IMG/VR virus record: IMGVR_UViG_3300050014_000293
Location: 1-38,239 of that record
Length of the DNA stretch: 38,239 nucleotides
Strand: one strand, 5' to 3'
From: a virus
The position numbers were made by a program, and so were the translations under genes. This document shows, in pieces, positions 1 to 38,239 of the stretch (position 1 is its first letter; the number at the start of each line of letters is the position of its first letter). Under the pieces are notes generated by a model, which did not search any database, had not been told where the DNA came from, and saw only the letters and a list, made by a program, of their open reading frames with translations.

Positions 1-687
1 GGTGGGTGTTGCCTTGTCGAAGAACTTGGTGAATGCGCCGACGATGTTGGCTGCCGTACCCGTGATAGTCGACCCGAGAATCTGCACCATGCTCGACTTG
101 ACAACGCCGCTCGTGAAGTCAAGTTGCCCGGTGCCGGTGCCCGCCTGTAAAGGAACAGCGCCAGAGGAAAGGTTAATCTGCCCAGTCCCGGTGCCGACGC
201 TCTGGAGCGCCCCGTGGGAGGTGTCCACCGTGAGCGTGTTGGCTGGAGTCGTCGAGCGCACGAGGTAGGCATTGCCGTAAGAGGCGTTGGTGACGACGGC
301 GTAAGCGTCACCTGTCTGGAGCGTGCCCGGATCGTACACGTTGAGAATCACCTTAGCGGGTAGCATATTGGCCCCGCCATAGGCGTTAATCATCACTTGC
401 CCCACGGTTGTCAGCCAGGTATTGGGCACGCCGAACTCGTACCACCCGAGCGCGTGGGTGGCGTCCGACTCAACCCAACCCGAGGCAGCCCAGGTGCCCG
501 CCGTCATGGTCGCTTGGGTGATGGCGGTCCAGGAGGCGTCCGTGGTCTTCTTCAGGTAGAGGAGAAAGCTGGTGAAGTTGTACGTAATGGAGCCGAGCCC
601 GGCGCCGATATTAGACGATGAGTCATAAACGAACATGGGGACGGTGAAGGAGGTCGTTCCCTTAACCACATTGATGACATTGGGCAC
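1..687 (-). CDS. Tail/baseplate structural protein, BppU-like N-terminus (partial)
   Basis: The visible 229 codons start with GTG after AGGAGGCTGAC and run off the low-coordinate end. The N-terminus (MPNVINVVKGTTSFTVPMFV, then YDSSSNIGAGL) resembles the domain that attaches phage baseplate upper proteins to the tail, with strands (SFLLYLKKTTDASWTA; GWYEFGVPNTWLT). Further on a repeat-like part appears (TGTGQINLSSGAVPLQAGTG, then TGQLDFTSGVV) that may begin a fibre shaft. Function beyond tail association is not visible. Confidence 0.6.
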   Translation of the reverse strand, partial: MPNVINVVKGTTSFTVPMFVYDSSSNIGAGLGSITYNFTSFLLYLKKTTDASWTAITQATMTAGTWAASGWVESDATHALGWYEFGVPNTWLTTVGQVMINAYGGANMLPAKVILNVYDPGTLQTGDAYAVVTNASYGNAYLVRSTTPANTLTVDTSHGALQSVGTGTGQINLSSGAVPLQAGTGTGQLDFTSGVVKSSMVQILGSTITGTAANIVGAFTKFFDKATPT

Positions 688-702
688 GTCAGCCTCCTAA
701 AG

Positions 703-721
703 AAAAAGGCCCTTGCGGGCC
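703..721 (-). terminator. Intercistronic hairpin with U-tract
   Basis: On the minus strand GGCCC pairs with GGGCC (loop GCAA) followed by TTTTTCTTT. It lies between the TIG protein stop (750) and the GTG at 687 and overlaps the approach to that gene's ribosome binding site. Confidence 0.65.
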
Positions 722-749
722 CCGTGGTTGATTGGTTTCGGGTAGAGGA

Positions 750-1649
750 TCATCCGCCACAACCCATAAGTCCCATCCCGCCGCGTGGCGGTCCGGCAGT
801 CGCATACGTGAACTGGTCTCCCGCCCCCGTCGCGCTCGTACCCGCAGAAGTTGTAACCGTAATATCGACGGTCCCGGCGACGTGCGCCGGACTAGTTGCC
901 GTAATCTGGGTGGCAGAGTTGACGGTGTAGGTTGTAGCGTCAGTCGCGCCGAAGTGGACCGCGCTTGCTCCGGTGAATCCTGTGCCGGTGATGACTACTG
1001 AGGTGCCGCCTGCTGTGGGGCCGGTGGTGGTGGCTAGGGAGGTTACGGTGGGAGCGGAAGACACCGTGTATTCCACGTACACCTTCGGATCCCGCGTCGT
1101 TCCCGTATAGTCTGAGTCATACCAGCGCACTCGGGCATTGCCGGTGGGAGCCGTCCCCGCAACCTGGTCGGCACTATGGAAGACGACCCGCGTATAGTCG
1201 GTGAGGGCGATTCCCGCCTTAGCCGCCGTCTCCGAGACAAAGTCCAGATACGCGGCGCCAGTAGCGGAGGTGACAGCCTTTGTCGCCAGAAGGGTTAAAG
1301 CCGACAGGCTAGCGCCAGGCACAAAATCACCCGTGGCGATAGTGTCTCCCCAGTTGTAGGACCGTATCTGCTGAGTGTGGGATTCATCTGGGGGAACGCT
1401 TACATAAGCGGAGAACGTGGCCACCGTCACGGTAGCGTTGTCCTCAATGACCGAACCCGTGTCAAAATTCAGCATTCCCTCGTCAATGTAATACCAGGTG
1501 TCTCCGGGGTAGCTTTGCCCCGAGTACATATAGGTCAAGTCCCCGCCAAAGCCCATGACAGAACCGGCTCTTGCATTGGCGTAAACGTGATCTTGACTGT
1601 CAATCGCGCTCTCGCCCGTCAGGGCATAGACTGTTAGCGGACTAGCCAT
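750..1649 (-). CDS. TIG-domain tail protein, 299 aa
   Basis: It begins 8 bp inside the upstream gene with GAGGTTGGA before the ATG. The first 190 residues form a beta-sandwich module (YTRVVFHSADQVAGTAPTGN; ARVRWYDSDY). Residues about 195-285 are one IPT/TIG domain (VTSLATTTGPTAGGTSVVIT; VNSATQITATSP). The C-terminus is a short Gly/Met tail (PPRGGMGLMGCGG). The TIG domain is close in sequence to the two in the protein at 5584-7416, so module sharing among tail genes is likely. It may be a fibre or adhesin. Confidence 0.7.
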   Translation of the reverse strand: MASPLTVYALTGESAIDSQDHVYANARAGSVMGFGGDLTYMYSGQSYPGDTWYYIDEGMLNFDTGSVIEDNATVTVATFSAYVSVPPDESHTQQIRSYNWGDTIATGDFVPGASLSALTLLATKAVTSATGAAYLDFVSETAAKAGIALTDYTRVVFHSADQVAGTAPTGNARVRWYDSDYTGTTRDPKVYVEYTVSSAPTVTSLATTTGPTAGGTSVVITGTGFTGASAVHFGATDATTYTVNSATQITATSPAHVAGTVDITVTTSAGTSATGAGDQFTYATAGPPRGGMGLMGCGG

Positions 1650-1992
1650 TCCAACCTCGCACCCTTGCCGCTGTCAGCACGGCCTCTTCGACAATCTCTT
1701 TGAGAGCCGTTTCGTGATCCTCAATCTGCTCGTCCGTCTCGTCGATGGTGTGAAGCGGAGGATTCTGGAAAAGGAACGAGTCGATGTCATCAAGCGGCAA
1801 GCCATCGGCCGTGACAAAGACCTCCAGCAACCCGTTGGGGCGTACCAGCGGCGGGGCGGTCATGCGGAAGGTGAGCCCCCCCGACTTCCAGACCATCTCG
1901 CCCTTCTTGCCATAGACATTTTTGGCGGCATGGAGAGCCGTACCCTTCGTGGCAAGCAGAGATGATTTCTTATGTGGTTTTCGCGGGTCCAT
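1642..1992 (-). CDS. Hypothetical protein, 116 aa
   Basis: The ATG at 1992 has GGAGGAGGCGTG upstream; a GTG at 1995 would give a GTGA overlap. The product has a basic N-terminus (MDPRKPHKKSSLLATKGTAL), a central beta part (EMVWKSGGLTFRMTAPPLVR) and an acidic helical C-terminus (TDEQIEDHETALKEIVEEAV). It may be a small tail-fibre chaperone or adaptor, since it sits between two putative fibre genes, but no family is recognised. Confidence 0.6.
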   Translation of the reverse strand: MDPRKPHKKSSLLATKGTALHAAKNVYGKKGEMVWKSGGLTFRMTAPPLVRPNGLLEVFVTADGLPLDDIDSFLFQNPPLHTIDETDEQIEDHETALKEIVEEAVLTAARVRGWNG

Positions 1993-3269
1993 CACGCCTC
2001 CTCCACACTACTATGCGCGTCCTTACCGGTCAGACTTTGCCATCCTGCAAAGTTGGTTTGAGTGTTCTCCGCTTCAAACACACCCGCGCCGTCTGGGTAA
2101 TACTGGTTGTAGTCAATGTCAACGCCCGCGATGCTGTACTCCCAATCCACCGGAACGTCAATGTAGTACGAGGTGGTCCCGGCGAAGACATTGTGCTGCA
2201 CCTTCGAGTTCGTGATGATTCCGATGGGATGGATTCGCACCGACTGGACCAAACCCTGATGGTTTGGGGCCACGGTGTACTGAGCCAGGAAATCACCGCC
2301 GCCCGTGTCGCGCATGACGTTGCTAACCCATTGCCAGTTATCGCAGGTGTTCGACACACTCCCGTACATATACATATCCACGCACTTGCCGCACTGCGTG
2401 AAGACATTGTGGTGACAGTACAAGTCCTGATAGGTCTTGCCGCTACCGACAGCCTGGAAGCTGAGACCAGTCTCCCAGATGTTATCGAAAGTGTTGTAGC
2501 GAGCGGTGAAGTCGGACGTGCTGTTGTAAATCATAACGCCGTTGCCGTCCCGATAACCGTCTCCGTCGTCACAGCCGCCGCAATACTTGAAGTCGCAATA
2601 CTCGATGATGGTTCCGATGGTCGAAGACGGAACAAGACCATGCCAGCCGTGGTATTTGAAGACTAGATTTCGGAGCGTGACGTAGCTCTGATTCAGACGG
2701 CCATAGTCAACGGTGGCAGCTTCAATGTGAGTGTAGAACGTGCCGGGGTTGCCCACTGAGTACATCTTGACGTAAGTGCTGTCAGGCGGGGAGTAGTAAT
2801 CCCCCTGAGCGTCACAAGCCACCAGAGTCGCCTGCTTGACCCCGATTACCGCTTCGGAGTTGAGAATCAAGTTTCCGACTTGTAAGGCGGTGGTAGCCTG
2901 CCAGATGTTGCTGCCCAGGTCGGTCCATACTCCGGTGGCGCTCAGGTCTTGGCTGCCCATAACGATAGGTTTGGCCCCGGTGCCATAGGCATCATAGACG
3001 ATTGGCGCACCCGGCAGTCCGGCGGACTCGTAGTGCTTCAGTTGTTCCCGCCAAGTGTCGCCCCGATTGAGCAGTATGTGGTCGCCAGCGGCGAAACCTG
3101 GTGTGTAGCCGTAGGACCGCACTTTATCGAGCGTAGCCCAGGCGTTGGCGTCACTCTTGCCGTCGGCTGCATCACTACCAGCGTTGGCGACGTAGAACCG
3201 ATTCTCCGGGAACTGCCGCAGCCTCAGCCCCCACCAATGCCCGATGCCGCCTGTGATGGTGTTGACCAT
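1992..3269 (-). CDS. Right-handed beta-helix tail protein (receptor binding or depolymerase)
   Basis: The product is 425 aa and begins at a TGATG overlap. After an N-terminal attachment segment, FYVANAGSDAADGKSDANAW opens a parallel beta-helix of the pectate-lyase-like type. Successive coils carry aligned Asn/Asp/Ser positions (LVFKYHGWHG; IEYCDFKYCGGCDDGDGYRD; ARYNTFDNIWETGLSFQ; HHNVFTQCGKCVDMY). Several Cys pairs may cross-link coils. Such proteins bind or cut cell-surface glycans. Catalytic acidic residues cannot be pointed out reliably. Confidence 0.75.
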   Translation of the reverse strand: MVNTITGGIGHWWGLRLRQFPENRFYVANAGSDAADGKSDANAWATLDKVRSYGYTPGFAAGDHILLNRGDTWREQLKHYESAGLPGAPIVYDAYGTGAKPIVMGSQDLSATGVWTDLGSNIWQATTALQVGNLILNSEAVIGVKQATLVACDAQGDYYSPPDSTYVKMYSVGNPGTFYTHIEAATVDYGRLNQSYVTLRNLVFKYHGWHGLVPSSTIGTIIEYCDFKYCGGCDDGDGYRDGNGVMIYNSTSDFTARYNTFDNIWETGLSFQAVGSGKTYQDLYCHHNVFTQCGKCVDMYMYGSVSNTCDNWQWVSNVMRDTGGGDFLAQYTVAPNHQGLVQSVRIHPIGIITNSKVQHNVFAGTTSYYIDVPVDWEYSIAGVDIDYNQYYPDGAGVFEAENTQTNFAGWQSLTGKDAHSSVEEA

Positions 3270-3766
3270 CAGACTAACTGGTAGGAGATGTGGCCGTTGG
3301 CAGCGCCGGTGACGGTGGTTAGGTTCAGGGCCTCGTTAACCGCCGTTTCAATCAGGCCCTCGGGGCAGTATGGGGATGCACCCGAAGCGGCTACGTAGTC
3401 CATCGCTCCACTTTTGGCCGTGGTGGCACTCTTCCACTCGAACGACCCAGCGCCATGTCCAATGATCGTATACTGGATAACCCTGATCTTGTGCGTGGCG
3501 TCAGCAGCGACGATTGCCCCGGTCGCATTGGCGGCTACGGCTACGACGGCCTGGAGAGTTGCATAGAGAGGGACTGTGGTGATGTCGGGCAGTTCCGTGA
3601 GCGATACCGGAACGGGGTCAGCGCGGAGTTCAGTGTCGGTAAGAGCACCGCCACCGCCGCTCGCTTCATTGCCGACATACACAACTTCAGCGAACGTCCC
3701 GTCGCCCATGTCCTTCCAACGGCGGGACATCTGTATCGGGTAAAGCTTCTCAAGCAGGTCAGCCAT
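3269..3766 (-). CDS. Tail-associated hypothetical protein, 165 aa
   Basis: The ATG at 3766 is preceded by GGAGACTTGA. The N-terminus (MADLLEKLYPIQMSRRWKDM) is followed by a beta sandwich-like region (HKIRVIQYTIIGHGAGSFEW; GLIETAVNEALNLTTVTGAA) of the kind seen in small phage tail-tip and decoration proteins. The last residues (NGHISYQLV) end in a strand. No family name can be assigned by eye. Confidence 0.6.
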   Translation of the reverse strand: MADLLEKLYPIQMSRRWKDMGDGTFAEVVYVGNEASGGGGALTDTELRADPVPVSLTELPDITTVPLYATLQAVVAVAANATGAIVAADATHKIRVIQYTIIGHGAGSFEWKSATTAKSGAMDYVAASGASPYCPEGLIETAVNEALNLTTVTGAANGHISYQLV

Positions 3767-3776
3767 TCAAGTCTCC

Positions 3777-4400
3777 TTAAAAGACGGGTTCAGGCAGCAG
3801 TAGGCCGCCGCGTTTGGGCAGGATGAGTCGGTCGGAGCGTGGCTCCCAGTTGGAGTGCCACTTGAAGGAGTTCAGCCACCAGGCGAGTTTGCCAATGCCG
3901 GATGCGGATACCGCCGTCGCCGTGCAGTAGATACTGAGCAGTTCCGCTCCGTCGAATAACACTGATCCGTTAAGTGGATTCTGGGCCCCGTCGCTGTAGG
4001 TGTCCGTCTCTACGTGGTCAATTCCGCCCGTGGCGACGTAGTACATATTGAGCCCCGCAGCGTTTGCGTCACCTTGGCCCCCGAACCAGTAATCACCAGC
4101 AGGGACCGCGAGGATGCTCCCCGTGGGAGTTTTCCACCCGGCCGCCGCACTGTCGGCCACCGCCAGAGCGTCGGTCACACCAACCAGTGTGGAGGGCTTG
4201 CCAGCCGCCCCGTCCGGCTTGTAGATACCGAGTCGGCAGTTGCAGGCCACGTGTCCGCTGCCCACGTTGGACAGGTAAACGTTAAACGCGGTCAGGTCGG
4301 AGGCGGCGGCAAGGGTGAACTTGCCCATCCACCAGACGTTGGCTTGTCCGTTGGCGCCGACAGATGTGCCTGCGATGGAGTTGTTGCCGAAGACGGGCAC
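3777..4400 (-). CDS. Tail-associated hypothetical protein, 207 aa
   Basis: It starts with GTG three bases after the upstream stop. The product begins MPVFGNNSIAGTSVGANGQA and is beta-rich (WWMGKFTLAAASDLTAFNVY; GDYWFGGQGDANAAGLNMYY), ending with a basic/hydrophobic tail (RSDRLILPKRGGLLLPEPVF). The N-terminal region resembles jelly-roll-like modules that describe carbohydrate binding in tail proteins, but I cannot name a family. Position among tail-tip genes suggests a receptor-binding accessory. Confidence 0.55.
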   Translation of the reverse strand: MPVFGNNSIAGTSVGANGQANVWWMGKFTLAAASDLTAFNVYLSNVGSGHVACNCRLGIYKPDGAAGKPSTLVGVTDALAVADSAAAGWKTPTGSILAVPAGDYWFGGQGDANAAGLNMYYVATGGIDHVETDTYSDGAQNPLNGSVLFDGAELLSIYCTATAVSASGIGKLAWWLNSFKWHSNWEPRSDRLILPKRGGLLLPEPVF

Positions 4401-4403
4401 TGG

Positions 4404-5571
4404 CTAGACCGATTTCCCGTTCCAGGTACAGTTGATGCAGGTCGCTTTTCCTTCCAGGAACCGCGCCCCGCCGGTGGCGGTGACGTTCTCAAGAGTGATT
4501 GAGGACGCGCCACTATAAACCTTGAAGGCAGCTTCGGTGGTCTTGGCAATATTGAGGACCGCATTGCGAATCGTCACCTGCGACCAGCCGTCACCGATGA
4601 CCACACCGTTTTGCACGTTGGCTGTGAGGCCGTCAAAGAGGATGTCAGACGAGGGCGTAGAGGCCCCGGCGTCCATATACATCTGGAGCGACCAGGAGTT
4701 GCCCCCGGTCAGTGTGGTGCGGACGAACTTCAGGTCGTGGTTGTTGCCCTCCAAATAGAGGACGTGGGGCGCGAAGAAGCCGGTACTCACAGTCGTCAGG
4801 GCTTCAAGGTTGACGTCTTCAAAGTAGCCCGTCGCAAGGTTGCTCACATAGATGCCCTGGCCGGCACCGCGAACGGTGAACCGGCGCATATCGAGGTTCG
4901 ATCCCAGGGTGTCGATCTTGGCCCCGTACTGGCCGTTGAGACTGAGCACGTCGGATATCTTGCCGTTCGTGTGCCGGGTCAAATGCAGCGGGATAACGCC
5001 ATTGTTGGCCCCGCCGCCATCAAGGGTGACACCCGAGAGTGCAAAGTCGGTGATGTTGTAACCGAGTACGAGGTCGCCCGCACCCGTGCGTCTAAGGATA
5101 GTCTGCCCGATGCCAGCGCCCTGAACAGCCACGCCGCTCTTGAGGTTGATGGCGGAGGTAAAGGTGTAGGTACCGGCCGGGATGATGACCGTTCCCCCGG
5201 GTGCTGTGGCGTTGATGGCCGCCTGAAGGTTAAACGGCGCCGGAGAGGTCGTCGTTGTCGTGGTCGGTGTCGCGGTCGTCGTTGTGGTTGGAGCGACGGT
5301 AGTTGTCGTGGTCGGTGTCGCGGTTGTGGTTGTGGTCGCGGTTGTGGTCGTGGTAGGCGGGATTGTGGTGGTGGTCACGCCTTGCAGCGCCGCCACCTGG
5401 GACTGCAACGTTGCCACCTGCGCTTGTAATTGCGTCACGGCCGCCTGAAGCTGCTGGAGTTGTTGAGCGGTCGACCCGGACAGCGTGATCGTCGCGTTGT
5501 GGCCGCACCCTGAAATGAAAAGGCCACCCGCAAGGATGGCCAGGATGCCGAATATGAGGATGAGTCTTCAC
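4404..5571 (-). CDS. Beta-helix lipoprotein-like tail or surface protein, start disrupted by a frameshift
   Basis: The frame open from the signal region to 4404 has no start codon with a ribosome binding site. A GTG at 5571 has AGGAGG eight bases upstream but lies in another frame. Skipping one base (A at 5565) joins them and gives MKLILIFGILAILAGGLFIS followed by GC, a perfect lipoprotein signal with lipobox FISGC. The next part is a coiled coil (QLQQLQAAVTQLQAQVATLQ), then a Thr/Pro-rich linker, then a right-handed beta-helix (PGGTVIIPAGTYTFTSAINL; LSGVTLDGGG). Without the shift only an in-frame GTG at 5438, inside the coiled coil, is available. It may be a sequencing error, a decayed gene or programmed +1 shifting. 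Confidence 0.6.
5249..5378 (-). repeat. Thr/Pro-linker tandem repeat
   Basis: A low-complexity tract of GTCGTTGTCGTGGTCGGTGT-like units (plus strand) encodes runs of Thr with Pro/Ala/Val (TTTTTATPTTTTTVAP). Copies are imperfect and of variable length, so the tract is probably prone to slippage. Confidence 0.7.
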
Positions 5572-5583
5572 ACTGGAGGCCTC

Positions 5584-7416
5584 CTAAAGCCCGGTGTATG
5601 TCTGCGATTCGATGGCGGTACCAGCCCCGTCAACGCTCCAATGCCGCGGGTAGAACTGCACGAGGCAGAGAGTGGGGACAACGGTTGGGTCATGCAAGAT
5701 ACTGAGGTAGTTGTTGCCCGGCAGGAGCACGAAGTTGGAGAGGTCGCTCCCCGGCGCCACGAATCGCATGAGGTTCGCCCGGGCGTCTGAGTAGACCTTG
5801 CCGGTATCGGTGTCCACGTACAGCGTTTCCCCTGCCGAAAGCACGAGCCCCTTGAAGTAGATGGCCTGCCCCGTGCGCTCGTTGCGGATCCCGCCCACCA
5901 ACGTTGGAGCGTTGCCAGCACCGAATACCACGAGCACTGGGCAGGGTGCCGTGCCGGTGTAGGCCACGGTGATTGGCGTCACGTAGGCATTGGCTGATGC
6001 GGTGGGCCCGGCGATGAGCAGAATGGAGTCGTCGCGCGGGTTGACCATCACCCGGCAGTACGATCCGGTGTCGGCAATGGCGATATTCTCCACGTGCATG
6101 GCCGAACCGTCGTAGACGACGTAAGCGGCATAGCCCAGAGCCCCAGGGATGGCGTTGAACACGTTGCCGGTCATGGGATCGCCGGCCAAGGTGTAAATGA
6201 ACCCCGTGCAATGGGCATTGCCTATTGAGTCAAATGCAATGGCGCGCCCTTGGGAGGCGTTGGTGTAGCCGTAGAGGTCCTGTGAGCCGGTGGGTGACGT
6301 ACCTTGGCTGTTGGTCACGGTGACATCGACCGTACCCCCGGCATGGGCGGGAGCGATACAGGTGATCTGGGTGACAGAGTTGATCGTGACTCCGGTGGCC
6401 GCGTTGCCTCCGAAGCTCACTGTCGAGCCCGCGATGAAGCTGGTCCCGTTGATGGTGACGAACGTCCCGCCCGCAGTCGATCCGCTAGACGGGCTGAGTG
6501 ACGTTACGGTAGGAGCGGACTGGCCATAAGTGAACGAGCTGTAAGAGCCGGTGCCGTAGGCGGTGGTGACCGCCACGGCTACTGCCCCGGCCGCTCCCGG
6601 CGGCGTTGTCGCTGTGATCTGCATGTCGGAGTCGATTGAGAGTGCGCTGGCGGGCACCCCGCCGAAGGTGACGGCTGTAGCGCCGGTGAAGCCCGCTCCC
6701 GTGATGACAACCGAAGTCCCACCCGTAGTGGGGCCGCTGCTCGCGCTCAGACTGGAGATTATCGGTGCGCCCAGCGAGTAGGTGATGATGACCTTGCCGT
6801 CGGCGCCATTACCGCCCGGGCCGCTGTAATCATAGCCGCCGCAGCAACCTGCACCCCCACCGCCCCCTGGACCGGATACCGGGGCGTTTCCGGGAGTGAC
6901 GCCCGGGCCCGCACCCCCAGCGCCACCTGGACCGCCACCGGTGGGAGCGGTAGCGCCGGCTACTTGGTTGGCGGGTGTGCTGTTGCCGTTCGCCGCAGAG
7001 CCACCCGAGCTGCCGCCGCCGTTTCCAGGGCCGTTGCTGACTGTAGGCGTCCCGCCGTTGCCGCCTGAATATTTGACATCTCCCGTACCGGAGGCAGCAG
7101 CGCCCCCGACGCCCGTACCTAATCCGCCTTTGGCCACGCATGTTGAGGTGTTGAAACTGCTGTCGCCGCCATTGGTGCCGCTGGGGGTGCTGGTGCCATG
7201 AGCCCCTACAGTCAAAGAATAAGATGCCAGTAAAGCCTGGAAGGCGTTGATCTTGGAGTAGCCCCCCGCCCCGCCGCCGCGGCCATCGCCCGATCCACTT
7301 CCCAAACCCCAGGCGCCCCCCGCGCCGGCGCCGATAGTCTCAATCTGTACCTGGGTGACGTTGTTCGGTCGCGGCCAGGTGAAAGTACCAGCCGTCGAAT
7401 ATGTGGTCACGGTCAT
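5584..7416 (-). CDS. Gly-rich, TIG-repeat tail protein with Dit-like C-terminal half
   Basis: The product is 610 aa from the ATGA overlap at 7416 (GGAGG six bases upstream). After a beta N-terminus (MTVTTYSTAGTFTWPRPNNV) there is a Gly-rich region (about 30-215) such as those in phage tail-fibre adhesins. Two IPT/TIG domains follow (ISSLSASSGPTTGGTSVVIT; VTSLSPSSGSTAGGTFVTIN). The C-terminal 200 residues resemble the galectin-like C-terminal half of Dit proteins (NAPTLVGGIRNERTGQAIYF; AGETLYVDTDTGKVYSDARA; SNFVLLPGNNYL). Together with the preceding gene it would make up one Dit-like baseplate hub. Confidence 0.65.
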   Translation of the reverse strand: MTVTTYSTAGTFTWPRPNNVTQVQIETIGAGAGGAWGLGSGSGDGRGGGAGGYSKINAFQALLASYSLTVGAHGTSTPSGTNGGDSSFNTSTCVAKGGLGTGVGGAAASGTGDVKYSGGNGGTPTVSNGPGNGGGSSGGSAANGNSTPANQVAGATAPTGGGPGGAGGAGPGVTPGNAPVSGPGGGGGAGCCGGYDYSGPGGNGADGKVIITYSLGAPIISSLSASSGPTTGGTSVVITGAGFTGATAVTFGGVPASALSIDSDMQITATTPPGAAGAVAVAVTTAYGTGSYSSFTYGQSAPTVTSLSPSSGSTAGGTFVTINGTSFIAGSTVSFGGNAATGVTINSVTQITCIAPAHAGGTVDVTVTNSQGTSPTGSQDLYGYTNASQGRAIAFDSIGNAHCTGFIYTLAGDPMTGNVFNAIPGALGYAAYVVYDGSAMHVENIAIADTGSYCRVMVNPRDDSILLIAGPTASANAYVTPITVAYTGTAPCPVLVVFGAGNAPTLVGGIRNERTGQAIYFKGLVLSAGETLYVDTDTGKVYSDARANLMRFVAPGSDLSNFVLLPGNNYLSILHDPTVVPTLCLVQFYPRHWSVDGAGTAIESQTYTGL

Positions 7417-9296
7417 AGCAGCCTCCCCCCAAGCGGGATCCAAGCCCCGCCGTTCCAACGCACAAGCCCGTCGGTCTGCCCCGGACCTGGTGTGATGGTC
7501 TGACCGAGACAGGCTGCATAGAGCGCTCCGTCCGGTCCCCAGAGGAGGTCTGTGTACTGGCTAGAGGTGCCAAGCGTGCCGATGGTGTTCCAGGAGGTTG
7601 CGCCGGGAAGGCCCTCGAGAATGGCAGTGGCGGTCATGCAGTAGAGCGCGCCATCTGGCCTTACCGCAAGGGCGTAGACCGTGCCCCCGGGATCTCCCCA
7701 CGGAACTACTCCGGCAGTCGGAGTGCCCGACGGGTAGAACACGCGCATAAGGTGCGACTGTGGCGACGTGAAGGCCCCGCCCGCATAGAGCACGTCTTGC
7801 GACTGGTCGTAAGCCATAGCCCAGACCGTCCCGTTCACCGTGAGCGGATAGTCCAGGGTGCTCGCGTAGATGTTCATGCGAGCGAGGTAGGCGTAGGTGC
7901 CGTGTGAGGCCCCGCTGAAGTCCTTGAAGCCCGCGAAGTCTCCCCCGGCCCACACGTAACTGGAGCTTGCCCCCGACTGCACGAGACACGTGATCGGATG
8001 CGCGGCGGGAGAGGTAGAGCCGGCCAAGGGCACCGCGAGAGTTTGGCCGTCTGGCGCGAAGGTGAAAAGCCCAGCCGCGGCGGTAGCGCCCACCTGGGTA
8101 AATCCCCCGCCTATCCAGGCTTGCAGGTCGCCGTTCGGCGTGTTCACCCAAGCGTCAGAAAGCACAGCTCCGTTAGGAAGCGAAGCGGCGACGGGCTGGA
8201 AGGCCCCCGGAGTCGAGCCACGCCCGAGGGTAGGCTTGTAGAACACCCCGGCCGTGGGCGTGTTGGCCGACGCGCCGATGGAGACGGTCTGCGCCTGCCG
8301 CTCTTTGTAGGTAGGCTCCGGGCAGACGAAACGCAAGGGCACTTGGCCCAACGTGAGCCCCTGCAGAGAATCCAGATCCATGCCCGACTCATACACGGCC
8401 TCTATCTCCAGGTCCTTGCCTCCCGCGGCCCCGCTCGTGTAAATGAGCGTGAGGGGTTTCTGAGGCACGGAGAGATCGGCGGTCAGCAGCTTGTCAAGAC
8501 TGCCGGACACCGAATGGATGTTGTCCAGGCTCGTGCCTATGAGGGTGCCCACGATCTGCAGGACGCGGGGCTGCTTGATGATGCGCTGGAAGACCGCGCC
8601 GCCTTTGAGGCCTCGGGAGAGATAGACATCCGCGAACGGGGGCATACCGGCGCCCATCATCTGCCGCAGGCTGAGATAGCCGGAAAGCCCGACCTCCACG
8701 CCGCTGTGGCGACAATCGAACGGGCGAATAGACGGAGAGAGATTCGGGCGCCCAGTCCAGCGGCAACCGTCCGTCGATCCATCGAAATAGGTCGATAGGT
8801 CGGTGCCGTTCTCGGCCTGGACGCAATCCCATGAGGGAGTGGTGCCGGAGTTGGCCCCGCCCCCACAGATAAGCCCCACGGTGACGGCGGTATTGGTGAT
8901 GCCCACCCCGGCGCAGACGATCCCGATGCGCTGCCATTGGCCCAGCAGTGCGGGGTTGGCGTTGACCGTGGCCAGCACGGTTCCATCGGAGGTTTTGGCA
9001 ATCTGAATCCCCGCCGTAGGTGAGGCGGTCTGTAGGTAGACCCATGTGGAGATATACACGCTGTCGGAGGTGTTCTTGATGACCAGCGCCTGCGAGGCGA
9101 TGGCGTTACCGGCCGGAGGTGAGCCCTCGAAGCGGAGCGCGGTGAGGCCGGAGTAGGGCGCGATAGCGCTGCTCAGCTTGGCCCCGGTCGCCAGTGCCCA
9201 GAAGGGCACGGAGATGATGGAGACGAAGTAGTCGAAGCTCGGGTTCGCGACCCAGTTCTCAGTGGCCTTAGGTCTAATGACTTTCCAATCCCACAT
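7413..9296 (-). CDS. Dit-like distal tail protein (N-terminal half) with CBM and propeller
   Basis: The product is 627 aa. Residues about 15-185 look like a carbohydrate-binding module (WVANPSFDYFVSIISVPFWA; GLTALRFEGSPPAGN; DSVYISTWVYL). Residues about 190-345 resemble the N-terminal half of a siphophage distal tail protein (IKQPRVLQIVGTLIGTSLDN; LTADLSVPQKPLTLIYTSGA; PLRFVCPEPTYKE). The C-terminal 280 residues contain beta-propeller-like repeats (WAGGDFAGF, YAGGAFTS, LAVRPDGALYCM, LLWGPDGALYAACLG). It follows the tape measure gene as Dit does. The propeller and CBM may bind the cell surface. Confidence 0.7.
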   Translation of the reverse strand: MWDWKVIRPKATENWVANPSFDYFVSIISVPFWALATGAKLSSAIAPYSGLTALRFEGSPPAGNAIASQALVIKNTSDSVYISTWVYLQTASPTAGIQIAKTSDGTVLATVNANPALLGQWQRIGIVCAGVGITNTAVTVGLICGGGANSGTTPSWDCVQAENGTDLSTYFDGSTDGCRWTGRPNLSPSIRPFDCRHSGVEVGLSGYLSLRQMMGAGMPPFADVYLSRGLKGGAVFQRIIKQPRVLQIVGTLIGTSLDNIHSVSGSLDKLLTADLSVPQKPLTLIYTSGAAGGKDLEIEAVYESGMDLDSLQGLTLGQVPLRFVCPEPTYKERQAQTVSIGASANTPTAGVFYKPTLGRGSTPGAFQPVAASLPNGAVLSDAWVNTPNGDLQAWIGGGFTQVGATAAAGLFTFAPDGQTLAVPLAGSTSPAAHPITCLVQSGASSSYVWAGGDFAGFKDFSGASHGTYAYLARMNIYASTLDYPLTVNGTVWAMAYDQSQDVLYAGGAFTSPQSHLMRVFYPSGTPTAGVVPWGDPGGTVYALAVRPDGALYCMTATAILEGLPGATSWNTIGTLGTSSQYTDLLWGPDGALYAACLGQTITPGPGQTDGLVRWNGGAWIPLGGRLL

Positions 9297-12200
9297 TAGG
9301 TTGCCCTCACGGCTAGGGATTTGAGCATGTTGAAGTCAGCGATGATCGGCTCGGTCGTGGCCGAAGAGTTCACGGTGAGGCTGAAGTTGTTGACCACGGG
9401 CGCCGGAGCGTTGGGATTCTTAGCCCCTTGGCCGATGTTGACCGGGTTTGCCGACTGGGCCGCGCCCACACCGCCGGGCATATAGGCCACAGCGTTGTCA
9501 CCAGAGCCTACCGTGACGGAGCCGGCTGCCCCCACCGTCGTTGCGCCCCCGCCATGGGCGATGGCAGCAGCGGTTGCATAGTCACTCGCCGCCAAAGCCG
9601 CGAGGTAGGCTTGGTTGAGGGCGTCCCCGCCAGATGCGTCTATCCCGGTCGCGGCCTTGAACTGAGCCAACTGGTCCGCAGTGGCGGAGACGGCGGCAGT
9701 AGTAACAGCCGCGACCGCAGTGGTAGCTGCTTTGGCCGCGCTAGACACGGTGGCGATAACTCCCAGAGTGGTCACAGCTTGAGATTTGAGCGCGTTAGTT
9801 ACGCTTGTCATCTGCGAGGTGGTCGCGTTCGCGTAGTCCTGGTCGGCCTTGCTCATGGCGGTGAGCATCTTGAGATGGTCGCCCGAGTAGCTGCTCTGCA
9901 TAAGTTGCAGCGCCTCGTAAGCGACGTTCGAGTCGGACTCCAGGTTGGTGTAGTAGTCCGCGGCCTCTTGCTTTTGTTGGTCGGTGAGCGTGGTCGAGTT
10001 GGCGGCCGCGTCTGCTTGAGCCTGGCAGGCCGCAAGGACTTGACTCTTGACTTCGTCATACTTGGAGGCCAGATCGTCGGCCGCGCTCGTGGCTGCCGCT
10101 ACCGCGTCATTGTTGGCGGTAATCGCATCAGCGTTGGCTTTCAGGGCCGCATCGCGCGTGGCGGTGATGTTCTTGATTTCAAGCGTTGAGGCAGCGTTGG
10201 CAGCTGCGACTTCGGCATTGATGGCCGCGATCTTGGCCGCCGATGCTGCCTTGCTGAGGCCGCCGCTGGTCTTAATCTGTGCGATCTCTGCCTTATTCGC
10301 CGCGTTGCGAGCCGCGACCTCAACATTGATGGCGTCGGTCTTTGCCTTGGCGTCGGCGGTGATCTGCGCCTTTGCGGCGGCCAGGGCCTTGGCGTCGTTA
10401 GCCGCGCCAGAGGCGGCTAGGCCCACGTCGGCCGCACTCTTCTGGCCGCCTATGCCGGTGATGCCGGAGACGGCAGCAGCCACCCCAGCCATAGCCGCAG
10501 TCACGGTGCCGAGCTTGCTGGTGATCCCGTTGGCCAGCCCCTGCATGAGCTGTTGACCTACCGGGTAAAGCGGGCCTTCGCTGAAGTGCAGGAAGCCCGT
10601 AATCGCGTGGCCGACTTTGCTCATGGCGCTTCCGACCGAGCCGATCGCGCCCTCGATACCATGCACGAGGCCCATGATGACTTGCTTGCCGGCGTTGTAG
10701 AGCAACGAACCCAAGTCGCCTACCGCTGCCTTGATTTTTCCCCCGATATTCAGCCAGCCTCGGACCTCCGCTTCCCAGAGACCCTTGATGCCGTTGTAGA
10801 GCCCAAGGATTACATCCTTGCCCTTGTCGTAAAGCAGATGGCCCAAGTCGCCTACCGCTGCCTTGATTTTTCCCCCGATATTCAGCCAGCCTCGGACCTC
10901 CGCTTCCCAGAGACCCTTGATGCCGTTGTAGAGCCCAAGGATTACATCCTTGCCCTTGTCGTAAAGCAGATGGCCCAAGTCGCCGACAGCACTGAGAATC
11001 TTGCCGGGGATGCTGGTGATGAAGCTGATTACATCATCGAAGGCGGTCTTGAGTGCGCCCCAGGCTGTATTGAAAGCGGCCTTGATATCGGTCCAAGTGG
11101 TAGTGAAAGCGTCTTTGATGGCGTTGAAAGCGGTAATGAAGGGCTGAGAGATTGCGTTCCATGCCGTTATCATGGCCCCAGAAAGTGCAGCCCAGGCGGT
11201 CTCAAACGCCCCCTTGATGTCATCCCAGATACCGACAAAGAAGCCTTTGATGGCGGCCCATTTGTCGCCCCAGTTGGAAGCAAACCAGCCGATGGCATCT
11301 GCCACCGCGCTGATAACTGGGATAAGTCCGGTCGCGAGCTTCAGAATGAGTTCGCCCAAGGGGGCTAGCGCCATTGACAGTTTTTGCCCTACAACCTCGT
11401 ATTTCTGGCCCATCGTCTCGGAGGCTTGGGCTGCGCCAGAGATAGTCTCCTTGCTGCTTTTGACCTTGTCATTGAGTGCACCAACACTGAGCGCGCCCGA
11501 GCGACAAGCCTGCACAATGGCAGTAGCGCCCCGGCCGGCGAAGAGTTGGCTTGCGATAGTGAGTGCGTCGGTCGGATTCTTGGCGTTGGTGACGGCGGTC
11601 AGAAGGTCGCCCATGGCTACCTTCGGGTCCTTCATAGCCTTAGCCATGTCGGTAGAGGACAAACCAAGATCCTTGAGGGCTTTCTGCGCCTCCTTCGGGT
11701 CCTTGGCGAGCTTGGTGAAACCGATAGACATCTGCCCGACGACTTTGCTGGAGTCGATGCCCTTGGCGCTCATCTGCGCCATCATCTCGGCCGATTGCGT
11801 GAACCCGTAGCCCATAGCCGAGAGTTGGGGTTGCATGGCGGTCACTTTGCTGGTGAGTTCGCCAATCGGGACTTGGGTCTGCTGGGAGACCTTCATGAGC
11901 GTGGTGAGCGCCGCCCCCTGGTCACCGGTGGAAACCTTCCACTTACTGAAGGCTTGGGTGGCCGAATCGGCCAGGCCGGAAGCGGAGGTCTTGAAGACGA
12001 TTCCGAGCTGCTCAAAGCTGGTAGTCAGGCCAGCCAGGGGCGCGCCCGTTTCCCCCGTGCGCTTGGTAATCATGGCGATGGTGTCAGACAGGTCTTTGGC
12101 GTCGGAGACCGGAACGCTCTTGAAAACCGTCTTGAAGGTGTTCCCGAGCCCGTCTAGCGCCGCGCCCGTCTCCCCGGTCTTGGCCGCCAATTCCTCGTGA

Positions 12201-12427
12201 GCGCTCCTGAGAGTCTCGGCACCCTTGACGCCGACGGCGGCCACGGCCGCGAACGCGCCTACAGCAAGGGTCGCCACGCCCATAGGCGTAGCTAGGCTTT
12301 CGCCCACCTTGGCAAACTGACTTTTCAGGTTGCCGAAGGACTTCTCCAGGTTGCCCATCATGCCCAGGAGTGGACCGGAGGCGGCGTCCTCTATGTCTAC
12401 CCTGCCGAGTACGTCAAAGTCGCTCAA
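9296..12427 (-). CDS. Tail tape measure protein
   Basis: The product is 1043 aa. Translation probably starts at TTG (12427), overlapping the chaperone stop as TTGA, with AGGAG six bases upstream. The N-terminal domain is the phage tail tape measure core (DLSDTIAMITKRTGETGAPL; GYGFTQSAEMMAQMSAKGID; SKVVGQMSIGFTKLAKDPKE). A Trp-rich repeat region follows (WDDIKGAFETAWAALSGAMI), then an exact duplication of a 44-residue unit (GDLGHLLYDKGKDVILGLYN...), and a long Ala-rich helical part. The length predicts a siphophage tail of roughly 150 nm by the usual 0.15 nm per residue. The stop overlaps the next ATG as TAATG. Confidence 0.93.
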   Translation of the reverse strand: MSDFDVLGRVDIEDAASGPLLGMMGNLEKSFGNLKSQFAKVGESLATPMGVATLAVGAFAAVAAVGVKGAETLRSAHEELAAKTGETGAALDGLGNTFKTVFKSVPVSDAKDLSDTIAMITKRTGETGAPLAGLTTSFEQLGIVFKTSASGLADSATQAFSKWKVSTGDQGAALTTLMKVSQQTQVPIGELTSKVTAMQPQLSAMGYGFTQSAEMMAQMSAKGIDSSKVVGQMSIGFTKLAKDPKEAQKALKDLGLSSTDMAKAMKDPKVAMGDLLTAVTNAKNPTDALTIASQLFAGRGATAIVQACRSGALSVGALNDKVKSSKETISGAAQASETMGQKYEVVGQKLSMALAPLGELILKLATGLIPVISAVADAIGWFASNWGDKWAAIKGFFVGIWDDIKGAFETAWAALSGAMITAWNAISQPFITAFNAIKDAFTTTWTDIKAAFNTAWGALKTAFDDVISFITSIPGKILSAVGDLGHLLYDKGKDVILGLYNGIKGLWEAEVRGWLNIGGKIKAAVGDLGHLLYDKGKDVILGLYNGIKGLWEAEVRGWLNIGGKIKAAVGDLGSLLYNAGKQVIMGLVHGIEGAIGSVGSAMSKVGHAITGFLHFSEGPLYPVGQQLMQGLANGITSKLGTVTAAMAGVAAAVSGITGIGGQKSAADVGLAASGAANDAKALAAAKAQITADAKAKTDAINVEVAARNAANKAEIAQIKTSGGLSKAASAAKIAAINAEVAAANAASTLEIKNITATRDAALKANADAITANNDAVAAATSAADDLASKYDEVKSQVLAACQAQADAAANSTTLTDQQKQEAADYYTNLESDSNVAYEALQLMQSSYSGDHLKMLTAMSKADQDYANATTSQMTSVTNALKSQAVTTLGVIATVSSAAKAATTAVAAVTTAAVSATADQLAQFKAATGIDASGGDALNQAYLAALAASDYATAAAIAHGGGATTVGAAGSVTVGSGDNAVAYMPGGVGAAQSANPVNIGQGAKNPNAPAPVVNNFSLTVNSSATTEPIIADFNMLKSLAVRAT
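10713..10976 (-). repeat. Exact 132-bp tandem duplication in tape measure gene
   Basis: Units at about 10713-10844 and 10845-10976 appear identical and encode the same 44 residues twice, in frame. A third, diverged copy continues on the low-coordinate side (GSLLYNAGKQVIMGLVHGIE). The near-zero divergence points to recent duplication. Confidence 0.85.
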
Positions 12428-12941
12428 GTGGACTCCTGTTTGGCGCGATTGTTCGAGTACTCAGCCTCGGCCGACTCCAAGAGCAGGCCGCGCAAGGCGT
12501 CTACGTGGGAAAGGTCCGGGGAAGCTATGCCGTAGGTCTGCCAGAGGAATCGGCGGATGCGGAGCGGCGAGACCCACGGGGGAAGTTCATAGTCAAAACC
12601 CTGCCGGAAGATGAGGAGTTGTTGCTCCTCTAGCGCGAGCCCCGTTTGTGGGTCAATGGGGCCGTCGTAGGGTTTACGTTCACGACATCGGCCAGAGCGC
12701 TAATGAGGGCCATGTAGTCGCCCAACTCCAGTTGCTCGATTTCGCCGACCGCAACGGGCAGCCCGCCTTGAGTGGCGATCGATGCGAGGAAGCCCATGAT
12801 CTTGCCGTTGGCTTCGGGAGTGATGCCGTCGCCCAATCCCTTGAGCAGGACGCCCATTTCGGTCAGGGCGGGAAGCTCTACCGCGCGCATGGAGCGCAGA
12901 AGCATCGTGCGCCCGTCGCTTAGTTCTACTGACTTAGCCAT
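12424..12941 (-). CDS. Frameshifted tail chaperone, gpGT-like
   Basis: This is the predicted fusion of the gpG-like frame with a -1 frame that is open from the slip site to TGA at 12424. The shift at A AAC CCT (minus strand, plus 12669-12675) reads on as YDGPIDPQTGLALEEQQLLI and later FDYELPPWVSPLRIRRFLWQ, ending NNRAKQEST. The -1 frame has no start codon with a ribosome binding site, so frameshifting is the natural way to express it. It ends in a TTGA overlap with the tape measure start. The fused protein would be 172 residues and would escort the tape measure during tail assembly. Confidence 0.75.
12630..12941 (-). CDS. Tail assembly chaperone, gpG-like
   Basis: The product is 103 aa from the ATG at 12941 (GGGAGAGAGAACA upstream; an ATG at 12956 has no site). 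It is mostly helical (LPALTEMGVLLKGLGDGITP; EIEQLELGDYMALISALADV). Position between major tail and tape measure genes is that of tail chaperones. Near the end lies a slippery heptamer (12669-12675) that would let a share of ribosomes shift into the -1 frame and make the longer GT-type product. Without the shift the protein ends TAPLTHKRGSR. Confidence 0.8.
   Translation of the reverse strand: MAKSVELSDGRTMLLRSMRAVELPALTEMGVLLKGLGDGITPEANGKIMGFLASIATQGGLPVAVGEIEQLELGDYMALISALADVVNVNPTTAPLTHKRGSR
12669..12675 (-). promoter_or_regulatory. -1 ribosomal frameshift slippery heptamer
   Basis: The minus strand reads A AAC CCT in the gpG frame, an exact X-XXY-YYZ heptamer. After re-pairing as AAA CCC, translation continues in the -1 frame, which is open for 80 codons to a TGA at 12424. 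Placement near the end of the first chaperone gene is the usual one. Confidence 0.75.
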
Positions 12942-12969
12942 TGTTCTCTCTCCCATGTGTTCGGAAATG

Positions 12970-12996
12970 AAAAGGGCCGCCCGGAGTGGACGGCCC
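12970..12996 (-). terminator. Intercistronic terminator after major tail gene
   Basis: On the minus strand GGGCCGTCC pairs with GGGCGGCCC (one T-G wobble; loop ACTCC) followed by TTTTC. It lies between the major tail stop (13021) and the chaperone start (12941) and should reduce downstream transcription relative to the tail tube gene. Confidence 0.7.
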
Positions 12997-13020
12997 TTCG
13001 GGTCTACTGTCGGTCTACCT

Positions 13021-14442
13021 TTACGGCAGAGTAGCTACTGCGTTGGCAAGCACGAGCTGCGCGTAGTTGCCCATCGCGGCGTCATATTGCGCGGAGAGCT
13101 CAATCTCCACCGCCTGAGCTTTCTGCGAATCGCCCCACCAAGCGTTGTCGCCGGAGAGCGCGCCCGAGAAGTTGGCGATGAAGCTCTTGGAGCCGCTCAC
13201 GGCTTTGAGCTGCGCGATGATGGCCTTGCCACCCACAGCGTTGGTGTTGAGGAATGTCGAAAGCGTCGGGGTGAACAGCAGCCCCAGCTTGAGCTTGAGG
13301 TCTTGTTTGTCCACGATGTAGGCGATGGGCTCTTTGGACCCGGCCGCGAATACCGGCGTGAGGCCTGTGGTACCGGAGAGGGTGAAGCTGAAGAGGGTGC
13401 CGGCGTACGGCGTGGTGCCCGGCGTCGTTCCGGCCGCGTCCAAAGACAGCGACATCTGCGGCATGAGGATAGGCTCGACCGTCCGGTAGTTGAGACCAGC
13501 CGCGAACGAACCGGAACCGTTGAAGTGCTTGAAGAAGCCCTTGCCGGTGAACTTCAGCGGTTGCGCGAACGTTCCGGAAATCTCCCACGTCTGAAGCATG
13601 GCAGCGTCCCCGATGATGACCGGTCCGCCAGCCACGATATTGCCTAGCTCCATTGAGAGCGTGAGCGGGGTCCAGGATGCGGCCCCGGCCGGGTTGAACG
13701 TCCAGGTAGCCGGGTTAGCGCTAGAGCCTGCCGTGCCCGCTCCCGTGCACCAAGCCGCGATGGCGTAGTGCGTGGTGTCGTGGACGCTGACCACCCAGGC
13801 ACCATCCACAACCGGAGTGGAGTTCGAGCCGGAGATGATGGCGTACCCACCGCTCGTAAGACCGTGGGCAGTCGAGGTGGTGACAATCGATGGGGTGCTG
13901 ATAGAGCCTGCGGTGCCGGTGCCCGACGTGTTTAGGGGGACGGTGAACGTGTTCGTGGTCACATTGGAGACGATGTAGGTTCCATCCACGACCGGAGTCG
14001 AGTTCGAGCCGGTGATGATGACGGTGTCACCATTCGAGAGGCCGTGGGTCGCTGAGGTGATCTGTGCCGGAGTCGCGATAGAGATTGCGGTAATCGTCTT
14101 GGTGGCCGCCACACTCACGGCGCTTATGGTCTTGGCGGCGCCGTTGCCAGTGGGGGCAGGCAGACCCAAACCCATGCCGAGCAGATAGAGTAGGTCTTCA
14201 TACGTGGCGATGCCCTTGAGATCGAATTCCCCATACTGCTCTAGCTGCGAGCTGAGGAACGCCGGAGCAAGTGAGCCACGCTGTTCATCAAACAGTGTGT
14301 TCTTGATATGTGGCGTGAACTGAGTCGTCGGCTCCAGTCCATGCCAGATAGACGTTGCTGGAGTGTTCGTGCCCCAAGTGGTGTTTTGCCCCACCTGGAG
14401 ACGAATCAGCCTAGTGGCTGCTAGGGGCGTGGTGATAGCCAT
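13021..14442 (-). CDS. Major tail protein with duplicated inserted domain
   Basis: The product is 473 aa with AGGAGGCACCCTTT before the ATG. The N-terminal part (GQNTTWGTNTPATSIWHGLE; LEQYGEFDLKGIATYEDLLY) and the C-terminal part (TWEISGTFAQPLKFTGKGFF; ADNAWWGDS-like with GALSGDNAWWGDSQKAQAVE) are typical of siphophage major tail proteins. Between them, residues about 110-230 hold two copies of a repeat with the shared core GSNSTPVVDG (GDTVIITGSNSTPVVDGTYI and GGYAIISGSNSTPVVDGAWV), probably surface-exposed. Position between neck and chaperones agrees. Confidence 0.8.
   Translation of the reverse strand: MAITTPLAATRLIRLQVGQNTTWGTNTPATSIWHGLEPTTQFTPHIKNTLFDEQRGSLAPAFLSSQLEQYGEFDLKGIATYEDLLYLLGMGLGLPAPTGNGAAKTISAVSVAATKTITAISIATPAQITSATHGLSNGDTVIITGSNSTPVVDGTYIVSNVTTNTFTVPLNTSGTGTAGSISTPSIVTTSTAHGLTSGGYAIISGSNSTPVVDGAWVVSVHDTTHYAIAAWCTGAGTAGSSANPATWTFNPAGAASWTPLTLSMELGNIVAGGPVIIGDAAMLQTWEISGTFAQPLKFTGKGFFKHFNGSGSFAAGLNYRTVEPILMPQMSLSLDAAGTTPGTTPYAGTLFSFTLSGTTGLTPVFAAGSKEPIAYIVDKQDLKLKLGLLFTPTLSTFLNTNAVGGKAIIAQLKAVSGSKSFIANFSGALSGDNAWWGDSQKAQAVEIELSAQYDAAMGNYAQLVLANAVATLP
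13801..14059 (-). repeat. Two diverged copies, 180 bp apart, in major tail gene
   Basis: Plus-strand 13801-13878 and 13981-14059 are near copies at a period of exactly 180 bp. Both contain the stretch GGAGT-GAGTTCGAGCCGG and end in CCGTGGG. They encode the repeated GSNSTPVVDG domain. Confidence 0.75.
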
Positions 14443-14489
14443 AAAGGGTGCCTCCTGTAGTGGGGCAGAGAATGATTGAGGGAGTGGAT

Positions 14490-14966
14490 CTACTCCCCGA
14501 AGGGCAGGGACATTTGCAGAGCTACGGCGAGCTCAAAGCGCAGAGCTAGGTAGCCTTTGGTGCCCACGACCACAAACTCTTCCGGCTCATACGCGGACAG
14601 TTGGGCTTGCATAAGCTCCGGAAACTTGCCGGACTGGTCGAGGCGGAAGTGACTGGCGAAGGCAGCGAAAACGCTATCGGGCCACTTGGCGAGACCTTCC
14701 TCCATCTGAGCGAGGGAGGCCCCTTGGGTCATGAGCGCAACGCACAAATGCATGTGAACATTCAGCTCGGCAAACTGCAGGCCGCCAGTGGCCCCGAACT
14801 TGAGTTTGCCGCCGCGCCAGGTGTTGAGAAACATCGGCAGGTTTCGCGCGTTGGGTTCCCAGTGCGGGTACTTGTAGGCGTACTGAATCGTGGCCGTTTT
14901 GTCGGAGTTTTGCATTCCGGTTTGGATGGCAGCAACGGCGGTAAGGACATCATCGATGAGGCTCAT
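14490..14966 (-). CDS. Tail terminator / neck protein candidate
   Basis: The product is 158 aa from the ATGA overlap at 14966 (MSLIDDVLTAVAAIQTGMQN). The following beta strands (KTATIQYAYKYPHWEPNARN; GGLQFAELNVHMHLCVAL) and the C-terminal segment (YLALRFELAVALQMSLPFG) fit the alpha/beta pattern of tail terminator proteins, which lie between connector and major tail protein as here. It is assigned by position and fold impression; sequence identity is not recognised. Confidence 0.6.
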   Translation of the reverse strand: MSLIDDVLTAVAAIQTGMQNSDKTATIQYAYKYPHWEPNARNLPMFLNTWRGGKLKFGATGGLQFAELNVHMHLCVALMTQGASLAQMEEGLAKWPDSVFAAFASHFRLDQSGKFPELMQAQLSAYEPEEFVVVGTKGYLALRFELAVALQMSLPFGE

Positions 14967-15604
14967 ACCGGCACGTTCTTCCAACCGTCAAGCGACGCCA
15001 TGATGCTGGGAGGCATTTCCAGACCCGACTGCACCGCGCCCACACCCGGAACAGCAGCCGCACCCGTCGGAGCCTCGCGACGCTTGTAGTAAAAGCCCGC
15101 GAGGTCGTTGCAGATGCCCTGCAGTGAGTAGGGAATATCCGTGTACCCGGCCGTGTAGGTGACTCGTGCGAGCAGGCGGCCAGAGGGACAGGTGGGCATA
15201 CCCGGCGCGTGGGCTTCAAACCAATAGTTGCCCATGCGCACGGACAGACCCAGGTCTTCAATGATGAGCTGGTCGGTCGTGACAGTGGTCCAGAGAGCCG
15301 CGCCCCGGTAGTCGATAATCTCAATCTTCGTCACGGCTGCGATGGGCCGGTACATCTGAATGGTCATCCACCCGCCGCCGACAGCGACCTTACGAGCACG
15401 CTCTACACCGTCGAAAGCGTCAAACGCGGAGCCACAGTGACAGTCGATAGCCTCTTCTGCCTGGCTGACACAGAGCTGCATCGAGGCGTCGTCGGGCGTG
15501 CTATCCGGCATGCCATCGAGGTTGGCGCGAATCCATGACTGGAATGCGTCAAGGGTCGTGTAGCGCGGAGCCCATGTGGGGGGTGTTGGAGGTGCGTCAG
15601 GCAT
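14963..15604 (-). CDS. Head-tail connector (gp6-like) protein
   Basis: The product is 213 aa. After a Pro-rich N-terminus, YTTLDAFQSWIRANLDGMPD and SMQLCVSQAEEAIDCHCGSA resemble the helical start of HK97 gp6-like connectors. A beta region follows (MYRPIAAVTKIEIIDYRGAA), and the late ICNDLAGFYYKRREAP helix matches the usual end of the family. It would form the ring joining portal and tail. No clear ribosome binding site is visible. The stop overlaps the next start as ATGA. Confidence 0.7.
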   Translation of the reverse strand: MPDAPPTPPTWAPRYTTLDAFQSWIRANLDGMPDSTPDDASMQLCVSQAEEAIDCHCGSAFDAFDGVERARKVAVGGGWMTIQMYRPIAAVTKIEIIDYRGAALWTTVTTDQLIIEDLGLSVRMGNYWFEAHAPGMPTCPSGRLLARVTYTAGYTDIPYSLQGICNDLAGFYYKRREAPTGAAAVPGVGAVQSGLEMPPSIMASLDGWKNVPV

Positions 15605-15610
15605 GGTTGT

Positions 15611-16828
15611 CTAGGCGCTGCGAAATTCGCTGGTGGCGAACGTGCCGGCGCTGGTGTCCGTCTTGCACCAGAAGGCGCCCTTGCAGGGCCAGTGCAGCGG
15701 CATGAGCGCGGCACCGATGGTCATGTAGGCACCGTCGTCCAGGATGGCGAGGTGCAGGTTGTCCACAGCCTTTTCAGCAGTGAGAAGCGTGTTGACCGTG
15801 GTTTGGTCAGAAGCCGCGGGAACGGCGGTCAGCGTGGCCAGGTCGGTAGCATCTGCGGTGCCGCCATGGGCAACAGTCGCATCGGCGAAGTGAAGGAGTT
15901 GAGCCGCCCGTACCGCATTGGCGTAGACCACCACGGCGGCCAGGTCAGCGGGAGTAGCAGCACCGACGGCAACGTGCGAGTTCCAGTAGGTCTGGAGTAG
16001 GTTGATAAGGGTCTGGTCGGATGCCTGGTCAGATCCCGCTGTGGTAGCCGTCACCAGCGCCAGGTTGATGGCATCGGCCACGCCATGAACGGCCGTGTCG
16101 GCAAAGTGAGCCAGCATGGCAGTACGCAGGGCGTTCGCCTTGGCCCTCAGTGTCGGCTCGGTTGTCGGAGTGCCGTTGAAGCTGTAGGCGCTCGCGGCCT
16201 TGTGATAGGTGGTCGATACGGCGTGCGCGGTGACCTGCGTGGCCAGATCGTCGGCAAGGACATATCCGGTACCGAGCGTGCTCATAACTGCGGCAGCGGA
16301 AACGTCTACCGCGTCCGTTACCTTGTGACCGGGAATGACCACGGCGCCTGCCGCGGCATGATAGGTGGTGGAAGCGATGTGCGCCGGCACGTCGATGATG
16401 AGCTCAGCCGATAGGACTTTGGAGGTGGCCAGGTTTGTGGCGTCGTTGGCCGCAATTACATCCGTGCCCGTGTCGGCGATCTTGTGCGTGATGGCAGGCG
16501 CATAGACGAGAGCTTGCGTGACGACTCGCGGACGGACGAACATATCCAGGTCTGCGGCGTTGGGCGTGACCTTGAGGTACGCGGTCGAAACGGGGGTGTA
16601 CGCGGTCACAACGGGAGCGACGGGCAGGGAGCCGACAAAGCCGGCTATGCCCAGGGCCCCAACTGCTACACCGATGGCGGCGGCCAAACCACCATCGGCG
16701 GCCTTGACGTGAGCGTATCCGTAAGGGTCAACGTACCAGTCGACCGGCTGGCCATCGGGAACGGGTGCCGTGGGAGCGCTGCTCTGCGCTCTGCCAGCAA
16801 GCAGATTGCGCATGGTTTCTACGAACAT
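15611..16828 (-). CDS. Structural protein with repeated His-containing motif, 405 aa
   Basis: AAAGGAGGAGCA precedes the ATG. After a short linker (SAPTAPVPDGQPVDWYVDPY) there is a hydrophobic stretch at about 45-75 (AAAIGVAVGALGIAGFVGSL). The remainder carries a repeated unit in which His appears about every 40-50 residues: AHIASTTYH (149-157), AHAVSTTYH (201-209), AHFADTAVHG (240-249), SHVAVG (283-288), LHFADATVAHG (312-322). The C-terminus is WPCKGAFWCKTDTSAGTF. Its place after the capsid gene suggests a decoration, neck or spike protein. No family is recognised. Confidence 0.65.
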   Translation of the reverse strand: MFVETMRNLLAGRAQSSAPTAPVPDGQPVDWYVDPYGYAHVKAADGGLAAAIGVAVGALGIAGFVGSLPVAPVVTAYTPVSTAYLKVTPNAADLDMFVRPRVVTQALVYAPAITHKIADTGTDVIAANDATNLATSKVLSAELIIDVPAHIASTTYHAAAGAVVIPGHKVTDAVDVSAAAVMSTLGTGYVLADDLATQVTAHAVSTTYHKAASAYSFNGTPTTEPTLRAKANALRTAMLAHFADTAVHGVADAINLALVTATTAGSDQASDQTLINLLQTYWNSHVAVGAATPADLAAVVVYANAVRAAQLLHFADATVAHGGTADATDLATLTAVPAASDQTTVNTLLTAEKAVDNLHLAILDDGAYMTIGAALMPLHWPCKGAFWCKTDTSAGTFATSEFRSA

Positions 16829-16853
16829 TGCTCCTCCTTTCGAGGATTGAGGT

Positions 16854-16883
16854 GCAGGGCCGGGTGGGAGAGCCCGGCCCTGC
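16854..16883 (-). other. Strong intercistronic stem-loop
   Basis: GCAGGGCCGGG (16854-16864) pairs with CCCGGCCCTGC (16873-16883), an 11-bp perfect stem with an 8-nt loop. No U-tract follows on either strand. It lies just after the capsid stop codon and may protect the capsid mRNA 3' end or pause transcription. Confidence 0.6.
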
Positions 16884-16900
16884 GGTCCGAGAGGAGGGGC

Positions 16901-18424
16901 TTAGACGACCCGGGCGCCCACGATGGAGGCCTGGGCGTAGGGGTGACGGCACTTCAGCGTCTGCGCGAAAAACAGGCTGAACGGGTAGCGACGATCAACC
17001 GGAGCCAGCGGGAAGTAGCTGTAGGGGCGCTGAATGTCCAGCGCAAACGCCACAGACTCGCGGCTCGTCGGGTAGGGGATCTTCTCGCTGATGAACAGGA
17101 ACGTGCCGTCGGGGATCTCGGGATGGCCCCAGACGGGGATCGTGGCCGGGAGGCCGGGATTCTGTCCACTGGCGTACTTGTTCAGGTAGGCGCCGATGTA
17201 CAGACCGCCGGTGAAGGCGCCCTTGTCGTCGATTTCCGATTTCATGACGTACTTGCCGCCGGCCACCAGGAGATCGGACACGCTGGACTTGCCCAGAGGA
17301 GAGGTCAGGATGAGGGTCGGGCTTGACTTCCAGTTTCTCCACGTCGGAGCGAGAATCTGGTCAAACTCGGCGATTCCCGCGCCCTGGCCGGTCAGTGTGG
17401 CGCCGGCGCAGTCGATGACGTTAGGAGCAGTCGCGCCGGCCACGGAGCTGGAAGAGAAGTCGACGCCATAGGCGGTCTGCTTCTCGCACCAGGCTTTGAG
17501 GCCGTTGAACGCGAGCGGGTTGGCGGAACCATTGGTCGACGGGGGAATCACGGTGATAGCCGTGCTCGCGTCATAGATAACGCGGACCTTGGTTAGGCCG
17601 ATGAAACATCCGCCCTCATTGGCGACAACGGCCTTGCCGTCGGCCGCATAGGACATCTGCGAGACCGGAACGAGCTTGGCCGCGCCTGCGTTGGCGCCAG
17701 CGTAGATCTTATATCCCCATGCGCCAGGGACGGCCGGGATGGTGAGAAGATCGTAGGCGTTCGAGCTGGAGGCGGACGGAGTGATCTCCATAGGCGCGGA
17801 CTCGCCCACGCACTTGGTGGATGCCGGGGTGGTGTGTTTGCCGTTGCTGTTGGCCAGGATTCCCTGGAGGGTCAGCGCGGTGACGTAGTACTTGGTCGGG
17901 GAAGTGTAAGAGCCGGTGCCACCTGCAACTGAGGTACAGAGAGTCGGAGTAGCGAGACCATCGTAGTCGCCGCCTATGCACATCAGCTCGTCAAGCCGCT
18001 GGATGCTGGAGAGCAGCCCGATGGAGGAGATGGCCATGGCATCGTCATAGCCCTTGGACTGGTCGACCGCCTCTTGGGTCACGCTGTCATTCAGCGCGTT
18101 GCCGGAGTAGAGGCTCTTGAACACCGTGGCGGCCAGAGTTTGGGCGTTACCGATACCGGCCTCAGCCACGCCGAACGCGGTAGAAAAGTCCATGCCGAAG
18201 CCGACCTGGACCTTCCACTCGACGTAGGGAGCGCCCATGGCGGCAGTGTCGACCGCGAGACGGGAACGCACGGGAGCCACGAACGGCATCAGCAGCGTGG
18301 CCGGCCGCTCGAGGTTGCGCCCGACGAAACCGGCGGTTGCGGCCAGGGCTTTCTGCATCTCATCTTTGCTCATGAGGCCGAGTTCCGAACGGAGGGCACT
18401 CAGCTCTTCAGGACCGAAATTCAT
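16901..18424 (-). CDS. Major capsid protein with Ig/FN3-like insertion
   Basis: The product is 507 aa with AAGGAGAACAAAAG before the ATG. The N-terminal helix (EELSALRSELGLMSKDEMQK) and the segments ALAATAGFVGRNLERP and AISSIGLLSSIQRLDELMCI match HK97-fold capsid proteins of actinophage-like type. Residues about 160-285 form an inserted beta domain: YYVTALTLQGI, then ESAPMEITPS and VPGAWGYKIYAG, the pattern of an FN3/Ig-like fold. The C-terminal part (YPTSRESVAFALDIQRPYSY) completes the capsid fold. High expression is suggested by the strong site and flanking hairpins. Confidence 0.85.
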   Translation of the reverse strand: MNFGPEELSALRSELGLMSKDEMQKALAATAGFVGRNLERPATLLMPFVAPVRSRLAVDTAAMGAPYVEWKVQVGFGMDFSTAFGVAEAGIGNAQTLAATVFKSLYSGNALNDSVTQEAVDQSKGYDDAMAISSIGLLSSIQRLDELMCIGGDYDGLATPTLCTSVAGGTGSYTSPTKYYVTALTLQGILANSNGKHTTPASTKCVGESAPMEITPSASSSNAYDLLTIPAVPGAWGYKIYAGANAGAAKLVPVSQMSYAADGKAVVANEGGCFIGLTKVRVIYDASTAITVIPPSTNGSANPLAFNGLKAWCEKQTAYGVDFSSSSVAGATAPNVIDCAGATLTGQGAGIAEFDQILAPTWRNWKSSPTLILTSPLGKSSVSDLLVAGGKYVMKSEIDDKGAFTGGLYIGAYLNKYASGQNPGLPATIPVWGHPEIPDGTFLFISEKIPYPTSRESVAFALDIQRPYSYFPLAPVDRRYPFSLFFAQTLKCRHPYAQASIVGARVV

Positions 18425-18451
18425 CTTTTGTTCTCCTTGCTTGAGGGCATG

Positions 18452-18473
18452 AAAAAGGCCGCTAGCAGCGGCC
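18452..18473 (-). terminator. Intercistronic hairpin with U-tract
   Basis: On the minus strand GGCCGCT pairs with AGCGGCC (loop GCT) followed by TTTTTC. It lies between the protease-scaffold stop and the major capsid start, only about 28 bp before that start codon. With so little room for a promoter it probably acts as a partial terminator or RNA-stabilising hairpin. Confidence 0.7.
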
Positions 18474-18505
18474 TCAGTTGACGGAGCCGGAGTGGATGGA
18501 AGGGC

Positions 18506-19255
18506 TTAGACCGGGACGCGCTCCCAGCTATGCTTGCCCTCGGACGTGATGCCCATTGCCAGAGCCTCTTGGGTAGCCAGAGCGAACGCGTGAGCCTGAG
18601 CAGCCTGGGCGTCTCCGCCGGCGGCGAGAGTGGCGGCCTGCAGGCGCGCCATGGGCGTCATGTTGCCGTCCATCAGAGCCTTGCTGATGGGGTCCTCAAC
18701 CTTACCCTGGTCGGCGAGGTTCGCAGCGGTCGGAAGACCGCCGATGTGGTTGGGACCGGAAGCGAGAGGCTCGGCATCAACGGCCTTGCCTATGGGGGTC
18801 GCGGCGGCTCCGGTAACGGCGGCCATGATGTCGTCTTTGATCGTGGCGATCTTGGCATCGGTGTGAGCGGCGGCGGCATTGACTGCGCTGGAGATGATTC
18901 CCTGCACGTCAAGCCCGGCCACACCAGCGGGAGCGCCCGGCTGACCCGCGATACTCATGGCGGCCACGGCTTTGGCGACTGCCTCCTGAATGGCGATAGT
19001 CTCCTGAGCCTTGGTCATGGTGGACTCGGTGCTCGGAGTGCTCACGGTGCTTTCGGTGCTAGGAGTGGAGGCGTCCGTGCTTGCGGTCGAGGAGGCCACA
19101 GTGCCCGTCAACACCTGGATGGCGGCCATTGCCTGAAGTTCCGCGTCGGTCGGGCTCGAATCCTGCTGCAGCAGTTCCAAGATACGGCCCAAGGCGCCGG
19201 ACATATCGCCCTTGGCGATGTCCATTGCAAGGCTGAGCGTTTTCTCAAAATCCAT
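18506..19255 (-). CDS. Nested scaffold protein from internal start
   Basis: Inside the protease gene an in-frame ATG at 19255 is preceded by AAGGAGAACAGGAAC, the strongest ribosome binding site in the gene. The 249-aa product starts MDFEKTLSLAMDIAKGDMSG and is dominated by helix-forming Ala/Gln/Glu with a Ser/Thr repeat (STASTDASTPSTESTVST). The arrangement matches lambda C/Nu3, where a scaffold is encoded by the 3' part of the protease gene. The start is seen in sequence; the role is inferred. Confidence 0.6.
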   Translation of the reverse strand: MDFEKTLSLAMDIAKGDMSGALGRILELLQQDSSPTDAELQAMAAIQVLTGTVASSTASTDASTPSTESTVSTPSTESTMTKAQETIAIQEAVAKAVAAMSIAGQPGAPAGVAGLDVQGIISSAVNAAAAHTDAKIATIKDDIMAAVTGAAATPIGKAVDAEPLASGPNHIGGLPTAANLADQGKVEDPISKALMDGNMTPMARLQAATLAAGGDAQAAQAHAFALATQEALAMGITSEGKHSWERVPV

Positions 19256-20368
19256 GTTCCTGTTCTCCTTGGTGATCGCTTGCTTGAGTTGAACTTTGCC
19301 GTCGGTTGATTGGTAGGGTTTGCCGAAGTACGAGCTGGCCTTGAGGGCGATGCGGTTGCCGATGGTGGCCCACTCCGCGTCGGAGTAGCCCTCCTTGCCT
19401 CTGCCAGCGTTGTAATAGGCCATGGCCGAACGAGTGCGGCCTTTGCTGTCGATGGGCCACTTATGGTTGGCCGGATCGGCGTAGTTGTCGGTATTCTGTC
19501 CGTGGGGGAAGCCCTTGGGAGCGGTCTGAGGCGCGCCCTCCTTTTTGGGGATGGCGACCTTGCCGAAGGGCGCGTCGGTCTCGGTCACGGGAACGAACAC
19601 GGTTTCGGGTGCGACCTCAACCGCATCGGCGAAGGTGAAGGCGCCGTCTTTGTCCACGGCATAGCTGGCCTGGTACATAGTCGGGGGCTCCGGGGCAACC
19701 TCGCAGTCATCGCAAGGACCCAGCCTGGTGTAAATCACCCAGTCCGGACCCCAGTCACGCACATACACCGCATCATCGATTAGGTCACAGAGGGCGTCTT
19801 CCAACGCGCTCCTGAGGTCGTCATAGCTGCCGTCCGCTTTGGCGATGTCCCCTTCCGGCGCCTCGGGATCATCGGGGTCAAAGAACTTAACCAGGGTAAA
19901 GCGTGCATCGGGGCAGGCGGGGGTATCGACAAGCGAGACTTCGCTGATAAAGATTTTGTCGTATACCTTCGTACCATCGGGATCGTAGTGAAAGGAAAGC
20001 CCGCGACCACCGATAGAGAAGCCCTTCAGAGCGTTTTCCTGGCACTTGATAAGGCAGTCGCGTCCATCTGTGGACCGTGAGAGTTTGACTCGATTCATGA
20101 CGCCGGGATGCCCGGATTCGGTTGTGTCCTCCCACCAACTATCGAACGTTCCGACCACCTTTGGCAGATGCATTTCGTGAACTCCAGGCCCATTCCGCGC
20201 AGCCGCCTCGGCGAAGGCTTCTTTTGCGACAGAGAGCGGCACACGCTCGCCTTGCAGGTCGTTCATCTCGGCGGTGGAAAAGCCCTCAACTGTTCCCGTT
20301 TCCGCATCTATTTTGGAAAAGGGCACGTACAGTTGAATCGGATAGGATTGATCGGTGGTTCGCTTCAT
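18506..20368 (-). CDS. XkdF-like prohead protease with C-terminal scaffold region
   Basis: The product is 620 aa from the ATG at 20368 (GGAG 11 bases upstream); the upstream frame overlaps the HNH gene. Residues 1 to about 190 form an XkdF-type protease: YPIQLYVPFSKIDAETGTVE, VHEMHLPKVVG with the candidate His, ALKGFSIGGRG with the candidate Ser, and ISEVSLVDTPACPDARF. A linker (YQASYAVDKDGAFTFADAV) and a small helical domain (GFPHGQNTDNYADPANHKWP; AMAYYNAGRGKEGYSDAEWA) follow. From residue 372 the protein is Ala/Ser/Thr-rich and helical, as in scaffolds, and probably also made from an internal start. It sits right before the major capsid gene. Confidence 0.8.
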   Translation of the reverse strand: MKRTTDQSYPIQLYVPFSKIDAETGTVEGFSTAEMNDLQGERVPLSVAKEAFAEAAARNGPGVHEMHLPKVVGTFDSWWEDTTESGHPGVMNRVKLSRSTDGRDCLIKCQENALKGFSIGGRGLSFHYDPDGTKVYDKIFISEVSLVDTPACPDARFTLVKFFDPDDPEAPEGDIAKADGSYDDLRSALEDALCDLIDDAVYVRDWGPDWVIYTRLGPCDDCEVAPEPPTMYQASYAVDKDGAFTFADAVEVAPETVFVPVTETDAPFGKVAIPKKEGAPQTAPKGFPHGQNTDNYADPANHKWPIDSKGRTRSAMAYYNAGRGKEGYSDAEWATIGNRIALKASSYFGKPYQSTDGKVQLKQAITKENRNMDFEKTLSLAMDIAKGDMSGALGRILELLQQDSSPTDAELQAMAAIQVLTGTVASSTASTDASTPSTESTVSTPSTESTMTKAQETIAIQEAVAKAVAAMSIAGQPGAPAGVAGLDVQGIISSAVNAAAAHTDAKIATIKDDIMAAVTGAAATPIGKAVDAEPLASGPNHIGGLPTAANLADQGKVEDPISKALMDGNMTPMARLQAATLAAGGDAQAAQAHAFALATQEALAMGITSEGKHSWERVPV

Positions 20369-20387
20369 AGGCGATAACTCCAGTCTG

Positions 20388-20942
20388 CTAGAAAAGCCGG
20401 CCACAATATTCCATGGGATGCTTCGCCCCTTTAACGACGTTGCAGAGGGGGCAGGCAATCACGAGGTTAGAGGGATGGTTGGACCCGCCAAGAGCGAGTG
20501 GCACTACATGGTCCACGTGGTAATCCTGGCCCACCCTTTTGCGGCAGTAAAAGCAGCGGCCCTTCTGGCGCTTGTATTGAGTCTCTATGTCTTCGGGGGT
20601 AAAGGCCCCATCGGCCCCAAACTCCCGCGCTCTTCGTTTTTGGTTTCTCGCCTTGAGTGAATCGAGATGAGTAAGCCGGTATTCACGCTGGTATGCCTTG
20701 ATTGACTCGCAATTTTCGGCGTAGTAGCGGCGCTTCTGCTCAAGTATGTGTTCGTGGCTCTTTTGGTAGCGCCGTAAATCGTATTCCCTGAAAAGCTCGG
20801 GATTTCCCTGCCTTCGTTGCTTCTGGTTCGCGCTAGCACACTCTCGGCATTCTGACCGAAGATACTTGCGGCCGTTCGGGTGAAAGAACTCCGCCGTGCG
20901 AGGAAGTTCGCGCCCGCACCTAGTGCATTGCTTAGTCTCCAT
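20388..20942 (-). CDS. HNH endonuclease with N-terminal zinc ribbon
   Basis: The product is 184 aa. The zinc ribbon CTRCGRELPRTAEFFHPNGR ... CREC is typical of phage HNH proteins. A basic helical linker follows with many Arg, Lys and Tyr (QREYRLTHLDSLKARNQKRR). The HNH core is CFYCRKRVGQDYHVDHVVPL, ALGGSNHPSNLVIACPLCN, KGAKHP, with the HVDH pair, Asn and paired Cys intact. The gene is inserted between the neck gene and the protease-scaffold gene, behind a terminator and an inverted repeat. It is likely a free-standing homing endonuclease. Confidence 0.88.
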   Translation of the reverse strand: METKQCTRCGRELPRTAEFFHPNGRKYLRSECRECASANQKQRRQGNPELFREYDLRRYQKSHEHILEQKRRYYAENCESIKAYQREYRLTHLDSLKARNQKRRAREFGADGAFTPEDIETQYKRQKGRCFYCRKRVGQDYHVDHVVPLALGGSNHPSNLVIACPLCNVVKGAKHPMEYCGRLF

Positions 20943-20972
20943 TGGCTTCTCCGAGCCCTCCGCATTAAGACA

Positions 20973-21030
20973 CCCGGCAGGCAGGGAGGCGGAGACTCTC
21001 CTCTTCGCGTGGCCACGCTAGCCTGCCGGG
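20973..21030 (-). repeat. 10-bp perfect inverted repeat upstream of HNH gene
   Basis: CCCGGCAGGC (20973-20982) and GCCTGCCGGG (21021-21030) are perfect inverted repeats 38 nt apart. The enclosed sequence is purine/pyrimidine-biased (GGGAGGCGGAGACTCTCCTC). It lies 31-88 bp upstream of the HNH start. It could be an RNA stem, an operator or the trace of a mobile element. Confidence 0.5.
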
Positions 21031-21039
21031 AAACCAAAC

Positions 21040-21077
21040 TTTCCAAAAGAAGAAAGCCGCCCGGGATGAGGCGGCTT
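21040..21077 (-). terminator. Rho-independent terminator
   Basis: On the minus strand AAGCCGCC pairs with GGCGGCTT (loop TCATCCCG), followed by TTCTTCTTTTGG. It lies about 160 bp after the neck-protein stop and about 100 bp before the second HNH gene, so it would limit head-operon readthrough into that gene. Confidence 0.7.
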
Positions 21078-21146
21078 GTGAGACACGATGCAGGCCAGTT
21101 TCAGCTCATAGCCCAGGAGCCTCTCGGGGAAAGAGCAAAGGTAAAC

Positions 21147-21196
21147 GCCGCCCATTCACATCCAGAGGTCAATCGACAAGGTAGACCGTGGGCGGC
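21147..21196 (-). other. Long-loop inverted repeat in non-coding region
   Basis: GCCGCCCA (21147-21154) pairs with TGGGCGGC (21189-21196), giving an 8-bp stem with a 34-nt loop. It is the first of three potential hairpins in the gap 20943-21238, which has no credible gene on either strand. Confidence 0.45.
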
Positions 21197-21238
21197 GTAG
21201 TTAACCGGCCGGCAGTCACGCCAGTCGGGGATGTACTG

Positions 21239-21622
21239 TTACGACTTGATAGCCTGCGCGAGCCCCTTGCGGAACCCACTCTCGATAGCCTTCTTGATCT
21301 CCTCGAGTTTGCCCGGCCATCCTGCCCAGAATTTCGTCCCGGTGAGGACGTACTGGCCGTAAGACATCGAATAGAGAGTCAACTCGCGGCCGGTCTTGGT
21401 GACGACGTAGGACGGGGCCGGTTTTGAGGCAAAGTTGCGCGTGCGCTTGTAGGGAGACACAGCGCGACCATCGGCACGGTATGGGGAGGCTTGACCGGGA
21501 TAGTTACCGCGTTCGCCTACATAAGCGACGCCTGAAGTGATGAGCGCCTTGTCAATGACACCCTTGAAGTCCTTCATGAATCCGGCTTCCTTGACGCTCA
21601 CGTTGAGATTGAAGAGCGCCAT
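21239..21622 (-). CDS. Neck/minor structural protein (HK97 gp10-like candidate), 127 aa
   Basis: The ATG at 21622 is used (AAGGTGAGG upstream); a TTG at 21625 would also overlap the previous stop. The product has a helical N-terminus (FMKDFKGVIDKALITSGVAY), a central basic region (SPYKRTRNFASKPAPSYVVT) and a C-terminal amphipathic helix (KLEEIKKAIESGFRKGLAQA). The size and helix ends resemble HK97 gp10-like neck proteins, but similarity by eye is weak. It is followed by a 296-bp non-coding region. Confidence 0.5.
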   Translation of the reverse strand: MALFNLNVSVKEAGFMKDFKGVIDKALITSGVAYVGERGNYPGQASPYRADGRAVSPYKRTRNFASKPAPSYVVTKTGRELTLYSMSYGQYVLTGTKFWAGWPGKLEEIKKAIESGFRKGLAQAIKS

Positions 21623-22446
21623 CAATCCTCACCTTCCTGGAGCTCGTCACCATCGCTCACGTCAAACGTGATGCCATATTGATCCATGAGGGCTTGGCCC
21701 TCGGCTTCGTCGCCGGGGAGAGTTATGCCTTGCCCACAACGACATCCGACATGCAGGGGCGGTGGGTCATCACCCGGGCCGAACTCCTGCCCGTCCAGCG
21801 CCATGCACTCCTCGCATTCGTAGTCGTCTTCCGAACCTTGCCAAACCCAGGTGTCCGCGCCAACCTGCTCCATCATGAGGTCGACGTTGGCTGAGGCCAT
21901 GCGGGTTGTCTCGGTCGTGGCGATTGCAGCGGCTTTCCAACTGCCCAGCGCATTCTGAGCGCTCAGCCGGAACGCCAGGTCGCTTGTGCCCTCCTCAGCA
22001 TCCGCGAAAAACGTGGAGAGCGATTCCTGGATCCGGTCGGTCGCGGTCTGGCCCACGTCCTTGAAGCTGCCCTTGACCATCTTGCCGGTCTTGTCGCGCC
22101 ACTTGAAATTCTTCAGGTAGCGCTGGTAGAGGGCGTCGGGCTGGATGTCCTGCCAGGTAGCGGCTTTGGCGATGCGTTTGGTCGGTCGCTTCCACCAGGC
22201 GTTCTCAGCCGCCGCGATGATTCGGGCAGCTTCAGTAGCACCCGCCTCCAGGCCTGCGACGATGGCTGACTGCACATCGCTCTTGACCTTGGCAGACAGC
22301 AGCGGATGTTTCTTCACCTCATCGAAGCCGGACTCGACCACCTTCCATGCGGCGTTGTATCCCGCCATGGCCTTTGCCTGGTAGGCGCGCTCGGCTTTTA
22401 GCCGGGCCTGTTTGACGCCGGGGCGGTTGGAGCCGATTACGGGCAT
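21622..22446 (-). CDS. Mu gpF/SPP1 gp7-like head morphogenesis protein
   Basis: The product is 274 aa, with a GAGGAAGATG site before the ATG. The N-terminal two thirds are helical (KAERAYQAKAMAGYNAAWKV). The C-terminal Mu-F domain has the diagnostic Cys/His arrangement: DDYECEECMALDGQEFGPGD, then PPPLHVGCRCGQGITLP. The preceding AIATTETTRMASANVDLM matches the A-x-T-E-[TV]-x-R segment of the family. These minor capsid proteins sit inside the head near the portal. Position directly after the portal fits. Confidence 0.9.
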   Translation of the reverse strand: MPVIGSNRPGVKQARLKAERAYQAKAMAGYNAAWKVVESGFDEVKKHPLLSAKVKSDVQSAIVAGLEAGATEAARIIAAAENAWWKRPTKRIAKAATWQDIQPDALYQRYLKNFKWRDKTGKMVKGSFKDVGQTATDRIQESLSTFFADAEEGTSDLAFRLSAQNALGSWKAAAIATTETTRMASANVDLMMEQVGADTWVWQGSEDDYECEECMALDGQEFGPGDDPPPLHVGCRCGQGITLPGDEAEGQALMDQYGITFDVSDGDELQEGED

Positions 22447-22449
22447 GGG

Positions 22450-22620
22450 CTATTCATCTTCCTCATCTTTGTGCGACAGTACGGTTTCGTACATCGCTTT
22501 TATGTCGGGATCGTCGATGTATCCCAGCAGCAGAATGGCAGCCCAGTACCACCTGTCACGCGACAATGGTTGGCGAAGCTCGGACAACTTATCGAGCAGC
22601 TCTTGCTTACGAAGGTTCAT
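22450..22620 (-). CDS. Small hypothetical protein, 56 aa
   Basis: A 57-codon frame (including stop) starts 3 bp after the upstream stop and ends 3 bp before the ATG of the Mu-F-like gene. The product begins MNLRKQELLDKLSELRQPLS, continues RDRWYWAAILLLGYIDDPDI and ends with an acidic tail (KDEEDE). It is helical with one hydrophobic stretch. Its ribosome binding site is weak. No family is recognised. Confidence 0.6.
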   Translation of the reverse strand: MNLRKQELLDKLSELRQPLSRDRWYWAAILLLGYIDDPDIKAMYETVLSHKDEEDE

Positions 22621-22623
22621 AGG

Positions 22624-22884
22624 TCAGGCTTGCTCAAGCGAACAGTCCGCCCGACCCACAGACAGCCAACGGCCGGGGGCGAATGTCTGAACCACTACGT
22701 TGTTCGTCCCCAGATGCAGATGACCGCCCGGGTCGATCTGGTAGCCGCTACCGAAGAAGCTCAGTTCTTCCTGTCGGTCGTCACGACCGAGCACCACCAG
22801 CCGGTAATGGGTGAGTTGTTGCTTCTGCAGCAGCGGAACAGCTCCGATAGTAGCGCCGCCTGGTTGATGACCGTTGTTGCTCAT
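22624..22884 (-). CDS. Hypothetical protein, 86 aa
   Basis: It starts with ATG after AAGGGGAGAG. The product is beta-rich (LTHYRLVVLGRDDRQEELSF; GGHLHLGTNNVVVQTFAPGR) with no catalytic signature. It lies between the portal and a small helical gene in the head module, so it may be a minor head component. No family is recognised. Confidence 0.65.
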   Translation of the reverse strand: MSNNGHQPGGATIGAVPLLQKQQLTHYRLVVLGRDDRQEELSFFGSGYQIDPGGHLHLGTNNVVVQTFAPGRWLSVGRADCSLEQA

Positions 22885-22901
22885 GTCTCTCTCCCCTTGC
22901 T

Positions 22902-25223
22902 CTACTTGCGCTTGCGCTTGGCGCGGTTGCCCTTGGTCAATTGCTCCCCGGTACCTACCGGCTCATCTGTGAGCCTGGTCTCCCCGGTCTCCGGTTGGTC
23001 AGTGGACGCGATGAGGAGTCCACCGGCGGACAGGACAGTGCTGAGCCGCTCACGGGCCAGCGTGGTGGCATTCGAGCCCACTAGGTGCTCGATGGTCTCC
23101 CACAAGTCCATGTCGTTAGCCACGCGCTTCAGAGTGGCGAGAAGGTCGGGCCCCAGAGGAGCATCGACGTACCGGTCCACAAACGGGCTGAAGATGCCGA
23201 GGTTGGTGGTGGGGAACGTGAGCCCGTTGTCAATCATGACCGGGCGTTGCTCGTCATATGGATGCGTCAGCCAGTTGCCCCAGTGGCGGTCTCCCTGGCC
23301 GGCGATGTAATCCAGCACAGCAGCGCGGCTGCACCAGTAGTCAGAGTACGCCGCCACCGACGGCTCGGCGGGCTTGAAGGCGTCACGGACGAAGTACAGT
23401 ACCGCGCCCATGTCGCCCTCTTCGGTCTTAGTAACGTAGGCAACCGGCACGAGGTAGAAGCCCAGGGAGCGGTCCAGCAGATACGCCGCCTGCTCACGGA
23501 AAGCCTGGAAGCCCCCCACGCGTTTGATGAGCTTGGGATTCTCACCGGAGACCGGTTTCCACACACCCGGCCACATCGGTAGACCCTCGGGGCACATGGC
23601 CACAATCTCAACCTCGTTGGCATGTCCGCCCGCGGGCCACTCGACAGAGCCGGGAGCGACGATAGGAGCCATGTAGTACAGGTCATCGTCCGGAGTGCAG
23701 CCCGTGACCTTCTCCAGCTTGGCGGTCACGCCTTTGACGATATCGCCCATGAAGATAGTCGTTCGTCCGGGGGTGAGTTTGCCCGACTCGATAACGGCCT
23801 TGGCCGTGGTGGAATCCTGGGTGGTCGTCTCCGGCTGCTGGTCTATGGCGCCGTCTACCTCAGCCTGAGCCTCTAGGTCCCCAGGAGCGCCCAGCCACAC
23901 AACCTGACCGCCACGGATGACCATGTACACCTGCCCCTTACCATCGGGCATTGGGTCAAGGCCGTAAGCTATGCGCACGTTGTCAAGGGCGCACCCGCCC
24001 GACTGGAACAGCTCCAGCATGGCTTTCTGCTGCGCGCCAGGGTCGGAGGTTGTGCCCGGAAGGGCCAGTTTGAATTGACGGCCATCGGCCCCCAGTTTGT
24101 CCAGGAAGTCTTGCCCGGCTGCTTCGATGTGCATGGCTATCGGACCTAAGCCCATGCGGAACAACGACTGGGCCATAGCGTCCTCAAAGCCCTTGCCGCC
24201 TAAGCCGCGCCCCGGGACCTTGGCGAGCTCAGATATGGGCAGGCCGTGACAAAAGCTGAGGTTCGCGAACGCCTGATTGTATTGCTCGGCAGGCCACTCC
24301 GGGCTCTTGGTCTCTTGCCAGTGGGCCCCGGCCCAAGGAAGGACGTGCATACGCATACGTTCGGCTGGGTTGGAGCTCATCAGGCGGTTGTAAGTCCGCT
24401 CCCACTGCACCACCTGGTCGGGAGTCAGCTGGGTGTCTCCGCCGGGGATGAGGAACGATTCGGGAAGGTTTCCTTCGCGATAGTAGGCAAGACTGAAAGC
24501 CTTGATATCGGCCAGCAGCAGAATGTCACTCCAGGCCTTCTCAATGGGCGACTCGCCATAGGGAGCGTTTTCGCGCAATGAGCGCGGCTTGTACCATATC
24601 TGGTCAGCGGTCCACCACCCGAACGCTTGGCCCTTGATTACCTGAACGAACGCAGGGCTCTCGCCCTTGGGCGTTCCGCCGTGCTCATCCACACACACAA
24701 AGATGGTTGAGCCGTCCATGGTGACGAGCGCTTGGTTGCGGAGGTCGTGGTAGCAGCAAGGGGCATCGTAGATCAACAGACTGCGCAGGAAGCGGCCCAT
24801 CCACACGGGCCACGGTAGAACCCTGTCGGGCTTCTGAGCAAACCACCAGAAAGGACCGTCCGGCCCTTCAGCGTTGCCGTCTCTGTCCACGATCCGCGGG
24901 GTGTAAATGGTCATCTCGGCGGTGAGGATGCTGTCTATCATGGCGATTTCAGAGACGAGGCTATAGGCATCCTTGATCTGCTCAAAGGCGGTGAGGCCGA
25001 AATGGACGCGAGGCATGATGCTGATGTTGGCCGCGAAGGGGTAATCCATTACCCGCGGCGTCAACTCCTCGTAGGGCTGCGACACCGGCCGGATAGGTCC
25101 GCCCGGCCCCATAGTGGCATTCGCCCACGCCGGGGGAAGCGGTTGGTCGATTAGCGGTTGCGGAGCCGCCGACATGCCCAGGGCCTTACCGATGCCTGAC
25201 AGGAGTCCCACTAGCGCCCCCAC
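22902..25223 (-). CDS. Portal protein fused to a PI3/4-kinase-like domain
   Basis: The product is 773 aa, much longer than usual portals (about 400-550). Residues 1 to about 460 form an HK97-type portal (YPFAANISIMPRVHFGLTAF; PYGESPIEKAWSDILL; YREGNLPESFLIPGG; SFCHGLPISELAKVPG). Residues about 490-735 form a kinase-like domain: VWKPVSGE with Lys556, helix-borne Glu577 (FREQAAYLL), the catalytic loop GDRHWGN at 644-650, and the metal-binding MIDNGLTFP at 663-671. This layout matches PI3/PI4-kinase-like proteins (GDRHxxN then IDxG) and actinobacterial relatives that share the YKPxxGE motif. All key residues seem present. The basic tail is KGNRAKRKRK. The start is GTG at 25223; a GTG at 25211 is possible. 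Confidence 0.85.
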   Translation of the reverse strand: MGALVGLLSGIGKALGMSAAPQPLIDQPLPPAWANATMGPGGPIRPVSQPYEELTPRVMDYPFAANISIMPRVHFGLTAFEQIKDAYSLVSEIAMIDSILTAEMTIYTPRIVDRDGNAEGPDGPFWWFAQKPDRVLPWPVWMGRFLRSLLIYDAPCCYHDLRNQALVTMDGSTIFVCVDEHGGTPKGESPAFVQVIKGQAFGWWTADQIWYKPRSLRENAPYGESPIEKAWSDILLLADIKAFSLAYYREGNLPESFLIPGGDTQLTPDQVVQWERTYNRLMSSNPAERMRMHVLPWAGAHWQETKSPEWPAEQYNQAFANLSFCHGLPISELAKVPGRGLGGKGFEDAMAQSLFRMGLGPIAMHIEAAGQDFLDKLGADGRQFKLALPGTTSDPGAQQKAMLELFQSGGCALDNVRIAYGLDPMPDGKGQVYMVIRGGQVVWLGAPGDLEAQAEVDGAIDQQPETTTQDSTTAKAVIESGKLTPGRTTIFMGDIVKGVTAKLEKVTGCTPDDDLYYMAPIVAPGSVEWPAGGHANEVEIVAMCPEGLPMWPGVWKPVSGENPKLIKRVGGFQAFREQAAYLLDRSLGFYLVPVAYVTKTEEGDMGAVLYFVRDAFKPAEPSVAAYSDYWCSRAAVLDYIAGQGDRHWGNWLTHPYDEQRPVMIDNGLTFPTTNLGIFSPFVDRYVDAPLGPDLLATLKRVANDMDLWETIEHLVGSNATTLARERLSTVLSAGGLLIASTDQPETGETRLTDEPVGTGEQLTKGNRAKRKRK

Positions 25224-26575
25224 ATCTTCCGCGCGTTGGCTTTCATGACTTCCTCCTCATAGGTGATCTCAGCCGGAGCGTCAATATCGGCGGTGCCGTT
25301 GCGGAGCTGTTCAAAGCGCTCAAAGTCGGATTCATCCCAGGTGGCATGGCCCGTGAGACCAATCGCCAGGTATCTGAGACTGTCGGCACGATGGAACGAT
25401 GCCTTGTCGGCTATATCGTTCGTGGGCTGTCCGCTGTCGTCGACCTTGCGCCGATAGCTGCCCAGCTCATCTCTGAGCCCGGCGAGCGAATCGAACACAA
25501 ACAGTCGACGGGTTTTGAAGAACCCTATCACCCGGTCAATACCAATCTCCACATCGGCCACCAGCGGACGCTGCAGGGTGATTCCCTCTGCCTGCCAGTC
25601 GCGCCGCCATTGTGTTTCGGACTGGGAGCCGCCCCAACCTCCACAGGCATTCACGCCTTCAAGGTCGCTCTTGACCCGAGCGACATGCTCCCTGGTGGTG
25701 AGACTGCCTTCCAGCGATTCTCGGTAGAGGTAGTAGACGTTGGCAGCAGGATCGTGCGCCAGATAGAGCACGGCGGTATTTGCCCCGCCGAAGTCGACGC
25801 CAACATATCGAGGCCACTCAGCGGGCAATGCAAACGGCTTGACTAGGTGCCCGCCCTCTTCGCGGCAGCAGTCAGTGAAGTCCTCGTAAATAAGCCCCGC
25901 CGGACGGGAGAACTCGCCACAGTAGAACATCCTGTACCTGTATTCGGGCAGTGAAGCCTTGGCCCGCTCCATCTCTGCTAGCGGAAAGGCTGGGTTCTCT
26001 GTGCTGGCAAACTGCACTACCGCGTAATCCTCGTCGCCATCGCGCCAGCGGTCGTATACCTGGTTCTTAAGCCACCCCAGGTTGTAAGGCGTCGTGGTGA
26101 TGAGTGCTCGTCCCTGGTGCAGCGCCAGACGCCGCAAGATGGCCTCCCACGACTCTAGGCGGAATTGATCCTGCCCGGCTTCATCGAGCCACGCCGCTTT
26201 TGCGGTTGCCGATTCTAGCGATTCCGCGTTGGTTGCCGAGCCGAAGATGACTCGGGTCTTGCCGTCCTTGAAGTAAAAGCACTTTGCCGTTTCGCGCCAT
26301 TCCCCCAGGTGGAGAGTGTGCTCGAACAGCCGCCTGAACTCCGGCAGCATCTTGAGATTCAGCAGCGGGAATGAAGCCGTGATCGCCAGGTAGTCGCCCG
26401 GCCCCTTGTTTTTGATCTCGTTCAGGAGCCAGATAGGACCTAGCGCCGTCTTCCCGCTTTGGGTGCCAGAGAGCATGAGAATGAAACGACGCGAGCAGCG
26501 GTAGACTTCCGACTGCCCCCGGTGAAGGTTAAAGTGGAGATCCCCCTTCGCATCCGTCCACGTCAGCTCCGGCAC
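25211..26575 (-). CDS. terL: Terminase large subunit
   Basis: The product is 454 aa and starts with GTG after GGAGGCGACTA. The N-terminal packaging ATPase has a Walker A-type P-loop, GTQSGKTA, near residues 37-44, and a Walker B, AAWLDEAGQ, with the adjacent acidic pair. The C-terminal RNase H-fold nuclease has VGVDFGGANTAVLYL with the first metal-binding Asp, and a late acidic site around HRADSLRYL. It uses ATP to drive DNA into the prohead and cuts concatemers. The stop overlaps the portal gene. Confidence 0.95.
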   Translation of the reverse strand: MPELTWTDAKGDLHFNLHRGQSEVYRCSRRFILMLSGTQSGKTALGPIWLLNEIKNKGPGDYLAITASFPLLNLKMLPEFRRLFEHTLHLGEWRETAKCFYFKDGKTRVIFGSATNAESLESATAKAAWLDEAGQDQFRLESWEAILRRLALHQGRALITTTPYNLGWLKNQVYDRWRDGDEDYAVVQFASTENPAFPLAEMERAKASLPEYRYRMFYCGEFSRPAGLIYEDFTDCCREEGGHLVKPFALPAEWPRYVGVDFGGANTAVLYLAHDPAANVYYLYRESLEGSLTTREHVARVKSDLEGVNACGGWGGSQSETQWRRDWQAEGITLQRPLVADVEIGIDRVIGFFKTRRLFVFDSLAGLRDELGSYRRKVDDSGQPTNDIADKASFHRADSLRYLAIGLTGHATWDESDFERFEQLRNGTADIDAPAEITYEEEVMKANARKMWGR

Positions 26576-26897
26576 TAGTCGCCTCCGTCATGTGAATGTG
26601 GACGGCGATCCCGCCGTCTTCTGTAGGCAAATAGCCCTCTGCCCGGCCCGGCCCGGCAAGTTGGAACTTGATAGACCAGGGCTCGCGACGCATGAGCGCT
26701 TCATCCAGCCCGGCTCTGGCCACGTCGGTACGTCGACCCCGGTAGAGCTCTACAATGGCCTGGAGCTCGGGCGATTTGCTGATGCGATCCATGATCGCCC
26801 GAGGTGTTACACCCAGGTATTCAGCAGTCAGATACGGACCGCCGCGGTACTTGTGCAAGGCTTCCTTGTATTCCTCAATCGAATGTCGGAGGCTCAT
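26529..26897 (-). CDS. Terminase small subunit
   Basis: The product is 122 aa, starts with ATG preceded by GGGAGAG and lies directly before the large terminase gene, overlapping it by 47 bp. The N-terminal part (YLTAEYLGVTPRAIMDRISK) is a helix-turn-helix such as small terminases use to recognise the packaging site. A helical middle (ELYRGRRTDVARAGLDEALM) would mediate oligomerisation, and the C-terminus is Gly/acidic. Assignment rests on the HTH, size and position. Confidence 0.75.
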   Translation of the reverse strand: MSLRHSIEEYKEALHKYRGGPYLTAEYLGVTPRAIMDRISKSPELQAIVELYRGRRTDVARAGLDEALMRREPWSIKFQLAGPGRAEGYLPTEDGGIAVHIHMTEATSAGADVDGCEGGSPL

Positions 26898-26915
26898 CGT
26901 TCTCTCCCGTGAAGT

Positions 26916-26990
26916 TCACGAAGTTAGTTTCGGTTCCAGGCCCATGCCAGCGAGGCGCTCCAGAGTGACGGCCACGTACTTGGGCTCTAA
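26916..26990 (-). pseudogene. Stranded original 3' end of the methyltransferase gene
   Basis: Read on the minus strand this segment encodes EPKYVAVTLERLAGMGLEPK followed by LTS and a stop. Over 17 codons, 15 residues match the current methyltransferase C-terminus (EPRYVAVTLERLSGMGL), while only about 35 of 51 bases match. It ends 18 bp before the small-terminase ATG, which is the close spacing expected if the methyltransferase once ended here. I interpret it as the ancestral 3' end cut off by insertion of the HNH gene, whose cassette brought a replacement end. No start codon or ribosome binding site serves it. Confidence 0.75.
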
Positions 26991-27008
26991 TGTCTGGTGT
27001 GCTATACT
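26980..27008 (+). promoter_or_regulatory. Promoter for the HNH gene, probably leaderless
   Basis: TTGGGC (26980-26985) and TATACT (27003-27008) are spaced by 17 bp, close to the sigma70 consensus. The -10 ends six bases before the ATG at 27015, so transcription would begin at or within a base or two of the start codon. The -35 lies in the old methyltransferase 3' remnant and the -10 lies in the inserted segment. Confidence 0.65.
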
Positions 27009-27014
27009 CGAAGC

Positions 27015-27614
27015 ATGACGGCGAAGAACCGACTCACCAAAACCTGCGCAGTGTGTGGTGCCTCTTTCGAGGTGCCCGTCTACCGTGCCGCTACGGCTCG
27101 CTACTGCTCCAGAGTGTGCCGTGAACATCGCCACCCCGCGAACGAGCGAACGTGCCCGACGTGTCTCAAGCCCTTCGTCACCTACCAGCGCAAACAAGTC
27201 TTCTGTTCCCAGTCCTGCGCCGGCAAGTTCAGGGTAGGACCGTTGGCCGGTCGCTGGAAAGACGGACGGTCCCTGGAACGGGACCGGGCCCGCCTTGGCC
27301 CACGTCTTCGAGAGTGGCGGGAAGCGGTCTACAAGCGGGACGGGTATGCCTGCCAGCGGTGTCAGGCCACCGGGGCGCTCCATGCCCACCATATCCAAGC
27401 ATGGGCCGATCACCCCGAACTGCGCTTTGACGTTGCCAACGGTGAAACGCTTTGCGTCCCCTGCCACAGCGAGTACCACGGCAAGGACTTCAGCAACCGG
27501 CGCACCAAGGTGTGCCCCGACTGCGGAGAGCCGACCAAGGGCAGAGGCAAGGAAGGACGTTGCCGCCCATGCTCGCTTATCCACTGGCACCATCTTCGAG
27601 CAGACAGGGAGTAA
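27015..27614 (+). CDS. Plus-strand HNH homing-type endonuclease
   Basis: The product is 199 aa and this is the only plus-strand gene. Two N-terminal zinc fingers (CAVCGASFEV... with Cys11, 14, 31, 35, and Cys47, 50, 64, 68) precede a basic region and an HNH core: WREAVYKRDGYACQRCQATG, then AHHIQAW, then NGETLCVPCHSEYHG. A last zinc knuckle (CPDCGEP...CRPC) ends the protein. The ATG at 27015 is chosen because the -10 box lies only six bases upstream; an earlier ATG at 26997 would precede the predicted transcript start. The gene is wedged between the methyltransferase and terminase genes in opposite orientation and is flanked by two diverged copies of the methyltransferase 3' end. Confidence 0.88.
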   Translation: MTAKNRLTKTCAVCGASFEVPVYRAATARYCSRVCREHRHPANERTCPTCLKPFVTYQRKQVFCSQSCAGKFRVGPLAGRWKDGRSLERDRARLGPRLREWREAVYKRDGYACQRCQATGALHAHHIQAWADHPELRFDVANGETLCVPCHSEYHGKDFSNRRTKVCPDCGEPTKGRGKEGRCRPCSLIHWHHLRADRE

Positions 27615-28806
27615 GACCCATCCCGCTGAGCCTCTCCAAAGTGACTGCCACATAGCGAGGTTCAATTTCCATGCCGCAACAGACGCGGTTGGTTTGCTCG
27701 GCGGCGACGGCGGTTGAACCAGAGCCGAGGAAGGGGTCGAGTACTGTCCCGTCGACCGCCGTCGACACCGACAGGTAGCGCATCAGCAGCTCCACGGGCT
27801 TCATTGTTGGGTGCTCCCCGTCTCCGCCCGCATCCGCACGGCCCTGCAACTTAGATGACAGGTAGAACTTGGAATACGTAGCCGTTGGCTCAAGGTGGTT
27901 GTTCCACACCCGCCCATCACGACAGAAGAACATCACGTACTCTACGTCGGGCAGGAACGTCTCGTTCGTCCAGGGCGTTGGGTTGGTCTTCGCCCACACC
28001 AGGATGTTGAAGCGGTACCCGTCGAACATCCGCAGATACGCCGGAATCAGGTCTTTGTTGCAGAACAGATACCAGGTCGGCGCGCCGAGTTTTAGCAACG
28101 CCTGGAGCGTGCCCGGGTCGAAGTCGATGATGTCCTTCACGCGCCGCTTGATATTGGCGGTGCTCGCGGAGAAGCACCCCCCCCCGCCCATGTTCATCTT
28201 GTATGGCGGGTCGGTCACAACTGCTTCAGGGATTGCACCGGCCAGTAGCGCATCCATGTCGGCAGACATGTCCCCGCACATCACCCGGTGCCGCCCCACC
28301 TGCCATATCTGCCCGCGCTCCGTCTGCCACTTCTCGCGCAGTTCTTCGGCCTTGTCCATCTGGGCGCCGGGGTCTTCGGGCTTAGGAGGCTCCAGGTACA
28401 ACCCCGCGTCCTTTGCCAACTCCGCGAGCATCTTCTGAAGTCCCGCCTCGCCCGTAGACACCTCGCGCAGCAGGGAGTCCAGAGCTTCCTTGTCTGCCTC
28501 GGCCATGGCGGCGATTGGGTCAAGACTCAGCAGCGCAAGCGCCTCCTTCTCGGGTGCCACCTCCACATACGCCACCGGCACCAGCGCCACGCCTGCGGAG
28601 AGATACTCCTCCACCCTCGCATGACCGTCCAACACGTGCCCCGTTAGTCGGTTGACGATCACGGGAGCGATGATGTCCAGTTCGTTCAAGGAGCCACGCA
28701 GGGCTTCCCTTTGCGCAGCCGGATGACGACGAAAGTTGGACGGATGGGCAAGGAGGCTCTCGGGCGCGACATCGTCCCAGCCCACAATCTTGCTCGACCA
28801 GGTCAC
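27577..28806 (-). CDS. ParB-like/adenine-type DNA methyltransferase fusion
   Basis: The product is 409 aa. Residues about 10-95 form a ParB/Srx-like domain (HPSNFRRHPAAQREALRGSL; HVLDGHARVEEYLSAG). A linker follows, then an N6_N4 methyltransferase: DPPY at 199-202 (catalytic motif IV), HPTMKPVELL, and DPFLGSGST at 357-365 (motif I, SAM binding). The motif order fits the beta class of amino-methyltransferases. It would methylate adenine or N4-cytosine in phage DNA, perhaps against host restriction. It starts with GTG (GGAGGT upstream). Its last codons overlap, convergently, the plus-strand HNH gene by 38 bp, and its C-terminus (EPRYVAVTLERLSGMGL) has a diverged second copy at 26937-26987. Confidence 0.88.
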   Translation of the reverse strand: MTWSSKIVGWDDVAPESLLAHPSNFRRHPAAQREALRGSLNELDIIAPVIVNRLTGHVLDGHARVEEYLSAGVALVPVAYVEVAPEKEALALLSLDPIAAMAEADKEALDSLLREVSTGEAGLQKMLAELAKDAGLYLEPPKPEDPGAQMDKAEELREKWQTERGQIWQVGRHRVMCGDMSADMDALLAGAIPEAVVTDPPYKMNMGGGGCFSASTANIKRRVKDIIDFDPGTLQALLKLGAPTWYLFCNKDLIPAYLRMFDGYRFNILVWAKTNPTPWTNETFLPDVEYVMFFCRDGRVWNNHLEPTATYSKFYLSSKLQGRADAGGDGEHPTMKPVELLMRYLSVSTAVDGTVLDPFLGSGSTAVAAEQTNRVCCGMEIEPRYVAVTLERLSGMGLTPCLLEDGASG

Positions 28807-28973
28807 TGTCGGACCTCCGCCCTCTCAACCTGTCGGCGTAGTTTAACCTGGCGCTCCTTCCGCGGTACTTCGCTCATCATCCGACGGATATCTCGTTCCG
28901 CGCACCAGTCCGCCTGCTCTTTATCCGGGTGGGGATAGCCACAGACGAGGCACTTGTAGCGCGGGTGGTACAT
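28803..28973 (-). CDS. Small zinc-ribbon protein, 56 aa
   Basis: The ATG at 28973 has GGAGGTCCGCC upstream; a longer in-frame start would run through the terminator hairpin. The N-terminus is MYHPRYKCLVCGYPHPDKEQ followed by ADWC, so a C-x2-C pair plus a later Cys and His could bind zinc. The C-terminal half is basic and helical (RKERQVKLRRQVERAEVRQ), suggesting nucleic-acid binding. The stop overlaps the methyltransferase GTG as GTGA, so the two are probably co-translated. Confidence 0.65.
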   Translation of the reverse strand: MYHPRYKCLVCGYPHPDKEQADWCAERDIRRMMSEVPRKERQVKLRRQVERAEVRQ

Positions 28974-28990
28974 GGCGGACCTCCGGGGAG

Positions 28991-29017
28991 AAGGAAAGGG
29001 CCTCCGAGTGGAGGCCC
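28991..29017 (-). terminator. Rho-independent terminator
   Basis: On the minus strand a perfect 8-bp stem (GGGCCTCC with GGAGGCCC, loop ACTC) is followed by TTTCCTT. It lies 31 bp after the nuclease stop codon and ahead of the zinc-ribbon gene. Confidence 0.75.
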
Positions 29018-29047
29018 TCGTGGTCGCAAGGCGATTAAGCAGCAAGA

Positions 29048-29617
29048 TTAAGCAGCAATACCGATATCCCTAAGACGCTTGAGAAGATGTTCATCGGTCA
29101 ACGGTTCGCGATAGTCCACTTCCAGCAGCCTCAAGCCGGAATGTGCACACAACTCTCGCAAGTCAGCATCTCGCTGCTTCGTCTTGCGTAGTTTGCTGTG
29201 CCGAACACCGTTCTCTTCAACAATAAGGCCGTAACCCAAGAAGTACATGTCTACTCGCCTCTTGCCGAACCCAGGGATGAGCGCCTCGTGCACTGGATCT
29301 TCATTCAACATCTCGCGTAGCAGTAGCGCGAGTTTCTTTTCCCGGTCGTGGAACGCATGTGATATCTCAGCGGTCAGACCATCACCTGCGCCGGTTACTC
29401 GCCTTCGTTCTTTGGCCCGTAGTGACCGAATGGCATCAACAACAAGGGGATGATCTTCCCCGAGCTGTTCCCTACCAAGCCGGATCGCCTCAAGTAGCTG
29501 AGCGTCTTCCATCGCTGCGATATGGACGCTCTTCTTTGCGAGGCCGCGAGGTTCTTTCCCCTCATTTGGTCCGCCACGACGCGTGCAATGGCAAGAGGGT
29601 TTGGTAGGATTGGCCAC
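29048..29617 (-). CDS. PD-(D/E)XK-like endonuclease (DUF559/Vsr-like)
   Basis: The product is 189 aa from a GTG at 29617 with AGGAGGTATTGAC directly before it; the open frame extends further but without a ribosome binding site. The N-terminus has a Cys pair and basic residues (NPTKPSCHCTRRGGPNEGKE). The C-terminal half shows a Vsr/DUF559-like core: GKRRVDMYFLGYGLIVEENG gives a catalytic Asp and Glu, followed by H-x4-K, QRDADLRELCAHSGLRLLEV and a final strand. The likely activity is DNA nicking or cleavage. It sits alone between a gap and a terminator, upstream of the methyltransferase. It could be a partner nuclease or an independent accessory gene. Confidence 0.65.
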   Translation of the reverse strand: MANPTKPSCHCTRRGGPNEGKEPRGLAKKSVHIAAMEDAQLLEAIRLGREQLGEDHPLVVDAIRSLRAKERRRVTGAGDGLTAEISHAFHDREKKLALLLREMLNEDPVHEALIPGFGKRRVDMYFLGYGLIVEENGVRHSKLRKTKQRDADLRELCAHSGLRLLEVDYREPLTDEHLLKRLRDIGIAA

Positions 29618-29739
29618 GTCAATACCTCCTATCAGGTGTTGGCCACGCCCCGGGCTGTTAGCGCAGTGCCGGGGTGATTCAGTTGGAATAGAAAGAGCGG
29701 CCCGAAGTCCTCCGACTCCAAACCGCACTTTAGAGTTTC

Positions 29740-29748
29740 ACTATACCA
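29740..29748 (-). promoter_or_regulatory. Possible extended -10 promoter element
   Basis: On the minus strand the sequence reads ATGGTATAGT, a TG-N extended -10 hexamer (TATAGT, plus-strand 29740-29745). It lies in the 171-bp gap 29618-29788 upstream of the nuclease gene at 29617. No convincing -35 box is seen at the right distance. The same gap contains a CCCCGG...CCGGGG inverted repeat (about 29644-29670) of unknown role. This is one of the few places in the window where a new transcript could start. Confidence 0.35.
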
Positions 29749-29788
29749 TGATGTCCCCTTTTGTGCTACCCACGGCGGACAACATACG

Positions 29789-30430
29789 CTAGGACTGGAC
29801 CGCTACGGCCGCCTTCAATCGTTTGGCGTGGCGTACTGAACACCCCAAACGTTGGGCGATGACAGACGGCGACCTGATTCCATCGGCTATCAGACTGGTT
29901 GCCTGCTGCTGTTTGGTCGGAGCCTCAACTCCAAACCCGATCACATCCCCAGGTATCCACTCAGCCATCCACCGCACCCCAACCTGTGCCATCACTTCCC
30001 GATACGTCCGCGCCTCCGGGCAGATCGCCTCACTCCTGGGGTCGACCGGCGGCTCCACATGCTCTGCCCATACCGCCTGCGCTGCGATCGCCCCACTCAT
30101 GCCACACGCACTGAGCGCGTAGAGGGCTTGCTCAATGTCGTTCATGCGGTAACGGCGTCTAAGTGCGTCCCTTGTTCGTGCCCAGGCCTCGTCTGGCGGA
30201 CAGTTCGGTTTCTTGCCATTCGCCTTAAGCACGTTCAGGCAGCGGGAACAGCGGCCGTCACAGAAGACGTTGATTGCCCGCGGTGGTGACTTGGGCGGAT
30301 CAAGGGATGAGGGTTCGGAAATCCATTCCTGCCTTGCGGTGGCTACGGCACCTGGCGCCTGGTCGAGGTGATAGAGCATGAAGCCGAGCAACGAGACAAT
30401 GGCATCAACCTTCTCGTCAAGAGTCTGCAT
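29789..30430 (-). CDS. Hypothetical DNA-binding protein with C-terminal HTH
   Basis: The product is 213 aa and the ribosome binding site AAGGAGGGGTGA directly precedes the ATG. The N-terminal 30 residues are helical. The middle carries CDGRCSRCLNVLKANGKKPNC, a probable zinc-binding region. The C-terminus (TSLIADGIRSPSVIAQRLGC, then SVRHAKRLKAAV) looks like a helix-turn-helix. As the last gene of the replication operon it may be a transcriptional regulator, but no family name can be given. It is followed by a 171-bp gap containing a possible promoter. Confidence 0.65.
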   Translation of the reverse strand: MQTLDEKVDAIVSLLGFMLYHLDQAPGAVATARQEWISEPSSLDPPKSPPRAINVFCDGRCSRCLNVLKANGKKPNCPPDEAWARTRDALRRRYRMNDIEQALYALSACGMSGAIAAQAVWAEHVEPPVDPRSEAICPEARTYREVMAQVGVRWMAEWIPGDVIGFGVEAPTKQQQATSLIADGIRSPSVIAQRLGCSVRHAKRLKAAVAVQS

Positions 30431-30640
30431 TCACCCCTCCTTGTGGGCCGGATCGTTCTTCTCGGAAAGCTCTCTGAACGTAGCCTGTAGCCGCCTGGCA
30501 AACGAATCTGAGAGCGACAGGGTAAGGCCCAAAGGGTCGGTGACATCCCACCTCAGCTCTGCCCAGTCTTCCGTATCGAAGTTTTTCATTATTTTCCGTG
30601 CTTCTTCGGGCGTGAACGGCCCGGACTCTTGCTCTGCCAC
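30431..30640 (-). CDS. Hypothetical protein, 69 aa
   Basis: I place the start at the GTG at 30640, because GGAGGG lies six bases upstream; a longer frame from 30712 overlaps the preceding micro-ORF. The product starts MAEQESGPFTPEEARKIMKN and has an acidic middle (DTEDWAELRWDVTDP) and a helical C-terminus. No family is recognised. Its stop directly abuts the ATG of the next gene. Confidence 0.6.
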   Translation of the reverse strand: MAEQESGPFTPEEARKIMKNFDTEDWAELRWDVTDPLGLTLSLSDSFARRLQATFRELSEKNDPAHKEG

Positions 30641-30641
30641 C

Positions 30642-30716
30642 TCAGCCCTCCTTGCCGTCGTATCCCGGCAACAGGCGCTTGATGCGTTCGTTCTGTTGGC
30701 GCTTGCGGGCATTCAC
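30642..30716 (-). CDS. Putative 24-aa basic peptide
   Basis: A 25-codon frame from a GTG at 30716 is preceded by a good ribosome binding site (GGAGGCGTGAC). The peptide is basic at its N-terminus (MNARKRQQNERIKRLLPGYD) and ends GKEG. It lies 1 bp after the upstream stop, and one base separates its own stop from the next start. A competing frame from an ATG at 30712 would merge this stretch into the next gene with a Ser/Ala/Cys-rich N-terminus, but that frame lacks a matching ribosome binding site. Confidence 0.45.
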   Translation of the reverse strand: MNARKRQQNERIKRLLPGYDGKEG

Positions 30717-30717
30717 G

Positions 30718-31125
30718 TCACGCCTCCATGGGGATACGAACCTTTGTTACCGAAATAATGCGGCAATCAGGGTCTAGCGGCGGAGTGGTGTCAAGAGACA
30801 ATTCCAGGATCTCAAGCTTGTCAATCACCCTGGTGTCGCCGTCAACGTGCGAATCGCGCGGAAGTTGCACCGCGCCCATGGCTCTCTGGAACTCATCCGG
30901 TATGACAAACGTGTGAATGTGCTCCGGGAGTCTTGTCTGGCTGGGCGGAGGTTGCCAGGCCTTGACCGCTTCGTATCCCGCCACGAAGCTGTCCGTCATG
31001 ATGTCTTCCAACCTCCGATATCTTGACCGGCCTTGGAGGGGATAAGTTGTCACCCACCACACGATAGTGGCCGGTGATTTGAACAGCTCAAGCGCTATTC
31101 TGGCGATCTTCCGCAGGACCTTCAC
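30718..31125 (-). CDS. Hypothetical protein, 135 aa
   Basis: The start is a GTG overlapping the upstream TGA (GTGA) with AAGGCGGTG before it. The N-terminus is basic and hydrophobic (MKVLRKIARIALELFKSPAT, then IVWWVTTYPLQ), perhaps membrane-associated. A central segment (LPEHIHTFVIPDEFQRAMGA) and a C-terminal beta region follow, the latter ending SVTKVRIPMEA. I do not recognise a family and no catalytic motif is obvious. Confidence 0.6.
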   Translation of the reverse strand: MKVLRKIARIALELFKSPATIVWWVTTYPLQGRSRYRRLEDIMTDSFVAGYEAVKAWQPPPSQTRLPEHIHTFVIPDEFQRAMGAVQLPRDSHVDGDTRVIDKLEILELSLDTTPPLDPDCRIISVTKVRIPMEA

Positions 31126-31544
31126 AGCGTCACCGCCTTGGCCGCTGTGCGTACCCGGAGAAACCACGCGTCGTCTACGGTTCGGCCGGTTTGGCAGACG
31201 TGCACCCCTGCTATTGCTGCGCAGGCCATACCAGGGCTGGCATTTACCGCATCCACCAGTTCCCGCGTCTGCTCAAGCGCGACCTCGCGACCCTTGCGAT
31301 AGTTCTGGACATGAGCATTGTCGTCAGCATCAGAAGGATGAACGGCACACCACTGGCACAAATCAGTGTCCGCTTTCTGCTGCGCCTTAAAACCGTCTCG
31401 TGACACGCGTTGCCGATAACGACGCGCCGCAGGAACCGACAACTCCACCCACTCCCCCGCCTCCGCTTCTTGGGGCTTGTAGACGACGCCCGCCTGGTCT
31501 TCCAGGAAGACGACGCGCCGCTCTAGTTCTTCAATCTTGTTCAT
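31122..31544 (-). CDS. Hypothetical protein with N-terminal coiled coil, 140 aa
   Basis: The ATG at 31544 has GGAGGGTGG upstream. The first 20 residues (MNKIEELERRVVFLEDQAGV) form a short coiled coil. The middle contains CQWCAVHPSDADDNAHVQNY, a Cys/His-rich segment that could bind metal, and the C-terminal half is helical. I recognise no family. The stop overlaps the next GTG start as GTGA. Confidence 0.65.
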   Translation of the reverse strand: MNKIEELERRVVFLEDQAGVVYKPQEAEAGEWVELSVPAARRYRQRVSRDGFKAQQKADTDLCQWCAVHPSDADDNAHVQNYRKGREVALEQTRELVDAVNASPGMACAAIAGVHVCQTGRTVDDAWFLRVRTAAKAVTL

Positions 31545-31594
31545 GCCGCCACCCTCCGTGCCCGCTGTTTCGCCTGCTGCCATTTCGCGCTCAT
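31541..31594 (-). CDS. Putative 17-aa basic peptide
   Basis: An 18-codon frame bridges the helicase and the next gene with ATGA overlaps at both ends (MSAKWQQAKQRARRVAA). The peptide is strongly basic. It contains the purine-rich site GGAGGGTGG that serves the following gene. It may be a translation-coupling leader rather than a functional peptide. Confidence 0.35.
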   Translation of the reverse strand: MSAKWQQAKQRARRVAA

Positions 31595-32835
31595 TGCATG
31601 CTCCTTTGACTCAGAAGCGTGAATGTCTGCCGTTCGCCGTCAAATACGAAATCAACCTTGCCCTGCCTGCCCATCCGAGCCTTGGCAATCACAAAAGCTC
31701 CTTCTGGTAATAGGCCTTCGCCATCCTCTGAGCGCTTGCGCCAGACGAACACAACCGCGTCCGCGTCTTGCTCGAGCGCGCCGCTGTCTCTCAGCCGCCA
31801 CAGTCCTGGCATCTTTCCGCGCTCTTCTTTGCCCGCTCGCGACAACTGCGACAAAGCCACCACAGGGATCGAGTGTTTTCTTGCCAGCATCTTGAGCGCT
31901 CGGCTGTTTTTAGTCGTTCCCTCAAGGCGTGTATCCCTGCCGATATCTAGCAGTTGGATGTAGTCCAGAATCACCAGGTCCGGCTTAACCCTGCGCACGA
32001 TCGATCCGATCTGGTTCACGTTCTCAACCGTCTCGATGCGTAGCCGATTCCATTTCTGTTGCCCCATCTGCCTGGACAAAACCGCGAAGTCTTCTTCGGC
32101 TGCGTTCTTGCGCCCGAACAGAGTTTCCGCTCTAAACCCATTTCTTTGGGCCAACCGCACGGCGAGCTCAAAAGCGCTCATCTCTAGCGACAGGAAGAGG
32201 ACGCTTTTACCGTCGTTCAGGGCGTAGTCGGTTATCTCTAGGGCCGCGGCTGTCTTACCGACGCTTGACTCGGCGGCTAGATAGGTAAGCCATCCCGGCC
32301 GTAGCCCTCTCGTGCAATACTCCACTTCGCGCCAGGGATACGAGCATGTTGCCTGGGTGGGATTCTCAGCTTCGTGGAAGACTTCTTGAAACGCCTCCGT
32401 CATGGTTTTCGCTTCCCGCGGCCTACGCTCCAGGGCGAACGTGCGTTCCTGCAACTCCGTGAGCAACTCCCCGCCGTCCATCTCGGAGTCCTGCAGCTCT
32501 TGAATCATGCCTCGTACTTTGCGTTTGAGCGACGCGTCCATAACCTCGCGAGAGTACTGCCGAGCGTTGGAGACGACGGGCGTAGTGCTCATGAGTCCCT
32601 GTAGGTAGGCTACCCCCCCCGCCGCCTCCAGTTGCCCGTTCATCTCCGCGCCTACCAACATGGGGTCGACGTGCTCACTCGCTCCCAAGCGGGAAGAGAC
32701 AACCCCCAGCGCCATCCAAATCGCCCGAAGCAGCGGAGATGAGAAATCAGACCCGAGTACGCCCTCTTCTATCGCGGCCGGCAAAGCGTAGGCAGCGGAA
32801 AGACATGCACCAAGAAGGGATTCTTCCGCGCTCAC
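31591..32835 (-). CDS. DnaB-type replicative helicase
   Basis: The product is 414 aa from the GTG at 32835, which gives a GTGA overlap with the organiser gene and has AAGGGTGG upstream; a GTG at 32844 has poor spacing. The N-terminal DnaB_N part (SAEESLLGACLSAAYALPAA) is followed by the RecA-like motor with Walker A AAESSVGKT near residues 187-195, then LFLSLEMS (H1a), a Walker B strand LVILDYIQLL, the arginine/sensor region VVALSQLSRAGKEE, and the RDSGALEQDADAVVFVWR segment. This is the hexameric 5'-3' fork helicase. Its TGA overlaps a tiny downstream frame. Confidence 0.93.
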   Translation of the reverse strand: MSAEESLLGACLSAAYALPAAIEEGVLGSDFSSPLLRAIWMALGVVSSRLGASEHVDPMLVGAEMNGQLEAAGGVAYLQGLMSTTPVVSNARQYSREVMDASLKRKVRGMIQELQDSEMDGGELLTELQERTFALERRPREAKTMTEAFQEVFHEAENPTQATCSYPWREVEYCTRGLRPGWLTYLAAESSVGKTAAALEITDYALNDGKSVLFLSLEMSAFELAVRLAQRNGFRAETLFGRKNAAEEDFAVLSRQMGQQKWNRLRIETVENVNQIGSIVRRVKPDLVILDYIQLLDIGRDTRLEGTTKNSRALKMLARKHSIPVVALSQLSRAGKEERGKMPGLWRLRDSGALEQDADAVVFVWRKRSEDGEGLLPEGAFVIAKARMGRQGKVDFVFDGERQTFTLLSQRSMQ

Positions 32836-33569
32836 GCCTGCCACCCTTCGGGCACGACGATGTCGGGGTATTGGCAGTTGGACGTATTCGCCTGATACTC
32901 ATCTTCTGGTGACGGCTTCACCCGGGAAAACCAGTTGCGCAGCGAAAGCCGATAGTTGGGTGCGCTCTTCTTCTTCGCCCACTTCGGTTCCCAGTAGTCT
33001 CGCCACTTCTCCACTTCGGTATCTGGCCGGCTTATCTTGGCCTCCCGCAGGAGTTCAAGATCCCGAGTGATGTTGAATGGATAATTGGGGACTTCACACA
33101 AGGACGACAGGGCTGTGGATTCTGCCTCGGAAATCATCCCCTTCTGCTTATGTTCTGCAAGAACATCGGGTACGGGTACGGGGTTATCCGAACTTCTCCC
33201 GATGTTCTCCCGAACTTCTCCCGAACTTCCCTTGAACGAACGGGCCTTGTTCATCCGAACTTTGGCCGATTCGCGCTCTGCGAGAACAGCGTCTCGGGAC
33301 GGGTTGTAATCCAAGTAGTCATGTATCTGGTATCCACCCTCTGCCGGTTCCCACATACCGACACGCACGAGTTCGCTGATTTGCTTTGCCGCAGGATGGC
33401 CCAGCAACCGCGCCGGTTGATGCTCAGTGATGTAACCGTCTGTGAGTTGGTTACTACACCAGCAAGACGCGAGCAGGTGAAGCCCGACACAGCGATCCAT
33501 GAGGGACGGGGCCAGCGCGCTCACCTTGGGATGGTCATAGAACTTGTCATCGAACCTTACCCAACTCAC
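32832..33569 (-). CDS. Phage replisome organiser / replication initiation protein
   Basis: The product is 245 aa. The N-terminus MSWVRFDDKFYDHPKVSALA is typical of phage replisome organisers, whose N-terminal winged helix binds the origin (pattern W-[VI]-R-[FI]-D-D-x-F-x-x-H-P-K). The wing region continues through NQLTDGYITEHQPARLLGHP. A linker of low complexity follows (GSSGEVRENIGRSSDNPVPV), then a C-terminal domain (EKWRDYWEPKWAKKKSAPNY) that would contact the helicase. The gene starts with GTG in a GTGA overlap and its 3' end overlaps the DnaB-type helicase gene, which fits a loader/organiser role. Confidence 0.75.
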   Translation of the reverse strand: MSWVRFDDKFYDHPKVSALAPSLMDRCVGLHLLASCWCSNQLTDGYITEHQPARLLGHPAAKQISELVRVGMWEPAEGGYQIHDYLDYNPSRDAVLAERESAKVRMNKARSFKGSSGEVRENIGRSSDNPVPVPDVLAEHKQKGMISEAESTALSSLCEVPNYPFNITRDLELLREAKISRPDTEVEKWRDYWEPKWAKKKSAPNYRLSLRNWFSRVKPSPEDEYQANTSNCQYPDIVVPEGWQA

Positions 33570-33646
33570 GTCTCCCCGTCACCTCCCCCGCTCCCCTCGT
33601 TGCCGGAAAGCCACTCCCTAACCTGCGATGCGGCGACTTCCGTCAT
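33566..33646 (-). CDS. Putative 26-aa peptide
   Basis: A 27-codon frame starts with ATGA over the upstream stop and ends with GTGA over the replisome-organiser start. GGGGTGAAG precedes the ATG. The peptide has a short helix (MTEVAASQVREWLSGNEG) and a Gly/acidic tail. It may simply carry ribosomes to the downstream GTG start, or it may be a functional micro-protein. It is too short to prove by composition. Confidence 0.4.
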   Translation of the reverse strand: MTEVAASQVREWLSGNEGSGGGDGET

Positions 33647-33864
33647 GGCTTCACCCCGATTTCGTACTCTTGCAGCACCGGCCGTTGACACGCTTGCATC
33701 ATGAGGGCCAATGACTCTTCGATCTCTTTGGGCTCATCAAACAACACTCGCTCGATACCGGCGTATCCGTGTTTGCTCGGCTTTCCGTCCTCGTCGTAAA
33801 AGACCTCGCGCAGCATGTAGCCGCCGGTGACATAATGCAGGATGCGATAGTTCCAGGTGGTCAT
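33643..33864 (-). CDS. Hypothetical protein, 73 aa
   Basis: The start is at the ATGA overlap (MTTWNYRILHYVTGGYMLRE). The N-terminus resembles small phage and bacterial proteins with a WNYRI-x-H beginning and an acidic loop (FYDEDGKPSKHGYAG), usually uncharacterised. The C-terminal half is helical (EEIEESLALMMQAC-like; the actual residues are KEIEESLALMMQACQRPV). No catalytic residues are evident. Confidence 0.65.
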   Translation of the reverse strand: MTTWNYRILHYVTGGYMLREVFYDEDGKPSKHGYAGIERVLFDEPKEIEESLALMMQACQRPVLQEYEIGVKP

Positions 33865-34127
33865 CCCTTCACCGCCGCGTAACGGGCAAGGGCAACACAA
33901 AGATCCGCCTCGTGGCAGACGCGACAAAACGGGATATGCTCTGGGTCGTACTTGCAGCCCCTCACGATTATCTTCGCGGCCTCAGCGACGGCTCGGAGGG
34001 CGGTCAACTCGGCTTTTGTTGCCTCCCCGGAAGCGTCTCCCTCAACGATGTATTGCTGCAGGTCAGAGCGAGCGCACAAGTCCGCGAACGAGTCCTCGGG
34101 GTGGTGGCCCTGATCCAATGGAATCAT
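33861..34127 (-). CDS. Hypothetical protein with Cys motif, 88 aa
   Basis: The ATG at 34127 has GAGGTGA upstream; a GTG one codon earlier, at 34130, would give a GTGA overlap and is equally possible. The N-terminal half is helical (ATKAELTALRAVAEAAKIIV) and the C-terminal part carries CKYDPEHIPFCRVCHEADLC, a likely zinc-binding cluster. I do not recognise a family. The stop overlaps the next gene as ATGA. Confidence 0.65.
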   Translation of the reverse strand: MIPLDQGHHPEDSFADLCARSDLQQYIVEGDASGEATKAELTALRAVAEAAKIIVRGCKYDPEHIPFCRVCHEADLCVALARYAAVKG

Positions 34128-34516
34128 CACTTCACCTCAGCGCCGGGGTTGGCAAGGGCATACATAACGGAACCGTCCGACTCTCGCGTTGCGGTTACGG
34201 TGGCTCCATATGGCAGTTCTCGTAAGGTTTGAAGCTGTATGACGACGCCGCCTCCAACCGTCTTTAGGGTCAGAGCCAAGGCGACCTGAGCGTTAGTCAT
34301 AGCCTCTCTCAGCTGCTCGCATTCCGCCCTGGCCCCGTTAAGTTGGTCATTTCGGTCATAGATGGTCTTCGCTTGTATGACCACTTCTGCCCTGGCCTCG
34401 TCCCGCTCGATGCAGAAGGTGGCCGCCGCGTCGGTGGCTGACTCGTACATCTCTATGGCCTCGGCGAGCTCGGCTTCCAAGCCGATGATGCGTTCCTGCT
34501 GCTTGATGTCGGCCAT
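34127..34516 (-). CDS. Coiled-coil hypothetical protein, 129 aa
   Basis: The start is at the TAATG overlap (MADIKQQERIIGLEAELAEA). The first roughly 90 residues are predicted coiled coil, with heptad-like Leu/Ile/Ala and many Glu/Arg (IYDRNDQLNGARAECEQLRE). A beta-like C-terminal segment follows (LPYGATVTATRESDGSVMYA). No enzyme motif is seen. The stop overlaps the next start. Confidence 0.65.
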   Translation of the reverse strand: MADIKQQERIIGLEAELAEAIEMYESATDAAATFCIERDEARAEVVIQAKTIYDRNDQLNGARAECEQLREAMTNAQVALALTLKTVGGGVVIQLQTLRELPYGATVTATRESDGSVMYALANPGAEVK

Positions 34517-34812
34517 TAGTTCTCCCCTCTGAGAGCGGCTAGACGATCCCACTCAGCCATCTGAGACTCCCTCTCCAGTTCCCCTATCCGCCCCTGCGCC
34601 TCAGCTAGCGCGTCCAGGAGGGCGCGGATGTCCTGCCAGGAATGGGCAATGAAGTCGGAGTTGGCGAATGCGTCCATTGGAAGACCCCGCCATCCGCGAG
34701 GGCACGAGGCGATATAGTGGCCGCGCTCGTCCTCTACTGTCGTGCCGTGTTTGCCGATCCACGGTCCCGCCGTAGCCTTCGCGTGACGGTTCTCAATGTC
34801 CTGAATATTCAT
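34516..34812 (-). CDS. Phage accessory protein with C-terminal coiled coil, 98 aa
   Basis: The ATG at 34812 overlaps the upstream stop as ATGA; longer frames upstream overlap the NUMOD4-like gene. The N-terminal segment NIQDIENRHAKATAGPWIG resembles small early phage proteins of the Ea22-like kind, which often start with an [RH]-x2-A-T-x-G-P-W motif. The C-terminal third (IRALLDALAEAQGRIGELER) is a likely coiled coil. The function of such proteins is unknown. The stop overlaps the next start as TAATG. Confidence 0.7.
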   Translation of the reverse strand: MNIQDIENRHAKATAGPWIGKHGTTVEDERGHYIASCPRGWRGLPMDAFANSDFIAHSWQDIRALLDALAEAQGRIGELERESQMAEWDRLAALRGEN

Positions 34813-34967
34813 TCCCCACCTTCCAGCGCGTTTCGGATCCCGCGCCAATTCGTTGTGCTCCAAATGCGTCCCTCATCGTCAGCCTCATACCCTGGAAATC
34901 CGGGGATAGGTTTCTTTGTAGCCTTCTGCCACCGCGCTTCGATTTCGGTGATGTTGGGTTCGGTCAT
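34809..34967 (-). CDS. NUMOD4-like motif peptide, 52 aa
   Basis: A 53-codon frame (including stop) is joined by ATGA overlaps at both ends, with GGGGAGAA before the start. The segment KPIPGFPGYEADDEGRIWS closely matches the NUMOD4 DNA-binding module (pattern W-x-I-x-G-[FY]-x-G-Y-x-V-S-x-x-G-R-V-x-S) usually found at the N-terminus of HNH homing endonucleases. No HNH core follows in any frame. It is either an orphan DNA-binding module kept by the phage or the remains of a decayed homing endonuclease. The assignment is by pattern only. Confidence 0.65.
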   Translation of the reverse strand: MTEPNITEIEARWQKATKKPIPGFPGYEADDEGRIWSTTNWRGIRNALEGGE

Positions 34968-35326
34968 TTCTCCCCGTCCATTTCCATAGCATCGTCAAGG
35001 CTCCTGATTACCCGGTACTCGCCCCCCGCGGCTTCCCAATCGGCTTGGTACTTGACCTGATTGGCGCTCTGCCGGCCGCGCCGGGTCTTAAGCTCAACTT
35101 GCACCACTCGCCCGTTCTTGCACATGGTCAGATCGGGCGTCCCTGGGTAGCAGCCGAGGCCTTGCAGGTTGTACGCGACCATCCAGCCCATCATCGTTAG
35201 GTATTGCTTAACCTGCTGGCGGATATCCTTTTCCAGCAGATCGGCCGGGCGCTTCTGTAGGAGCTTGCGGCCCTCTTGGATGGATAGTTTCTCGCCGGGG
35301 GCGATGCAGGGCTTGAGCGATGTCAT
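34964..35326 (-). CDS. VRR-NUC domain nuclease
   Basis: The product is 120 aa from the ATG at 35326, which overlaps the upstream stop as ATGA and has GGAGAAGGA just upstream. The VRR-NUC (PD-(D/E)XK superfamily) core is visible: GCYPGTPDLTMCKNGRVV provides the PD aspartate, and VQVELKTRRG provides the E-x-K pair. A helix (QSANQVKYQADWEAAGGEY) and a final strand follow. Phage stand-alone VRR-NUC proteins are thought to act as structure-specific or Holliday-junction nucleases in replication. The catalytic residues appear intact. Confidence 0.85.
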   Translation of the reverse strand: MTSLKPCIAPGEKLSIQEGRKLLQKRPADLLEKDIRQQVKQYLTMMGWMVAYNLQGLGCYPGTPDLTMCKNGRVVQVELKTRRGRQSANQVKYQADWEAAGGEYRVIRSLDDAMEMDGEK

Positions 35327-35499
35327 TTGTCCTTCTCCACTCGCCACAGCTTAGGGTTAGCTTGCGGCACCGTAACCTCCTGTTTTAGGCTTGGATAGTG
35401 GTCTGCGAACCAACACCAGCCTTTGTGGTCAACATGGAAATCCGGGTGGTCGGGGCACTTGGCCAAACCTTCCACCCGTGCTTTATTGTTGGCGGTCAT
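35323..35499 (-). CDS. Small Cys/His-rich protein, 58 aa
   Basis: This 59-codon frame (including stop) is joined at both ends by ATGA overlaps. It contains CPDHPDFHVDHKGWCWFADH, where two Cys and four His could bind a metal ion, followed by a short tail ending LWRVEKDK. The pattern suggests a small zinc-binding fold, but I cannot name a family. The tight overlaps and lack of alternative coding in this space support it as a real gene. Confidence 0.65.
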   Translation of the reverse strand: MTANNKARVEGLAKCPDHPDFHVDHKGWCWFADHYPSLKQEVTVPQANPKLWRVEKDK

Positions 35500-35783
35500 G
35501 GCTCAAGTCCCGTCTCAAACGACCGCTCCCACCGCTTGCTCCATTCGAAGACAGCCCAGGCAAGCGCAGCCTCGAACGACTCGCCCCGTTCGTACTCACG
35601 TTGACGGATGGTGTTCTCCAGTCGTCGGGTGATATCGTCGGGAGAGATGCCGAGGCTCATGCTCATGCTCTTGGCCTCGTGCTTGATGCGCTGCTTCTCT
35701 TGCGCGGTCTGTTCCAGCGCCCGGAGAAACCACCGGGGCGTCGTCAATGCGTTGATACCGAGCTTGGCGAAATTGACGCTCAT
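35496..35783 (-). CDS. Hypothetical helical protein, 95 aa
   Basis: The start is at the ATGA overlap (MSVNFAKLGINALTTP). The product is rich in charged, probably helical stretches (EQTAQEKQRIKHEAKSMSMS, DDITRRLENTIRQREYERG). It ends with WSKRWERSFETGLEP. No catalytic motif is visible. Its stop codon overlaps the next start as ATGA. The ribosome binding site is weak, so expression may depend on coupling to the upstream gene. Confidence 0.65.
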   Translation of the reverse strand: MSVNFAKLGINALTTPRWFLRALEQTAQEKQRIKHEAKSMSMSLGISPDDITRRLENTIRQREYERGESFEAALAWAVFEWSKRWERSFETGLEP

Positions 35784-36004
35784 GTTCCCATCACCATCTG
35801 TATCTCCCGCGCCAACTCCCCATCCCTCCGAATCGGCTCCCAAGAACTCGGCTTGGCCTCCACTTGGCCGGGGAAGTCACAGTCGCCCATATCGATGAGG
35901 GTGCCGGACGTAAGCGCCCCTGCCAGAGCACGGAACGCGCCGGCGCCTGAGCGGGCGTTGACCTGCTCTAGGAAGGAGAAGGTGGAGGCGGTGAGGGTGG
36001 TCAT
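35780..36004 (-). CDS. Hypothetical protein, 74 aa
   Basis: This frame starts at the ATGA overlap with the upstream gene, with AGGAGG 11 bases ahead. The frame also runs upstream from a GTG at 36118, but that part overlaps the preceding gene and has no ribosome binding site. The product begins MTTLTASTFSFLEQ and ends EIQMVMGT. I recognise no family. The stop again forms ATGA with the next start. Confidence 0.65.
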   Translation of the reverse strand: MTTLTASTFSFLEQVNARSGAGAFRALAGALTSGTLIDMGDCDFPGQVEAKPSSWEPIRRDGELAREIQMVMGT

Positions 36005-36222
36005 GACTTCGCGTCCTCCTGGGCTGCCTTGAACGCCGCCACTACCACGTCGTAGAAATATGCTTGGATAGCTGTCGCGTGGTCCATGATTGGCTGCACC
36101 CAGTAGTCGTGGCCCCACTGCTGCGTCTCCAGCAGTGGGGGGCGACCGTCCGCGTAATCAATGAGGCGTACACCCGCTCGAAACTGCGTCTGCTCTTGCA
36201 AAACAAAGGTCTTAGCGCCCAT
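36001..36222 (-). CDS. Hypothetical protein, 73 aa
   Basis: The ATG at 36222 is chosen over one at 36255 because a strong purine tract, GGAGGGGAG, lies just upstream of it. The product begins MGAKTFVLQEQTQFRAGVRL and includes QQWGHDYWVQPIMDHATAIQ, with several aromatic residues and an Ala-rich C-terminal helix. It has no recognisable domain or membrane segment. Its TGA stop overlaps the next ATG as ATGA, consistent with coupled translation. Confidence 0.7.
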   Translation of the reverse strand: MGAKTFVLQEQTQFRAGVRLIDYADGRPPLLETQQWGHDYWVQPIMDHATAIQAYFYDVVVAAFKAAQEDAKS

Positions 36223-36382
36223 CTCTCTCCCCTCCGTAATACCGATCCGCCTCATACGCCTCGATGCTGTAGCGGCCGCTCATCCAGTCGGGAAGGGCGT
36301 CGGCTTCCTGGGCCTCGGCTATCTCGAGGTCGATGCGGCGCTCTGCGGCTGTGAGGATGTTAGAAGGGGATATCATCGCCAT
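36212..36382 (-). CDS. Small acidic protein (hypothetical)
   Basis: This 56-codon frame begins inside the 3' end of the SSB-like gene (ATG at 36382, or a second ATG at 36376) and ends 11 bp inside the next gene. The peptide begins MAMISPSNIL, then has an amphipathic acidic helix (RRIDLEIAEAQEADALPDWM) and an aromatic/acidic tail ending YYGGERDGR. It fills the space between two well-supported genes and both junctions are overlaps typical of this operon. The ribosome binding site is weak (GTGAAG). I recognise no family. Confidence 0.5.
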   Translation of the reverse strand: MAMISPSNILTAAERRIDLEIAEAQEADALPDWMSGRYSIEAYEADRYYGGERDGR

Positions 36383-36863
36383 CGAACTTCACAGCGTTTC
36401 GATCGTCGGCAGGCGCCACCCAACCCGGCGCTGGATTGCCATCCGGCTTCCGGTGATAAGCGGCGGGTTGGTTACCCAACACCGGGAACACCCGATCGAT
36501 CTTGTAGCTCGGGTGCTCTTCCCCGTCGTTCTTGCCGACGAAGGTCCCGTCTTGGATCACGAGGATCATGGCTTCCCGGCCGAGGTAGTCGTCTGTGTTG
36601 ATCTTCGCCATGCTGCCCGGCACGTCGGCGCCCAAGGCTTCGAGCACTTGCCGGACGAAGAACGCGGCCTTGGGGCTCAGGGACGTTGTGTGTTGACTCT
36701 GGCGCCCTGCTGTCTCCGGCTCCAGACTGGTAAAGGTCCACACCCATAGCGGATAGTCGCGGCCGTCCTTCTGCTCTACCGACTCCAGCCGGGCGCGGTA
36801 GGTGCCATCCTTCAAGCGACCCGAGCCCTCGGTATTGGTGAAGTCGATTTCTGCTTTAGGCAT
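36360..36863 (-). CDS. SSB-like single-stranded DNA-binding protein
   Basis: The product is 167 aa. I chose the ATG at 36863 because AAGGAGG sits 7 bases upstream; the open frame extends further but that part overlaps the ATPase and looks non-coding. The N-terminus (MPKAEIDFTNTEG) leads into a predicted beta-rich region (KDGTYRARLESVEQKDGRD, WVWTFTSLEP), as in phage ssDNA-binding proteins next to Sak4. The C-terminus ends KFDGDDIPF, the acidic tip that SSBs use to recruit partners. The role would be to bind ssDNA during replication and annealing. I did not identify a specific family domain with certainty. Confidence 0.7.
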   Translation of the reverse strand: MPKAEIDFTNTEGSGRLKDGTYRARLESVEQKDGRDYPLWVWTFTSLEPETAGRQSQHTTSLSPKAAFFVRQVLEALGADVPGSMAKINTDDYLGREAMILVIQDGTFVGKNDGEEHPSYKIDRVFPVLGNQPAAYHRKPDGNPAPGWVAPADDRNAVKFDGDDIPF

Positions 36864-37596
36864 GTGCGGCCTCCTTGGCCTTCGTGAATTCGGGGAACAT
36901 GAAACCGTGCAGCACCTTGTAGTCGAGCGGAATAACTGGGGGCACGTGAACGCCCACGGGAACACGCATCTTGGCGCGGCGTCCCTTGGCCGCTACGGTC
37001 TGACCAAGGTATTCGAGTGCTCCATCTTCGCTGCGCTGAGGGCCTGGGCAGTAGATCACTGCATCGACCCAGCCCATGAGTTCGTCAGCCATAGTTCCGC
37101 CAGAAAGTGCCGGCCGGACCACTTGTTCGCCCTCGGTTTCCTTGGTCGCGTCAAGCGCGATGAAGAGGACGTTAAGAGGCAGATCCCGAAACGCTCGGCA
37201 CATCTTTCTGAGGGCATCAATCGCATACCCCCAATCGGATTGACTCATCAGGTCTTCATAGTCCCGCCGCTTGGCTGGAAACTTCCTTACGATGTACTCG
37301 GCGAGTTTTCGCTGTGCTTCTGTCAATGAGTCAATCGCCACGCTCTTGTATGGGTGATCTCCGGCCCTGAGATAGGCGAAGGCCTCTTGCAGGTCCTCCC
37401 AGGTGTCGATAGTCCAGACCGCAAGATTGCGATCGCGGACGGAGAGCAAACCGCTTTCGGCCGACAACAAGAGCACATCGGGGAAGGTGGCGGCGAAGGT
37501 GGTCTTCCCGCCACCGGGAGGTCCGTATGCCACCAATTTCATATAGTCTATTTGCATGTCTTTTGTGGAAAGTATCTTTGGATTAGAGGTTGTCAT
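36856..37596 (-). CDS. Sak4-like RecA-fold ATPase (phage recombination)
   Basis: This 246-aa AAA_24/RecA-fold nucleotide-binding protein has a Walker A motif, GPPGGGKTT, at residues 25-33 and a Walker B strand, SVAIDS, at residues 85-90. Length and order match phage Sak4 proteins, which promote single-strand annealing together with an SSB. The next gene encodes an SSB-like protein and an exonuclease-like gene lies upstream, which is the usual Sak4 context. The stop codon overlaps the downstream ATG by 8 bp. Activity as an annealase is inferred from family and context. Confidence 0.8.
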   Translation of the reverse strand: MTTSNPKILSTKDMQIDYMKLVAYGPPGGGKTTFAATFPDVLLLSAESGLLSVRDRNLAVWTIDTWEDLQEAFAYLRAGDHPYKSVAIDSLTEAQRKLAEYIVRKFPAKRRDYEDLMSQSDWGYAIDALRKMCRAFRDLPLNVLFIALDATKETEGEQVVRPALSGGTMADELMGWVDAVIYCPGPQRSEDGALEYLGQTVAAKGRRAKMRVPVGVHVPPVIPLDYKVLHGFMFPEFTKAKEAAHA

Positions 37597-38041
37597 GTTC
37601 CCTCGCCTTTAGAAGACTCTTATGGTGAGTGCTGCGGTAGTAGTGGTAGGAGCACAGACCGATCGCCATATGCTTCCGGTCACAATCTGGTAATGAACAG
37701 GTGCGATTCTTTGTGGAATGGAGAACACAGTGCTCTCCTTGGCCAGACAAAATTTCAAGATTATCTGGGTGATTGTTTCTCGGGTTTCCATCGACGTGAT
37801 GAACCACTTCACCGGGTAGCAAAGCGCGCCCCAACTTCTCTTCGGCCACGGCTCTGTGTTCGTGACGGCCATAGAGCTTTCGATAGGTTCGCCCCTCTCC
37901 GTTATCGCGCTGCTTATCACCCCGCTTTTCCGCAGTTTCACGAGACGTGAGCGTGTTTCGGCATTGAGCGGAGCAAGTCCGTTGGTTGGGCTTATCAGGT
38001 CGCGGGTGAAACTCGCGTTTACAGATCGGACAAGTGATCAT
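37583..38041 (-). CDS. HNH homing-type endonuclease with zinc fingers
   Basis: The product is 152 aa. An N-terminal zinc ribbon has Cys4, Cys7, Cys23 and Cys27. The central HNH_3-type core contains HHVDGNPRNNHPDNLEIL at about residues 81-98, with the HH pair, Asp84 and the two Asn of the HNH fold. A second Cys/His cluster lies at about residues 115-133 (Cys115, Cys120, Cys130, His133). These are hallmarks of free-standing phage HNH endonucleases that nick DNA and spread by homing. It starts with ATGA over the nuclease stop and its 3' end overlaps the Sak4-like start by 14 bp. It is therefore fully integrated in the operon, unlike the other two HNH genes of this window. Confidence 0.85.
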   Translation of the reverse strand: MITCPICKREFHPRPDKPNQRTCSAQCRNTLTSRETAEKRGDKQRDNGEGRTYRKLYGRHEHRAVAEEKLGRALLPGEVVHHVDGNPRNNHPDNLEILSGQGEHCVLHSTKNRTCSLPDCDRKHMAIGLCSYHYYRSTHHKSLLKAREHDNL

Positions 38042-38239
38042 GCTGCTATTTCCTCGTCTTCGGCGTATTCCTCGTGCATGCGCTCACGGACCCGGTAGGC
38101 GTTCAGCAGCAGTTCGTCGCTGTACTCAAGGCAAAGAGGGAAGAATTGGCATTGAGCGCACGTCCGATCGACGCACTTGAAGGTGTGCCCCTCAGAGACA
38201 AGCCGGGAGGCCTGATAGATGCGAACGCCGATCTCGTCA
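38038..38239 (-). CDS. PD-(D/E)XK-type nuclease, C-terminal fragment (partial)
   Basis: Only the last 66 codons are inside the window; the gene continues past 38239. The visible part has a cysteine cluster, CVDRTCAQCQFFPLC, followed by a charged helical tail ending in EDEEIAA. A C-x5-C-x2-C-x5-C cluster near the C-terminus is typical of Cas4/AddB/RecB-like PD-(D/E)XK nucleases with an iron-sulphur cluster, and phages often encode one beside a Sak4 recombinase. The catalytic part is outside the window, so the assignment rests on the cluster and the neighbourhood. The stop codon overlaps the start of the next gene as ATGA. Another zinc- or Fe-S-binding protein is possible. Confidence 0.6.
   Translation of the reverse strand, partial: DEIGVRIYQASRLVSEGHTFKCVDRTCAQCQFFPLCLEYSDELLLNAYRVRERMHEEYAEDEEIAA

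What the first reader, a model, noticed from the sequence alone, without database searches (positions are those of the whole stretch)
22902..25223. Portal protein carries a complete PI3/4-kinase-like domain
Seen: a 773-aa portal whose C-terminal 250 residues hold Lys556 (VWKPVSGE), Glu577, GDRHWGN (644-650) and IDNG (664-667), the residue set of PI3/PI4-kinase-like enzymes. Known: portals are normally 400-550 aa and have no enzyme domain. Inference: about 12 portal copies per virion would place kinase domains at the DNA-entry vertex. They could modify capsid proteins, injected-protein partners, lipids or host targets on entry, or act as an anti-defence or regulatory switch in assembly. The domain looks intact rather than decayed.
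Basis: partly seen in the sequence, partly recalled or inferred. Interest (0 to 1): 0.9.

Follow-up and report, generated by a model that had tools for sequence, protein, structure and literature searches.

The report
Phage portal protein with built-in kinase
A whole family of tailed phages carries a kinase-like enzyme, related in shape to human PI4-kinases and bacterial HipA toxins, joined to the ring protein through which DNA enters and leaves the virus head; it probably rides inside the virion as an infection tool, a role not yet shown.

Summary
One 773-codon gene on the minus strand (25223..22902) encodes a portal (best Foldseek match E 9e-14), a disordered hinge, and a complete PI4KII/Fam20/HipA-fold kinase domain (residues 500-745; PI4KII-beta VIA Z 18.1). 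It is not an assembly artefact. A portal-only search recovered the same clade (21 lineages including the window, SH-aLRT 100), and every complete member has the kinase: fused in 20, in an overlapping adjacent gene in one. Lys556, Asp645 and Asn650 are kept in all lineages but two, which are clear pseudokinases. 'Portals carry no enzymes' is wrong: related portals carry NUDIX, Acb1, InPase, ART or Zeta domains between portal and MuF, and portal-fused enzymes are published. What I did not find reported is a PI4KII-like kinase fixed in one portal clade. Most likely reading: a capsid-internal protein kinase delivered or exposed at infection, acting on host or early phage proteins (about 0.42). Main rival: a regulator of head assembly, packaging or ejection. 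Activity, substrate, virion location and release from the portal are untested. Novelty: new variant of a known kind.

The parts
22902..25223 (-). Portal-kinase fusion gene, 773 aa (GTG start at 25223)
   Evidence: Open frame without stops; same fusion in independent contigs
23892..25223 (-). Portal part, residues 1-444 (confident fold about 70-440)
   Evidence: PHROG 2662 E 7.9e-22; Foldseek to phage 812 and HK97 portals; model confidence
23727..23891 (-). Hinge, residues 445-499, mostly low-confidence (pLDDT under 50 at 445-466 and from 485); the place where relatives hold DUF5661, 2H, NUDIX, Acb1, InPase, ART or Zeta modules
22989..23726 (-). PI4KII/Fam20/HipA-fold kinase domain, residues 500-745
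   Evidence: Model and fold searches; profile against PDB
23556..23558 (-). Codon of Lys556 (ATP-binding lysine by alignment)
   Evidence: Invariant in 16 domains; lost only in L115 and L121
23493..23495 (-). Codon of Glu577 (helix-C glutamate by position)
   Evidence: Invariant in 16 domains; Ala in L118, L123, L127, L128
23289..23291 (-). Codon of Asp645 (catalytic aspartate by alignment with PI4KII DR..N motif)
23229..23231 (-). Codon of Asp665 (metal-binding aspartate of IDNG by alignment)
21622..22446 (-). Separate MuF-like minor head protein, 274 aa; in relatives fused behind the portal or behind the kinase
   Evidence: PF04233 E 1.2e-8; matches the C-terminal half of portal PHROG 2662; L094 is portal-kinase-MuF
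25211..26575 (-). Large terminase subunit, upstream neighbour
18506..20458 (-). Head protease/scaffold-like gene, candidate for cutting the hinge (inference)
   Evidence: PHROG 9427 head maturation protease E 1.6e-11

Best explanation
The gene encodes the phage's portal subunit with a PI4KII/Fam20/HipA-fold kinase tethered to its C-terminus by a flexible hinge, so that about twelve kinase domains would sit inside the capsid at the portal vertex. Most likely it is a virion-borne protein kinase: packaged by virtue of the portal tether, released or exposed when DNA leaves (possibly after hinge cleavage by the head protease), it phosphorylates host or early phage proteins to favour the start of infection or to counter a defence. 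Shown: fusion, fold, conserved catalytic residues, clade-wide retention, other enzymes at the same place in related portals. Inferred: catalytic activity, protein as substrate, internal location, release, timing.
For: Complete kinase fold with conserved catalytic residues. Closest solved prokaryotic relatives by fold (HipA, HipT, CtkA) are protein kinases, as is Fam20C (activities from general knowledge). The portal hinge of this family is a slot for enzymes of phage-host conflict: Acb1 (anti-CBASS), 2H, NUDIX, InPase, ART, Zeta. The kinase lies between portal and MuF in one chain in L094. Portal- and MuF-fused enzymes have been proposed to be packaged and injected (PMC5512222, PMC9503650); SPP1 gp7 is drawn into the procapsid by the portal (PMC6316719). 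Purifying selection, dN/dS 0.093, in a close pair.
Against: No activity, virion or infection data. The portal stays in the virion, so delivery needs a cut or loosened hinge, and no cleavage site was identified in the window. No free kinase from an internal start. The kinase is constant throughout the clade, unlike swapped payloads, and two lineages keep the domain without catalytic residues, which fits a structural or assembly role at least as well there.
Confidence: 0.42

Rival explanations
1. Assembly or ejection regulator: the kinase acts in the infected cell or procapsid and phosphorylates portal, scaffold, MuF or capsid proteins, timing portal assembly, packaging or ejection.
For: Found in every complete member of a deep portal clade, fused in 20 of 21 lineages; gene order around it is conserved; made late together with head proteins by its position (inference).
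Against: Related portals manage without it. The same slot holds conflict enzymes in relatives. Two pseudokinase lineages.
Confidence: 0.25
2. Mainly structural or binding domain: the kinase fold serves as a capsid-internal docking or DNA-contact domain, catalysis being secondary or vestigial.
For: L115 and L121 keep the domain without Lys, Glu, catalytic Asp and Asn; Ala at the helix-C Glu in four more lineages. Phage Mu's MuF is reported to keep an inactive enzyme domain (PMC5512222).
Against: Catalytic residues are kept in all other lineages although the domains are only 39-65% identical to the window's.
Confidence: 0.14
3. Nucleotide or small-molecule kinase against a defence signal or drug-like molecule, rather than a protein kinase.
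For: Neighbouring payloads Acb1, 2H and NUDIX act on nucleotides (roles from PMC9503650 and Pfam names); Fam20B-type relatives phosphorylate a sugar (Hydra Fam20, Z 14.6).
Against: Nearest bacterial kinases of this fold with known substrates are protein kinases (general knowledge).
Confidence: 0.1
4. Phosphoinositide kinase acting on the host membrane at entry.
For: Closest solved fold is PI4KII.
Against: Fold does not give substrate: Fam20C and HipA share it. The domain is probably inside the capsid, and many bacteria lack phosphatidylinositol (general knowledge). Host unknown.
Confidence: 0.05
5. Assembly or sequencing error joining two genes.
For: L102 has the kinase as a separate gene behind a portal-ART gene.
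Against: The same continuous fusion in many contigs from different samples, including L090 at 60% (portal) and 65% (kinase) identity.
Confidence: 0.01

Closest known systems
Portal- and MuF-fused head-packaged effectors, 'polyvalent proteins' (PMC5512222) and portal/MuF fusions of Nudix, 2H and ART (PMC9503650)
   Same: Enzyme domain in one chain with a portal or MuF domain, encoded among head genes
   Different: Kinase of PI4KII/HipA type with complete C-lobe; the kinases described there form another group that lost the C-lobe. Here the enzyme is fixed in a clade and not swapped
Arthrobacter phages Sonali and Mufasa8 portal-NUDIX-MuF protein
   Same: Same portal family, enzyme between portal and MuF
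   Different: NUDIX instead of kinase; MuF in the same chain
Haloarchaeal tailed virus protein gp16 (HRTV-2, HSTV-2, HCTV-6; annotated phosphatidylinositol kinase)
   Same: PI3/4-kinase-like domain in a virus protein encoded between head completion and tail completion genes
   Different: Attached to another N-terminal part (shared with PHROG 29056), not to the portal; distant (hhalign E 8e-6 over 66 columns)
Mycobacterium prophage prophiFSQJ01-1 gene 54 and BFVD kinase-fold head proteins (e.g. Mycobacterium phage Onyinye)
   Same: By eye a kinase-like stretch between MuF-like and ART parts in gene 54; BFVD kinase-fold matches in head morphogenesis, Nudix and ART proteins
   Different: On minor head proteins, not on the portal; not found by the profile built here
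PI4KII, Fam20 and HipA/HipT/CtkA kinases
   Same: Fold and catalytic motifs
   Different: Cellular or toxin proteins; substrates not transferable
SCO1664 family (TIGR03843)
   Same: All 16 domains match its N-lobe stretch
   Different: Far below its cut-off (33.9 and 38.6 against 172.4 bits); no known function

Membership tests
HK97/SPP1-type phage portal protein | Portal fold | tested here: met
   Foldseek to phage 812, HK97 and GTA portals, best E 8.7e-14; PHROG 2662 E 7.9e-22
HK97/SPP1-type phage portal protein | Pfam PF04860 match above cut-off in this protein | tested here: not met
   No PF04860 match for the window protein at E 0.1; relatives match, e.g. L010 49.4 bits
HK97/SPP1-type phage portal protein | Ring of about twelve subunits at one capsid vertex | not testable with these tools
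   Needs cryo-EM or purified protein
PI3/PI4-kinase (PF00454) | Score above the gathering cut-off (27.1 bits) | tested here: not met
   23.9 bits
PI3/PI4-kinase (PF00454) | Kinase fold with Lys, Glu, DR..N and D(N)G set | tested here: met
   PI4KII Z 17-18; residues
PI3/PI4-kinase (PF00454) | Phosphorylates inositol lipids | not testable with these tools
   Needs a biochemical assay
SCO1664 family (TIGR03843) | Score above cut-off (172.4 bits) | tested here: not met
   33.9 bits full protein, 38.6 bits domain
Fam20/HipA-type kinase fold | Same two-lobed fold over most of the domain | tested here: met
   Fam20 Z 14, HipT 13, CtkA 12.9, HipA 10-12 over 186-215 residues
Polyvalent protein (PMC5512222) | Two or more unlike domains in one chain, encoded among phage head genes | tested here: met
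   Portal plus kinase in the head module
Polyvalent protein (PMC5512222) | Injected into the host with the DNA | not testable with these tools
   Needs virion and infection experiments; also only predicted for most published members
Kinase group of polyvalent proteins (PMC5512222) | Loss of the whole C-terminal kinase subdomain | tested here: not met
   Model aligned over both lobes with PI4KII, 223 residues; description
MuF polymorphic toxins (PMC5576092) | Effector domain C-terminal to a MuF domain | tested here: not met
   The kinase follows the portal; the window's MuF is a separate 274-aa gene without another significant domain

The most novel reading that the evidence does not exclude
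The kinase is a constitutive, regulated part of the portal: phosphorylation by portal-borne kinases controls a step at the portal vertex (packaging, sealing, ejection or MuF release), with pseudokinase versions in some lineages. That would be a phosphorylation-controlled viral DNA gate.
Probability: 0.15. Interest if true: 0.88.

Novelty: new variant of a known kind. Interest (0 to 1): 0.6.

Why it matters
If active, this is a kinase placed by covalent fusion at the one vertex through which viral DNA moves, kept across a whole clade of phages; virion-borne phosphorylation at the start of infection would become directly testable. It also shows that the portal serves as a carrier with a fixed slot for enzymes (kinase, Acb1, NUDIX, 2H, InPase, ART, Zeta), and that the slot can hold a long-term resident as well as changing payloads. 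The pseudokinase lineages offer natural separation-of-function variants.

Tried and rejected
Assembly or sequencing artefact: rejected by independent contigs with the same continuous fusion. Chance motif match: rejected by profile, fold and conservation. Internal translation start giving a free kinase: no conserved start with ribosome-binding site near the domain. Single-protein scans of viral contigs: nothing found. Genome scan for prophage hosts: only a Ca. Hydrogenedentes MAG contig (L103) and a weak Gammaproteobacteria MAG match (L104), so the host is unknown. Known anti-phage defence protein: no PADLOC match. Boundary motif HPR..GEFT as a general cutting site: present in several relatives, absent from the window, so not used. 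Congruence of portal and kinase trees: only weak (Mantel r 0.24, 43 of 2000 permutations as high; long branches), so strict co-inheritance is not claimed. Literature: no paper found that describes a portal-kinase fusion; absence from this library is not proof. The full-length model has low overall confidence (pLDDT 65.8), so no domain arrangement was read from it. Virion mass spectrometry of haloarchaeal gp16: looked for in PMC8651126, not reported there.

Full report
1. What is there. The gene lies on the minus strand, GTG at 25223 to stop at 22902, 773 residues. The upstream neighbour is the large terminase; downstream follow two small ORFs (22624..22884, 22450..22620), a MuF gene, a gene I take by position for an HK97-gp10-like tail completion protein (no family match), an HNH gene, the head protease and a gene matching PHROG 13692 that I take for the major capsid protein.

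2. Portal part. Residues 113-461 match PHROG 2662 (portal; E 7.9e-22), a family whose profile covers portal plus MuF: the C-terminal half of that profile matches the window's separate MuF gene. The full-length model is confident for about 70-440, and its best Foldseek matches are the phage 812, HK97 and GTA portals. Nearest portals in deposited phages include portal-MuF proteins (Polewnik, THSA-485A) and portal-NUDIX-MuF proteins (Arthrobacter Sonali, Mufasa8).

3. Kinase part. Pfam PF00454 is sub-threshold (23.9 bits) and TIGR03843 (SCO1664) far below its cut-off. But a domain model from 16 relatives (pLDDT 83.6, pTM 0.85) matches PI4KII (VIA Z 17-18), Fam20 (Z 14), and HipT, CtkA and HipA (Z 10-13). 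Motifs align directly with PI4KII: YLREEAAYLLDRALGFYLVP with YLSEAGAYLVDNKLHLSIVP, DYI..DR..NWL, and IDNGL.FP. So the domain is a complete two-lobed kinase of the PI4KII/Fam20/HipA branch. It is not filed as a member of PF00454 or SCO1664, whose cut-offs it fails.

4. It is a real, old fusion. A scan with an alignment of five portals returned six different full-length portal-kinase genes, and a scan with the kinase alone returned more, all in portal genes or next to one, apart from L096, whose 5' end is cut. A third scan with the portal only, without kinase in the query, is the fair test. Every in-clade contig holding a complete portal gene had the kinase: fused in all but L102/L125 (one contig), where it is the next gene, overlapping the portal-ART gene by 8 bases; contigs without it were cut at their ends or lay outside the clade. 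In a tree of 46 portals the 21 kinase lineages are one side of a branch with SH-aLRT 100; an earlier 81-row tree agrees. Sampling caveat: search patterns came from clade members, so divergent in-clade portals without a kinase could be missed.

5. Intact, with exceptions. Catalytic residues are invariant in 16 aligned domains. In the close pair L094/L095 dN/dS is 0.035 in the portal and 0.093 in the kinase. But L115 and L121 have lost the Lys, the Glu residues, the catalytic Asp and the Asn: pseudokinases. Four further lineages (L118, L123, L127, L128) have Ala at the helix-C Glu column.

6. Surroundings in relatives. Hinge and kinase-MuF stretch take up other modules: DUF5661 (L015-L017, L118, L123, L127, L128; weakly L093), 2H phosphoesterase (L014, L093), ART on the portal with the kinase next door (L102), MuF behind the kinase in one chain (L094). 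L095 differs from L094 by about 1.2 kb inserted between kinase and MuF. L100 and L101 are identical over 5.3 kb downstream and nearly so over the portal, yet their kinase C-lobes differ (74 of 119 residues identical), and L100 has an HNH gene directly behind: this looks like co-conversion with a homing gene. In the wider portal family the same slot holds Acb1, InPase+ART or Zeta, each followed by MuF; 27 of 47 members have MuF.

7. Mechanism. The company (anti-CBASS Acb1, 2H, NUDIX, ART) points to infection-stage conflict. SPP1 gp7 (a MuF protein) is drawn to the procapsid interior by the portal, and without it only about 25% of virions are infectious (PMC6316719); portal or MuF fusions to enzymes have been proposed to be packaged and injected (PMC5512222, PMC9503650). 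I therefore favour a capsid-internal, virion-borne protein kinase acting at the start of infection (0.42). Against a plain payload view stand its constancy in the clade, the need for a release step, and the pseudokinases; an assembly or ejection regulator (0.25) or a mainly structural domain (0.14) remain open. A lipid kinase is unlikely (0.05): the site is probably internal and many hosts lack the lipid (general knowledge).

8. Known or new. Enzyme-portal fusions are a known kind, and kinases in polyvalent phage proteins are too. The kinases described there lack the C-lobe; kinase-fold domains in head proteins are visible in BFVD, and haloarchaeal viruses have a relative in the head-tail region. 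A PI4KII-type kinase as a fixed domain of the portal was not found in the searched literature. Hence: new variant of a known kind.

Noticed in passing
L019 7878-10901, L024 1-2862, L052 7869-11306, L054 7896-11411 (+): In related portals without the kinase, Acb1 (anti-CBASS), Zeta, or InPase plus ART domains lie between the portal and MuF in one chain: a general enzyme slot at this place.
   Followed up: partly
L100 2995-6240 and L101 7123-9753: Two phages identical elsewhere have different kinase C-lobes; L100 has an HNH gene (5611-6240, minus) directly behind the kinase. Looks like co-conversion by a homing gene.
   Followed up: partly
L095 9657-10871 against L094 about 1758-1778: About 1.2 kb inserted between kinase and MuF in one of two closely related phages, giving the chain a new C-terminal domain without Pfam match and leaving MuF as a separate stretch.
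   Followed up: partly
L012, L014, L015, L102, L118, L119, L123 (residues): A recurrent motif of the type HPR..(A)G(R/E)F(T/A) marks module boundaries in portal and head proteins; possible processing site or recombination joint. Absent from the window.
   Followed up: no
L115 4974-7073, L121 4977-7115 (+): Portal-borne pseudokinases: the domain is kept but catalytic Lys, Asp and Asn are lost.
   Followed up: partly
window 20388-21028 (-): HNH endonuclease gene (20388..20942) between tail completion and protease genes, with an Rfam int-alpA RNA match just upstream (20962-21028, 38 bits, cut-off 35.8). Relatives L017, L100 and L101 have an HNH gene at the same place but no Rfam match.
   Followed up: partly
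window 26916-27680: An HNH gene on the plus strand (26997..27614; PF01844 E 2.9e-7) lies between two similar copies of the last codons of the DNA methyltransferase gene (..PKYVAVTLERLAGMGL.. and ..PRYVAVTLERLSGMGL..), as if inserted with a partial duplication.
   Followed up: partly
L134 3576-7088 (Mycobacterium phage prophiFSQJ01-1 gene 54): Annotated minor capsid-ART fusion protein; by eye it has a kinase-like stretch (LDWLMGNHDTHAGQF..GIDKGQAF) in the middle. Weak tblastn match (E 2), no match to the kinase profile.
   Followed up: partly
L135 about 3620-4516, L136 about 3467-4552: Distant relatives of the kinase as separate genes on plasmids of Microbacterium and Brevibacterium.
   Followed up: partly
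L118 4592-7771 (+): Behind the kinase this portal has a stretch with an HNHPGGS motif that by eye resembles a JAB-type domain; no Pfam match there.
   Followed up: no
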